In this document: one piece after another, positions 1 through 39,351 of the stretch
How positions within the stretch are numbered: the first letter of the stretch is position 1
Layout of the letters: the number at the start of each line of letters is the position of its first letter
DNA from: an archaeon BMS3Abin17
GTDB lineage: Archaea; Nanobdellota; Nanobdellia; Pacearchaeales; GW2011-AR1
Assembly (NCBI GenBank): GCA_002897655.1
Contig: BDTJ01000023.1
Location: 1-39,351 of the forward strand
DNA length: 39,351 nt
Reading direction: 5' to 3'
The notes under the pieces: generated by a model
Database searches by the model: none
The model's input: the letters and a program-made list of their open reading frames with translations, nothing else
What the model was told of the DNA's origin: nothing
Program-made: the position numbers and the translations under genes

Positions 1-31
1 TAGAAAGTTCCAACTAATTGAAACATTCATG

Positions 32-50
32 GAGCCGAGTATCTCGGCTC
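32..50. terminator. GC-rich hairpin at the left edge
   Basis: A perfect 8-bp stem (32-39 pairs with 43-50) closes a 3-nt loop and is followed by TTATAATC. It is strikingly GC-rich for this AT-rich sequence. It may end a transcript that enters from the left, or be a structured element before the GTG-started ORF at 83. The run of T after it is weak, so termination is only inferred. Confidence 0.45.
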
Positions 51-82
51 TTATAATCAATATTTTCTAGAATAAATGGTTA

Positions 83-295
83 GTGGAGATTCATTACTCC
101 ATCTTCAAAGATGGAGATTTCTTTTTAGTTGAAACTTCTAATATGAGTAAAAAGATGTTGCATGGAGATAAAGTCTATTCAAAGTTAGATTCAGCAAGGA
201 TAAATGAGGAGATTTTAAGATGGATTAATCATAATCAAGCAGTTCTTAATAGAGCATATCATGAATGGAATATTGTTCCAAGGTTTATGGCTTAA
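83..295 (+). CDS. Small hypothetical protein, GTG start
   Basis: This 70-residue ORF begins with GTG at 83; the in-frame codons upstream reach a TAG at 68 without an ATG. The protein is soluble, with no signal peptide or membrane segment, and ends in a helix-rich stretch (EEILRWINHNQAVLNRAYHEW). I do not recognise the family. A TATA-like stretch around 51-65 lies at a plausible distance for a short-leader archaeal transcript. It is followed by a separate promoter for the eS8 gene, so it is probably a single-gene unit. The unusual start and short length leave some doubt that it is translated. Confidence 0.5.
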   Translation: MEIHYSIFKDGDFFLVETSNMSKKMLHGDKVYSKLDSARINEEILRWINHNQAVLNRAYHEWNIVPRFMA

Positions 296-355
296 GATTT
301 ACACATAGCCATTAAAACAGAAAGGTATTTAAACAAAAAACCGACTTTTCTTATT

Positions 356-709
356 ATGAGAAAAGGAAAAAAGATATCTGGTGGAAAATACATCAAGAGA
401 AGAAAGAAAAAACTATATGAATCAGCAGGGCAAAAAAGAATAGTAAAACTTTCAGACAAAGAAAAAAGAAGGTCTAAAAGAACAATGGGTGGAAATCAAA
501 AGACATTTATGCTTAATGTGAAGTTTGTAAATCTTCCAAAAAACAAAAAGCTTGAGATAAAAAATGTTATTGAGACTCCTTCAAATAGATTCTTAGCAAG
601 ACAAAACATAATCACAAAAGGCACGATTGTCGAAACAGAATTGGGGAAAGTTCGTATAACAAATCGCCCAACCCAGGAAGGGGTTCTAAATGGGGTTTTG
701 GTTGAGTAA
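356..709 (+). CDS. rps8e: Ribosomal protein eS8 (S8e)
   Basis: The 117-residue protein matches the archaeal S8e family in length and sequence: a very basic N-terminus (GGKYIKRRKKKLYE), a central ETPSNRFLARQNIITKGTIVET segment split here as ETPSNR and GTIVETELGKVRITNRP, and an ending typical of the family (TQEGVLNGVLVE). It binds the small ribosomal subunit. An AT-rich box (TATTTAAA near 326-333) sits about 25 bp before the ATG, which fits a leaderless archaeal transcript. The next small ORF begins 2 bp after its stop, so the two may be co-transcribed. Identification is confident. Confidence 0.95.
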   Translation: MRKGKKISGGKYIKRRKKKLYESAGQKRIVKLSDKEKRRSKRTMGGNQKTFMLNVKFVNLPKNKKLEIKNVIETPSNRFLARQNIITKGTIVETELGKVRITNRPTQEGVLNGVLVE

Positions 710-710
710 A

Positions 711-929
711 ATGTTAAAAGGTTTAAAAGACAAGTTAGTGAAGAAAGGGGGTAATATAAAAGAGCAGATAAATTATGATAAAGAAATACTTGAAGGAGAC
801 CTTGATTCATCAATTATATGGTTTTATCTTACTTCTAAAAAAACAAGAAATACTATAAGAAGGCACTATAGAGCCTCTAAAATATTAGCTAATGCACACT
901 ATAATTTACATATAGGAAATTCTCCCTGA
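711..929 (+). CDS. Small basic hypothetical protein downstream of eS8
   Basis: The frame is open from 690, inside the eS8 gene, but the ATG at 711 is the better start because it follows the eS8 stop codon by a single base. From there it encodes 72 residues, beginning MLKGLKDKLVKKGG, mildly basic, with a helical charged N-terminus and RRHYRASKILANAHYN near the end. There is no signal peptide or metal-binding motif. I do not recognise the family. The tight spacing suggests translational coupling to eS8. Confidence 0.45.
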   Translation: MLKGLKDKLVKKGGNIKEQINYDKEILEGDLDSSIIWFYLTSKKTRNTIRRHYRASKILANAHYNLHIGNSP

Positions 930-983
930 CTTTTACCACTTTTGCAATACTATAAAAACCAAAAGCTTTATAAAAGAAAAATC

Positions 984-1011
984 TTTATAAATCTTACGTT
1001 AGATTTATAAA
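984..1011. promoter_or_regulatory. Near-perfect 28-bp palindrome covering the TFB TATA box
   Basis: Two 13-bp arms (984-996 and 999-1011) surround a central CG and match as inverted repeats at 12 of 13 positions. Each arm contains a TATA-box core (TTTATAAA-like). The right-hand box is about 25-30 bp before the tfb ATG at 1035, the normal spacing for a leaderless archaeal gene. The symmetry could allow transcription in both directions or be an operator for a dimeric regulator; either is inference. Confidence 0.55.
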
Positions 1012-1034
1012 TACAACACATCAATTCTTATAAA

Positions 1035-1958
1035 ATGACTGGAATAAAAAAATGTCCTGAATGTGAAAGCATTAACCTTACTTATGACTCTCACCTAGGA
1101 GAGATAATCTGCAATGACTGTGGCCTGGTTGTAGAGGAAAAAATGGTTGATACAGGTATTGACTTATCAGGAAAATTCGACAAATCAGAAAAAAAAGGCA
1201 GGGGAGGAGCACCAATAACAATACAAAAGTTTGACAAAGGGCTTACAACTAATGTTGGAGAAATCTCAGATATCTATAAACTAGAGCCAGGACAGACAAG
1301 AAAATTCTTAAGACTAAAAAAATGGCAGGAAAGAGTATCTACAAGTATTGAGCGAAATCTAAGACTTGCAATGGCAGAGCTAAGAGTTATTGCTTCTTAT
1401 CTAACTCTTCCAAATGTTGTAAGAGACGAAGCAGCTAGAATCTATAATTACGTTCTTCAAAGGGGTTTGGTAAGGGGCAGAAGTATGGAGTCAGTTATTG
1501 CGGCTTGTTTATATGCTGCATGTAGGTCGTATAACATCCCAAGAACACTTGATGAAATGGCAACTGCTTCAGATGTTGAAAGAAAAGAGATTGGAAGAAC
1601 CTATAGATTTGTTATAAGAAAACTTGGAATAAAAGTAAAACAAAGCTCTCCAAAAGACTATATCTCAAGATTCTCCTCTGTTCTTAAACTATCTCCTAAA
1701 ACCCAGAATGATGCTCTTAAAGTTTTAAAACAAGCAGAAGATGTTGAATTAACTTCTGGAAGAGGCCCAGCAGGAATTGCTGCAGCAGCCCTTTATGTTG
1801 CTGCTTTAATAAATGATGAAAAAAAGACTCAAAGAGAGGTTGCAGATATTGCAGGGATAACAGAAGTTACAATAAGAAATAGATATAAAGAACTCATAGA
1901 AAAACTCAAACTAGAAGATAAGATAAAGCAAAAAGAAGCAGAGTCAAGGAAAAAATAG
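1035..1958 (+). CDS. tfb: Transcription initiation factor TFB (TFIIB homologue)
   Basis: The 307-residue protein has the full TFB layout. An N-terminal zinc ribbon has cysteines at about 7, 10, 26 and 29 (CPEC and CNDC), followed by the linker with the B-finger region, then two cyclin-like repeats from about residue 105 to 295 (for example SVIAACLYAACR and GIAAAALYVAAL) and a C-terminal helix-turn-helix (QREVADIAGITEVTIRNRY). TFB bridges TBP at the TATA box and RNA polymerase. The promoter holds a palindrome over its own TATA box, so autoregulation is possible. It appears to be a single-gene transcript followed by a separate promoter for the glycosylase gene. Confidence 0.97.
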   Translation: MTGIKKCPECESINLTYDSHLGEIICNDCGLVVEEKMVDTGIDLSGKFDKSEKKGRGGAPITIQKFDKGLTTNVGEISDIYKLEPGQTRKFLRLKKWQERVSTSIERNLRLAMAELRVIASYLTLPNVVRDEAARIYNYVLQRGLVRGRSMESVIAACLYAACRSYNIPRTLDEMATASDVERKEIGRTYRFVIRKLGIKVKQSSPKDYISRFSSVLKLSPKTQNDALKVLKQAEDVELTSGRGPAGIAAAALYVAALINDEKKTQREVADIAGITEVTIRNRYKELIEKLKLEDKIKQKEAESRKK

Positions 1959-2010
1959 CTTCTTTTTGAGAATTCTAAAACTTTTTAAATTAAACCTTCA
2001 AAAGATTTCT

Positions 2011-2550
2011 ATGGAAAAATGTAATCAATGTCTAGGAGCTTCTAATTTCCATTATGGAGTAAGGGGGAAAAATGCAGATAGATCCAAAATTCTTTTTGTA
2101 CTTAATAAACCAGATAGCAGAACTCACTCGCTTTTTGGATATGAGGCCGCGCTCCAAGAGACAAAAACAGGACAACAATTAGCAGAAATCCTAAAATATA
2201 ACGGAATTACTTTTGAGGATATCTATCTGACAAATTTCTATAAATGCTCGCTTTCACATGACAGAGAACCCTCAAAAAAAGAGTATAAAAAATGTCTGAA
2301 AATTTTTAAAGAACAAATAAAAGAATTTAAACCAGAAAAAATAGTTTTATTCGGAAGGAATCCATATATGCATCTTTTTCCAGAAAGTTCTAAAAAAGAA
2401 AATTTAGAAAAAAAAGCAGGCAAGATATTGCACCTTAAACGAATTCCAGTAATGATTAGCCTGCATCCAAGCACAATATGGGCTCTGAGAGCTCCTGAAA
2501 AACAAGAAATCCACTATAGAAAAATTCAAGATTTCTTAACCAGACAGTAA
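2011..2550 (+). CDS. Uracil-DNA glycosylase superfamily protein (family 4-like)
   Basis: The frame opens at 1966, but a TTTTTAAAT box at about 1982-1990 is 25 bp before the ATG at 2011, so the leaderless start MEKCNQCLG is preferred (179 residues). Features shared with family 4 glycosylases are an N-terminal CxxC pair suited to an iron-sulfur cluster, a motif 1 region (ILFVLNKPDSRT), a middle YLTNFYKC matching the usual TNVVKC, a VLFGRNP strand, and ISLHPS near the end matching the catalytic HPS. The family removes uracil from DNA. Motif 1 differs from the canonical GEAPG, so substrate range is uncertain; only the superfamily is firm. Confidence 0.75.
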   Translation: MEKCNQCLGASNFHYGVRGKNADRSKILFVLNKPDSRTHSLFGYEAALQETKTGQQLAEILKYNGITFEDIYLTNFYKCSLSHDREPSKKEYKKCLKIFKEQIKEFKPEKIVLFGRNPYMHLFPESSKKENLEKKAGKILHLKRIPVMISLHPSTIWALRAPEKQEIHYRKIQDFLTRQ

Positions 2551-2583
2551 TAGTTTTAAACACTAAAAATCTCCTCTTTTCAT

Positions 2584-2667
2584 GCGGGGATGCCGGAGTG
2601 GCCAAACGGGTTAGGTTTAGGACCTAATAGCTTAGTGCTTACCTAGGTTCAAATCCTAGTCCCCGCA
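2584..2667 (+). tRNA. tRNA-Leu (UAG anticodon)
   Basis: A complete cloverleaf can be drawn. The 7-bp acceptor is GCGGGGA with TCCCCGC, the anticodon stem is TTAGG with CCTAA around the loop TTTAGGA (anticodon TAG), there is a long class II variable arm, and the T stem CTAGG/CCTAG has the loop TTCAAAT. The discriminator is A. CCA is not encoded. No intron is evident. Confidence 0.95.
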
Positions 2668-2720
2668 TATATATTCTCTATCAGAACAAACCTTAAATAA
2701 ACACGTTAACAAGACATTAA

Positions 2721-3140
2721 ATGAAAAAGGTATTTGGCAGATTGGTATCAATAATTGCTGCAATACCCTTAGTCTTATTATCTTTATCTAGTAGGGTATA
2801 CGCAGATAACTCTGGAGAAATACTAAATAAAATAATTTTATTAAAATCTGCAGAAAATATCATTAAAGAAGATGGGAAAAAAGGTTATGACTTACTTGAG
2901 GTATTAGAAAGGGGAGAACCATTACAATATCCTTCAAGAAGAGGAGAGGGAAAAATTACTATTAAAGAACCTAAACCTTCTTGTTATCACCCTATTCAAA
3001 AAGGCGACACACTTTCTAAAATAGCTATAAAATATAATACAAGTGTTGAAGTTTTATTGAAAATAAAATATAACAAATATATAACAGATAGGAGAATCAT
3101 ACACCCTGGCAAAAAAATTCAGATAAGAAGGGGTTGTTAG
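2721..3140 (+). CDS. Secreted LysM-domain protein
   Basis: The 139-residue protein starts with a Sec signal peptide (MKKVFGRLVSIIAAIPLVLL, cleavage probably after VYA near residue 28). A helical linker follows, and then one LysM domain at about residues 92-138, with the family landmarks HPIQKGDTLSKIAIKYNTSVEVL and HPGKKIQI split across the domain. LysM binds N-acetylglucosamine polymers such as peptidoglycan or chitin. Archaea do not make bacterial peptidoglycan, so the ligand may be a bacterial cell wall or another glycan. It is convergent with, and only 4 bp from, the giant SLT-domain protein, which suggests a shared surface role. Binding is known of the family; the target is inference. Confidence 0.85.
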   Translation: MKKVFGRLVSIIAAIPLVLLSLSSRVYADNSGEILNKIILLKSAENIIKEDGKKGYDLLEVLERGEPLQYPSRRGEGKITIKEPKPSCYHPIQKGDTLSKIAIKYNTSVEVLLKIKYNKYITDRRIIHPGKKIQIRRGC

Positions 3141-3144
3141 GGAG

Positions 3145-6100
3145 TTATTGGGAATCTAGATAATCAGATAATTCTTGGTACATAGACATAACATGTTCAA
3201 CATAATCATCATGGCCTGCAGTACAACCATAACCAACATAACCTCTAACAGCAGCTTCCCAGTTAATATATTCCACTTTTCTCCCACAATCCCCGCTAGA
3301 CGGATATAAAACATGTCCATCTTTATAAGAAGTGTGTTTTTCTTCAAGTATTTGTGCTCCAACATCAATATTCTTAGAAGGATTATTCAAAAGAATTTTT
3401 TTACATTCTGTAGAAGCAGAAGGAAGACCATATCTCCCACAATTAGAATATTTTCCTTCTGTATTTATCTGCATTAAACCAATAGAAGGATTTTCTATAG
3501 TTCCTTTTCCACAATTATTTTCACGCATCATAATAGCTAATAATAAGAGAGGATCCGAAATATCATTGTCATTAGATGCGTCAACAATTAATCCTGCATA
3601 AGATGCGCATTTATCATCACATTTACAAGATCTAATTTGAGCTTCATTTGAACCATAACCTTTAATAGGTGAAACAAAATTCTTTTTACTAGCATAATTA
3701 ATAGCATCAATCATATTCTTTTCAGTTCTAGATTTAAAATCATAAGAGGTTTTTCTTTCCTCAACAGGTTCTTCTTTCTCTTTTTCATCTTCTTCATCAT
3801 CTCCTTGCTTTGTTATTAAAAGATTTTTTACAAACCTCAAGTTCTCTTCTAAATTATTCCAAAAACCTTCTCCATTAATCTCTTTGTATTCATCGTCTGA
3901 TAAAAGAGGATTTTTTTGGTCATGTAATTGATCAATAAATTCTTTAATCTCATAATATTGAGAATACTTTGCACTTTCTCCAAATTGCCTCATAAGAGAA
4001 TCAACTTTTTTAAGAGTAGTTTCAAGAGTCCACTCTTCTTTTTTTGTTCCATCACTCAAATCAGTTTTACAACTAACAGATCTTCCAATATCATACCAAT
4101 TATCTTCAATTTTACAAGAGAATCCCTGCAGATTACTTATCATATTACATTCTTCTGCATCACAGATATCAATGCCATTCCCACAATCTTCACATCTTGT
4201 AATTGTTACACAAGAAACTCCTTCAAATGCAGATTTATCTTGAGAGATACAATATAATTTATGCTTATCTTTAATAGCTTCACATATTTCTTTAACACAA
4301 GTTACATCACCTCCACTATTTTGACAATCTTCGCAAGAGTTAGCATAATCTATTAAAGATTGTTCTTCCTTAGAAAATGTTGTCTTAATAACTTCGTCAC
4401 CTAATATTAAAACGCCATTTATTATCTCCTCTACTTTATATGTTTTCTCAAAGAATTTAACAGTCATTTCTTTTTTATTATAATCCTCAAATAGAACTTG
4501 TTGCTCTTCTCCAGAGGGTGTTTTAACAGTTAACCATTTCCCACCAATGCTAGGATCTACAAAAGGAGTAATCTTATCTATTTCTTTTCTAATCTCTTCC
4601 TCAGATCGATAACAGCAACAATCTACATCTTGAGTATACAATTCTTTAGAAAGTGTTATACATTCCTCTTTAGGTAAGAGTTTTCCTCTAGATAATCCAC
4701 TTGCTATGCAAAAATCATTACATGTTTTATCTTCTTCTTTAACTTCAGCATCTGTCTCTTCCCTCTTAATTGGCTCATACAGGTTTATAGCAAGCTCGCC
4801 ATATGTATTTGCTCTTAGCAGGAATAACTTTGCTTTATCATAATCCCAAAATACTTTGTCAATTATATCGCTTATTCTATTTATTTTAGTGACCAAATCA
4901 CCCTCATCCTCTATCTCCTTTACTTCTTTTTTAAACTTAGTCCCTTCAAGATAATCCCCCTCACTCCTTAAAGAATTCATATAATTCTCAGTCTGCTTCT
5001 TTAATATATCTCCTGCAGTAGAATTAAACACAACAGCATCTTTAATACTCTCTCTATCCATCCAGCATTTCATTTCTTTATTATCATCACAATAACCAAC
5101 TCTAATCCATCTACGCTTTTCTATTGCCTGATTATCACTTCCTTTTCCAGGATCATCTGTTGAACATATTCTTATTATTCCCATGTCATAAATCGCAGGA
5201 TTAACTGCATCATCAACCCCTTCCTGGATATTTGGGCTCAATAAACTATACACACTTGTGCTTCCTGAAACACACTCTTTTTCAGAAGTTATGTCTGTTC
5301 TCTCTGCCTGTTCTTTAACAGCCTGATCACTTATCCAATCAAGTGCAAACGAAGTTGAAACCTCTTTAAATCCGCATTCTTCTTGCCCATTAACCACAAT
5401 ACATAATTCCCTGTATCCAGAAGGCGCAGTAAAGTCTCTTGTCTCAGATGCATAATCTCCTGTTTTAATATAACCACTCGCAACATTATATCTGTCTCCT
5501 GTATCCTGATAATATGAGCTTTCTTGGTCTCCTTTCAAGTAAACACTATAATATGCTCTTGAATCTTTTCCTGCAGAAATGTGATAATAAACCTTATATT
5601 GTGAGATTGGAGGATTTGTCGCAGTTGTAAATGGAATCTCATGTAACCATCCTGTAAATTGAGGAGGTGAATCTGGTTCTGTCAGAGTATCTAATAAATT
5701 TCCGCCACTAGGATAAACTCCTGACACAGAAGCCTTGCAGATTTCTCCTCCAACTTCTTCTGTTGACCTTGCTTTAAATGCTTTGTAAGAGTTTGCAGCA
5801 TAATATTGTGTGAAATAATCAACTGATTTTCCTGCATTTTCCCATGCACTCTTGACTCCTAAATACTCTCCTCCTCCTCTGACATTTTGTCCTAACATAA
5901 CCTCCATGAGTTTTGGAATAATCATTTTTGTCAAAGGAAGTGCCTGTCTCCAGAAAAACTCGCACTTATGAATACTATAAATCTCGTCGCAGATTCCAAT
6001 CATCTGCCCTGTATCTAAGCTCTCCTGCAGGCAATCTCTGTGACTCTTCATTATAGTAACCCAGTTATCAATTCCTGCTTTTACCCCACTCAGGCAAATA

Positions 6101-9100
6101 GGTATGTAAATTCCTTCTTTATAGTTTGGAAGGCATAAAGCAAGACTTCCAATTATCCCTGATTGAATAACATCTTTAACAGGATATGCCCCTCCAAAAT
6201 CACACCTGCTTGAAGGGCAAATAACAGGGTCACAAACATTAAACATCCACTGACAATCTTCTACAGACATAAAATCAGAACACTGCATTTCTGGAACATC
6301 AACTGCAGGCCTTCCAACATAAGCCTTAACTTTACCGCAATTTGTCTTAATTATTATTCTTTCACTATTTTTATCTGCATTTGAAGCCTTATTAATTGCA
6401 TCAACTGCACAATCTATTATCTTTTTAGCCTCCTTTGTATCTAAGCCAGGAAACTGGTTATATGCCTCTCCTGTTCCAAGATTAACTGTCCTGCATATAT
6501 CATCATTAATTCCTGAGAAAAATTCTGCAATCCCATTTTGACCAACATTGCAGACAGTCATGCTACTCACTCTTCCTGAATCCTGATATGCTCCAATATT
6601 TCCAAATACAGGAAGCGTCTGCTTTGTTGTGACATACCAACCTTGCTCTACATCAAATGGAACAAGTGCAGGAAGCCCTTTGTATGGTTCTGTCTCATAA
6701 TACTTCACAACAGCTCCTGTCCTACCCTCACCTGCAACAGAAATAAACGGATTACTATATGATGATGAGTCGTATCGAGTAAAAGAATATTTGCTATTTA
6801 TCTCAGAGATAAGTGTTTGTTTTATACTATCATCAACTTCTCCACCTTTAAAAGTGAAGATATCATCAACAATATATTCATTACCTTTATTCTTATTTAA
6901 TTTTAATAACCATTTTTCTCCAGAAATACTCTCAGAACTATAAACAAATCCATGAATAAGATTGCCCTTCATGATACCTGTCCCAAAGACATTTTGATTA
7001 AAGACTTTTCCCTTGAATTTTACATCTTGAGAATCTTTTTCTTTTCCAATACTAACATCAACCCCTTCTAATCCATTACTTTTTAATTCACCACCTAATG
7101 ATTGAATTTCAACAACCTCCTCAGAATTCTCCTCAAGCTCAATCAATCTAGAGCATAATTTATTCTTGTAACTCTCATCCTTATCCGCCATATCTAATAA
7201 TGTATAAATATCTCTTGCATCTTCAATATAAACTAAACTTCCCTCTTTTGTAACATTAAATGCCTTGTAAATAGTTGATTCACTATCAAGAGGGATTGTT
7301 CTATCCTTACTTCCATCCTTGCAGGTTATATTCACTCTATCAGACAATTTATTTTTTATCTGAGGATAAAGCTCACTCATAACACCTTTTGTATCAACCC
7401 CTTTTTGCCCAAGAATATCTAAAATACTCCCTTCTTCAGAATATTTTTCATTTAGTTTTTTAGCAATTGCATTATAATCTTCAATAGATTTGGCATAATC
7501 CTCCACATCACTCTCAATTTCTTTTGATTTATCAAGAAGACATTCTTCTCTTGAAGAATAATCCCCTTCATTAACTAAATTATCACATTTAGAATACCAT
7601 TTAGTATTCATAACCTCTTTTCTCGCAATTGCTTTTCCACCTGTATTTGAAATAAGATTTTTGACAGTCAGGAAAGCCTCTGTAGCCAGGCAAGCCCCTT
7701 TCATTCCTTTAACAAACTTCCCAAGGTCCTCAGACCTTTCTTCCCATTCTTTGATTGAGTTGTTCAAATTCTTAATTTTTTCTTTTGTTTTTTCAGGAGA
7801 TAATTTAATTGCTCTTTGCTCAATTCCAATCTTAAAACTAAAATTAGCCTCTGTCCCCTCATTGCTGATGCTTGGCTTAAGAGTCACCTTTGCCATCCTT
7901 TTGAGATTGACATTTAATAAATTAAAACTATATCCACTCTCTCCTTTTGCAACACCTTTTTTAAGAGTTAAAGATTTAATAGGCATAATCACTTTTTCAC
8001 TAGCATCTAAAATACCTGTAGGGCGCAAATAAACCTCAATCTTGGCTGTTTCTTCATCTATAATCTTAACTAATTTTATATAATCATTACCCCATTCAGA
8101 ACCACCGTTATCCTTATTAGTAATTAATTTTTTACCATCTTCAAAATTTTTATCCCCCAAATCTTCTATTAATTTCTTGTTATTTTCATTAAGACTAAAT
8201 ACTTCCCCACCAAGGATTTTAAGATTAAAGAACCCTTTTTTAACTTCTGTCTCTGGAGCACTTACCCAATTACTCAAATCAGGTGACCATCTCCATTTTT
8301 TATCAAACTTGAAATAAATGGTAGTTGTGAATTTACCCCTATCAACAGAAAACATCATCTCACTCTCATTTCTTAAATCATCAAGATAAATAGTTTCATC
8401 GTTTTTAAGAACAACAGGGATTGGCTTTCCTCTGGGAGTCACAACATTTACCTCAGCACTATATTCCTCTTTAGTTGGCTCAATAATCTTTTCAAAAGTA
8501 ATTGTCTTTACTTTTCCATTAATTGACAAGGTTCTGCTGGGAATCTCAGAATTTGCTTTTCTATACTCATTTCCACAAATTCCATTATCACTATGAAGTA
8601 TATCAACAAGATTAGAATTAGGATATTCTTCTTTAAATTCATCGCATAATTCACTCATCCTCTCTTTTTGGTCAATCAAATCTGAGAGAGCTATACTTTC
8701 AAAAAAAGAATCCTCTCCATAAGTTATTCCATTTTCAACACTAGGATTCTCTTGTATTTTTGAATAAGTATCAACAAGTGTTTCATAATCACTCATGGCT
8801 GCTTCATAATAATCTTTAGCCTCTCCTTCTTTTAGAGCCCTGTCCTGTGGGCTTGAAACTCCTGAAATTGAAACTATTTTGCCCTTGAATTTTTCTGGAG
8901 TTCCCTGAACAATATTCCTATAACTTTCACCATCTTTTACCCATCCATAAAAATTTTGCACAGATGCTGAAACATATTTAGCATAACGTTTAAAGACATT
9001 TATATCCTCTCCACTATACTGGTTTGCTATTCTGGAAGTAAAAGAAAGCTCCTCTTCTGTCAATTTAGACCTTTGTTCAGGTATTGCCACAAGATATATA

Positions 9101-10275
9101 TCTAGACTTTCTGAACCTAATTTAGCCCCCACATATCCTAAATAAATAAATTTACTGTTGTCTGAATCATATAGATAATCACCAACACTATACTCTTTGC
9201 CCCCATCACAATCAATTCCATCTTTATTGCAAATCTCTAACCTAACCTTTGGGCTAACACTCAAATCAAAACTCTCTCTGCCTTCATCTGTCTTGCACTT
9301 AATGCTTACTTTTTGTATAAGCCCCTGCTTGTCTATCCCATTTCTTATAATAGAACAATCATTTTCCAGGAATTTCTCTCCTTCCTTAACCTCAACTAAT
9401 TCCCCATTGATATTTAATCTGACTCTTGTATCTGGGTCTTCTAAGCCATTTAATTTTATTTTCAGACCTGCAAGACAATCAAATCCAGGAAGATAAATAT
9501 CCTTAGAAGTCTCTCCTTTTTTCAATGTAACACTTGAAATCTTTTTTGTATCATCATAAACAGAAATTGTTGCCTTGTCGGTTTCAATATCTTCTGCCCT
9601 CAAATACCCTCTTGAATTCCAGAATCCATATTGCTTGTGAATATCTTCCCAATTAGAATCATCACCTACTTCAGGAAGATAGAAATTTACTTTTCCTATT
9701 CCATAAGCATTTTCAATATCATATTTTAATTTTGCTGTTAAATTTCCTTTAATAAATTCAGGCATTGCAGAAGCGTTTTTCTGTTCTTTTAAGACAATAA
9801 CAGCATAACCAATATTATTCAGGACAGGAGAATTAAGATCTCCTTTTACTCCTAAAGCAGAACGCGCAGGATGAAATCCAATCCCCTGAACCCCTTCAGG
9901 ATAATTCCCGCTAAAAGAAATACTCTCAATAGCTTTCACATCTATAAGAGGATTCATTTTTGTTGCTGCTAACTGGCAAAAAACAGGAACATTCTGTTCT
10001 TCTAATAAATCACTTCTTACAACAGCAGGAGTGCATCCAAAAGGAGCTATCTGGATAATAAAATCCTGTCCTGCTTCGCACATTGACCTGTCAACCTTCC
10101 AAGAACCATCTGTGACAAAAGAGCCTGGATAAATATACTGGGTATTTGAACGCATATAACCGGATATTATGGAAGTTGTTAACATAAAAAATATAATAAA
10201 CATTAAGGCTACTAATAGCTTTGACCTACTTTTAGTTGCATTTACTTTCTCTTTCATTTTAACTAATTTCTCCAA
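3145..10275 (-). CDS. Giant membrane-anchored surface protein with C-terminal SLT-type transglycosylase domain
   Basis: This 2376-residue protein has a short basic cytoplasmic N-terminus, one membrane segment at about residues 20-42 (LLVALMFIIFFMLTTSIISG), and then a vast extracellular region. That region has many beta-rich stretches and numerous cysteines, probably disulfide-bonded (for example CDPVICPSSRC and CCCYRS). At the C-terminus, from about residue 2195, is a lysozyme-like SLT domain: LLLLAIMMRENN carries the likely catalytic Glu near 2252, followed by NPSIGLMQIN and a later AAVRGYVGYG helix. The SLT fold cleaves peptidoglycan glycan strands in bacteria and phages. Just upstream, 3 bp away, is the 635-residue partner gene, so the two form an operon. 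The middle of the protein matches nothing I can name. Function on a bacterial or host wall is inference. Confidence 0.85.
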   Translation of the reverse strand: MEKLVKMKEKVNATKSRSKLLVALMFIIFFMLTTSIISGYMRSNTQYIYPGSFVTDGSWKVDRSMCEAGQDFIIQIAPFGCTPAVVRSDLLEEQNVPVFCQLAATKMNPLIDVKAIESISFSGNYPEGVQGIGFHPARSALGVKGDLNSPVLNNIGYAVIVLKEQKNASAMPEFIKGNLTAKLKYDIENAYGIGKVNFYLPEVGDDSNWEDIHKQYGFWNSRGYLRAEDIETDKATISVYDDTKKISSVTLKKGETSKDIYLPGFDCLAGLKIKLNGLEDPDTRVRLNINGELVEVKEGEKFLENDCSIIRNGIDKQGLIQKVSIKCKTDEGRESFDLSVSPKVRLEICNKDGIDCDGGKEYSVGDYLYDSDNSKFIYLGYVGAKLGSESLDIYLVAIPEQRSKLTEEELSFTSRIANQYSGEDINVFKRYAKYVSASVQNFYGWVKDGESYRNIVQGTPEKFKGKIVSISGVSSPQDRALKEGEAKDYYEAAMSDYETLVDTYSKIQENPSVENGITYGEDSFFESIALSDLIDQKERMSELCDEFKEEYPNSNLVDILHSDNGICGNEYRKANSEIPSRTLSINGKVKTITFEKIIEPTKEEYSAEVNVVTPRGKPIPVVLKNDETIYLDDLRNESEMMFSVDRGKFTTTIYFKFDKKWRWSPDLSNWVSAPETEVKKGFFNLKILGGEVFSLNENNKKLIEDLGDKNFEDGKKLITNKDNGGSEWGNDYIKLVKIIDEETAKIEVYLRPTGILDASEKVIMPIKSLTLKKGVAKGESGYSFNLLNVNLKRMAKVTLKPSISNEGTEANFSFKIGIEQRAIKLSPEKTKEKIKNLNNSIKEWEERSEDLGKFVKGMKGACLATEAFLTVKNLISNTGGKAIARKEVMNTKWYSKCDNLVNEGDYSSREECLLDKSKEIESDVEDYAKSIEDYNAIAKKLNEKYSEEGSILDILGQKGVDTKGVMSELYPQIKNKLSDRVNITCKDGSKDRTIPLDSESTIYKAFNVTKEGSLVYIEDARDIYTLLDMADKDESYKNKLCSRLIELEENSEEVVEIQSLGGELKSNGLEGVDVSIGKEKDSQDVKFKGKVFNQNVFGTGIMKGNLIHGFVYSSESISGEKWLLKLNKNKGNEYIVDDIFTFKGGEVDDSIKQTLISEINSKYSFTRYDSSSYSNPFISVAGEGRTGAVVKYYETEPYKGLPALVPFDVEQGWYVTTKQTLPVFGNIGAYQDSGRVSSMTVCNVGQNGIAEFFSGINDDICRTVNLGTGEAYNQFPGLDTKEAKKIIDCAVDAINKASNADKNSERIIIKTNCGKVKAYVGRPAVDVPEMQCSDFMSVEDCQWMFNVCDPVICPSSRCDFGGAYPVKDVIQSGIIGSLALCLPNYKEGIYIPICLSGVKAGIDNWVTIMKSHRDCLQESLDTGQMIGICDEIYSIHKCEFFWRQALPLTKMIIPKLMEVMLGQNVRGGGEYLGVKSAWENAGKSVDYFTQYYAANSYKAFKARSTEEVGGEICKASVSGVYPSGGNLLDTLTEPDSPPQFTGWLHEIPFTTATNPPISQYKVYYHISAGKDSRAYYSVYLKGDQESSYYQDTGDRYNVASGYIKTGDYASETRDFTAPSGYRELCIVVNGQEECGFKEVSTSFALDWISDQAVKEQAERTDITSEKECVSGSTSVYSLLSPNIQEGVDDAVNPAIYDMGIIRICSTDDPGKGSDNQAIEKRRWIRVGYCDDNKEMKCWMDRESIKDAVVFNSTAGDILKKQTENYMNSLRSEGDYLEGTKFKKEVKEIEDEGDLVTKINRISDIIDKVFWDYDKAKLFLLRANTYGELAINLYEPIKREETDAEVKEEDKTCNDFCIASGLSRGKLLPKEECITLSKELYTQDVDCCCYRSEEEIRKEIDKITPFVDPSIGGKWLTVKTPSGEEQQVLFEDYNKKEMTVKFFEKTYKVEEIINGVLILGDEVIKTTFSKEEQSLIDYANSCEDCQNSGGDVTCVKEICEAIKDKHKLYCISQDKSAFEGVSCVTITRCEDCGNGIDICDAEECNMISNLQGFSCKIEDNWYDIGRSVSCKTDLSDGTKKEEWTLETTLKKVDSLMRQFGESAKYSQYYEIKEFIDQLHDQKNPLLSDDEYKEINGEGFWNNLEENLRFVKNLLITKQGDDEEDEKEKEEPVEERKTSYDFKSRTEKNMIDAINYASKKNFVSPIKGYGSNEAQIRSCKCDDKCASYAGLIVDASNDNDISDPLLLLAIMMRENNCGKGTIENPSIGLMQINTEGKYSNCGRYGLPSASTECKKILLNNPSKNIDVGAQILEEKHTSYKDGHVLYPSSGDCGRKVEYINWEAAVRGYVGYGCTAGHDDYVEHVMSMYQELSDYLDSQ

Positions 10276-10278
10276 TCA

Positions 10279-12186
10279 TCATTTAAACACTATATTCAGC
10301 TCCTTATCTTCAAATAATATGTAGTTATTTTGCAAGTCCTCTATTGATTTTGGAGTTGGCAGGCTTTCAGCATTTATATCAATTATTGTAAAATCCTGCA
10401 ACTCAGATTCTAATATATAATAATTCTCTTTGCCCCCTCCAGAAAGTGCATTTGAGATAATCTGCTCAGGTATTTCAATATCAAAGCATTTCTCATCTGT
10501 AAATCCAAAAACTCCTCCAAGACCTGAATCAGGAACCTCTATACATTTCTCCTGAACACTTTTTTCTATTTTCAATGACGAATTCTTGTAAGTATAAACC
10601 TTAATCTCATATTGCCCCTCACTTAACTCAACACTCTTTTGTTCAGGATAAACAACAGTCTTAGAAGCCTTGTCTGAGACAAAGCTAATTATCGCATGAC
10701 CCCCATAAGCCTTATTACCTAAATCAAGCTCAATTTGCATTTCATATAATTTATCCATTATAATATCTGCACTTCCCTCTTGTGTTGTTGAATAAAGATA
10801 TTCTGCATCCTCATAACCATCTGATTTTGCCAGGATATATCCATTGACACACTGTGGGAACTTTTCCAACAAAGAACCTGAAACAGTTTTTCCGATATAA
10901 CAGCTAGTTTCAAAACATTTGTAAGAAATTTCTGCATCAATAGGATTCAAGCCTGTGTCATAAGTATTAACATTGATTAAGGTATTTTTGTATTCACATA
11001 ATGGGGGGGCTCCTGACTCAGCAGCACTTGCGTCCAAAGCTTTTCTTGGCTTGTTTCCCTGAATAACAATTGCAACAGGAAACTGGAAAATCTCTTCTCC
11101 ACTATAAACCTGAATTAAAACAGGATACTTAACATTATATACAAAATGATAAGGAACATAGCAAAATCCTAATACTCCCAAACCAGGCTGATTTCCAACA
11201 GGCTCAGAAATCAAGACCCCCCCCTCTGAAGGAAGAACCTCAAAGCTATTTGGCCACTCTTTTGAGTTTAAGAATCTGGCATCTGTGTCTGGCTCGACTT
11301 CTGCATCAACTACAAAATAATTATTTTCTTTTTTTCTTAAATTATAATCTCCATCTTTTACTTTTAAAGACAAGGTATTAGCCTCAATTGCCTTTTCTAG
11401 TTCATCAAAAACTTCGTCAGCCCCCCAAGTCAAAGGAGAACAAGTAAGCTCCACCCCGTCAACAGGAGCATATAATCTCAGGGTATCAACAGCATAGTTT
11501 TCCAAAAACAAATTCTCTTGCTCTTTTTCATAAATCATTTTAGCAGAATTATAAAGACTTCCTAGTTTAGACTTTACAACAACATTATGATTCTTAATTA
11601 TTGAGGTGTCATTTCCATAAGAGATATCAAGATTCATGTCTAAATCAACCTCAACCTCATTATTTCTAATACTTACATCTGCTTTTGGCTCCCCTAAGTC
11701 AATCTCAAATCCGTTTTCATAATAATTCTCAAATATGCAATCTCTAATCTTTTGCTCTATAAATCCCTCAATCTCTTTTTCCATACGACTCTTTGATGGA
11801 ACCTGTTCTTTCTGAATATTATTTCCAGAAACATAATACCAATAAGGAACAGGATTTCCTAAAAAATCAAGATGAGAAGAAAAAGGCATGTATGGAGAAC
11901 CTGGCTCAAAATCCGGCAAGTTAATGTATCCTGCCTGGCTTTCAAGAACATCTATTCCTGTTAAAGTATCCTTTTCTAAACAAAATAAAAAAGTATTATA
12001 AACAGGCTCTATGCTTGAAGGAAGCCCCTCAATACTTACTCTGTCTCTAACAATAAAGTAAACAATTGCAGATGCAACAATAATTATTGCCAAAATAATA
12101 AAAACTGTTACCTGCGAGCGTTTTGACTTTGACAATCTTTTATTATTAAATGACAATGTCAAGGTGCGAGTTTCCCTACCTTCCAT
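10279..12186 (-). CDS. Large surface protein with pilin-like N-terminal anchor
   Basis: The 635-residue protein starts with basic residues and then KRSQVTVFIILAIIIVASAI, a hydrophobic helix preceded by Ser-Gln. This resembles the class III (type IV pilin-like) signal sequences of archaea, in which Gln is the +1 residue. The rest is predicted extracellular, beta-rich, with Asn-Asp repeats and several cysteines, and a C-terminus predicted to fold into beta domains. I do not recognise a named family. It lies 3 bp upstream of the giant SLT protein on the same strand, and its ATG overlaps the end of a 46-residue ORF, so all three look co-transcribed. Whether a prepilin peptidase cleaves it is not shown by sequence. 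Confidence 0.75.
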   Translation of the reverse strand: MEGRETRTLTLSFNNKRLSKSKRSQVTVFIILAIIIVASAIVYFIVRDRVSIEGLPSSIEPVYNTFLFCLEKDTLTGIDVLESQAGYINLPDFEPGSPYMPFSSHLDFLGNPVPYWYYVSGNNIQKEQVPSKSRMEKEIEGFIEQKIRDCIFENYYENGFEIDLGEPKADVSIRNNEVEVDLDMNLDISYGNDTSIIKNHNVVVKSKLGSLYNSAKMIYEKEQENLFLENYAVDTLRLYAPVDGVELTCSPLTWGADEVFDELEKAIEANTLSLKVKDGDYNLRKKENNYFVVDAEVEPDTDARFLNSKEWPNSFEVLPSEGGVLISEPVGNQPGLGVLGFCYVPYHFVYNVKYPVLIQVYSGEEIFQFPVAIVIQGNKPRKALDASAAESGAPPLCEYKNTLINVNTYDTGLNPIDAEISYKCFETSCYIGKTVSGSLLEKFPQCVNGYILAKSDGYEDAEYLYSTTQEGSADIIMDKLYEMQIELDLGNKAYGGHAIISFVSDKASKTVVYPEQKSVELSEGQYEIKVYTYKNSSLKIEKSVQEKCIEVPDSGLGGVFGFTDEKCFDIEIPEQIISNALSGGGKENYYILESELQDFTIIDINAESLPTPKSIEDLQNNYILFEDKELNIVFK

Positions 12187-12316
12187 TTTTTTTCACCTCT
12201 AAATTAATTTTCTTTTTTATTAGCTCTATAACTTCTGTATTAATATCATTTTTAATAATTTCTTTAAATCTGGCCCAGAGTTTCTCATCTTCTATAAGAA
12301 GCAGGTATTTTTTCAT
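12176..12316 (-). CDS. 46-residue putative ribbon-helix-helix protein
   Basis: This short ORF (MKKYLLLIEDEKLWARFKE at the start, VIELIKKKINLEV near the end) has the spacing of a minimal ribbon-helix-helix regulator: a beta strand (KKYLLLI) followed by two amphipathic helices. Its last codons overlap the ATG of the 635-residue surface protein (stop at 12176-12178, next ATG at 12184-12186), a sign of translational coupling. A tandem 12-bp repeat upstream (12463-12486) would suit such a regulator. A further 27-residue frame (12313-12396) overlaps its start by ATGA, but I could not support it as a gene. The assignment rests on pattern only. Confidence 0.5.
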   Translation of the reverse strand: MKKYLLLIEDEKLWARFKEIIKNDINTEVIELIKKKINLEVKKNGR

Positions 12317-12438
12317 TTTTTAGATATTCTTAAATTCGGAATAAAAAATGTTTGGAAAATACTAAAATTTGTATCTCTCTTAGCAAATTTTTTCATCCTC
12401 TTTTGATAATTCCTCTAAATTCTAATAAAATCTGAACC

Positions 12439-12486
12439 TATATAAATGTTTCTTAATAACTTAGTTACTAAGTAAGTTAGTAAGTA
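12439..12486 (-). promoter_or_regulatory. TATA box with tandem 12-bp repeats upstream of the surface-protein operon
   Basis: On the minus strand a TATA-like box (about 12439-12449) is preceded by two adjacent 12-bp direct repeats, 12463-12474 and 12475-12486, that differ at one base. The first repeat also forms part of a 7-bp inverted repeat (ACTTAGT/ACTAAGT, 12460-12474). Operators of ribbon-helix-helix regulators are often short direct or inverted repeats like these, so control of the downstream operon by its first gene is plausible but inferred. Confidence 0.45.
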
Positions 12487-12518
12487 GAATATGATAAATA
12501 CTTAATATGTTAAGATGA

Positions 12519-12719
12519 TTAAACATCTAATCTTTTAGACTGAACTCTAAAGTAATTTATTCCACCAATAATTATTAAGACCCCTCCAATTGAGATAATC
12601 CAGGGATCAAATTTAGAAATTACTTCTGAAATCTTCATAAATTGCACTGTATAGTTAACTAGATACAGCCCAATAATGGTGTTAATCAAGAAAAATATCA
12701 GCTTGTTCCCCTTCCTCAT
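12519..12719 (-). CDS. Small two-helix membrane protein
   Basis: The 66-residue protein begins with a short basic segment (MRKGNK) followed by two predicted membrane helices, at about residues 7-27 (IFFLINTIIGLYLVNYTV) and 39-56 (PWIISIGGVLIIIGGINY), and ends in a basic tail. No motif identifies a function. An AT-rich box upstream around 12742-12750 would serve as promoter. It probably belongs to the envelope block, but its role is unknown. Confidence 0.6.
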   Translation of the reverse strand: MRKGNKLIFFLINTIIGLYLVNYTVQFMKISEVISKFDPWIISIGGVLIIIGGINYFRVQSKRLDV

Positions 12720-12846
12720 AATTGAAGATATAAAGGAGCATATTTAAAAATTTCGGTTTTATGAATGAAATTTTTAGACTCCAAGATTTCAAGGAAAGCT
12801 TAAAAAATCTTAAGGTTTAAATATTTCTAAATCCCTTAAAACTTAA

Positions 12847-13013
12847 GGCCCTGTTGTCCAATGGCTAAGACGTATCCTTGACTGGTTCGAGATACCTCGA
12901 GAACCTCTCGATATCCTAGAAATTGGAAAATTTCTGGGACTATCAAGAACATGGTTCTTGAAGTCTTTGATCTCAAAATGGATAAGACCCAGGTTCAATT
13001 CCTGGCAGGACCA
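12847..13013 (+). tRNA. Intron-containing tRNA, probably tRNA-Val (GAC)
   Basis: The acceptor GGCCCTG pairs with CAGGACC (13006-13012) with one C-A mismatch at the third pair, and the T arm CCAGG-TTCAATT-CCTGG is perfect. The anticodon stem TATCC (12873-12877) pairs with GGATA (12980-12984). A bulge-helix-bulge can be drawn: TTGA (12878-12881) pairs with TCAA (12973-12976), with bulges CTG and AAT. Canonical cleavage would remove a 95-nt intron (about 12884-12978) and leave anticodon GAC. The base at position 37 would then be U, which is unusual, so the exact junction and identity are less certain than the tRNA itself. The intron holds a perfect 7-bp hairpin (CAAGAAC/GTTCTTG). Confidence 0.7.
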
Positions 13014-13109
13014 TGCTTAACTTTAAAAACCTATTTTTATCTATCTTATTATAAAAGCAAAGAGCTTAAAAATCTCTAGCTTTCATTTTATACAAGAAAG
13101 TTGCAAAAA

Positions 13110-13421
13110 ATGAAAATCCCAAAGAAAACCAATAGGTTTTGCCCATATTGTAATAAAAAGACAGAGCAAAAGATAAAGTTAGTAGGAACAGGAGCTAAAA
13201 GAGGAACTCTTACAAGAGGGAGTATCTCTAGAGCTAAAAAGAGAGGATTAGGTGTAGGCATTGGTAATAAAGGGAAATGGGGCTCAAAACCTGCAGTATC
13301 AAAATTCAAGAGAAAGTCAAAGACAACTAAAAAGACAAATATGATGTATACTTGCAATGTATGTGGAAAATCAAAATACCAAAAAAAAGGGATAAGAATG
13401 GGCAAACAAATACAGGAATAA
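13110..13421 (+). CDS. rpl44e: Ribosomal protein eL42 (L44e)
   Basis: From the ATG at 13110 (a TTG at 13101 is in frame but less likely) it encodes 103 residues with the two zinc-binding pairs of the L44e family: FCPYC near residues 11-14 and CNVCG near 82-85, separated by a basic Gly-rich loop (RGLGVGIGNKGKWGSKP). It is a zinc-ribbon protein of the large subunit close to the E site. The eS1 gene follows 60 bp later; archaeal L44e genes are often next to S27e, which is not seen here. Confidence 0.95.
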   Translation: MKIPKKTNRFCPYCNKKTEQKIKLVGTGAKRGTLTRGSISRAKKRGLGVGIGNKGKWGSKPAVSKFKRKSKTTKKTNMMYTCNVCGKSKYQKKGIRMGKQIQE

Positions 13422-13481
13422 GACAATGAAAATAAAAAATTTTCAAGCATTTAAATTTCAAATAAGGAAAGAAATTCAAAC

Positions 13482-14018
13482 ATGGCAATAGCAAAAAGAA
13501 AAAAAAGATTTTTTGATGTTGAAATACCAATCATAGGCAGGCAAACACAAGCACAGGCATATGAGCTTGAAGAGCTTAAAGACAGATTAATCCAGTATGA
13601 CCTGACAAGAGTTCTGAGGGGAAAAAGCATCTTAATGCAGTTAAAGATAAAAATCGACGGAGAAAAGGCAATTGCAATTCCAAGGCAAACAAAACTAATG
13701 CCGTATTTCTTAAGAAGAATGGTGAGAAAAGGGACAGATTATGTGGAAGATTCTTTTTCAGCAGAATGCAAGGATGCACAGATAAGGATAAAGCCCTTTC
13801 TTATAACAAGAAGAAAAGTCTCAAGAGCAGTAAGAAAAGCCTTGAGAGAAAAAGCAAGAGAAGAATTAATCAATTATGTCAAAGACAAAGACACAGAAAC
13901 CCTATTTGATGATATATTAAGAAACCAATTGCAAAAACCCTTAAGTCTGAAGCTTAAGAAAATATACCCTCTTGCATTATGTGAGATAAGGATTATGAAA
14001 GTTGAAAAAGAGAAATAA
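13482..14018 (+). CDS. rps3ae: Ribosomal protein eS1 (S3Ae)
   Basis: The 178-residue protein is recognisable as archaeal S3Ae by KRFFDVEIPIIGRQTQAQ-like N-terminal sequence (the family begins with a KWY/F-F-x-V-x-A-P block), an ILMQLKIKI strand, a conserved LMPYFLRRMVRKGTDYVEDSF segment given here in part, and an ICEIRIMKV-like end. It is a small-subunit protein near the mRNA exit. It follows the L44e gene on the same strand and is probably in the same operon. A 21-codon frame overlapping its start (13426 onward) is probably chance. Confidence 0.93.
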   Translation: MAIAKRKKRFFDVEIPIIGRQTQAQAYELEELKDRLIQYDLTRVLRGKSILMQLKIKIDGEKAIAIPRQTKLMPYFLRRMVRKGTDYVEDSFSAECKDAQIRIKPFLITRRKVSRAVRKALREKAREELINYVKDKDTETLFDDILRNQLQKPLSLKLKKIYPLALCEIRIMKVEKEK

Positions 14019-14207
14019 AGTCTAATCAAATCCTCTTTTATGATAATTATAAATTTCTTTCAAAACAACAATCACAAGCAAGATTACAATTATTAGTTAC
14101 AAGCAAGTAATATTCCATTTAATTCATTTATACAAGAATATGCTTATAAAAACTATTATGCTCTAAATAACAAATCTTTTAAACTAATTCTAACAAACTT
14201 ATATTAT

Positions 14208-14315
14208 GCCTGTGTAGCTCAGTGTTAGAGCGGCTGCCTTGTACCTAACTTTGCAAAAGATATGGCAGAATTAGAAAGAGAGCAGTAGGTCGGGGGTTAG
14301 AATCCCTCCACAGGC
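14208..14315 (+). tRNA. tRNA-Thr (UGU) with a 37-nt intron
   Basis: The acceptor GCCTGTG pairs with CACAGGC, and the D stem is GCTC/GAGC. The anticodon stem GCTGC (14233-14237) pairs with GCAGT (14282-14286). Removing an intron at 14244-14280, the canonical position between 37 and 38, gives the loop CTTGTAA with anticodon TGT. A bulge-helix-bulge is supported by CTAA (14245-14248) pairing with TTAG (14271-14274). The discriminator is T, as in many archaeal tRNA-Thr. The T loop reads TTAGAAT, with A where C56 is nearly universal, and the 7-nt D loop AGTGTTA lacks the usual GG pair. Confidence 0.85.
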
Positions 14316-14371
14316 TTATTCTAAAATTATATAAATTTTTAAAAAGAATCTTTTATAGTATACTCTTAGGG

Positions 14372-14613
14372 ATGATGAAAGATTTACAATTCTGAATAAA
14401 GTATTTGGACATATTCCCTGCCCGGATATTTTTTGTAGAGGAGAAATAGAATTAAATAGAGAGGCTTATACTTGTAATAAAGAAGGATGTGAAATTAATT
14501 TAAAAACGCCTGATGAATATTTTGAGATAGCTGAGAAAAATAAAATTGCCAGAGATGTGGATACCAAATATTTAATTTCAAAGATATTCCCAGGATTGGA
14601 AAAAATATTTTAG
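14372..14613 (+). pseudogene. Frameshifted small zinc-ribbon protein gene
   Basis: A reading frame from 14359 to the TAG at 14611 has no ATG, GTG or TTG start, yet it reads like protein: FGHIPCPDIFC, then YTCNKEGCEI, then YLISKIFPGLEKIF. The two CxxxxC pairs suggest a zinc ribbon. A leaderless ATG-ATG at 14372, about 20 bp after a TATA-like box (14351-14360), opens a different frame (MMKDLQF) that stops at 14393. A one-base change near 14390-14395 would join the two into a protein of about 80 residues. It could be a decayed gene, a sequencing error or recoding. The family is not recognised. Confidence 0.5.
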
Positions 14614-14673
14614 ATAATATGATTAGAGTTTCATAAACCTTAAATAACTATATCTCTTATTCAAAGCAATAAA

Positions 14674-14925
14674 ATGATGTGGCAGGATATTGTAATTATG
14701 GTTGCTAATATTATATTTAGTTATGCTCTTATCCCCCAAATCTATAGTGGATTTAAAACAAAAAAAGGGTTGATTGAGATGCAGACATCCACTATCATGG
14801 CATTGGGTCTTTATGCAGTGGCAATTGCATTTCTCTCTCTTGACCTTTATTTCTCAGCAATAATGGTCTCTGTATCTGGAACATTATGGGTAATTTTGCT
14901 TATCCAAAAAATAAAGTACCAGTAA
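14674..14925 (+). CDS. SemiSWEET/PQ-loop family membrane protein
   Basis: The 83-residue protein has three predicted membrane helices (about residues 5-20, 38-56 and 60-77) and a PQ motif in the first (SYALIPQIYSGFKTKKG). This is the single three-helix unit of SemiSWEET transporters, which work as dimers to move sugars across the membrane. The family fits well in length. Substrate cannot be told from sequence; other PQ-loop proteins carry amino acids. A TTAAATA box about 30 bp upstream supports its own promoter. Confidence 0.75.
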   Translation: MMWQDIVIMVANIIFSYALIPQIYSGFKTKKGLIEMQTSTIMALGLYAVAIAFLSLDLYFSAIMVSVSGTLWVILLIQKIKYQ

Positions 14926-15007
14926 AAAGCAGGTTATCACCATAATTTTCAAAAGTTATTTCTTATGATATAAATGGTTATAAATAAAAAAAGGTAAAAA
15001 ATCAGTA

Positions 15008-15751
15008 ATGAAATCGTTATTCACAAAATTATTCTTAATCTCCACATTAATATTTTCCTCAAATGCCTTGGCAGAAGAACCCAAAATAAAAAAGGAAAAT
15101 TATCTTTTTCCATTTTTTGTAAAGGTTAATGAAAGAGTAATTGATCATGAAATTAACAGCTGGAATAATGGCATTGATATTGAAAACAGACTATTAGAAA
15201 GCGGGTATGGAGCTCATCCTAAAACAGGAATTGATGGAAAAGAGGCTGAAGATATTTTAAAAGAGGCTGGGGAAAATACTCTTAAATTATTGGTACGTAA
15301 ACATAAAAAACTGGCTAAAATAGAAGAACAAATCCATAATTTAATAGACTTAAAAATTTATTATATTGAAACCAAAAATAATGGGGGGTATATTAATTGG
15401 AAAAAACATGAGCCTTTTGAATTTAGTACAGGGTTAAAATTCAGTGCAAATCCCTTAAACTCAAAAGCGTATATAGGCATAAAAAATTTTACATTCTTGA
15501 CAGATTTTAATGAATTAAGACTAGAAAAATATGCAAATGGAAATGCGCACCTTAAATTAAATAAACATCTGGGGTGGGGCATGGGTGCAGAAGCAGGTAT
15601 GGAAACAGATGATTTTACAAAAGGAGTTGGCAAAATCAGTTTCGGGCTTACAAAAAAATTTAATGACAATCTAACAATTGGGTTAACAGGAAAGTATAAT
15701 AAAGAAGGGAAAAAAATAATGGCAAAGATAGAATTTCCATTCAAAAATTAG
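15008..15751 (+). CDS. Secreted protein with beta-strand-rich C-terminal half
   Basis: The 247-residue protein has a clear Sec signal peptide (MKSLFTKLFLISTLIFSSNA, cleavage after ALA). A helical, charged region (about 75-125) follows, and then alternating strands from about residue 140 to the end (FEFSTGLKFSA, AYIGIKN, ISFGLTKKFN, LTIGLTGKYN, MAKIEFPF). The alternation of polar and hydrophobic residues resembles outer-membrane-type or other extracellular beta sheets, which is odd in an archaeon. I do not recognise a family. It has its own TATA box (TTATAAATAAA near 14979-14989), similar to that of the next gene. Confidence 0.6.
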   Translation: MKSLFTKLFLISTLIFSSNALAEEPKIKKENYLFPFFVKVNERVIDHEINSWNNGIDIENRLLESGYGAHPKTGIDGKEAEDILKEAGENTLKLLVRKHKKLAKIEEQIHNLIDLKIYYIETKNNGGYINWKKHEPFEFSTGLKFSANPLNSKAYIGIKNFTFLTDFNELRLEKYANGNAHLKLNKHLGWGMGAEAGMETDDFTKGVGKISFGLTKKFNDNLTIGLTGKYNKEGKKIMAKIEFPFKN

Positions 15752-15820
15752 GCGGGTCCTGACACCATTTTATATTGATTTTAAGTAAAAGTTTATAAAT
15801 AAAAAAGAGTTAAATTACCT

Positions 15821-16687
15821 ATGAAAAAGGGGTTAATAATATTATTTGTATTTGTATTTTCCAGTATCTCCCTAGTAAATGCAGCATGTGAATTAGACGC
15901 AAGTATGATAAATCAGGACCCATATCCTGCTGTTCCTGGAAACTATGTAAAATTAGTTTTTCAGATAACTGGCACTGAAAATCCTGAATGTGGCAGGATT
16001 TCAATTGAGCTCTTAGAAAAATATCCTATTTCATTTGACCCGGGAGAATCATCGTTAGTGCAGATTAGGGGAGGGACCTATCAAAGAGATTATAGTTCTT
16101 ATTTAATTGTGCCCTACAAAGTCAGGCTTGATGAAAATGCACTTAATGGAGAAAATAAAATTGAAGTCAGGTTTGGCAAGGGAAATCTGAGTGAATCATA
16201 CAAATCAAAGTCATTTAATATTGAAGTTGAGGATACTCATGCAGATTTTGAGATTTTTATAAAAGCATATGATGCAAAGACAAAAAAATTAACATTTGAA
16301 ATTCTAAACATCGCAGAATCAAATGTTGAAGCATTAACACTGGAAATTCCAAAACAGGATAATATTACTATCTTAGGTTCAAAAACAAATATCCTCGGGG
16401 ACCTGGACTCAAATGAGTATACAACAGCAGACTTTACAGCCACTCCAAAACAAGGAGAGATTACAATAAAAATTTCATATAGTGATGCAATAAATAAAAG
16501 AAGAACAATAGAAAAAAAGGTTTTATTTGAGCCAGAATATTTTAAACCTTCTGATGCAGACCAAAAAAAGCCATGGTATGTCTATCTGATTTACATTCTG
16601 ATTGCCGGAGCAGTAGTTTATTTCTTTTATCGGCACCGTAAAAAGAAAAAAGAAAGATATGGACATCACATTAGAAGACATCACTGA
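15821..16687 (+). CDS. Secreted S-layer-like (COG1361-type) membrane-anchored protein
   Basis: The 288-residue protein starts with a signal peptide (LIILFVFVFSSISLVNA) and ends with a membrane helix (about 248-267, VYLIYILIAGAVVYFFY) and a very basic His-rich tail, so it is anchored outside the cell. The extracellular part is beta-rich, beginning CELDASMINQDPYPAVPGNYV. Such domains occur in archaeal proteins of COG1361 (S-layer related), which are often encoded beside MacB-like ABC exporters. Here the exporter genes are convergent, 8 bp away. Family assignment is by overall pattern. Confidence 0.65.
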   Translation: MKKGLIILFVFVFSSISLVNAACELDASMINQDPYPAVPGNYVKLVFQITGTENPECGRISIELLEKYPISFDPGESSLVQIRGGTYQRDYSSYLIVPYKVRLDENALNGENKIEVRFGKGNLSESYKSKSFNIEVEDTHADFEIFIKAYDAKTKKLTFEILNIAESNVEALTLEIPKQDNITILGSKTNILGDLDSNEYTTADFTATPKQGEITIKISYSDAINKRRTIEKKVLFEPEYFKPSDADQKKPWYVYLIYILIAGAVVYFFYRHRKKKKERYGHHIRRHH

Positions 16688-16694
16688 AGTTTCA

Positions 16695-17897
16695 TCACTC
16701 ATACCTCAATGCATCAACAGGATTGATTCTTGAAGCCTTAATTGCAGGAATAACTCCGGAAATTGCCCCGGTAACAACTGCAAATAAAATACACCCGGCA
16801 AATAAATACCATGAATAATGCGGAGATAAAAATCCCCATCCCAAATTATCCAGGATAGCCCCCCCCAAGTATGTCACTAACCATCCCAGTAAAACCCCTA
16901 AAACCCCCGCTACAAAGCCAAGGAATGCAGACTCAAACAGGAATATATTAAAAATAACAGAATTTCTTCCTCCGATTGACTTGATTATCCCAATTTCTTT
17001 TACTCTTTCAAGAACAGATGAAATCATAGTATTTGCTGTATTAACCACTGAAACCAGAACAGAAACCAGTGCAATCAAAACAACAAAACCCACAACAATA
17101 TTAAGGGCAGTTGAGTAAGTCTCAATCAGGCTGTCAAAAGACTGAACAAAGAAATCCTCTTTGCCTTTTTCCAAATCCCTGCTTTTCCTTAAATTCTTTT
17201 CAACTCTCTCAACAATCGTGTCAAGCTGGCTTATATCAACTTTTGCAATAATCCACCCATATGAAGAATTAGGGTAAAGTTTTTCAAAATAATTCTTAGT
17301 CATGTAAACCTGCGAATCATCCTGCGGACTTCCAACAGCCTCAAAAAAACCAATTACCCTCATATCCCTGCCATTAACATTTATCTTGCTGTTCACCCCA
17401 TAAGACTTTGGAAAAATCCTGTCTTCAAACTGATAATTATACCCTAAAAGAACTTTTCCGTCATCGCCAGGATTAAACTCCCTGCCATTATAAACATCAA
17501 TATTAAAAATATCCATAACAAAAGTGCTGTCAGGATCATATGCCATTAAAAAAGCATATTTCTTAGTTTTATCCTGCACAATCTCAGCTGCCTTCCAGTA
17601 AATTCCTGATGCATCATAAACTCCCGCAGTCCTCTTAATTACTTTCAAATCATCTTCACTTAGCAAGAATGAGCTATCAAGTCCAGGAACAAAACCACCT
17701 TTTGGCTGTATAATTATCTTATCAGCAGATGAACCTGATTTTAATTCTTCCATATAGCCATAGAGCCCAAGCCCAAAACTAATAAAGATAAAAATTGTTG
17801 CAATGCCGACAAAAATAGACAAAATTGTGAGCAAGCTTCTTGACTTTCTGCTTCTTATATTTCTCAGTGAATAATTAATACTTTCATGCCCAATCAT
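16695..17897 (-). CDS. ABC transporter permease, MacB/FtsX-type (second)
   Basis: The 400-residue protein has the MacB/LolC layout: one N-terminal membrane helix (LTILSIFVGIATIFIFISFG), a large extracellular MacB periplasmic core domain, and three helices in the C-terminal FtsX domain (VVGFVVLIALVSVLVSVV, FLFESAFLGFVAGVLGVLLG, LFAGCILFAVVTGAISG). The ending INPVDALRYE is typical. It overlaps the preceding permease gene by 4 bp, and the ATPase gene is first in the same operon. These transporters use ATP to move lipoproteins, peptides or drugs rather than carrying them through a channel. The substrate is unknown. Confidence 0.9.
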   Translation of the reverse strand: MIGHESINYSLRNIRSRKSRSLLTILSIFVGIATIFIFISFGLGLYGYMEELKSGSSADKIIIQPKGGFVPGLDSSFLLSEDDLKVIKRTAGVYDASGIYWKAAEIVQDKTKKYAFLMAYDPDSTFVMDIFNIDVYNGREFNPGDDGKVLLGYNYQFEDRIFPKSYGVNSKINVNGRDMRVIGFFEAVGSPQDDSQVYMTKNYFEKLYPNSSYGWIIAKVDISQLDTIVERVEKNLRKSRDLEKGKEDFFVQSFDSLIETYSTALNIVVGFVVLIALVSVLVSVVNTANTMISSVLERVKEIGIIKSIGGRNSVIFNIFLFESAFLGFVAGVLGVLLGWLVTYLGGAILDNLGWGFLSPHYSWYLFAGCILFAVVTGAISGVIPAIKASRINPVDALRYE

Positions 17898-19102
17898 CCT
17901 AATGCCTCCACAGGATTTTGTTTAGCAGCCCTCATTGCCGGGATAATCCCAGACACCCCCCCAATCAAAAAACTTCCAATAAGAGAAAAAACAATTAAAG
18001 GAAGATTAAAATCAAGTAAAACATCAGAACCCATATAAGTATTCAGCCCGACAATTCCTAAAAATCCAATAAAAATCCCAAAAATAATTCCTACCAAACC
18101 TCCTACCAAACCTAATAAACCAGACTCAACAAAAAACTGATAAAAAATCTGGGAATTTCTTGCACCAATCGCCTTCATAATCCCTATTTCCTTTCTTCTC
18201 TCAAGGACTGATGCTGTCATAGTATTTACAATCCCAATAGCTCCGACAATTATTGAAATAGAGGCAATGATAATAACAAAAATCTGGACACCCCCTAAAA
18301 TGTTATTTACATCAGCAAGCATAGCTTCAGGAGTCTCTACTTCAAAATCTTCTTCTCCTTTTTTGACATTCCGCGTTCTTCTTAAAACACCCTTGATATC
18401 TTCTTTAGCCTTATCCATCAAATCCTTATCCTTAACTTTAACAGCAATAATATCAACCTCATCCCCATAATTCATAAGTTTCTCCAATGCATTGTCATTC
18501 ATCATAACAACATTATCAAAAATAAAACTCCCTTTTTTCTCTATAATCCCAATAACCTCAAATTTTTTATTCTGAATTAAAATTTTATTTCCAGGAACAA
18601 TCTTTTTTCCTAATCCAGCCTTATCAGTATAAAAGTTATTTCCTAATACAACCTTATTGGTATCCCCATCTTTAAGCAATCTTCCTGCTTCTGCTTCAAC
18701 ACCAATCACCTCATAAACAAATTTTCTCTTTTCCCTGTCAGGAATACTTGCTGCTGTAGAAAATATAATATTATCATTAAATTCAAGCTTTACTGTGGCA
18801 ATGTTTCTTCTTACAGCCAAATCAACACTGCTTAGTTTTCCTATTTCTCTTACATCATCAACTGTAAGGGGATTTACAACAGCTGTTCCAGGAGGGCCAT
18901 ATTCATTCAGGCCTCCTGCCTGAACAGTTATAACCTCTGTTGAGCTTATTCCAAACTGGTTTGCAACTGCAAGTTTCAGTCCGTTTCCCAAAATTATCAG
19001 GGAAATAACAGCAGTAACACCAATAAAAATCCCAATCAAAGTCAGCCAGCTCCTAATTCCCCTTCTCTTTAAATTCTTAAATGCAAATAAAAAATAGTCC
19101 AT
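17894..19102 (-). CDS. ABC transporter permease, MacB/FtsX-type (first)
   Basis: The 402-residue protein has the same arrangement as its neighbour: an N-terminal helix (LTLIGIFIGVTAVISLIILG), an extracellular domain of about 230 residues, then three C-terminal helices (IFVIIIASISIIVGAIGIVN, LLGLVGGLVGIIFGIFIGFL, LPLIVFSLIGSFLIGGVSG) and the ending QNPVEALG. The MTASVLERRKEIGIMKAIGA motif after the second helix is the usual FtsX coupling segment. The two permeases are divergent paralogues that probably form a heterodimer with the ATPase encoded just upstream (15-bp gap). Confidence 0.9.
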   Translation of the reverse strand: MDYFLFAFKNLKRRGIRSWLTLIGIFIGVTAVISLIILGNGLKLAVANQFGISSTEVITVQAGGLNEYGPPGTAVVNPLTVDDVREIGKLSSVDLAVRRNIATVKLEFNDNIIFSTAASIPDREKRKFVYEVIGVEAEAGRLLKDGDTNKVVLGNNFYTDKAGLGKKIVPGNKILIQNKKFEVIGIIEKKGSFIFDNVVMMNDNALEKLMNYGDEVDIIAVKVKDKDLMDKAKEDIKGVLRRTRNVKKGEEDFEVETPEAMLADVNNILGGVQIFVIIIASISIIVGAIGIVNTMTASVLERRKEIGIMKAIGARNSQIFYQFFVESGLLGLVGGLVGIIFGIFIGFLGIVGLNTYMGSDVLLDFNLPLIVFSLIGSFLIGGVSGIIPAMRAAKQNPVEALG

Positions 19103-19117
19103 TCTTTTCTGAAAATT

Positions 19118-19891
19118 TTACTTTTTTCTTTTTCTCTTTGCCTGCCTTATCAGTTCTTTCTCTGTTTTCGCAACCTTAATTCCGTTTTTTCTTCTTGTTA
19201 TTTTTTCAACCCTGCCATCCCTTAACCAGTAGACAATATCAGCATAAGCCTGTGCCAAATCAGGATCATGTGTAACCATGATAATTGTTTTTCCTTCATG
19301 ATTTAAATCCTTTAAAAATTGCAGGACAATTTCTCCTGTCTTAGTATCAAGGTTTCCTGTTGGCTCATCAGCTAAAATAACATCGGGGTCATTTGCAAGT
19401 GCACGGGCAATAGCAACTCTTTGCTGTTCTCCTCCTGAAATCTGATTAGGATAATGCTCCATCCTGTTGCCAAGCCCGACTTTTACCAAAAGCTCCTTTG
19501 CATACTCTTCTCTCTCAACCTTACTCATTCCCTGGAGCTCCATTGGAAGCATGACATTCTCCTTAACAGTCAAATTAGGAATTAGATTAAACTGCTGAAA
19601 AATAAAACCCACCTTCTTTCCCCTAAGTTGTGCCAAATCAGATTCAGTAAACCATGAAATATTCTCCCCTCCAAGATAGATTGACCCTTTTGTAGGAACA
19701 TCCAAACTTCCAACCAGATTCATTGCAGTAGATTTCCCGCTTCCGCTGGGGCCCATAATCGCAACAAAATCTCCTTCATAAACAGAAATCTCAACTCCGT
19801 CAACTGCCTTTACAATACTCTCCCCCATGTGATAATATTTTGAAACATTCTTAAGCCGGATAATTTCTTTTCTTTTTTCTTTTTTTGGCAT
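19118..19891 (-). CDS. ABC transporter ATP-binding protein, LolD/MacB type
   Basis: The 257-residue protein has all ATPase motifs: Walker [10 protein letters not shown] near residue 47, Q-loop FIFQQFNL, signature [14 protein letters not shown], Walker [13 protein letters not shown] and the switch His in VTHD. The sequence is closest in style to the LolD/MacB subfamily. A basic C-terminal tail ([12 protein letters not shown]-like) extends beyond the normal end. It is the first gene of the three-gene exporter operon, and its upstream region has an AT-rich box near 19912-19920. Confidence 0.95.
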
Positions 19892-19940
19892 AAACAGAAA
19901 AATAATCTCAGTTATTTAAATTTATGTAAAATTACACTGG

Positions 19941-20036
19941 CTATAAAATCAAAAAGAAAGCATCATGGAGTATTATCCTCCCGGCATTAGCCCAGTTCAA
20001 AAACCGGTTGCGTTAAGTCAACTGGGAATAATATAA
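19941..20036 (+). other. TATA box followed by a 23-codon ORF that folds as a hairpin
   Basis: Between the ABC operon and the next gene is a relatively GC-rich island. A CTATAAAAT box (19941-19949) lies about 20 bp before an ATG at 19965 that opens a 23-codon frame, MEYYPPGISPVQKPVALSQL and three more residues, ending TAA at 20036. The same DNA holds a perfect 7-bp stem (19991-19997 with 20020-20026) enclosing a short palindrome (AACCGGTT). It may be a leaderless microprotein, a small structured RNA or both. No other gene fills this gap. Confidence 0.35.
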
Positions 20037-20086
20037 AATTCAAAACCATAAAATTGTGCATGTTAAAGCCTAATAACCTAAAATCC

Positions 20087-20509
20087 TTAAAACTCATCAC
20101 CTTTTAGCTTAACATATCCCAAAAAACCCATTTTCTCCCTTATATACCAACTAGCATAAATCTCTCCTATCCTGAATCCATGTTTTTCTGCTATTTGTTT
20201 GTCTTTAGATCCAAAAGGACTTAAAGCTGGTTCAATATCCACCATACTCAATCCGTTGGAAGAACAACCCCTGATTATGGGGCATTTCCTGCAAATAAAA
20301 TCTCTTTCATTATCAACAATCAATAAAAGTCTGTATGGGTCAGAAAATAACTTCTTAGCAGCATCGTAAGCTACATTCAAAAAAGGATGTTCAGAAGAAT
20401 TAATGTAATTAGCCTCAATTAATAAATTGGCAAAACCATTTCTGCCATACAGGTGAACAAGAGAGGCGCTTTCTAAATGATGATCTCTTAATCTAATTGT
20501 TTTTCTCAT
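20087..20509 (-). CDS. DUF1284-like protein with cysteine cluster
   Basis: The 140-residue protein begins IRLRDHHLESASL, close to the RLRGHHLLC opening of DUF1284, and has the following CRKCPIIRGC cluster (about residues 72-82) that in that family is thought to bind an iron-sulfur cluster. The HHLLC cysteine is absent here. Function is unknown. Its start abuts the stop of the GINS gene (20510), so it is in the same operon. The family assignment is moderate, made from these motifs alone. Confidence 0.5.
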   Translation of the reverse strand: MRKTIRLRDHHLESASLVHLYGRNGFANLLIEANYINSSEHPFLNVAYDAAKKLFSDPYRLLLIVDNERDFICRKCPIIRGCSSNGLSMVDIEPALSPFGSKDKQIAEKHGFRIGEIYASWYIREKMGFLGYVKLKGDEF

Positions 20510-21073
20510 TTATCCCTCACCAACAACCTCTGCCTTGTCATCTTCTATTAATATTTTTGCAATCTCATTTGGAATATTTGCAATCTGTCCTTTTTCAAAC
20601 CCCCCCATTTTATTTCCTTCTAAGCCTACAAACTCTTCTACATCTTCCTTAAAATGCAATAACTCATTTTTACTTGTTTCCTCTTTTTTACCATTCAATG
20701 CTTCTGTTAACTTTTTATCACAAGAATCAATAGATTTCATAAATTCTTCAAAGAGAGTTTTTTCAAAATCAAGCATATTCTCAAAATCCTGTCTTGAAAT
20801 ACCTGTTTCAGAGGCAATTAAAACCAAGTTAAGAATTTTTTTTCTTCTTCTTATGATTAATTCTTTAAACAGAGTTATTGCGTTCTCCAGTTGCTTTTTA
20901 GTCTTAATTATTACATCTGAAAAAGAATCATCCTCTTTTGAAGCTATCTGCTTTTTCTCTTTTAAATAATTTGCAACCTCCTCAACAAATTTTTTTGGCA
21001 AGAGTTGTAATTGCTCTGAATATCTCTCTTTTCTTGCTGCTTCATAAATATCATTATAAGTTATCATAATCAA
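20510..21073 (-). CDS. Archaeal GINS complex subunit
   Basis: The 187-residue protein (or 185 from the second Met) starts ITYNDIYEAARKERYSEQLQ and continues with LPKKFVEEVANYLKEKK, the hallmark of the GINS helical A domain. The C-terminal part has IPNEIAKILIEDDKAEVVGEG, a short beta-rich B domain as in Gins51. GINS joins MCM helicase and the RecJ-like DHH protein in the replicative CMG-like complex; an archaeal DHH phosphoesterase is encoded at 36047-37384. It is upstream of the DUF1284-like gene with no gap. Gins51 is more likely than Gins23 because the A domain comes first. Confidence 0.75.
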   Translation of the reverse strand: MIMITYNDIYEAARKERYSEQLQLLPKKFVEEVANYLKEKKQIASKEDDSFSDVIIKTKKQLENAITLFKELIIRRRKKILNLVLIASETGISRQDFENMLDFEKTLFEEFMKSIDSCDKKLTEALNGKKEETSKNELLHFKEDVEEFVGLEGNKMGGFEKGQIANIPNEIAKILIEDDKAEVVGEG

Positions 21074-21127
21074 AGAAACAAGGAGCTATTTTTAATGATT
21101 GCTATGATTGAAAATGCATTCTTATAA

Positions 21128-21460
21128 TCACCAATCAAGATTATTAACGTGTTTTAGGAATAATCCAGTTATTGCCTCTTTTGTCAGAGAACTCCCGATT
21201 TCCCTTGCACGAGTTTCTAGTTTTTTAGATAAAGTTCCATATGTACAAACAGTGTCTACAATTCCAAAGACATCTTCAGAAACTCTATCATTAGAAGAAT
21301 CCCTTTTATATGAATATAGAACATAATGTCCATCAGTAAATCTTGCGAGAACCCCTCCAATTTCTCTCTCTTCAAGATCCTCATTTTCAATTACAATTTC
21401 ATAATGTCCGGTAGCTCCATCAATTGCTTCTCCCTTCCTTACAATAACTCTTTCATCCAT
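21128..21460 (-). CDS. Hypothetical protein downstream of phosphoglycerate mutase
   Basis: The frame is open from 21514, inside the apgM gene, but the ATG at 21460 follows the apgM stop directly (1-bp gap) and is preferred, giving 110 residues (MDERVIVRKGEAIDGATGHY). It is soluble, with a likely mixed alpha-beta fold and two cysteines, and no motif that I recognise. The position suggests translational coupling with apgM. It could be a small enzyme-associated protein, but nothing in the sequence shows it. Confidence 0.55.
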   Translation of the reverse strand: MDERVIVRKGEAIDGATGHYEIVIENEDLEEREIGGVLARFTDGHYVLYSYKRDSSNDRVSEDVFGIVDTVCTYGTLSKKLETRAREIGSSLTKEAITGLFLKHVNNLDW

Positions 21461-21461
21461 C

Positions 21462-22703
21462 TTATTTATTAAACCCAATCTTCTTGAACAAATCCTTGCC
21501 ATTAATTCTTCCAAGAGTCCCGCGTGCTGCTTCTTTTTCAGAAAATTTCTTTTCTTTTGGAATTGAATTATTATAAAACAAAACAGGAACAGGGTCTGCT
21601 GAATGATGCTTAAGCTTGCAGGGGGTTGAGTGGTCTGCAGTTATCAGGACCTTAATCTTATTTGGAGGCGCAAATTTTCTTATAAATTTAATAAGAGTCT
21701 TGTCAATATATTCAATCATTGTCTTTTTTTCAACTGGCTTATTATCATGTCCAGGCAAATCTGTTTCTTTTATATGGATATATGCATAATCAAAATCTTT
21801 ATGGTTCTTTTTCAAGGCCTTGATTGAAAAATTGCATGCTTTTTCCAAACCTTCATAAAGATTTTCATAAGAATCCAGGCTTTCTAATTTAGGATAATCA
21901 AAAGTAACCACTTTCATACCACAAACCTCAGAAAAACCAATTTCCAAAGGCATATAGCTTGGAGAGAGCCATTTTTTGTAAGGTTTTAATTTAGGTTTTT
22001 CAGAGCCAGCCCCTCTTACTAACAAATAATTAGCAGGAAGTAATCCCTTTCTCCTTCTCTCATTATTGATTGGATGTTTATTCAATATTTCAAATGCTTT
22101 TCCTATAAACTCATTTACAATATTAGCAGAATATTGGGAATTGTCCTCTTCATCCATTGGTTTGCAATTACTAATTTTATTTACTTCCTTAGACTTTCCC
22201 TGAACATAAGTCGCATCATTTCCTGTAATATTGTCTGAAAAACCCCCCCTAAAAACCAGTACTGCCCTATGCTGAACTGTTGGCTCAAAAACAAACTTAC
22301 AAGGAAGATTTATCTTGTTTAAGGCCTTTGCAAGAATTTCTGCTTCTTCTGTTGTCAGTGTTCTTCCTGCTCTTCTGTCAATTATATTCTTGTCTTCAAG
22401 AGAATCGATTGTTGCAAAATTAACTCTCATTGCTAAATCTCCTCTTGTTAAATCTATTCCTGCCCCTCTTGCTTCTAATTGCCCTCTTGTGCTAAACATT
22501 AAATCATTTCCAAAGATAGAAACAATTGCTTCGTCTGATTCAGGGATAAAGCCAGGCTTAACAGGATACAATAAACCCATCTCACCTCTTGTAGCCAAAA
22601 AATCCATATTAGGAGTGTCTGCATCCTCTAAAGGAGTCTTCTCGCCAAGCAATTTATTTGGCAAATCACCCATTCCATCAATTATCACAAGTATGCCTTT
22701 CAT
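21462..22703 (-). CDS. apgM: 2,3-bisphosphoglycerate-independent phosphoglycerate mutase, archaeal type
   Basis: The start at 22703 (MKGILVIIDGMGDLPNKLLG) is chosen because a TATA box lies 26 bp upstream; the frame extends to 22748. The 413-residue product interconverts 3- and 2-phosphoglycerate in glycolysis and gluconeogenesis. The alkaline-phosphatase-fold metal ligands are visible: the first Asp in VIIDGMGD, the catalytic Ser in ESDEAIVSIFGND, and ITADHSTPCKLKHHSADPVP, split here for reading, near the end. The length is normal for the archaeal ApgM family. A small unknown gene follows. Confidence 0.93.
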   Translation of the reverse strand: MKGILVIIDGMGDLPNKLLGEKTPLEDADTPNMDFLATRGEMGLLYPVKPGFIPESDEAIVSIFGNDLMFSTRGQLEARGAGIDLTRGDLAMRVNFATIDSLEDKNIIDRRAGRTLTTEEAEILAKALNKINLPCKFVFEPTVQHRAVLVFRGGFSDNITGNDATYVQGKSKEVNKISNCKPMDEEDNSQYSANIVNEFIGKAFEILNKHPINNERRRKGLLPANYLLVRGAGSEKPKLKPYKKWLSPSYMPLEIGFSEVCGMKVVTFDYPKLESLDSYENLYEGLEKACNFSIKALKKNHKDFDYAYIHIKETDLPGHDNKPVEKKTMIEYIDKTLIKFIRKFAPPNKIKVLITADHSTPCKLKHHSADPVPVLFYNNSIPKEKKFSEKEAARGTLGRINGKDLFKKIGFNK

Positions 22704-22723
22704 ACATATAAGAAAGAGAGGTT

Positions 22724-22734
22724 CTTTATAAAAA
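22724..22734 (-). promoter_or_regulatory. TATA box of apgM
   Basis: On the minus strand TTTTTATAAAG is centred about 26 bp before the ATG at 22703. This is the standard archaeal spacing for transcription starting at or next to the start codon. It supports the shorter apgM start. One of the two 16-bp direct repeats flanking the retroelement lies just upstream of it (22747-22762). Confidence 0.6.
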
Positions 22735-22746
22735 TTTATATTCACC

Positions 22747-22762
22747 AATACATAGCGAATAA
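22747..22762. repeat. 16-bp direct repeat, right-hand boundary copy of the DGR (3' side)
   Basis: The 16-bp sequence AATACATAGCGAATAA occurs here, 4 bp past the reverse transcriptase stop codon, and again, identical and in the same orientation, at 25002-25017 upstream of the DGR target gene. The distance between copies is 2255 bp and everything between belongs to the DGR. Flanking bases differ beyond the 16 bp. Confidence 0.85.
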
Positions 22763-22766
22763 GAAA

Positions 22767-23222
22767 TTAAATTTTTATTTCTTTCTTAATTAACCCATCA
22801 ATCAGCTTATAACTATTAGCCCACTTAGCATAAGCTTGCCATCCTTGAAAAATCTCTAAAAACTTACTATAACTTATTTTTCCCTGATTAAACAATCTTA
22901 TTTTTCTTCTCATATTTCTGATATTCCTCCCCCTTAATAAATGATGGTAATAAAAATTTCTAAATCCGACAAAGTCTACTCCTCTTGAAAGAGAAATTAT
23001 TTTAGACTTATCTGGATGAAGCTCAAGTTTTAACCTTTCTTTAAGAAATTTGTTAATCTCTTTTTTCCAATATACTAATTTATCTTTAGAATTATGTAAA
23101 ATTACAAAATCATCAACATATCTAATATAATATTTTGCTTTTAATTTGTGTTTTGCAAAATAATCTAATTCATTTAAATAAACATTTGCAAAAAATTGTG
23201 AAGTTAAATTACCGAGAGGCAT
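22767..23222 (-). CDS. DGR reverse transcriptase, C-terminal part (catalytic half)
   Basis: This 151-residue frame begins MPLGNLTSQFFANVYLNELD. The LGNLTSQ segment matches the (I/L/V)GxxxSQ motif that marks DGR reverse transcriptases. YIRYVDDFVI follows, with the catalytic YVDD pair near residues 37-38, then the PDKSKI block and a thumb region ending WANSYKLIDGLIKKEIKI. It is the continuation of the ORF at 23233-23844 in another frame; the frame is open upstream through TNRRG to the (GA)9 tract. It is unlikely to act alone because motif A is in the other part. Confidence 0.85.
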   Translation of the reverse strand: MPLGNLTSQFFANVYLNELDYFAKHKLKAKYYIRYVDDFVILHNSKDKLVYWKKEINKFLKERLKLELHPDKSKIISLSRGVDFVGFRNFYYHHLLRGRNIRNMRRKIRLFNQGKISYSKFLEIFQGWQAYAKWANSYKLIDGLIKKEIKI

Positions 23223-23232
23223 GCCTCTTCTA

Positions 23233-23844
23233 TTAGTAGATTGGCTCGCGTCTCTCTCTCTCTCTCTCGGTTACGCCCTGAGAATTAAATAAGATTTGTT
23301 TAACCAACCAAATAGTTTTTTCATCTTTTATCCTGCTTTTTAGAATAGTCAAGAGAATATCATGATTAATATTTTGAAAATAATGCTTAATGTCTGCCTT
23401 TAAACAAAAACCTTTTATCTGGTTATTATTAAACCACCCATTTGTCTTTCCATTTCTTGAAACTTTTCTTTTAAATTTTTCAAATCTCTTTATTGCAAAC
23501 AAATTTCCTTTGCTTTTTCTGTTTGCACAGTTATCATAAATGAATGTTTTATCAAAGATGGGCTCAATTATATTGCATAAGGCATGGTGGACTATTCTGT
23601 CTCTAAAATCAGATTTTGAGATTTTACGAGTTTTAGGGTCTCTTAAAATAAATACCTTTAATGGTTTTGGCTTGTAAGTTTGATTTTTTAATTCGTCATG
23701 CAATATTTTCAGGTTATAAGCGAGATTTTCTTCAAACTCAATAACATAATCCTTCTTTGTTTTCCCTTTTCTTGCCTTTTTCCATGCAAGAATGAGGTTT
23801 TTCATTGAATATATATTCTGATAAATATCTTTGTAATTTTTCAT
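23233..23844 (-). CDS. DGR reverse transcriptase, N-terminal part (frameshifted)
   Basis: From the preferred ATG at 23844 (MKNYKDIYQNIYSMKNLILA) it encodes the fingers and motif A of a DGR-type reverse transcriptase: YKPKPLKVFILRDPKTRKIS, then DRIVHHALCNII, then CLKADIKHYFQNI with the motif A Asp at about residue 151. The frame is also open back to 23973, so the template repeat reads in frame ahead of it. It ends at a TAA (23233) after running out of frame in (GA)9, giving GVTERERERREPIY. One more GA unit, or two fewer, would join it to the C-terminal part as a single protein of about 360 residues, a normal length. The enzyme copies the template-repeat RNA with errors at adenines. It is broken as written. 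Confidence 0.85.
   Translation of the reverse strand: MKNYKDIYQNIYSMKNLILAWKKARKGKTKKDYVIEFEENLAYNLKILHDELKNQTYKPKPLKVFILRDPKTRKISKSDFRDRIVHHALCNIIEPIFDKTFIYDNCANRKSKGNLFAIKRFEKFKRKVSRNGKTNGWFNNNQIKGFCLKADIKHYFQNINHDILLTILKSRIKDEKTIWLVKQILFNSQGVTERERERREPIY
23251..23268 (-). repeat. (GA)9 microsatellite in the reverse transcriptase gene
   Basis: Eighteen bases of pure TC on the plus strand (GA on the coding strand) lie between reverse transcriptase motif A and the LGNLTSQ motif. Nine units put the downstream half out of frame; seven or ten units restore it, reading TERERDASQSTNRRGMPLGN across the tract. Dinucleotide runs of this length are classical sites of replication slippage. Confidence 0.9.
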
Positions 23845-23875
23845 TTTAGTGAAAAGTCCCTGGAGTAGGGCTATT

Positions 23876-23966
23876 CCAAAAGCATGGCCATCATCGTTGT
23901 CGTTCCAGTTGTTGCCATTAACATTCAACCTGTTGCCGAAGTTCCAGTTGTAGTTCAGGGCAGACA
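23876..23966 (-). repeat. DGR template repeat (TR)
   Basis: This 91-bp segment aligns without gaps to the variable repeat at 24268-24358 (offset 392). There are 13 mismatches, and every one is at an adenine of the minus (template-coding) strand: 8 or more A to G, the rest A to T or C. About 26 adenines are present. The codons are dominated by AAC and AAT, the codons that adenine mutagenesis can turn into the widest set of residues without making a stop. The segment between TGGCCATGCTTTTGG and the 3' end is unchanged in both copies, as expected for the site where copying or homing begins. The TR lies directly upstream of the reverse transcriptase gene. Confidence 0.95.
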
Positions 23967-24239
23967 GAGCCATGTAGCCAATTAATTAAAAGTAAATCAC
24001 CACCTTTTCAATATTCGCAATATTTCAGCTACTAATTGTCAAAGTTGAATTTTATGATTTGTTTCTGTATAAAAAACAAATACTATTAATTGGCGTGTAG
24101 TCCTTTTTTCTATTTTTCTTGCTCAAGGAAAAATAAAAACTCCAGGACAAAAAAGTAAAACAAGAGATACTTAAAAAACTTTGCTGCACAAGCGCAAAAG
24201 GAAAAATATTATTCAAACTTCTTGCCAGCGAGCCAAAGT
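23967..24239 (-). other. Intergenic region between DGR target gene and template repeat
   Basis: This 273-bp stretch has no convincing ORF, so no accessory Avd gene is seen here. It holds a bulged hairpin (24111-24134, TATTTTTCTTG against CAAGGAAAAATA) and a small stem (TTTGC/GCAAA, near 24178-24196 on the plus strand) followed on the minus strand by a T run. Either could end the target-gene transcript or mark the homing site. An AT-rich box near 24069-24077 (minus TTTTTTATAC) might start the TR/reverse transcriptase transcript. Confidence 0.45.
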
Positions 24240-24929
24240 CTATTTATCTTTTCTAGAAGTGCATACCCCAAAAGCATGGCCACCATCGTCGTCGTCCCAG
24301 TAGTCGCCATCAACATCCAACCAGTTGCCGAAGAGCCAGTCGTAGCCCAGGGCAGACATTCTTGTTTTTTCATCACTAACAGAATCAAAACTCCAAAGTT
24401 TAGGATTATTTTTGAATTTTGAAGCAATTTCTGCGATTTTTTGTGCTCCCTCTTCACCATATCTTGCAACAATATAAGGATTTTTTACTAATTCAATTTC
24501 TTTTTGTTCTCCTGTTTTATATCCAAATGAAACAAATTTCACTAAAGAGTCATTTTTCTGCAATCTTTTAATTAAGGATTCTTTATTCATATCTAATCTT
24601 CCATTCACTATTTTAGGGTTAGTTTCTAAAATAACTCCATTGTTTATCTCTTCATTTGATTTTGGAAGATAAAAGTTCCCAGTAAATTCCCAAAACAACC
24701 TGTCTTTTAGGATTTTAATTATTTTTGATTCATATTCTCCTTTTGGATTCTGAAAAGCATCATAAACTAAGGATGCTGTTTCTGCAGAATTTGGCCTATT
24801 TAATCCTTCTTTATCAATTTGCTCTGCAACATTTCCATATCTCCCTCTAAATACAGGATACTGAAAACTAATTTCTTTTCCTTCATGAGGGACTTCTGTT
24901 AAATATGATTTTCCTATTTTTGCTTTCAT
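24240..24929 (-). CDS. DGR-diversified target protein
   Basis: The 229-residue protein has no signal peptide or membrane helix, so it is predicted to be cytoplasmic. It begins MKAKIGKSYLTEVPHEGKEI and has an alpha-beta N-terminal part with no family that I recognise. The variable repeat covers about residues 191-221 (SALGYDWLFGNWLDVDGDYW to DDDDGGHAFG), just before the C-terminus. Its GDYWDDDDGGHAFG motif is like the C-type-lectin or formylglycine-generating-enzyme-like ends of many DGR targets. Compared with the template, eleven codons differ, mostly Asn to Asp, plus Asn to Gly, Leu and Tyr, Arg to Trp and Asp to Gly. It is first in the retroelement cassette and has its own TATA box. The ligand is unknown. 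Confidence 0.85.
   Translation of the reverse strand: MKAKIGKSYLTEVPHEGKEISFQYPVFRGRYGNVAEQIDKEGLNRPNSAETASLVYDAFQNPKGEYESKIIKILKDRLFWEFTGNFYLPKSNEEINNGVILETNPKIVNGRLDMNKESLIKRLQKNDSLVKFVSFGYKTGEQKEIELVKNPYIVARYGEEGAQKIAEIASKFKNNPKLWSFDSVSDEKTRMSALGYDWLFGNWLDVDGDYWDDDDGGHAFGVCTSRKDK
24268..24358 (-). repeat. DGR variable repeat (VR)
   Basis: The 91-bp variable copy lies at the 3' end of the target gene. It shares with the template repeat 78 of 91 bases, and all 13 differences fall at template adenines, which is the signature of DGR mutagenic retrohoming. It is read in the same frame as the template. The first and last bases of the aligned segment are identical, so the repeat borders are sharp. 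Confidence 0.95.
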
Positions 24930-24950
24930 GCAAATTCAAGAGATAAAGGG

Positions 24951-24993
24951 ATTTATAAATCTTTCTGTATGTTACTCTCAAGAAGAAGTAACA
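24951..24993 (-). promoter_or_regulatory. Target-gene promoter with an inverted repeat upstream
   Basis: On the minus strand ATTTATAAAT (24951-24960) is a strong TATA box about 26 bp before the target-gene ATG at 24929, so the mRNA is probably leaderless. Immediately upstream is a perfect 7-bp inverted repeat, TGTTACT (24970-24976) with AGTAACA (24987-24993), separated by 10 bp. Its position suits an operator or an activator site. Confidence 0.6.
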
Positions 24994-25001
24994 ACCTCCC
25001 T

Positions 25002-25017
25002 AATACATAGCGAATAA
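25002..25017. repeat. 16-bp direct repeat, left-hand boundary copy of the DGR (5' side)
   Basis: This is the second copy of AATACATAGCGAATAA, identical and in the same orientation as the one at 22747-22762. It lies upstream of the target-gene promoter and 26 bp from the end of the preceding membrane-protein gene. Together the copies frame the whole DGR cassette. Confidence 0.85.
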
Positions 25018-25043
25018 TAATTCAAAAAATAAAAATTAAAGGA

Positions 25044-25433
25044 TTACATCAAGATTTCTTTTGCACCCCATAAAAGCAATGCTATCCAAATTAGCAGGTA
25101 TAACCAGTTATCCTTAAAGAGGCTTCCTTTCTTAATTTGTTTGTTATACTCATTCACTAAACTTTCAACATGTGGTGCAAACCCGACAGCCATTAAAGCA
25201 GCCATAAATGCCATCACTGCAAAAATTTGAGTAATTGAAATTCCATTATTGATAAGAAGATATAACAGAAAACCACTCAAAGCAAGCATTACAATCTGCA
25301 TTAAACCTATATTGCTCCAGAGTTTCTTAGCCAGGTCCATCCAAACCTTTGGATTTACAAGAAGCACTACCATCTTAACAAGCCCAAAAGCTATTATGAC
25401 AAGTGCAATTGTCTCAATTGTTGTATATGCCAT
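25044..25433 (-). CDS. Four-helix integral membrane protein
   Basis: The 129-residue protein has four predicted membrane helices: IETIALVIIAFGLVKMVVLL (about 5-26), IVMLALSGFLLYLLI (48-62), ITQIFAVMAFMAALMAVGFA (67-87) and WLYLLIWIALLLW (109-122). Short polar loops connect them. No motif identifies a function. It lies between the DGR and the ftsY gene, which is divergently oriented. I do not recognise the family. Confidence 0.6.
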   Translation of the reverse strand: MAYTTIETIALVIIAFGLVKMVVLLVNPKVWMDLAKKLWSNIGLMQIVMLALSGFLLYLLINNGISITQIFAVMAFMAALMAVGFAPHVESLVNEYNKQIKKGSLFKDNWLYLLIWIALLLWGAKEILM

Positions 25434-25642
25434 CTTTCACCCCCTTAATAAAAACACTAAAGAAAAAGTATATATAAAAGTATTTATCAGTTTATTTGTT
25501 AATCAAAAAAAGGTAAATCCAACTAGCTAATATAATTAGTGTACTCATAATCTCTTGCTTAATAATGGGTGTTGAACAGATAATAAAAACCCCAAAAATT
25601 CCTTACAGTTAATATTATAAATCTTTCAATACTATCATAGCT

Positions 25643-26758
25643 ATGTTTGGAAAACTAAAAGAAAAATTAAAAAACTGGGCAAAAAAGGTTTCAGAAAAAG
25701 TAGAAAAAAAACCAATAGAAGAAGTAGTTGAAACTAAAAAAGAAACTCTGGAAAAATTAAAGGAAAAATCAGGTGTAGAAAAGACAAAACCTATTAAAAA
25801 AATAGATATAAGGCCAAAAGAAATTGAGAAACCTGTTGAAGAAATCAAAGAGCCAGAAGAGCCTGGGAAACAGAGCTTTTTCAAAAAAGTAACCTCAAAA
25901 ATAAGCAAGGTAAAGATTACAGAAAAAGAGTTTGAGATATACAAGGATGAGCTTGAAATGCTCTTATTAGAAAATAATGTTGCTTTGGAAGTTGCAGAAA
26001 AAATGATTCAAGAGCTAAAAGAAAAGATTGTAGGCAAAGAACTCTTGAAAAAAGAGGTTGAGGGTGAAATTAAAGAGGATTTCAAAGAGATAATTGAAAA
26101 TATTTTGATAGAACCTTTTAAGGTGGAAGAAAGAATAAAAGAAAAAATAGAAGACCAGTCAAAAGAGCCTTATGTAATATTATTTTGCGGGATAAATGGA
26201 ACAGGCAAGACAACTACAATAGCAAAAATTGCACAAAGTCTGAAAAATCAAAATATAAGTTGTGTACTGGCTGCTGCAGACACTTTCAGAGCTGCTTCAA
26301 TCGAGCAATTAAAAAAACACGGAGAAAAAATAGGTGTAAATGTAATTTCAAATGAATACGGGTCTGACCCAGCATCAGTTGGGTTTGATGCAATCCAGCA
26401 TGCAAAAAAGAACATGATTAATTGTGTTTTAATTGATACTGCAGGAAGAATGCACACTGCAAAAAACCTCATAAAAGAAATTGAAAAGATTTCAAAAGTC
26501 TGCAAACCTGACTTAAAAATATTTGTTGGAGAAAGCCTTACAGGAAATGATATAATTGAGCAGGTAAAAAGCTTTGACTGGGCACTTGGAATTGAGGGTA
26601 TTATATTAACTAAAAGTGATGTGGATGAAAAAGGCGGAACAGCCTTGTCAGTCGGCTATATCACAAGAAAACCAATTTTATATCTGGGAACTGGACAGGA
26701 TTATGATAAAATAGAACCCTTTGACAAACAAAAATTCATCAAGACACTTGGATTATAA
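25643..26758 (+). CDS. ftsY: SRP receptor FtsY
   Basis: The 371-residue protein has a long charged N-terminal A region (about 1-95, EKxxKK-rich), an N domain of helices, and a GTPase domain. The G motifs are GINGTGKTT (about residue 183), DTFRAASIEQL, DTAGRMH and TKSDVDEKGG, ending with YLGTGQDYDKIEPFD. FtsY binds the SRP-ribosome complex at the membrane through SRP54; that partner is encoded downstream at 27725. The A region is likely membrane-associated. Its TATA-like box is near 25612-25620. Confidence 0.95.
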   Translation: MFGKLKEKLKNWAKKVSEKVEKKPIEEVVETKKETLEKLKEKSGVEKTKPIKKIDIRPKEIEKPVEEIKEPEEPGKQSFFKKVTSKISKVKITEKEFEIYKDELEMLLLENNVALEVAEKMIQELKEKIVGKELLKKEVEGEIKEDFKEIIENILIEPFKVEERIKEKIEDQSKEPYVILFCGINGTGKTTTIAKIAQSLKNQNISCVLAAADTFRAASIEQLKKHGEKIGVNVISNEYGSDPASVGFDAIQHAKKNMINCVLIDTAGRMHTAKNLIKEIEKISKVCKPDLKIFVGESLTGNDIIEQVKSFDWALGIEGIILTKSDVDEKGGTALSVGYITRKPILYLGTGQDYDKIEPFDKQKFIKTLGL

Positions 26759-26770
26759 ACAACAACTTTA

Positions 26771-27643
26771 TTAATTTTCTTTTTGACAAGACTTTTCTAA
26801 ATTGGCCTGCATAAATATGTGCATTCTTAAAAATTCAGAATTTGTTTTGCCATTTAATCTGCAATGTTCACTCACCTGGCCTAAAAGGGTCAAATTTTCT
26901 ATATTTATTTTAAAGTATTTTTTAGTATCTTTCTTAATACTCCTTAATTTATCCTTACTTCTATCTAAAAATTCTTTAGTAGGATAATAAAGCTCACCCC
27001 CATATTCCCAATCTGTAAATGGTTGTTCAGCATAATGAGAAAATTCAGACCTATCTGCCCCTTCACCAGCTTTCCTTCCAAGATAAATTTGTTCATAAGG
27101 AGATTTGGATTCAAACCCCATCACTGAATCCAAAAGCCTATCAAGATCCTCCCAACTATTCTCGGAATTCTTGTTTTGCATATAATCTGGGAAAAACTCA
27201 GACATTTCTTTAAAAAAATTATTGATAGGTATTCCGTTTTTATATTTTGAGAGTATATCAATTGCCTTAATCTCGCAGATATCAAAAAGATTTGCCTCCC
27301 TAAAAAGTTCCTTATTTCTATTCAAATCTTCAAGTAATCTTTCATCATTTTCAAATCCACTTGAGAAAGGTTTTTTTCCACTATCAAGAAAATATCTGCC
27401 TCCTTTAAACTTCCAAAACTTTGAATCTGAATATTTATTTCCTTTAGTTAGATTACGTCTTTCCAATACAGGTTTTTTTAAAAGCATCATACAATCAACA
27501 ATCCCTTCTTGTGCTTCATGTCTCCAAAAATATTTTCCTTCTGCTGTTTCAATTCCTCTTTCAATATCTTTTAAAGAAAGTCCTTCCTGATTAATAAGAA
27601 AAAAAAATTCTATGTATTTATGAATCCTTAATCTTAAACTCAT
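26771..27643 (-). CDS. Hypothetical protein between ftsY and srp54
   Basis: The 290-residue protein, transcribed opposite to its two SRP neighbours, has no signal peptide or membrane segment. The N-terminal 100 residues have a helix-rich pattern (GLSLKDIERGIETAEGKYFW) and the C-terminal half is charged and rich in aromatic residues (YAEQPFTDWEYGGELYYPTK). Four cysteines are scattered without a zinc pattern. The family is not recognised. An origin by insertion between ftsY and srp54 is possible, but no repeat borders were found. Confidence 0.5.
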   Translation of the reverse strand: MSLRLRIHKYIEFFFLINQEGLSLKDIERGIETAEGKYFWRHEAQEGIVDCMMLLKKPVLERRNLTKGNKYSDSKFWKFKGGRYFLDSGKKPFSSGFENDERLLEDLNRNKELFREANLFDICEIKAIDILSKYKNGIPINNFFKEMSEFFPDYMQNKNSENSWEDLDRLLDSVMGFESKSPYEQIYLGRKAGEGADRSEFSHYAEQPFTDWEYGGELYYPTKEFLDRSKDKLRSIKKDTKKYFKINIENLTLLGQVSEHCRLNGKTNSEFLRMHIFMQANLEKSCQKEN

Positions 27644-27724
27644 TAATTAACTCAATAATCATATTTTTTAAAGATTTATATGCATCACCACAACTTTATT
27701 AATCCTTAATTCACTATTTCTTTT

Positions 27725-30700
27725 ATGCTAGAGAAGTTAGGTGAAGTATTAAGAAAAGCTACAAATAAAATAGCTAATGCTATATTTCTTGACAAAAATC
27801 TGGTCGATTCAATAGTAAGAGACTTGCAAAGGGCCCTAATTGAGGCAGATGTAAACATACACTTAATCAAGCAATTATCTGATAAAATAAAAAAAGCAGC
27901 TCTGGATGAAAGAATTAAAGGTATAGAGAAAAAAGAGCACATTATCAAGCTTCTTCATGATGAGCTTGTAAAGATTCTTGGAGAATACAAGCAGTTAAAA
28001 CTGAAAAAAGGTCAGAACAGAATCATGCTTTTTGGTTTATATGGCTGTGGTAAATGTGTCCATGGAAAAAGCAACATTCAATTAAGTGATGGAAACATAA
28101 TACGGGCTGAAAATCTCTATGAAGGATATGGTGGGAGATTTAATGAAGAAAATATTGAAGATGGAAAGATAATCGATATCTCAAATGAAAATTTATTTGT
28201 CCCTTCATTCAATCCTCAAACTCTAAAAATTGAAAATAAAAAAGCCACGCATTTGTGGAAATTAAAAAAAGAAGAATTAATAGAGATTAAATTAAACAAT
28301 GGAAATGATTATTCCATAAAAGTTACTCCTGAACACCCATTTTTTGTTCTTAGAAATGGGCAAGTAACCCAAATAAGGGCAGATGAAATAACTGAGGATG
28401 ATTTTATCTCTGTTCCAAATGAGATAGAAGTTAAAGGAAAATCAATAAATTTATTTGACAAGATAAAAAATCTAGACTTATATGTTTATCTAACTCCAAA
28501 AGAAGCAAAAGAGTGTATCTTAAAAAAATATAATAGACTAAAAGAAGCTCACGAAGATTTAAAATTCAAAAAAAATTATATTCAATTCACACAAGATATT
28601 AAAAAAGGGAAAATACCTATAGAATTATTAGAAAAGAGGGAACTTAATTTTCTAAGAATAAAAGGATATAATGACAAAACAGTAATTTCCTTACCATTAT
28701 TTTTAATTTCTGAATTTGCAGAATTTATCGGATATGTTATTGGGGATGGTTATATTAATAAAGGATATATAGAAATTACAACTGAAAATCCAGAAATAAT
28801 AAAGAGAATAATAGAACTCTCAAAAATTTTATTTAATCTAATTCCAACAATAACTAAAGACAAAAGAACAAAAAACCTTTATCAAATTAGACTTAATTCA
28901 AGAACTCTTGTAGAAATCTTTAAAATATTTAATTTAACTCCCGGAAGAAAAGGGAAAAAATTACAGGTTCCTAAGCAAATAATATGCTCTAACAATGAAG
29001 CGGTAAGATCTTTCATTAGGGCTTATTTTGATTGTGATTCTCACCCCACTAATAACAAAAGACAAATAGAATTAATCTCAGAAAGCCAAATTATAATACA
29101 GCAAATTAATTTATTATTAAGAAGATTTGGCATATTATCTACAATCTCAAAAAAAATTATTAATAAAATCCCTTACTGGAGATTATATATTAAAGCAAAA
29201 TATGCTGAGATTTACTCTGAGAAAATTGGTTATTTGATAAAAAGTAAGCAAGAAAAAGTAAGCAAATATAAACAAATAGGTGAAATTCAGGGGGCAGGAA
29301 ACCAAGATATGGTCCCTTTAGGCAATGCGCTAAAAGCATTGAGATTAATATTGGGATTTTCTATTGGAGAGATACAAGAAAATGCAGTTTATAGTTATGG
29401 AATATATGAACAAAAAGGATTTATCTCAAGAGGACAATTAAGAAAATTAATATTGTATTACAAACTGAGGAAAAAAGGATTCTTCTTGGATATTCTTGAA
29501 GATATTTCAGAGAATACCCTTTTAAGAGAGAAATATTCACATAATGTTATTAATGGTGTTTTAAAACATCTAAAAAATGAGGGATTTATAGAAATAGAAA
29601 ATAAACAGATAAATCTATCTCAAAGGGGAAAGCAGTATCTCCAAATGGTATGTAGAAGTGAACATAAAAATTTACTAAATACACTTGAATTTTTATCATT
29701 ATCAAATATCTGCTGGATTCCTGTAAAAGAAATCAATCAAATAAAAAATGATGAAGAATTTGTCTATGATCTTACTATAGAGGACAATCATAGCTTTATT
29801 GCTAATGGAATAATAGTTCATAATACAACAACAATAGCAAAATTAGGCAATTATTTCGCGAAAAGGGGAAACAAAGTTGCGCTTGTGGGACTTGATGTTC
29901 ATCGTCCTGCAGCAAAAGAGCAGTTAAAACAGCTTGCAGAGCAAAATAAGCTGAATTATTTTATAGAATTTGAAGAAGATGATGCTATAAAAACATGGAA
30001 AAACATAGAGCCAAAATTAAAAGAGTATAATGTGGTTTTGATAGACACAGCAGGACGTCATACTTTAGACAGAGAGTTAGTTCAGGAAATAAAAAGCCTG
30101 AGCAAATATGTAAAGCCAACAGAATCAATTCTGGTAATGCCTGCAGACATTGGCCAGGCAGCAAAAAAACAATCACAGGAATTCAAAGATACAGTAGATA
30201 TCTCTGGAGTTATAATTACAAGGATGGATTCAACTGCAAAAGGTGGTGGAGCGCTTACAGCATGTGGAGAGACAAAAGCAGGAGTTTATTTCATTGGAAC
30301 AGGTGAAAAAGTAAATGACATAGAAGAATTTAATCCAGAGTCCTTCCTCTCAAGGCTTCTTGGCATGGGTGATTTACAATCCTTAATTGAAAAAATAAAG
30401 TTAGTCACAGATGAAGATAGTCAAAAAGCAATGCAACAACGTCTTGAAGAAGGAAAACTATCTCTGGAAGATGTTGTTGAGCAGGTCAAGTCAATGGGCT
30501 CTCTTGGAGGTTTTGACAAGATAAAATCAATGATTCCAGGAATGAGTTCTGCAAAAATACCTGAAAACCTGATGGAAAACCAGCAGGAAAAAATCTCAAA
30601 ATGGGAGCATATAATAAAATCAATGACTCAAGAAGAAAAAAACAATCCAGAACTTCTAAAAGAAAAAAACACAGGAACTTCAAGGATAAACAGGATTGCA

Positions 30701-30871
30701 AAAGGCTCAGGTGTTAACAACAGCGATATTCGTTCTCTTCTAAAGCAGTATGACATGCTAAACAGCATGATTGGCTCAAGCTCGCAGTTTGACCCTGAAA
30801 AGCCAATGTCTCAAAAACAAATGATGAAGATGGCAAAGAAGTTTATGAAGGGAAAGAAATTCAAGTTCTAG
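27725..30871 (+). CDS. srp54: Signal recognition particle SRP54 with an intein
   Basis: The precursor is 1048 residues, and removing a 590-residue intein (residues 111-700) leaves a normal SRP54 of about 458. The host parts are an N domain (1-95), then GLYGCGK joined to TTTIAKLG to complete the P-loop GCGKTTT, GLDVHRPAAKEQL, VLIDTAGRH, TRMDSTAKGGGAL and the methionine-rich M domain from about 880 (SMIPGMSSAK, MSQKQMMKMAKKFMKGKKF). SRP54 binds signal sequences and SRP RNA and delivers ribosomes to FtsY, encoded close upstream. The intein splits the GTP-binding loop, so the protein cannot work until it is spliced. Confidence 0.97.
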   Translation: MLEKLGEVLRKATNKIANAIFLDKNLVDSIVRDLQRALIEADVNIHLIKQLSDKIKKAALDERIKGIEKKEHIIKLLHDELVKILGEYKQLKLKKGQNRIMLFGLYGCGKCVHGKSNIQLSDGNIIRAENLYEGYGGRFNEENIEDGKIIDISNENLFVPSFNPQTLKIENKKATHLWKLKKEELIEIKLNNGNDYSIKVTPEHPFFVLRNGQVTQIRADEITEDDFISVPNEIEVKGKSINLFDKIKNLDLYVYLTPKEAKECILKKYNRLKEAHEDLKFKKNYIQFTQDIKKGKIPIELLEKRELNFLRIKGYNDKTVISLPLFLISEFAEFIGYVIGDGYINKGYIEITTENPEIIKRIIELSKILFNLIPTITKDKRTKNLYQIRLNSRTLVEIFKIFNLTPGRKGKKLQVPKQIICSNNEAVRSFIRAYFDCDSHPTNNKRQIELISESQIIIQQINLLLRRFGILSTISKKIINKIPYWRLYIKAKYAEIYSEKIGYLIKSKQEKVSKYKQIGEIQGAGNQDMVPLGNALKALRLILGFSIGEIQENAVYSYGIYEQKGFISRGQLRKLILYYKLRKKGFFLDILEDISENTLLREKYSHNVINGVLKHLKNEGFIEIENKQINLSQRGKQYLQMVCRSEHKNLLNTLEFLSLSNICWIPVKEINQIKNDEEFVYDLTIEDNHSFIANGIIVHNTTTIAKLGNYFAKRGNKVALVGLDVHRPAAKEQLKQLAEQNKLNYFIEFEEDDAIKTWKNIEPKLKEYNVVLIDTAGRHTLDRELVQEIKSLSKYVKPTESILVMPADIGQAAKKQSQEFKDTVDISGVIITRMDSTAKGGGALTACGETKAGVYFIGTGEKVNDIEEFNPESFLSRLLGMGDLQSLIEKIKLVTDEDSQKAMQQRLEEGKLSLEDVVEQVKSMGSLGGFDKIKSMIPGMSSAKIPENLMENQQEKISKWEHIIKSMTQEEKNNPELLKEKNTGTSRINRIAKGSGVNNSDIRSLLKQYDMLNSMIGSSSQFDPEKPMSQKQMMKMAKKFMKGKKFKF
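28055..29824 (+). mobile_element. Intein with LAGLIDADG-type homing endonuclease in srp54
   Basis: The intein begins at Cys (CVHGKSNIQLSDGN, block A) and ends FIANGIIVHN, with Thr as the first extein residue. Block B is VTPEHPFFVLRNGQ. Two LAGLIDADG (DOD) motifs are visible, FIGYVIGDGYI and FIRAYFDCDSH, with conserved acidic residues in each, and block F reads EFVYDLTIEDNHSF. A helix-rich segment (GNALKALRLILGFSIGEIQE onward) follows the endonuclease. At 590 residues it is long for an intein. Splicing residues Cys1, the block B His, and the C-terminal His-Asn are all present, so it is probably active. Standard alignment was not done. Confidence 0.9.
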
Positions 30872-30923
30872 ATATATTTTCTACAATATAAAAGATTAAA
30901 AACAAATTAAAAGTTAATATTCC

Positions 30924-31235
30924 ATGGATTTAAAAGATATAAGATATGAAGGACCATTGGATAAATCAGACTTAGTTAAGGAAGCAATAGGAAATTTACC
31001 TGAAAATACAATTAAAATAAACAACCAATTAGGACCAGTATTTCTCAAAGTAAGTATTCATAAAAGGAATTTATGGAACATAATAAACATACATCCTTGT
31101 GCAATTAGTGGAGGTTATCTTAGAGGAGGAATACGGGAAATAAACCCTCCTAATGAAAGTAATGTTAAAATAGGGAAAAATACTTGTTTTAAATACAGGG
31201 GAATTGAATATATGATATCAAAAGATTCATTCTAA
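30924..31235 (+). CDS. Hypothetical protein downstream of srp54
   Basis: The 103-residue protein (MDLKDIRYEGPLDKSDLVKE) has mixed alpha-beta character and a compact C-terminal half with two glycines (AISGGYLRGGI). No signal peptide, membrane helix or metal motif is evident. An AT-rich stretch 25-30 bp before the ATG suggests its own promoter, and it follows srp54 by 52 bp. The family is not recognised. Confidence 0.5.
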   Translation: MDLKDIRYEGPLDKSDLVKEAIGNLPENTIKINNQLGPVFLKVSIHKRNLWNIINIHPCAISGGYLRGGIREINPPNESNVKIGKNTCFKYRGIEYMISKDSF

Positions 31236-31269
31236 AAACCCCTTCAAACAGACTTTTTCTATTTTAATT

Positions 31270-31362
31270 ATGTCAAAACTAATCGCCCAAGGAGCAGAAG
31301 CAAAGATTCTTCTACAAAATAACGCACTTCATCTCTTCAATTTTTTCAAAATCTTTGTCTAA
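31270..31362 (+). pseudogene. Truncated duplicate of the 5' end of bud32
   Basis: A leading ATG at 31270 opens MSKLIAQGAEAKILLQNN, which matches the start of the real bud32 gene at 32675 (MKQKLIAQGAEAKIFLSGN), then diverges after about 15 residues and stops at 31362. The DNA match is exact over 29 bp (31276-31304 against 32684-32712). The 3' end overlaps the toxin gene on the other strand. It is a gene fragment, not a working kinase. Confidence 0.75.
31276..31304 (+). repeat. 29-bp direct repeat, left copy (bud32 5' end)
   Basis: These 29 bases are identical to 32684-32712, in the same orientation, 1408 bp apart. The right copy is the functional 5' end of bud32 and the left copy is in the truncated fragment. 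Everything between is toxin-antitoxin material. The pattern is that of an inserted element bounded by a duplicated target. Confidence 0.85.
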
Positions 31363-31704
31363 TGTTGCAAGAATTAGATTATTTTCAATAACCTGACTCG
31401 CAATTAGCAAATCAGCCAAAGAAAGTGAAATGCCCTGCCTATCATATTTTAGTTTTAAATCAGATAAAATATCAGAAGTTTTCTCAGTTATTTGCAATAA
31501 AGGGAATTTTCTCAAGACACTCAGTAGTTCATTAAATTTCTTAGGTTTTCTTTTCTTTAATCCAAATAAATATTCAAAATGAGATATAAAGGGCAATTGG
31601 GGAGTTAATGGATAAGATTTAGATAGCCCTTTTATTTTGTCGATAGTCTTCTTATCTTTCTTTTCTATTCCTATTAAAATAGAAGTATCAAATGCAAGAC
31701 TCAC
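31312..31704 (-). CDS. vapC: PIN-domain toxin (VapC type)
   Basis: The 130-residue protein is a PIN-domain ribonuclease. The acidic active-site residues are visible: the N-terminal Asp in AFDTSILIG, Glu in FISHFEYLFG, Asp in LSLADLLIASQ and Asp in LATLDKDFEKI. VapC toxins cut tRNA or rRNA when not held by their antitoxin. The gene overlaps the upstream antitoxin gene by 4 bp, the normal vapBC arrangement. It lies inside the island flanked by the bud32 duplication. Confidence 0.85.
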   Translation of the reverse strand: MSLAFDTSILIGIEKKDKKTIDKIKGLSKSYPLTPQLPFISHFEYLFGLKKRKPKKFNELLSVLRKFPLLQITEKTSDILSDLKLKYDRQGISLSLADLLIASQVIENNLILATLDKDFEKIEEMKCVIL

Positions 31705-31943
31705 TCTCTAAATCCCCTCTCCTTTCTAAGATTGGAGCTTAATACAAGCATATCCTTAGCCTCCCCTTCACTCAAAAGCCTTTCATTATTCAAAAGAGAA
31801 TTCCAAAACTTTTTATTATCTTTCTCAAATTCCTTAATCATCAATTTTAAAAGCACTCCTAATTTAACATTATTTTTTGCAGAGAGCATCTTGAGATTTC
31901 TCCATGTTTCATCATCAACATTCTTAATAGTCTTTGTTTTCAT
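31701..31943 (-). CDS. vapB: Antitoxin, VapB-like ribbon-helix-helix
   Basis: The 80-residue protein begins with a strand, KTKTIKNVDDETW, followed by helices RNLKMLSAKN and GVLLKLMIKEFE, the ribbon-helix-helix pattern of DNA-binding antitoxins. A charged C-terminal tail probably wraps the toxin. The 4-bp overlap with vapC indicates translational coupling. A perfect inverted repeat just upstream (31947-31961) is a likely operator for it. Confidence 0.75.
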   Translation of the reverse strand: MKTKTIKNVDDETWRNLKMLSAKNNVKLGVLLKLMIKEFEKDNKKFWNSLLNNERLLSEGEAKDMLVLSSNLRKERGFRE

Positions 31944-31946
31944 AAA

Positions 31947-31974
31947 GTATTACAGTAATACAAGTATTTAAATC
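31947..31974 (-). promoter_or_regulatory. vapBC promoter and operator
   Basis: A perfect 15-bp inverted repeat, GTATTAC-A-GTAATAC (31947-31961), lies between a TATA-like box (GATTTAAATAC on the minus strand, about 31964-31974) and the vapB ATG at 31943. A dimeric VapB-VapC complex bound there would block transcription, the usual feedback control of such systems. Confidence 0.6.
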
Positions 31975-31991
31975 TTTCTTTTTTAGGTTTG

Positions 31992-32189
31992 CTAGTCTAA
32001 GAAACTAGTAATTTCTCTGAACTCCCCTCTTGTTAGTTTTCTCCCAAGTTCTTTTTCTTTCTCTATTCTTAATGCGCATAAAATACAAGGTTCAATTGCA
32101 GTAAAATTTATCCCACAAATAGGACATCTCTTTAAATCCCCGAAAACATTCTTCTCCAATATTACTATTCTATTAATCTCTTGGCTCAT
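31992..32189 (-). CDS. Small zinc-ribbon protein in the toxin-antitoxin island
   Basis: The frame opens with GTG at 32195, but the ATG at 32189 is preferred, giving 65 residues (MSQEINRIVILEKN). It contains RCPICGINF and EPCILCALR, two CxxC pairs forming a zinc ribbon, and a helical C-terminus. It follows the broken hicA frame with overlap, so it may be the last gene of the hicBA operon. The family is not recognised; such ribbons occur in many regulators. Confidence 0.55.
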   Translation of the reverse strand: MSQEINRIVILEKNVFGDLKRCPICGINFTAIEPCILCALRIEKEKELGRKLTRGEFREITSFLD

Positions 32190-32191
32190 TT

Positions 32192-32419
32192 TCACAAAAA
32201 CTCAGCAAAATCTTCTTCACTAATTTTAGCTAATTTCAAAATATTTTTCATTGTCCCGAGCTTAATTTCTTTATGAAGTGGAATAACAGTACCAATTTTC
32301 CCTTAAGGAGTATCTCTTGCTAAACAAACATGACTTCCAGTTTGCCTCACTGTATAAAACCCAAATTTATTACAAAGAACCTTAATCATCTCACGCCCCG
32401 AGGTTTTCTTTAATCGCAC
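32192..32419 (-). pseudogene. hicA: hicA toxin gene broken by an in-frame stop codon
   Basis: Starting with GTG at 32419, inside the hicB gene, the frame gives LKKTSGREMIKVLCNKFGFY and then VRQTGSHVCLARDTP, a TAA at 32303-32305, then GKIGTVIPLHKEIKLGTMKN and SEEDFAEFL. The reading frame is otherwise uninterrupted over 76 codons and matches HicA mRNA-interferase layout, including the GSH catalytic His. HicA cleaves mRNA when free. The stop would remove the C-terminal half, so the toxin is probably inactive. One base change (for example CAA or GAA to TAA) explains it. Confidence 0.8.
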
Positions 32420-32624
32420 TTTTTGACACCTCAAAAAAAGAGACTATTGGTTTTGTTTCCTCTTGAACCGGAAATTCATCCAAATATAATTCAGTTGCTT
32501 CCTTTAAATTAGATAATGCCTCTTCCACTGTATTACCTTGACTAGCTGTCCCAATTTCAGGACATTGAGCTACAAACATATCTTCTTCTTTATGTAATAC
32601 AGCACTAAACGTTCTATTTTCCAT
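32391..32624 (-). CDS. hicB: HicB-type antitoxin
   Basis: The 77-residue protein has the HicB partial RNase H-like fold: FSAVLHKEEDMFVAQCPEIG, then TASQGNTVEEALSNLKEATE, the family signature, followed by LYLDE. It lacks the DNA-binding C-terminal domain seen in long HicB proteins. HicB neutralises HicA and represses its operon. Since hicA is broken, the gene is now an orphan antitoxin. It starts 50 bp from bud32, which is divergently transcribed. Confidence 0.88.
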   Translation of the reverse strand: MENRTFSAVLHKEEDMFVAQCPEIGTASQGNTVEEALSNLKEATELYLDEFPVQEETKPIVSFFEVSKSAIKENLGA

Positions 32625-32627
32625 GTT

Positions 32628-32646
32628 AATTTAATAGGGTTAAATT
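32628..32646. promoter_or_regulatory. Inverted repeat in the hicB-bud32 intergenic region
   Basis: AATTTAA-TAGGG-TTAAATT is a perfect 7-bp inverted repeat between the two divergent genes, partly covering AT-rich boxes that could serve either gene (TATTTAAAT follows at 32646-32654). It is a possible HicB operator or shared regulatory site. Confidence 0.4.
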
Positions 32647-32674
32647 ATTTAAATCTTTGTAATCATCTTTATTC

Positions 32675-33406
32675 ATGAAACAGAAACTAATCGCCCAAGG
32701 AGCAGAAGCAAAAATATTTCTCTCAGGAAATGCAATCACCAAAGACAGGATAAAAAAATCTTATAGGATAAAGGAGCTTGATGATAAAATACGTAAATCA
32801 AGAACCAAGAAGGAGATTAAACTATTAACTAAAGCATCCCAAATAATCAATGTTCCTTTACCATTAACAGATTCCAGGGGAGGCGACTGGGGTAGTGGTG
32901 GGGCTCAAACTAAATTAAAAATCCCATTTATCAAGGGGGAAAAACTTTCAGAACATCTTGATAAATTTCCTCTGAAAAAACAAAAACAAATTTGCAGGCA
33001 AGTGGGGCAAGACATTGCAAAACTCCATGACAATAATATAATTCATGGAGACTTGACAACAAGCAATATGATTTTCGTAAAAAACATTGTAAAAAAACCA
33101 GTTAACAATAAAACTCAAAATGATGCTAGATTAACAACTTCTCCTGTGGGTGGTGGCGGGGCTGTGGTGGACAAAAATAAACTCAAAATCTATTTCATTG
33201 ACTTCGGACTTGGATTCATAAGCCATAAATATGAAGACAGAGCAGTTGATATTCACCTGCTAAAACAAGCACTTGAAGCAAAACACTACAAAAACTACAA
33301 AATACTAATTAATGAATTTCTTAAAGGATATAAAACAAGCAAGAACTCAGCCAAAACCCTTAATCAATTAAATAAAGTTGAGAAGAGGGGGAGGTATAAG
33401 CATTAA
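32675..33406 (+). CDS. bud32: Bud32/PRPK-like atypical protein kinase
   Basis: The 243-residue protein has the Bud32 landmarks: IAQGAEAKIFLSG at the start, IRKSRTKKEIKLLTKAS, INVPLPL, IIHGDLTTSNMI with the catalytic HGDLTTSN, and YFIDFGLGFISHKYEDRAVD with the DFG Asp. Bud32 works with Kae1 in the KEOPS complex that makes the t6A modification in tRNA. Two Gly-rich inserts are unusual: DSRGGDWGSGGAQTKLK around residue 70 and SPVGGGGAVVDKNK around residue 160. The C-terminus overlaps the next gene by 4 bp, convergently. The 5' end is duplicated at 31270. Confidence 0.93.
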   Translation: MKQKLIAQGAEAKIFLSGNAITKDRIKKSYRIKELDDKIRKSRTKKEIKLLTKASQIINVPLPLTDSRGGDWGSGGAQTKLKIPFIKGEKLSEHLDKFPLKKQKQICRQVGQDIAKLHDNNIIHGDLTTSNMIFVKNIVKKPVNNKTQNDARLTTSPVGGGGAVVDKNKLKIYFIDFGLGFISHKYEDRAVDIHLLKQALEAKHYKNYKILINEFLKGYKTSKNSAKTLNQLNKVEKRGRYKH

Positions 33407-34035
33407 TTATACTTCTCCCACTTTCCTTCTGAAATAACTTCAATTTTTCCATCAATAAAAACAATTCCTGAATCGTCATCTAATGCGTAAAACTTCCCAT
33501 CAAATTTTGGTGCAAGTTTTTTCAAACTATCCAAAGTAACCTTTGGGAAAGCTGGAGAATTCAAATGTGGCCTTATATGAAAATCCACATATCCTAATCC
33601 TTTATGTTCTTTCCCATCTTCATCATCATAAAGAAATTCTGAACTTGCAGATAAAACTTTACTTAAAATAATACTGCCAGCACTTATTCCAACATAAACT
33701 CTTGTTTTTAATAATTCTCTAAGCTCGTCGCCTAAACCAGATTTTATAATCCAGTCCATTAGATATATTGTATTCCCCCCTCCAACTACAATCACATTTG
33801 CTTTTTTCAGTCTAGACAACCAAGCATCTTTTTTTAATGCGGAAATATCCACAATATCCACAGAACCTAATTTCATACAATTATTGAAATCATTAATTAA
33901 CCAATCTTTGTTGCCCCCTTCTGCATTTGCAGCAGTTGGAATAAATGCTATTTTTATTTTCCCACCAACTAATTTTTTCAATGCATTTTCAAGGGATTTA
34001 TTAGTAATTCCTGCGGATGTTAATAGTGCTTTCAT
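33403..34035 (-). CDS. Peptidase E/S51-family protein
   Basis: The 210-residue protein has the S51 landmarks: IAFIPTAANAEGG near the start, IVVGGGNTIYLMDW in the middle, VYVGISAGSIIL with the nucleophile Ser in GISAGS, and LNSPAFPKVTLD. The family cleaves Asp-X dipeptides or cyanophycin-like substrates. The length is right for a dipeptidase E. Specificity cannot be read from sequence. It is convergent with bud32, overlapping by 4 bp, and upstream of it on the same strand is tRNA-Gln, 20 bp away. Confidence 0.8.
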   Translation of the reverse strand: MKALLTSAGITNKSLENALKKLVGGKIKIAFIPTAANAEGGNKDWLINDFNNCMKLGSVDIVDISALKKDAWLSRLKKANVIVVGGGNTIYLMDWIIKSGLGDELRELLKTRVYVGISAGSIILSKVLSASSEFLYDDEDGKEHKGLGYVDFHIRPHLNSPAFPKVTLDSLKKLAPKFDGKFYALDDDSGIVFIDGKIEVISEGKWEKYN

Positions 34036-34054
34036 TTTATTTTTTAATTTGAAA

Positions 34055-34127
34055 TAGCCCCTGCAGGATTCGAACCTGCGTCACTGCCTCCAAAGGGCAA
34101 TATACTTGACCACTATACTAAGGGGCT
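34055..34127 (-). tRNA. tRNA-Gln (UUG anticodon)
   Basis: The minus strand gives a full cloverleaf. The acceptor AGCCCCT pairs with AGGGGCT, the anticodon stem TTGCC/GGCAG holds the loop CTTTGGA with anticodon TTG, and the T stem GCAGG/CCTGC has the loop TTCGAAT. The discriminator is A. CCA is not encoded, and there is no intron. Confidence 0.93.
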
Positions 34128-34193
34128 CTAAAGAAAAAAGATTTAACTTATTTATAAGGGTTTTGGACAATAAAATTTATAAAGAATTATCAA

Positions 34194-34302
34194 AAAGTCC
34201 TTGTGTTTTACCGCACCTTAAAAGGTGCGGTTTGTTTGGACTTTAGGATGTCCAAGGATTCATCCACACACTAAAGTGTGTGGTTTTCTCCAGAATCCTT
34301 GG
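34194..34302 (+). ncRNA. Two tandem double-tier stem-loops (structured RNA or mobile-element relic)
   Basis: First structure: an outer stem 34194-34200 with 34238-34244 (7 bp) encloses a perfect inner stem 34211-34219 with 34222-34230 (9 bp, CCGCACCTT/AAGGTGCGG). Second: an outer stem 34252-34261 with 34293-34302 (10 bp, CCAAGGATTC/GAATCCTTGG) encloses an inner stem 34264-34272 with 34275-34283 (9 bp, CCACACACT/AGTGTGTGG). A TATA-like box (AATTTATAAAG, about 34174-34184) precedes it, and the next gene begins 11 bp after it. Either a stable RNA, the structured leader of the next gene, or the ends of a vanished IS200/IS605-type element is possible. Confidence 0.55.
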
Positions 34303-34313
34303 CATAAAATTTA

Positions 34314-34583
34314 ATGGCTATGGAAGAAGTAGAAAAAGCATATCTTAAATGTTGTATAAAAGAAGGAATGTTTTCAGATGAATATATTGTGGAAGCTGAA
34401 CTTTATGATGGAAGTATTGTTTCTGGGTTTTTTCCAAGACACCTTGTTGATAAAAAAGGTCTTGAAATAAAGTTAATTAAAAAAGATGAAAATAAGGCTT
34501 TGGTTATGGCTCCACATTTAGGATTTATGAAGAATGGGTCAGAGAAAAACATACTAGTAGATATTAATAATCTTGTTTGTTAG
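34314..34583 (+). CDS. Hypothetical protein after the structured region
   Basis: The 89-residue protein (MAMEEVEKAYLKCCIKEGMF) has no signal peptide or membrane segment and a compact beta-rich pattern (YIVEAELYDGSIVSGFFPRH and LVDKKGLEIKLIKK). A second Met at residue 3 (34320) could be the start. The structured elements end 11 bp before it, so its mRNA may have a folded leader. The family is not recognised. Confidence 0.5.
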   Translation: MAMEEVEKAYLKCCIKEGMFSDEYIVEAELYDGSIVSGFFPRHLVDKKGLEIKLIKKDENKALVMAPHLGFMKNGSEKNILVDINNLVC

Positions 34584-34656
34584 ATTTTGAATCAAAATTC
34601 TTAGCCCCTTTCTTTTAATTGTTTTTAGAGATTACTTTTATCAGAATAAACTCCCC

Positions 34657-35451
34657 TCACTTAAAAACATTATGATAATAAATCTCCCTGTTTATCTCGT
34701 GTCTTTTAGGAGTTATCTTACTGAATATGTCCTTAAATCTCTTTGGCTTGTATTTTTCCCCAATTAAAGTTGCTGCAAGTTTTTTAATCTCAACACTTCC
34801 TTCTGACTTTGGTTTATAATCTGTTGAAGGTGTAAACTCAGACAAAGCCCTTAACATATTTACATCATGTGGAATTACAGCCATAACAGGGACTCCCGTT
34901 GTATCTTCTATATCGTCTGTAGAAAGCTCAAAATTTTTATTATGAACCTTGTTTATAATCAAACCATCAATTTCTGTTCCCCTCTGATTTGCAAGCTTTA
35001 TAGCCTTCAAAGTAGTGCTCATAGTGGGATGATCTGGAGTTGTCACAATAAGAATCTTATCTGAAGCAAGCATAGCAGCAAGAGTTTCTTCGTTCAGAGC
35101 AGGGGAAGAGTCTATAAGAATATAATCATATCTTTTTTTTGTATTTTTTATCTTATCTTTTAATTTTAAAGGGCTTATATTCATTTTATGAAAAATAGAA
35201 GAGGGAATTACATCAAATTTATCCAAATTATGAATTGAATCCTTTATATGTGCTACATCGGTCATAACATGATGGAGCGTCACTTCAGGATCAACAATAT
35301 TCAAATGCAGTCCTAAATTAGGGGCTGAAAAATTAGCATCAACTAACAGCACCCTTCTATTAAAATCAGAGATTGCAGAACCTAAACTTGAAACAAGAGT
35401 TGTCTTTCCAACACCCCCTTTTAGACTCATTATACCTATACTATCGCCCAT
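34657..35451 (-). CDS. minD: MinD/ParA-family ATPase
   Basis: The 264-residue protein has the deviant Walker A motif KGGVGKTT (about residues 11-18), Walker A' LLVDANFSAPNLG, the DYILIDSSP switch and a C-terminal helix region (KLAATLIGEKYKPKRF). Such ATPases position proteins or DNA in the cell, and in archaea MinD homologues affect cell shape, division and motility complexes. There is no ParB or MinE gene nearby. It is alone on the minus strand, with an AT-rich upstream region. Confidence 0.85.
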   Translation of the reverse strand: MGDSIGIMSLKGGVGKTTLVSSLGSAISDFNRRVLLVDANFSAPNLGLHLNIVDPEVTLHHVMTDVAHIKDSIHNLDKFDVIPSSIFHKMNISPLKLKDKIKNTKKRYDYILIDSSPALNEETLAAMLASDKILIVTTPDHPTMSTTLKAIKLANQRGTEIDGLIINKVHNKNFELSTDDIEDTTGVPVMAVIPHDVNMLRALSEFTPSTDYKPKSEGSVEIKKLAATLIGEKYKPKRFKDIFSKITPKRHEINREIYYHNVFK

Positions 35452-35502
35452 ATTATCTAAAAAGTTTTAATGTTTAAAAGTCTTCCTAAGCAGCACAGCA
35501 AA

Positions 35503-35653
35503 CTTTAAAAACAGAAATTGCAATCTATTAAGACAGAGAAAATCTCAAATAGATTTTCTAGCATGCCAGGAATTAAAAATTCCTGAGCACTATCAAGAAC
35601 TTTTAGTCCTTGAGGTTTAAATTTCAGAAAAAAAATATAAAGGAAACACAAAT
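35503..35653 (+). promoter_or_regulatory. Promoter and structured leader of rps15
   Basis: A TTTAAAAA box (35504-35511) lies far from the ATG at 35654, so the transcript should carry a leader of about 120 nt. The leader contains a perfect 9-bp hairpin (35537-35545 with 35551-35559) and a perfect 8-bp hairpin (35567-35574 with 35578-35585), with a weak third (35593-35613). Feedback control of uS15 by its own leader, known in bacteria, is a possible reason but unproven here. Confidence 0.45.
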
Positions 35654-36025
35654 ATGCCAAAAACATATGGATCAAAAACAAGAAAAACTTCCAAGAAAAA
35701 AGAAGAAAAACTTGAAAAGATAGAAAAAATCTCACAAGCAGATTATGAGAAAAAAGTTTTAGAATTAGCTGGAAAAGAACTAACAAGTGAAAAAATAGGG
35801 GAAGAACTTAGAAAACAGGGAATCCACCCAAAAGAATATGAAAAAAAGATATCAAAAATACTCAAAGATAAGTACATTAATCCTGATTTAAAAAATATTC
35901 AGGCAAAATTAGAAAGAGTAAAAAACCATTATGCGAAAAACAAGCAGGACAAAAGAGCAATGAGAGAAAAAGACAGGATATTTGCACAATTTAAGAAACT
36001 TAAAGAGTATCACCAGGTTAGTTAG
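35654..36025 (+). CDS. rps15: Ribosomal protein uS15
   Basis: The 123-residue protein has the archaeal uS15 shape: a basic N-terminus (MPKTYGSKTRKTSKKKEEK), a long helical middle (ADYEKKVLELAGKELTSEK), and a conserved LRKQGIHPKEYEKKISKILK block and RAMREKDRIFAQFKKLKEY near the end. It binds 16S rRNA in the small subunit. A DHH-family gene follows 21 bp later, a linkage common in archaea. It has a structured leader. Confidence 0.9.
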   Translation: MPKTYGSKTRKTSKKKEEKLEKIEKISQADYEKKVLELAGKELTSEKIGEELRKQGIHPKEYEKKISKILKDKYINPDLKNIQAKLERVKNHYAKNKQDKRAMREKDRIFAQFKKLKEYHQVS

Positions 36026-36046
36026 AAAAATTAGACTATATTTAAG

Positions 36047-37384
36047 ATGGAAAAAGAGGGAGAGAGATTAAAAGATAGAATAAAACTTGTTGCAGAGAAA
36101 TTTCTTGAAAAATCAAAAGACAAAGAAATTTATGTAATCAGTCATTTTGATACAGATGGAATAACTTCTGCTGCAATAATGATAAAAACTCTGAAAAAAT
36201 TAGATAAGAAATTTTCTGTAAAAATACTGAAAACTCTTGAAGAGCAGTTTATTTATGACCTCCCAAAAAACAAATTAATACTCTTCCTGGATTTATCGTC
36301 GGGAAGTTTAGATTATATTAAAAAAGATACATTAGAGGATGTTTTCATAATAGATCATCATGAAATTATTCAGGAAGTTCCTGAAAATGTAAACATAATC
36401 AATCCAGAGCTCCATGAAAAACAAAAGATAAGTAGTTCCGGGCTTACATATCTGTTTTGCAAGGAAATAAAATCAGATATAAAAGAATTGGCAAAACTGG
36501 CAATATTGGGAATGATTGGGGATATGCTTGAAAAAGACATAAACAAGCTAAATAATGATATCATAAATGATGCTGAGATAAAAAGAAAAAGAGGGCTTCT
36601 TATTTATCCTTCAACAAGACCATTAAACAGAACCCTTGAATTCTGCTCAAACCCATACATTCCAGGAGTCACAGGAAACACAAAGGGAGTTACAGAGTTA
36701 TTAAGAGAAATTAATTTAAATCCTGCTGGAGGCAAATACAAAAGCCTTATTGAACTGGACAAAGAAGAAATGGAAAGATTAATCACAGCAATAATGTTAA
36801 GAAATCCAAAAACAAAACACAGAGAGATGATTGGGGATATTTTCCTATTAAAATTCTTTAATAGGCTTGAAGATGCAAGGGAGTTGAGTGCAATGATAAA
36901 CGCATGCTCAAAGCTTGGAGACACTGGTCTGGCAATGCAGCTTTGCATGGAAGTGCCAAAAGCAAAGAAAAAGGCAGAAGCAATACACGCAAAATACAAA
37001 CAATTCATTATCTCTGGATTAAAGTTTGTATCAGAAACAGAAAAAATAAAGGGGAATGGCTTTGTGATAATTAATGCAAAGAACAATATCAAAGACACAA
37101 TGGTGGGAACAATAGCAAGCATACTCTCAAACTCTTCAATGTATGATGAGGGAACAACAATCATTACAATGGCCCATTATGAAGATAAAATAAAAATATC
37201 TGCAAGAAATGTTGGGAGAAATGGGAGAAATGTTAGGGAAATATTGAGCAAAGTAATAACTCTGGTAAAGGGAGAAGTTGGAGGGCATAGATTTGCAGCA
37301 GGCTGTACAATAAAGCAAGACAAGGAACAGGAATTTATAGATACATTAAAGAAAAACTTGGAAATTGAATTAGTGAAGATTTAA
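36047..37384 (+). CDS. Archaeal DHH-family phosphoesterase (RecJ-like/GAN)
   Basis: The 445-residue protein has the DHH motifs: ISHFDTDGITSAAIM, LFLDLSS, IDHHE, GMIGDM, and the DHHA1-type GGHRFAAG near the end. Archaeal RecJ-like proteins act as nucleases and some bind GINS in the replication complex; a GINS gene is at 20510-21073. The gene follows rps15 by 21 bp and is probably in the same operon. The catalytic Asp and His residues are all present, so it should be active. Confidence 0.9.
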   Translation: MEKEGERLKDRIKLVAEKFLEKSKDKEIYVISHFDTDGITSAAIMIKTLKKLDKKFSVKILKTLEEQFIYDLPKNKLILFLDLSSGSLDYIKKDTLEDVFIIDHHEIIQEVPENVNIINPELHEKQKISSSGLTYLFCKEIKSDIKELAKLAILGMIGDMLEKDINKLNNDIINDAEIKRKRGLLIYPSTRPLNRTLEFCSNPYIPGVTGNTKGVTELLREINLNPAGGKYKSLIELDKEEMERLITAIMLRNPKTKHREMIGDIFLLKFFNRLEDARELSAMINACSKLGDTGLAMQLCMEVPKAKKKAEAIHAKYKQFIISGLKFVSETEKIKGNGFVIINAKNNIKDTMVGTIASILSNSSMYDEGTTIITMAHYEDKIKISARNVGRNGRNVREILSKVITLVKGEVGGHRFAAGCTIKQDKEQEFIDTLKKNLEIELVKI

Positions 37385-37424
37385 TCACAACAATATTTTT
37401 AAATAAAGTATTTATTGGGAAGAT

Positions 37425-37625
37425 ATGTCTGATATAATTAATGACTCTAATGAGCTAATTAAAATATTAAGTAGGGAAAACAAAGAGATTGCAATCTATA
37501 CATATGTTGATAGAGATCCAATTGATATTGATAAAAGAACAAGGAGATATTCTCCATGGTTAAACATCAAAGATACTACCACACAGATTACGCCCATCAT
37601 CTTCAATCCGAAGAAGGCTCTGTAA
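37425..37625 (+). CDS. Small hypothetical protein
   Basis: The 66-residue protein (MSDIINDSNELIKILSREN) is acidic with a short central strand (IAIYTYVDRDPIDIDKRTRR). A TTTTTAAATAAAG box about 28 bp before the ATG suggests a leaderless transcript. Its stop codon overlaps the next ATG (TAATG), so the two small genes are coupled. The family is not recognised. Confidence 0.5.
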   Translation: MSDIINDSNELIKILSRENKEIAIYTYVDRDPIDIDKRTRRYSPWLNIKDTTTQITPIIFNPKKAL

Positions 37626-37807
37626 TGAATGATGAAACAAAATTAAAGGCCAGAATATGTGCTCTAGAAAAAGCTCTTGATATAGGAAACGACAAGGAAA
37701 TTAAATGTCTGGTAACAATAGATGATTTGTATATAAAAAGAATTGAAAAGGTATTTGGGTATTATATAAGACAGCTAGAAGAAGTTAGAAAAGATTACAA
37801 CCTTTGA
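37625..37807 (+). CDS. Small helical hypothetical protein
   Basis: The frame is open from 37556, but the ATG at 37625, overlapping the previous stop by one base, is preferred. It encodes 60 residues (MNDETKLKARICALEKALDI), very helix-rich with possible coiled-coil character, ending RQLEEVRKDYNL. The tight coupling to the preceding ORF suggests the two act together. There is no sign of a toxin-antitoxin pair beyond size and arrangement. Confidence 0.5.
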   Translation: MNDETKLKARICALEKALDIGNDKEIKCLVTIDDLYIKRIEKVFGYYIRQLEEVRKDYNL

Positions 37808-37823
37808 AAACCAACAAAATTCT

Positions 37824-37889
37824 TGCCCCTGCTTCTGTGTGCAGGCATAGCCCAGATTTTGCGGATTAAAAATCTTCGCAAAGATTTTT
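37824..37889 (+). terminator. Hairpins before aIF2-alpha, overlapping its TATA box
   Basis: A bulged hairpin with a CCTGC/GCAGG core is centred at 37836. Next is a perfect 9-bp hairpin, 37868-37876 with 37881-37889 (AAAAATCTT/AAGATTTTT). It can also fold differently, 37858-37863 with 37877-37882 (TTTGCG/CGCAAA), so two shapes exclude each other. The T run at its end and the short distance (about 27 bp) to the aIF2-alpha ATG suggest it ends the upstream transcript while its last bases serve as the next TATA box. Confidence 0.45.
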
Positions 37890-37913
37890 AAGCGCTCTCT
37901 TTCTCAATAAATT

Positions 37914-38627
37914 ATGACATTTGAAGTTGGAGATATAGTATTATGCACTGTAGATAGGATAGTTGGAACCATTGTATTTGTAAAAATACCTCTAAATGGC
38001 AAGGAAATAGAGGGAAGTATTGTAATGAGTGAAATTGCTCCTGGAAGAATAAGAAATTTAAGAGATTATGTTGTTCCAAAAAAGAAAATTGTCTGCAAGG
38101 TTTTAAGAATCTCTGGGGACAGAATTGATTTATCTTTAAGAAGAGTTACCTTAAAAGAGCAAAAAGAGATAAAAGAGCAATACAAACAGGAAAAAAGTTA
38201 CAAGAGCATATTAAAAAGTGTCTTAGAAAAAAAAGCAGAAGGGATAATTAAAGAGATACTTAAAGAGGAAAGTTTATATGAGTTTCTGCAGGAAGCAAAA
38301 GAAAACCCTAAAAAACTTGAAAAACTCGTCGGTAAAAAAGATTCTGAAAAGATAATGGAGATTATAAATGCCCAAAAACAAAAAAAGACAATTATAAAAA
38401 AAGAAATCAACTTACAGACAACCAAACCAAATGGCCTGGAATTAATTAAGAATATTCTTGGAAAAGTGAAGGAAACAGAGATAAAATATCTATCAGCAGG
38501 AAAATATACCCTTCAGATAGAATCCACTGATCCAAAAACAGCAGACAACAAGCTTAAAGAAATAATAATAGATATTGAAAAAGATGCAAAAAAACAAGCA
38601 ATGGAATTTAGTGTTAAGGAAAAATGA
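37914..38627 (+). CDS. aif2a: Translation initiation factor aIF2 subunit alpha
   Basis: The 237-residue protein has an N-terminal S1 RNA-binding domain (VGDIVLCTVDRIVGTIVFVK and EGSIVMSEIAPGRIRNLRDY, then IDLSLRRV), a helical middle, and a C-terminal alpha-beta domain. It is part of the factor that brings initiator tRNA to the ribosome. The ending ATGA overlaps the start of the next ORF, so the two are translationally coupled. The length is slightly short for the family (normally about 260-275 residues). Confidence 0.92.
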   Translation: MTFEVGDIVLCTVDRIVGTIVFVKIPLNGKEIEGSIVMSEIAPGRIRNLRDYVVPKKKIVCKVLRISGDRIDLSLRRVTLKEQKEIKEQYKQEKSYKSILKSVLEKKAEGIIKEILKEESLYEFLQEAKENPKKLEKLVGKKDSEKIMEIINAQKQKKTIIKKEINLQTTKPNGLELIKNILGKVKETEIKYLSAGKYTLQIESTDPKTADNKLKEIIIDIEKDAKKQAMEFSVKEK

Positions 38628-38938
38628 ATTTAAAGGGTTTGCAAGAATTGAAGGATAGAGGTCTTCCTATAATGAGGAACACTATAATCTTCAAAGAGTT
38701 TTCTGAAATACCTGCAGAACATAAAGAAATATATGGAGATAAAAACCGTTGGGCAATGAGGGGATTTCCCAATAATCATACAATAAATGATAATCCATAT
38801 AAGGTAAAAAATTTTACAGTCCATGGACTGAAAAAACATGAATTAAAAAAAACTTTTCAAGATATAAATATGAAAATGGATTTAGAAGGAACCCCAAAAA
38901 ATGAGAGAATATTTTTTATTTGTGAAGTTTTTTTTTGA
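38624..38938 (+). CDS. Hypothetical protein, first half of a gene split at a T9 tract
   Basis: This 104-residue frame starts in the overlap with aIF2-alpha (ATGA) and ends TGA at 38936 straight after nine T residues (38928-38936). Its last residues, RIFFICEVFF, continue smoothly into the other frame (DEDVNFIGHLL) if one T is removed, giving one protein of about 195 residues. The N-terminal part (RNTIIFKEFSEIPAEHKEIY) is soluble and unrecognised. As written it is the N-terminal half of a frameshifted gene. Confidence 0.5.
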   Translation: MNLKGLQELKDRGLPIMRNTIIFKEFSEIPAEHKEIYGDKNRWAMRGFPNNHTINDNPYKVKNFTVHGLKKHELKKTFQDINMKMDLEGTPKNERIFFICEVFF

Positions 38939-39215
38939 CGAGGATGTCAACTTTATTGGACATTTACTAAAAGAAAATGGAAATCTTATAATAGATATTA
39001 AAAACGGAAATAGGCCATCTGGGGAAGACTGGACTCCTGACTATAGTATAATCTATGATGGGATGGATTCAGAGATGATTCCAGACAAATACAAAAAAGA
39101 CATAGATGTAATGATTGAACATCTGAGAGACCTCCCTGAAAAAAGTTATATTGATTTTGCAAAACTAAAAGATGGTTATTTATTTTATCATGATATGGTA
39201 ATTTTGCTAAAATGA
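38901..39215 (+). CDS. Hypothetical protein, second half of the gene split at a T9 tract
   Basis: This frame has an ATG at 38901 inside the first half, but the meaningful part begins after the T9 tract, as DEDVNFIGHLLKENGNLIID, continuing to FHDMVILLK-like end (YLFYHDMVILLK). The sequence is soluble, acidic and unrecognised. It may be translated only by frameshifting or after tract slippage. The upstream ATG would give a run of aromatic residues (YFLFVKFFF), which looks like an artefact of the wrong frame. Confidence 0.45.
   Translation: MREYFLFVKFFFDEDVNFIGHLLKENGNLIIDIKNGNRPSGEDWTPDYSIIYDGMDSEMIPDKYKKDIDVMIEHLRDLPEKSYIDFAKLKDGYLFYHDMVILLK
38928..38936 (+). repeat. T9 homopolymer between two halves of a gene
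   Basis: Nine consecutive T residues separate two open frames. Eight T residues (or eleven) would join them. Homopolymers of this length are prone to slippage, both in the cell and in sequencing. Confidence 0.7.
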
Positions 39216-39351
39216 AACACAAACGGGTTTGCGTATAAACTATTCTTTTAATTCTTAAAGTAATTTAGCCGCCTATGATTATGAATAATTATTCTCGCAC
39301 AAATTTGACTAAATTTAGAACAAAACTTTAGTTTTGTGACAATTCCAAAAG
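39216..39351. other. AT-rich right edge with small hairpins
   Basis: No ORF is seen in the last 136 bases. There is a short CAAAC/GTTTG hairpin right after the stop codon (about 39219-39235), which may end the transcript, and a perfect 7-bp hairpin with a four-base loop at 39320-39337 (ACAAAAC/GTTTTGT). Confidence 0.4.

Follow-up and report, generated by a model that had tools for sequence, protein, structure and literature searches.

The closest described counterparts of the element reported here are the diversity-generating retroelements (DGRs) of the Bordetella phage BPP-1 and of Nanoarchaeota. In the latter the variable protein, AvpA, has a solved structure which displays a C-type lectin fold (PMC5006420). 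What starts and stops DGR mutagenesis has been raised as an open question (PMC12691664). Isolated cases of frameshifted DGR reverse transcriptases (RTs) are contained in DiGReF, where they are listed as inactivated (PMC3521204). Retroelements are not listed in a phase-variation review from 2025, which anticipates an extension of the subject to archaea (PMC11868660), and the open literature that we searched contained no mention of a slippage tract within the RT of a DGR. The present locus lies in a stretch of 39,351 nucleotides (hereafter the window; contig BDTJ01000023.1, assembly GCA_002897655.1) from archaeon BMS3Abin17. With a probability of roughly three in four we read it as a DGR with a phase-variable RT, that is, a contingency locus which switches the element on and off.

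Both repeats of the element are on the minus strand, the template repeat (TR, 23872-23966) between the target gene and the RT, and the variable repeat (VR, 24264-24358) near the 3' end of the target gene. A reading made earlier from the sequence alone had aligned 91 bp of them without gaps (23876-23966 against 24268-24358) and had placed all 13 mismatches at template adenines, about 26 of which are available. Recomputation gave the same result (13 of 13 mismatches on 26 adenines; nine A>G, three A>T and one A>C), for which P is ~5e-9 if mismatches are placed at random over the 91 bp. The repeats were thus correctly located, but their 3' border had been drawn slightly short: the pair extends four bases further 3', adding two A>G changes, and the full 95-bp pair has 15 of 15 mismatches at 29 template adenines (P ~7e-10). 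The description of the TR as made mainly of AAC and AAT codons was too strong, AAY codons being frequent yet fewer than half. A search of the whole 1.09-Mb genome found no copy of the repeat other than these two. Since every TR/VR difference falls on an adenine and only two copies exist, a DGR is present, and the proposal of an archaeal DGR with adenine-directed variation is confirmed.

The target gene (24240-24929, minus strand), for which a family alignment was also made, is an ORF of 229 codons, in which the VR specifies residues ~191 to near the C-terminus. That reading had regarded the protein, predicted to be cytoplasmic, as the less described part of the element, with no recognisable family at its N-terminus, and had suggested family searches and a structure prediction. 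By sequence the N-terminus indeed had no match in Pfam, in PHROGs or among PDB sequences. The structural model (mean pLDDT 92.4), on the other hand, had a single significant fold match, which is AvpA of Nanoarchaeota [PDB 5IOO; Foldseek E 3.1e-7, TM 0.57/0.62]. On the predicted structure, therefore, the target resembles AvpA, having a C-type lectin fold around a VR that lies near the C-terminus, and is a DGR variable protein of a kind already described. An NCBIfam match to FlgE was rejected as being at chance level (E 0.089, with 12 bits where the cut-off is 400). Homologs of the target are frequent in the order to which the window belongs; 12 of the closest have no RT inside the flanks of 1.5-5 kb that were examined.

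The cassette occupies the interval 22747-25017, which is the span between two perfect copies of the 16-bp direct repeat AATACATAGCGAATAA, the repeats included (22747-22762 and 25002-25017, plus strand). The repeat occurs twice in the whole genome, at the two cassette ends. In a relative (genome G038, locus L189) the gene for a 129-residue membrane protein adjoins the ApgM gene, with neither a DGR nor the repeat; since these flanking genes are adjacent there, the cassette counts as an insertion when set against the G038 arrangement. The 16-bp repeat is possibly the footprint of that insertion. The idea that such repeats generally mark DGR mobility found no support, for among 41 other loci only one, in a genome of the same class (L174), has a long direct flanking repeat, which is exact over 48 bp; the others have 8-13 bp, which is the chance level. 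An Avd or other accessory gene is common in DGRs and not universal. The cassette has no room for an ORF of Avd size, and none lies in the space from the target to the genes on either side.

The RT is where the element departs from the expected anatomy. It had been described as lying next to the TR and carrying LGNLTSQ and YVDD; both motifs are present, but they belong to a gene whose frame is broken, a point which that reading had missed. In the assembled consensus the RT is spread over two minus-strand ORFs in different frames, 23233-23973 with palm motif A and 22767-23222 with YVDD, and family scans matched RT domains on both. Translation probably starts at the ATG at 23844, which lies inside the former ORF, the frame of which extends back into the TR. 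The upstream part (23269-23844; fingers and palm motif A) has a group II-type RT domain [PHROG RT, 3.7e-62], and the downstream part (22767-23222; MPLGNLTSQ, YVDD and thumb) is likewise RT-like [Pfam RVT_1, 1e-10; PHROG RT, 5.3e-52]. The split occurs at an uninterrupted (GA)9 tract (23251-23268, minus strand; frame offset +1) just ahead of MPLGNLTSQ, so placed that it separates palm motif A from YVDD. No other (GA)6 or longer exists in the 1.09-Mb genome.

The nature of this RT was assessed through an in-frame relative (L045), whose best PDB match is the DGR RT of BPP-1 [8ub7, sequence E 2.9e-44]. Its model (mean pLDDT 88.8) also has the 8ub7 fold (TM 0.86/0.90, E 2.7e-24), and the tract site falls in a low-confidence surface loop at residues ~175-192. 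Judged by this relative's sequence and model and by the LGNLTSQ motif, the enzyme beside the TR is an RT of the DGR clade. A single-protein search for a close viral relative of the window RT returned one distant match only. By arithmetic the two halves would be back in frame if the tract gained one GA unit or lost two, and the window copy, as assembled, would be of the class that we call OFF.

We propose that the element operates in the following manner. Replication slippage in a slippage-prone tract, here (GA)9, situated in the RT surface loop which joins palm motif A to the half with MPLGNLTSQ and YVDD, would alter the number of tract units. One length class in three would place the halves in frame so that RT is made (ON), and mutagenic, adenine-directed copying of the TR into the VR could then proceed. 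With the other two length classes translation would stop soon past the tract, ahead of the catalytic YVDD (OFF), and the VR would be frozen. Tract length would thus change within populations, and it is the ON cells which would diversify their target.

RT relatives were gathered from the order, class and phylum of the window, and 149 distinct RTs of the class were compared. The genomes are mostly draft metagenome assemblies, one per species. In many of the relatives the open frame is only 160-200 residues long and starts at the MPLGNLTSQ motif, while in others it has 340 residues or more. A run of G (6-18), (GA)4-27 or, in one case, C11 was found in the same loop in 66 of the 149 RTs, and in 65 of these 66 it is the coding strand that carries the purines. 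RTs with a tract are most frequent in the window's order (55/103 RTs, against 11/46 in the other orders of the class). On the RT tree the trait is scattered, with no fewer than 33 changes, 11 or more of which are required by the starred branches alone. When a long tract is defined as G>=8 or (GA)>=5, the RT genes hold 50 of them in 8 kb of loop, none in 65 kb of upstream half and four in 60 kb of downstream half.

The frame of the gene varies with the tract. The RTs without one have frame offsets 0/1/2 in 81/0/2 cases (81/83 in frame) and those with a short tract in 15/1/0 (15/16 in frame), whereas with a long tract the numbers become 9/16/25 (Fisher p ~5e-23, no tract against long tract). All 42 OFF RTs which have a tract can be read without a stop in the upstream frame as far as the tract and in the downstream frame from there on, a state found for the two wrong frames in only 22 and 29 of the 42. 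It follows that the tract alone separates the RT halves, and in each of the 42 copies the frame is restorable through tract length alone. The long-tract frames are unequal when counted as 8/11/24 (p 0.006) and their ON share of 9/50 is below the one third expected (p 0.024), related copies not being independent in either comparison; selection or some other mechanism may add to random switching.

With one genome per species, no two RT copies were found which differ only by tract length, the closest pair having 88% DNA identity. One genome (G073) does possess two RT copies of 82% identity, one with G8 (OFF) and the other with G9, in frame at the tract and stopping further on. This pair is suggestive only as a sign of tract-length switching. 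Among 65 viral DGR RTs from IMG/VR viral contigs there was no G or GA run in the loop, one had (TC)4 there, and all were in frame.

Several further observations were made on these tracts. A second tract site, in the RT loop just after YVDD, is seen in L309 (position 1188), L310 (2048) and L311 (598), all three of which are frame-broken. The RT with the C11 loop tract (L120) also has an insertion of ~1.3 kb near the thumb. On the 3' side of the loop tracts at many loci, CGAACG or CGAAGC comes next to poly-G, and CGCGGA or CGCGAG next to (GA)n, far above expectation for AT-rich genomes. The CGAA motif after poly-G was considered as an RT-specific element and dismissed, as GGGGGGCGAA is not confined to RTs and is found, for example, in a repeated leader of the window's own genome. 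This leader is present in four copies on contigs C24 and C38 (L358 at ~1500 and 3449, L359 at ~1485 and 3762), in each of which CGAAGGCCTCTGGCGTC comes directly after G8 or G9; two of the copies lead into long ORFs whose start resembles a signal peptide, and two do not. They are possibly further slippage loci, at genes for surface proteins. Elsewhere in the window an SRP54-like GTPase ORF (27725-30871, 1048 aa) is interrupted by an apparent intein, recognized by eye in the translation from a LAGLIDADG-like segment and a C-terminal HN followed by T.

Could the frame breaks be ordinary decay, the product of chance repeat expansion in an unconstrained loop of broken, dying elements? The loop is variable and modelled with low confidence, and frameshift-dead RTs have been reported as isolated cases (PMC3521204), but we consider decay improbable. 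All of the OFF copies with a tract can be restored by tract length and the catalytic residues are kept, YxDD being retained in 41 of 42. Other lesions are not in surplus (stop codons elsewhere in the RT in 4/36 OFF and 11/94 ON copies), and the long tracts are hugely concentrated at one site at which they recur independently. Mismatches at TR positions other than A number 21/1577 in OFF and 40/3414 in ON elements (p 0.45), and changed TR adenines 444/726 and 805/1517, respectively. As the repeats of OFF elements are as clean and as adenine-changed as those of ON elements, the OFF elements are unlikely to have been dead for long. An incorrect repeat length, introduced in sequencing or assembly, would also give apparent frame breaks, and most of these assemblies are indeed draft metagenomes in which homopolymers are prone to error. 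Such an origin is more doubtful still. A one-off error was rejected for the window given that tracts recur at one site in 66/149 RTs, and the (GA)n tracts, which are not homopolymers, are frame-broken as well (14/16). By our own count 55 genomes of the order contain 32 distinct G9 tracts, and 9 of them lie within these RT genes. The G>=9 tracts in other coding sequences were read through in frame in 8 of 8 cases inspected, while the G/C>=9 tracts of the RT loop are out of frame in 25 of 31 and in frame in six (p 5e-5), a difference which argues against assembly error and is the best of the controls on it. Least probable of all is a split RT in which translation of the downstream half begins separately, at the conserved ATG of MPLGN, and the two polypeptides reassemble. 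An ATG at the motif does open the downstream ORF, but this Met is equally conserved in the in-frame RTs, and a split enzyme gives no reason for a repeat tract or for the existence of in-frame versions that carry one.

Slippage might instead act during transcription (or translation), so that whatever the tract length a small part of the RT is made in frame, with the tract serving as an expression damper which maintains a low, constitutive level of enzyme. Similar traces would be expected from transcriptional slippage, which is in our opinion an unlikely explanation. It would accommodate the tolerance of all three frames, the openness of both halves and the freshness of the TR/VR, as well as the coding-strand purine in 65 of 66 tracts and the status of offset 2 as the most frequent class. 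Against it, RTs with no tract or a short one are in frame in 96 of 99 cases, so in-frame coding is favoured where slippage is low, and units as unlike as G, GA and C all serve. The existence of both +1 and -1 classes speaks against one programmed frameshift; a single programmed ribosomal frameshift is likewise not favoured, as offsets 0, 1 and 2 all occur. Nor is a stimulatory structure enriched downstream, for the 60 nt past the tract do not exceed controls in structure (p 0.16).

We return, then, to the phase-variable RT. The tract lies inside a coding region, all frames are represented and the gene is otherwise intact. Recurrent, variable tracts composed almost only of purines, in one permissive loop, in all frames, with open halves and in a fresh element, are the traces which would be expected of a contingency locus, and stochastic switching of the RT by slippage, and hence of target mutagenesis, is the most likely explanation. 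It is also likely, in our judgement, that the RT tracts which evolved repeatedly in this major archaeal lineage constitute a reversible hypermutator switch, by which clones would alternate between diversifying and freezing a ligand-binding repertoire. If this is true, a slippage switch is a direct genetic answer to the question of on/off control of DGRs in one large archaeal group, and contingency loci are extended both to archaea and to a hypermutator enzyme. The switch model also makes a simple prediction about tract length, which is readable in existing metagenome reads. DGR surveys which demand an intact RT ORF would miss a sizeable share of functional-looking archaeal DGRs.

Compared with known systems, the element shares with the DGR of phage BPP-1 (RT 8ub7, target Mtd) the sequence and fold of the RT, an adenine-directed TR/VR pair and the order target-TR-RT. 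It differs in its archaeal host and in having no Avd gene in the cassette, and the BPP-1 RT has no known repeat tract. With the DGRs of Nanoarchaeota (5IOO; PMC4372165, PMC5006420) it has in common an archaeal setting and an AvpA-like target of the C-type lectin fold; no phase-variable RT is described in those two papers as far as they were searched. The frameshifted RTs in DiGReF likewise combine a frameshift with intact TR/VR (PMC3521204). Those are isolated cases, whereas the break described here recurs, always at a slippage tract and at one and the same site. The contingency loci of Neisseria, Campylobacter and Helicobacter, with their poly-G or dinucleotide tracts, resemble the present locus in the coding-region position of the tract, the three frames and the otherwise intact gene. 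The difference is that here the gene switched would be the RT of an archaeal DGR, itself a hypermutator, in which we infer that tract length varies within the population.

Follow-up and report, generated by a model that had tools for sequence, protein, structure and literature searches.

The window analysed here comprises positions 1-39,351 of contig BDTJ01000023.1 (GCA_002897655.1, archaeon BMS3Abin17), read on its forward strand. Its open reading frame at 27725-30871 (+) comprises 1048 codons and encodes SRP54, interrupted by an insert at 28055-29824 (Table 1). In translation, this insert spans exactly 590 codons, from Cys1 to His589-Asn590, and is followed by Thr+1. It separates the Lys and the Thr of the SRP54 Walker A motif (GLYGCGK/TTT, the slash marking the junction) in phase 0, and the reading frame is continuous across both junctions (GLYGCGK/CVHGKSN ... 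GIIVHN/TTTIAK). Outside the insert, Pfam detected SRP54_N, the SRP54 GTPase domain and SRP_SPB, and inside it Intein_splicing (6.7e-30) and two LAGLIDADG_3 stretches (6e-21). The NCBIfam models agree with these boundaries, with intein_Nterm (TIGR01445) starting at residue 111, which is Cys1 of the intein, and intein_Cterm (TIGR01443) ending at residue 701, which is Thr+1. The presence of N, G and M domains identifies the host as archaeal SRP54 and not FtsY, and its best PDB match is the Methanocaldococcus-type SRP54 (2v3c/3ndb). The host scored below the cut-off of TIGR00959 only because the insert splits the match, and NF011418, the NCBIfam model of intein-bearing IF-2, aligned across the insert. 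FtsY, the paralogous receptor GTPase, is encoded upstream and ends 966 nt before the SRP54 frame. An earlier note on this DNA had claimed a 590-residue intein in the SRP54 P-loop, interrupting GLYGCGK-TTT; translation, Pfam, NCBIfam and the alignment to empty sites described below place it at the same coordinates to the base, and frame and junctions agree with the claimed interruption.

Table 1. Coordinates of the interrupted SRP54 gene, the parts of its intein and the neighbouring FtsY gene in the window.
Feature	Position	Strand	Evidence
FtsY, paralogous SRP-receptor GTPase, intein-free (GINGTGKTTT)	25643..26758	+	TIGR00064
SRP54 N-extein: N domain plus first part of the G domain, up to Walker A GLYGCGK (-1 residue Lys110)	27725..28054	+	Pfam SRP54_N, translation
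Intein, 590 residues, Cys1 ... His589-Asn590	28055..29824	+	Pfam, NCBIfam, gap-free match after removal
N-terminal Hint splicing segment, residues 1-122; Cys1, block B Thr91-Pro-Glu-His94	28055..28420	+	TIGR01445, invariant catalytic columns 18/18, structure model
First LAGLIDADG helix EFAEFIGYVIGDGY, residues 219-232, catalytic Asp231	28709..28750	+	Pfam LAGLIDADG_3, conservation, model helix H219-231
Second LAGLIDADG helix AVRSFIRAYFDCDS, residues 316-329, catalytic Asp328	29000..29041	+	Pfam LAGLIDADG_3, conservation, model helix H314-328
Accessory, mostly helical domain, residues 398-551, probably DNA-binding (helix-turn-helix / winged-helix-like)	29246..29707	+	Separate AlphaFold2 model; weak winged-helix matches
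C-terminal Hint segment, residues 552-590; Asp572, block F His579, penultimate His589, Asn590	29708..29824	+	TIGR01443, conservation
SRP54 C-extein: remaining G domain and M domain, starting Thr-Thr-Thr; Thr+1 expected nucleophile	29825..30871	+	Pfam SRP54, SRP_SPB

Elsewhere in the window, an Rfam RT-16 RNA (93 bits) occupies 23969-24139 (-), immediately upstream of a reverse transcriptase with an RVT_1 domain divided between the frames 23233-23973 (profile positions 8-113) and 22767-23222 (119-204), both on the minus strand. The region 22767-24139 (-) is a reverse-transcriptase/ncRNA element with an apparently frameshifted or split enzyme. A 109-nt Rfam tRNA match at 14208-14316 (+), missed by ARAGORN, probably contains an intron. 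For the 2376-residue frame at 3145-10275 (-), the sole Pfam match was a C-terminal SLT transglycosylase at E=0.00045, below the cut-off. In the archaeon's own genome (G000, 1.09 Mb), we counted 19 intein splicing domain matches on eleven contigs, among them C14, C15, C18, C21, C35, C37, C38, C42 and C44. Because most of these matches lie in long frames, the genome probably carries about ten or more inteins.

Removing the insert in silico yields a 458-residue SRP54 encoded by a gene of 1377 nt. The joined exteins align without a single gap to the SRP54 genes of two relatives that lack the intein, L016 and L017, each likewise of 1377 nt. At its empty site, L017 encodes the identical P-loop, GLYGCGK, and the DNA flanking the junction is closely similar as well. 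This gap-free fit to empty sister genes is far beyond chance. The two alleles come from the nearest relatives, which belong to the same family and not the same genus, and all genomes compared are draft metagenome bins. Intein-free alleles in close relatives, which the earlier note had proposed to look for, are found in these two genomes and in the majority of the sampled SRP54 genes. In the archaeon's own assembly, a 92%-complete draft metagenome bin, no second, intein-free SRP54 copy was found; one may lie within the missing ~8% of the genome. Because the only SRP54 found in this genome is the interrupted one, SRP function in the archaeon should depend on protein splicing.

The splicing apparatus is intact, as judged from an alignment of 18 relatives of the intein. 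Cys1 and, in block B, Thr91 and His94 are invariant in 18/18 relatives, and Asp572, the block F His579, His589 and Asn590 in all 16 whose sequence extends that far. The sequence carries the hallmarks of a class 1 intein, namely Cys1, Thr91-Pro-Glu-His94 (TxxH), His589-Asn590 and Thr+1, and its Hint fold lies in one frame between exteins whose joining gives an intact host protein. Each of the two LAGLIDADG helices bears a catalytic acidic residue (Asp231 and Asp328), and both positions are acidic in all aligned relatives except the FtsY copy of genome G019. An AlphaFold2 model of the intein, calculated with the 18-relative alignment, reached a pLDDT of 91.4 and a pTM of 0.88, and its closest full-length PDB structures were the TliVMA intein (7qss), PI-PkoII (2cw7) and PI-PfuI (1dq3). 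Residues 398-551, located between endonuclease and C-terminal splicing block, form a separate, mostly helical domain with a β-hairpin (own AlphaFold2 model, pLDDT 84), which is conserved in the relatives. The winged-helix matches of this accessory domain are weak (CggR by fold, E=0.05; HTH_45, E=0.0025, in 5/15 members). Its placement and secondary structure correspond to those of the accessory domain in archaeal intein endonucleases, and the one of TliVMA is similar to DNA-binding repressors and changes the specificity of cleavage (PMC8966425); by this analogy, the domain is probably DNA-binding. The components claimed in the earlier note, that is, the splicing residues Cys1 and terminal His-Asn, two LAGLIDADG motifs and an additional helical domain, are all in place, and the alignment revealed no mutated splicing residue. 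In view of these features, we are confident that the insert is a large, mobile class 1 intein with a LAGLIDADG endonuclease, residing in the Walker A motif of SRP54.

Among characterized inteins, the archaeal VMA-b inteins TliVMA and PhoVMA (7qss, 7qst; PMC8966425) come closest, being the best PDB match by sequence profile as well as by fold. They are likewise class 1 inteins located in the P-loop of a P-loop NTPase and share the order of Hint, LAGLIDADG endonuclease and accessory domain. However, they reside in V/A-ATPase subunit A, measure 429 and 376 residues instead of 590, have a different accessory domain and are only about 20% identical to the SRP54 intein over the aligned structure. 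The +1 context also differs, which here is the GK/TTT of an SRP-family GTPase. We considered and rejected an assignment as VMA-b intein, as the host is SRP54 and the VMA P-loop intein L185 falls outside the SRP54/FtsY group in the tree. Inteins of archaeal IF-2, EF-2 and secretion ATPases (GHVDHGK/TT, AHVDHGK/TT and GGxGSGK/TS) also lie between the Walker A Lys and Thr/Ser and share Cys1 and the terminal Asn (mostly His-Asn, Ser-Asn in L183); these remote homologues are about 19-33% identical to the window intein and form separate tree lineages. PI-PfuI (1dq3) and PI-PkoII (2cw7) match the fold over the whole length, including Hint and LAGLIDADG domains, but are not P-loop inteins of SRP GTPases and share only 17-19% identity. 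As a separate observation, several DPANN archaea (L193, L107, L109-L111, L113) carry EF-2 P-loop inteins (AHIHHGK/T) that are remote kin of the SRP54 intein.

Including that of the window, we found 17 SRP54 inteins at exactly the same site across four archaeal groups, intein-free alleles being the majority. With the complete precursor as query, 140 relatives yielded five further SRP54 genes carrying an insert at this position and one FtsY gene with a homologous intein, the large majority of SRP54 genes in this set being intein-free. A profile of seven inteins, run against 200 genomes of the order, identified 11 carriers (10 SRP54 and one FtsY). The survey was then widened to 84,980 species genomes and complemented by phylum-level searches. 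Additional SRP54 inteins came from a woesearchaeote (L070), a genome deposited as Nanoarchaeota (L067), one deposited as Aenigmatarchaeota (L075, truncated where the contig stops), two Thermoplasmatota (L072, L073) and two more genomes of the window's class (L098, L099). Within Thermoplasmatota, 2 of 293 genomes had a full-length member of the group, both being the known SRP54 inteins. All SRP54 inteins are inserted at G-x-x-G-x-G-K/T-T, and the complete ones compared are 43-64% identical to each other. More distant kin occupy the P-loops of EF-2, IF-2, ABC, V-ATPase and secretion ATPases, and insertion between the Walker A Lys and Thr/Ser is therefore a recurrent habit of the wider intein class. 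When IMG/VR was scanned with the intein profile, no viral sequence resembled the SRP54/FtsY group; the matches were remote relatives, mostly of the endonuclease half, at 20-35% identity.

Based on established intein biology, the Hint domain would excise the 590 residues after translation and join GLYGCGK to TTT, restoring the P-loop through an N-S acyl shift at Cys1, transfer to Thr+1, cyclisation of Asn590 and ligation. With its P-loop interrupted, the unspliced precursor should be unable to act as a GTPase, and selection would keep splicing because the precursor cannot form this loop. The predicted endonuclease, with assistance from the probable DNA-binding domain, should cleave SRP54 alleles that lack the intein at the codons of the P-loop; gene conversion would then copy the intein into the cut allele. 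Such homing would account for the patchy spread between lineages, and the patchy distribution together with horizontal transfer lends it indirect support. Alternatively, the intein might be kept because its splicing is conditional, allowing cells to control SRP-dependent protein targeting at the post-translational level. The insert does block the GTP-binding loop of an apparently single-copy gene, and the literature describes conditional splicing for other P-loop inteins, such as those of Pyrococcus horikoshii RadA (PMC5790916) and mycobacterial DnaB (PMC6195587). However, selfish homing alone explains the patchiness, the lack of the intein in most close relatives, the intact endonuclease and the horizontal transfer, and no regulatory feature was detected, which makes a retained switch unlikely.

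Comparing the histories of intein and host bears on a further alternative, according to which the intein is an ancient, vertically transmitted element that was lost from the intein-free genomes. Consistent with this, identities of inteins and exteins are correlated overall (Spearman 0.65), and although the presence of the intein on the extein tree needs at least five changes by parsimony, about five is a modest number for the sampled tree. Against it, the two trees conflict. In the extein tree, the window SRP54 groups with the intein-free L016 and L017, whereas in the intein tree, the window groups with L074, which belongs to another family; for this pair, the inteins are 64% and the exteins 52% identical, an order that is reversed for the window and L063 (60% and 75%). 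In four pairs (window/L074, window/L077, L071/L074 and L071/L077), the inteins are 11-12 points more alike than the exteins, even though the latter include the most conserved portion of the cellular targeting machinery. AU tests rejected both an extein-like grouping of the window, L063 and L071 inteins (p=0.0048) and a grouping of the inteins as the six-member extein clade (p=0.014). This conflict in identities and AU tests indicates that the intein has moved horizontally between lineages, and we regard purely vertical descent as quite improbable, a shade more so than a regulatory switch. An assembly or binning artefact that placed an insert from another gene or organism here can practically be dismissed: the intein is lower in GC (27%, GC3 18%) than the exteins (36%, GC3 31%), but inteins and homing elements are usually low in GC, the frame of 1048 codons is open throughout with exact codon-phase junctions, and the same junction recurs in at least 16 independently assembled genomes.

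Inteins of this group are not confined to SRP54. At the P-loop site matching that of SRP54, FtsY inteins were found in Pacearchaeota (G019/L066), Aenigmatarchaeota (G507/L078) and Hadesarchaea (G508/L080), with TIGR00064 being the top family for all three hosts. The SRP54 gene is intein-free in G019 and G507. In the G019 FtsY intein (L066/L039), the second catalytic Asp, equivalent to Asp328, is replaced by Gly (FDCGS) and the splicing residues are intact; its endonuclease is probably inactive. The SRP54 gene of G019 (L039) contains an almost exact tandem duplication of ~80 residues of the N domain, which is either real or an assembly error. A single origin of the FtsY inteins, with the three in one clade, was rejected (AU p=0.0009). 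The best tree places the G019 FtsY intein within the pacearchaeal SRP54 intein radiation (the starred branch, 96/89, contains it). Since the AU test does not reject an SRP54-intein clade that excludes this copy (p=0.17), the jump between SRP54 and FtsY may have gone in either direction. In the window genome, the DNA of the empty FtsY site and of the SRP54 site is identical at 17/24 positions at the centre and at 37/60 over 60 nt, and this similarity makes it plausible that an enzyme adapted to one paralogue would cut the site of the other. As FtsY is a paralogue with similar P-loop DNA, the element or its kin would have entered it at the same codon position at least twice. We tentatively propose, as a possibility somewhat short of even odds, that a single intein lineage is specialised for the SRP GTPase pair, moving between SRP54 and FtsY via cuts in similar P-loop DNA. 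Splicing and cutting in the cell, as well as the jump and its direction, are inferred from sequence.

No published SRP54 or FtsY intein was found in the open-access papers searched. This does not contradict the earlier note's impression of few or no such reports. The window intein does not stand alone: 17 SRP54 inteins at the same site are present in public archaeal genomes. No NCBIfam model dedicated to intein-bearing SRP54 or FtsY was hit. Given that NCBIfam has models for several other intein-bearing hosts (those for intein-containing GyrA, Tes and RtcB-related proteins matched), SRP54/FtsY inteins may not yet have been catalogued. In itself, the element is an archaeal intein of the ordinary kind; new, and apparently unreported, are its host genes SRP54 and FtsY and their pairing as paralogues. 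Paralogous host genes are also known for the inteins of eukaryotic RNA polymerase subunits, for which ectopic movement has been discussed (PMC1635734); those inteins mostly occupy different sites and are not close kin, whereas the SRP54 and FtsY inteins are close kin at the same codon position.

Inteins have been described as concentrated in genes of DNA replication, repair, transcription and nucleotide metabolism (PMC5874633, PMC1635734). The hosts found here are SRP54, which is central to co-translational protein targeting, and its receptor FtsY. If SRP54 is single-copy, as it appears, the biogenesis of membrane and secreted proteins in this archaeon requires protein splicing. It has been argued that the lack of flanking homology makes ectopic homing very difficult (PMC1635734) and that accessory DNA-binding domains may aid it (PMC8966425). 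In SRP54 and FtsY, a single endonuclease might find two paralogous targets to cut, which makes the long-standing question of how inteins spread to new genes testable, and the pair is well suited as a natural example of an intein that switches from one paralogue to another. Should a lineage specialised in the SRP GTPase pair indeed exist, it would represent natural ectopic homing between paralogues of one pathway and would explain how inteins colonise new genes independently of allelic homology.
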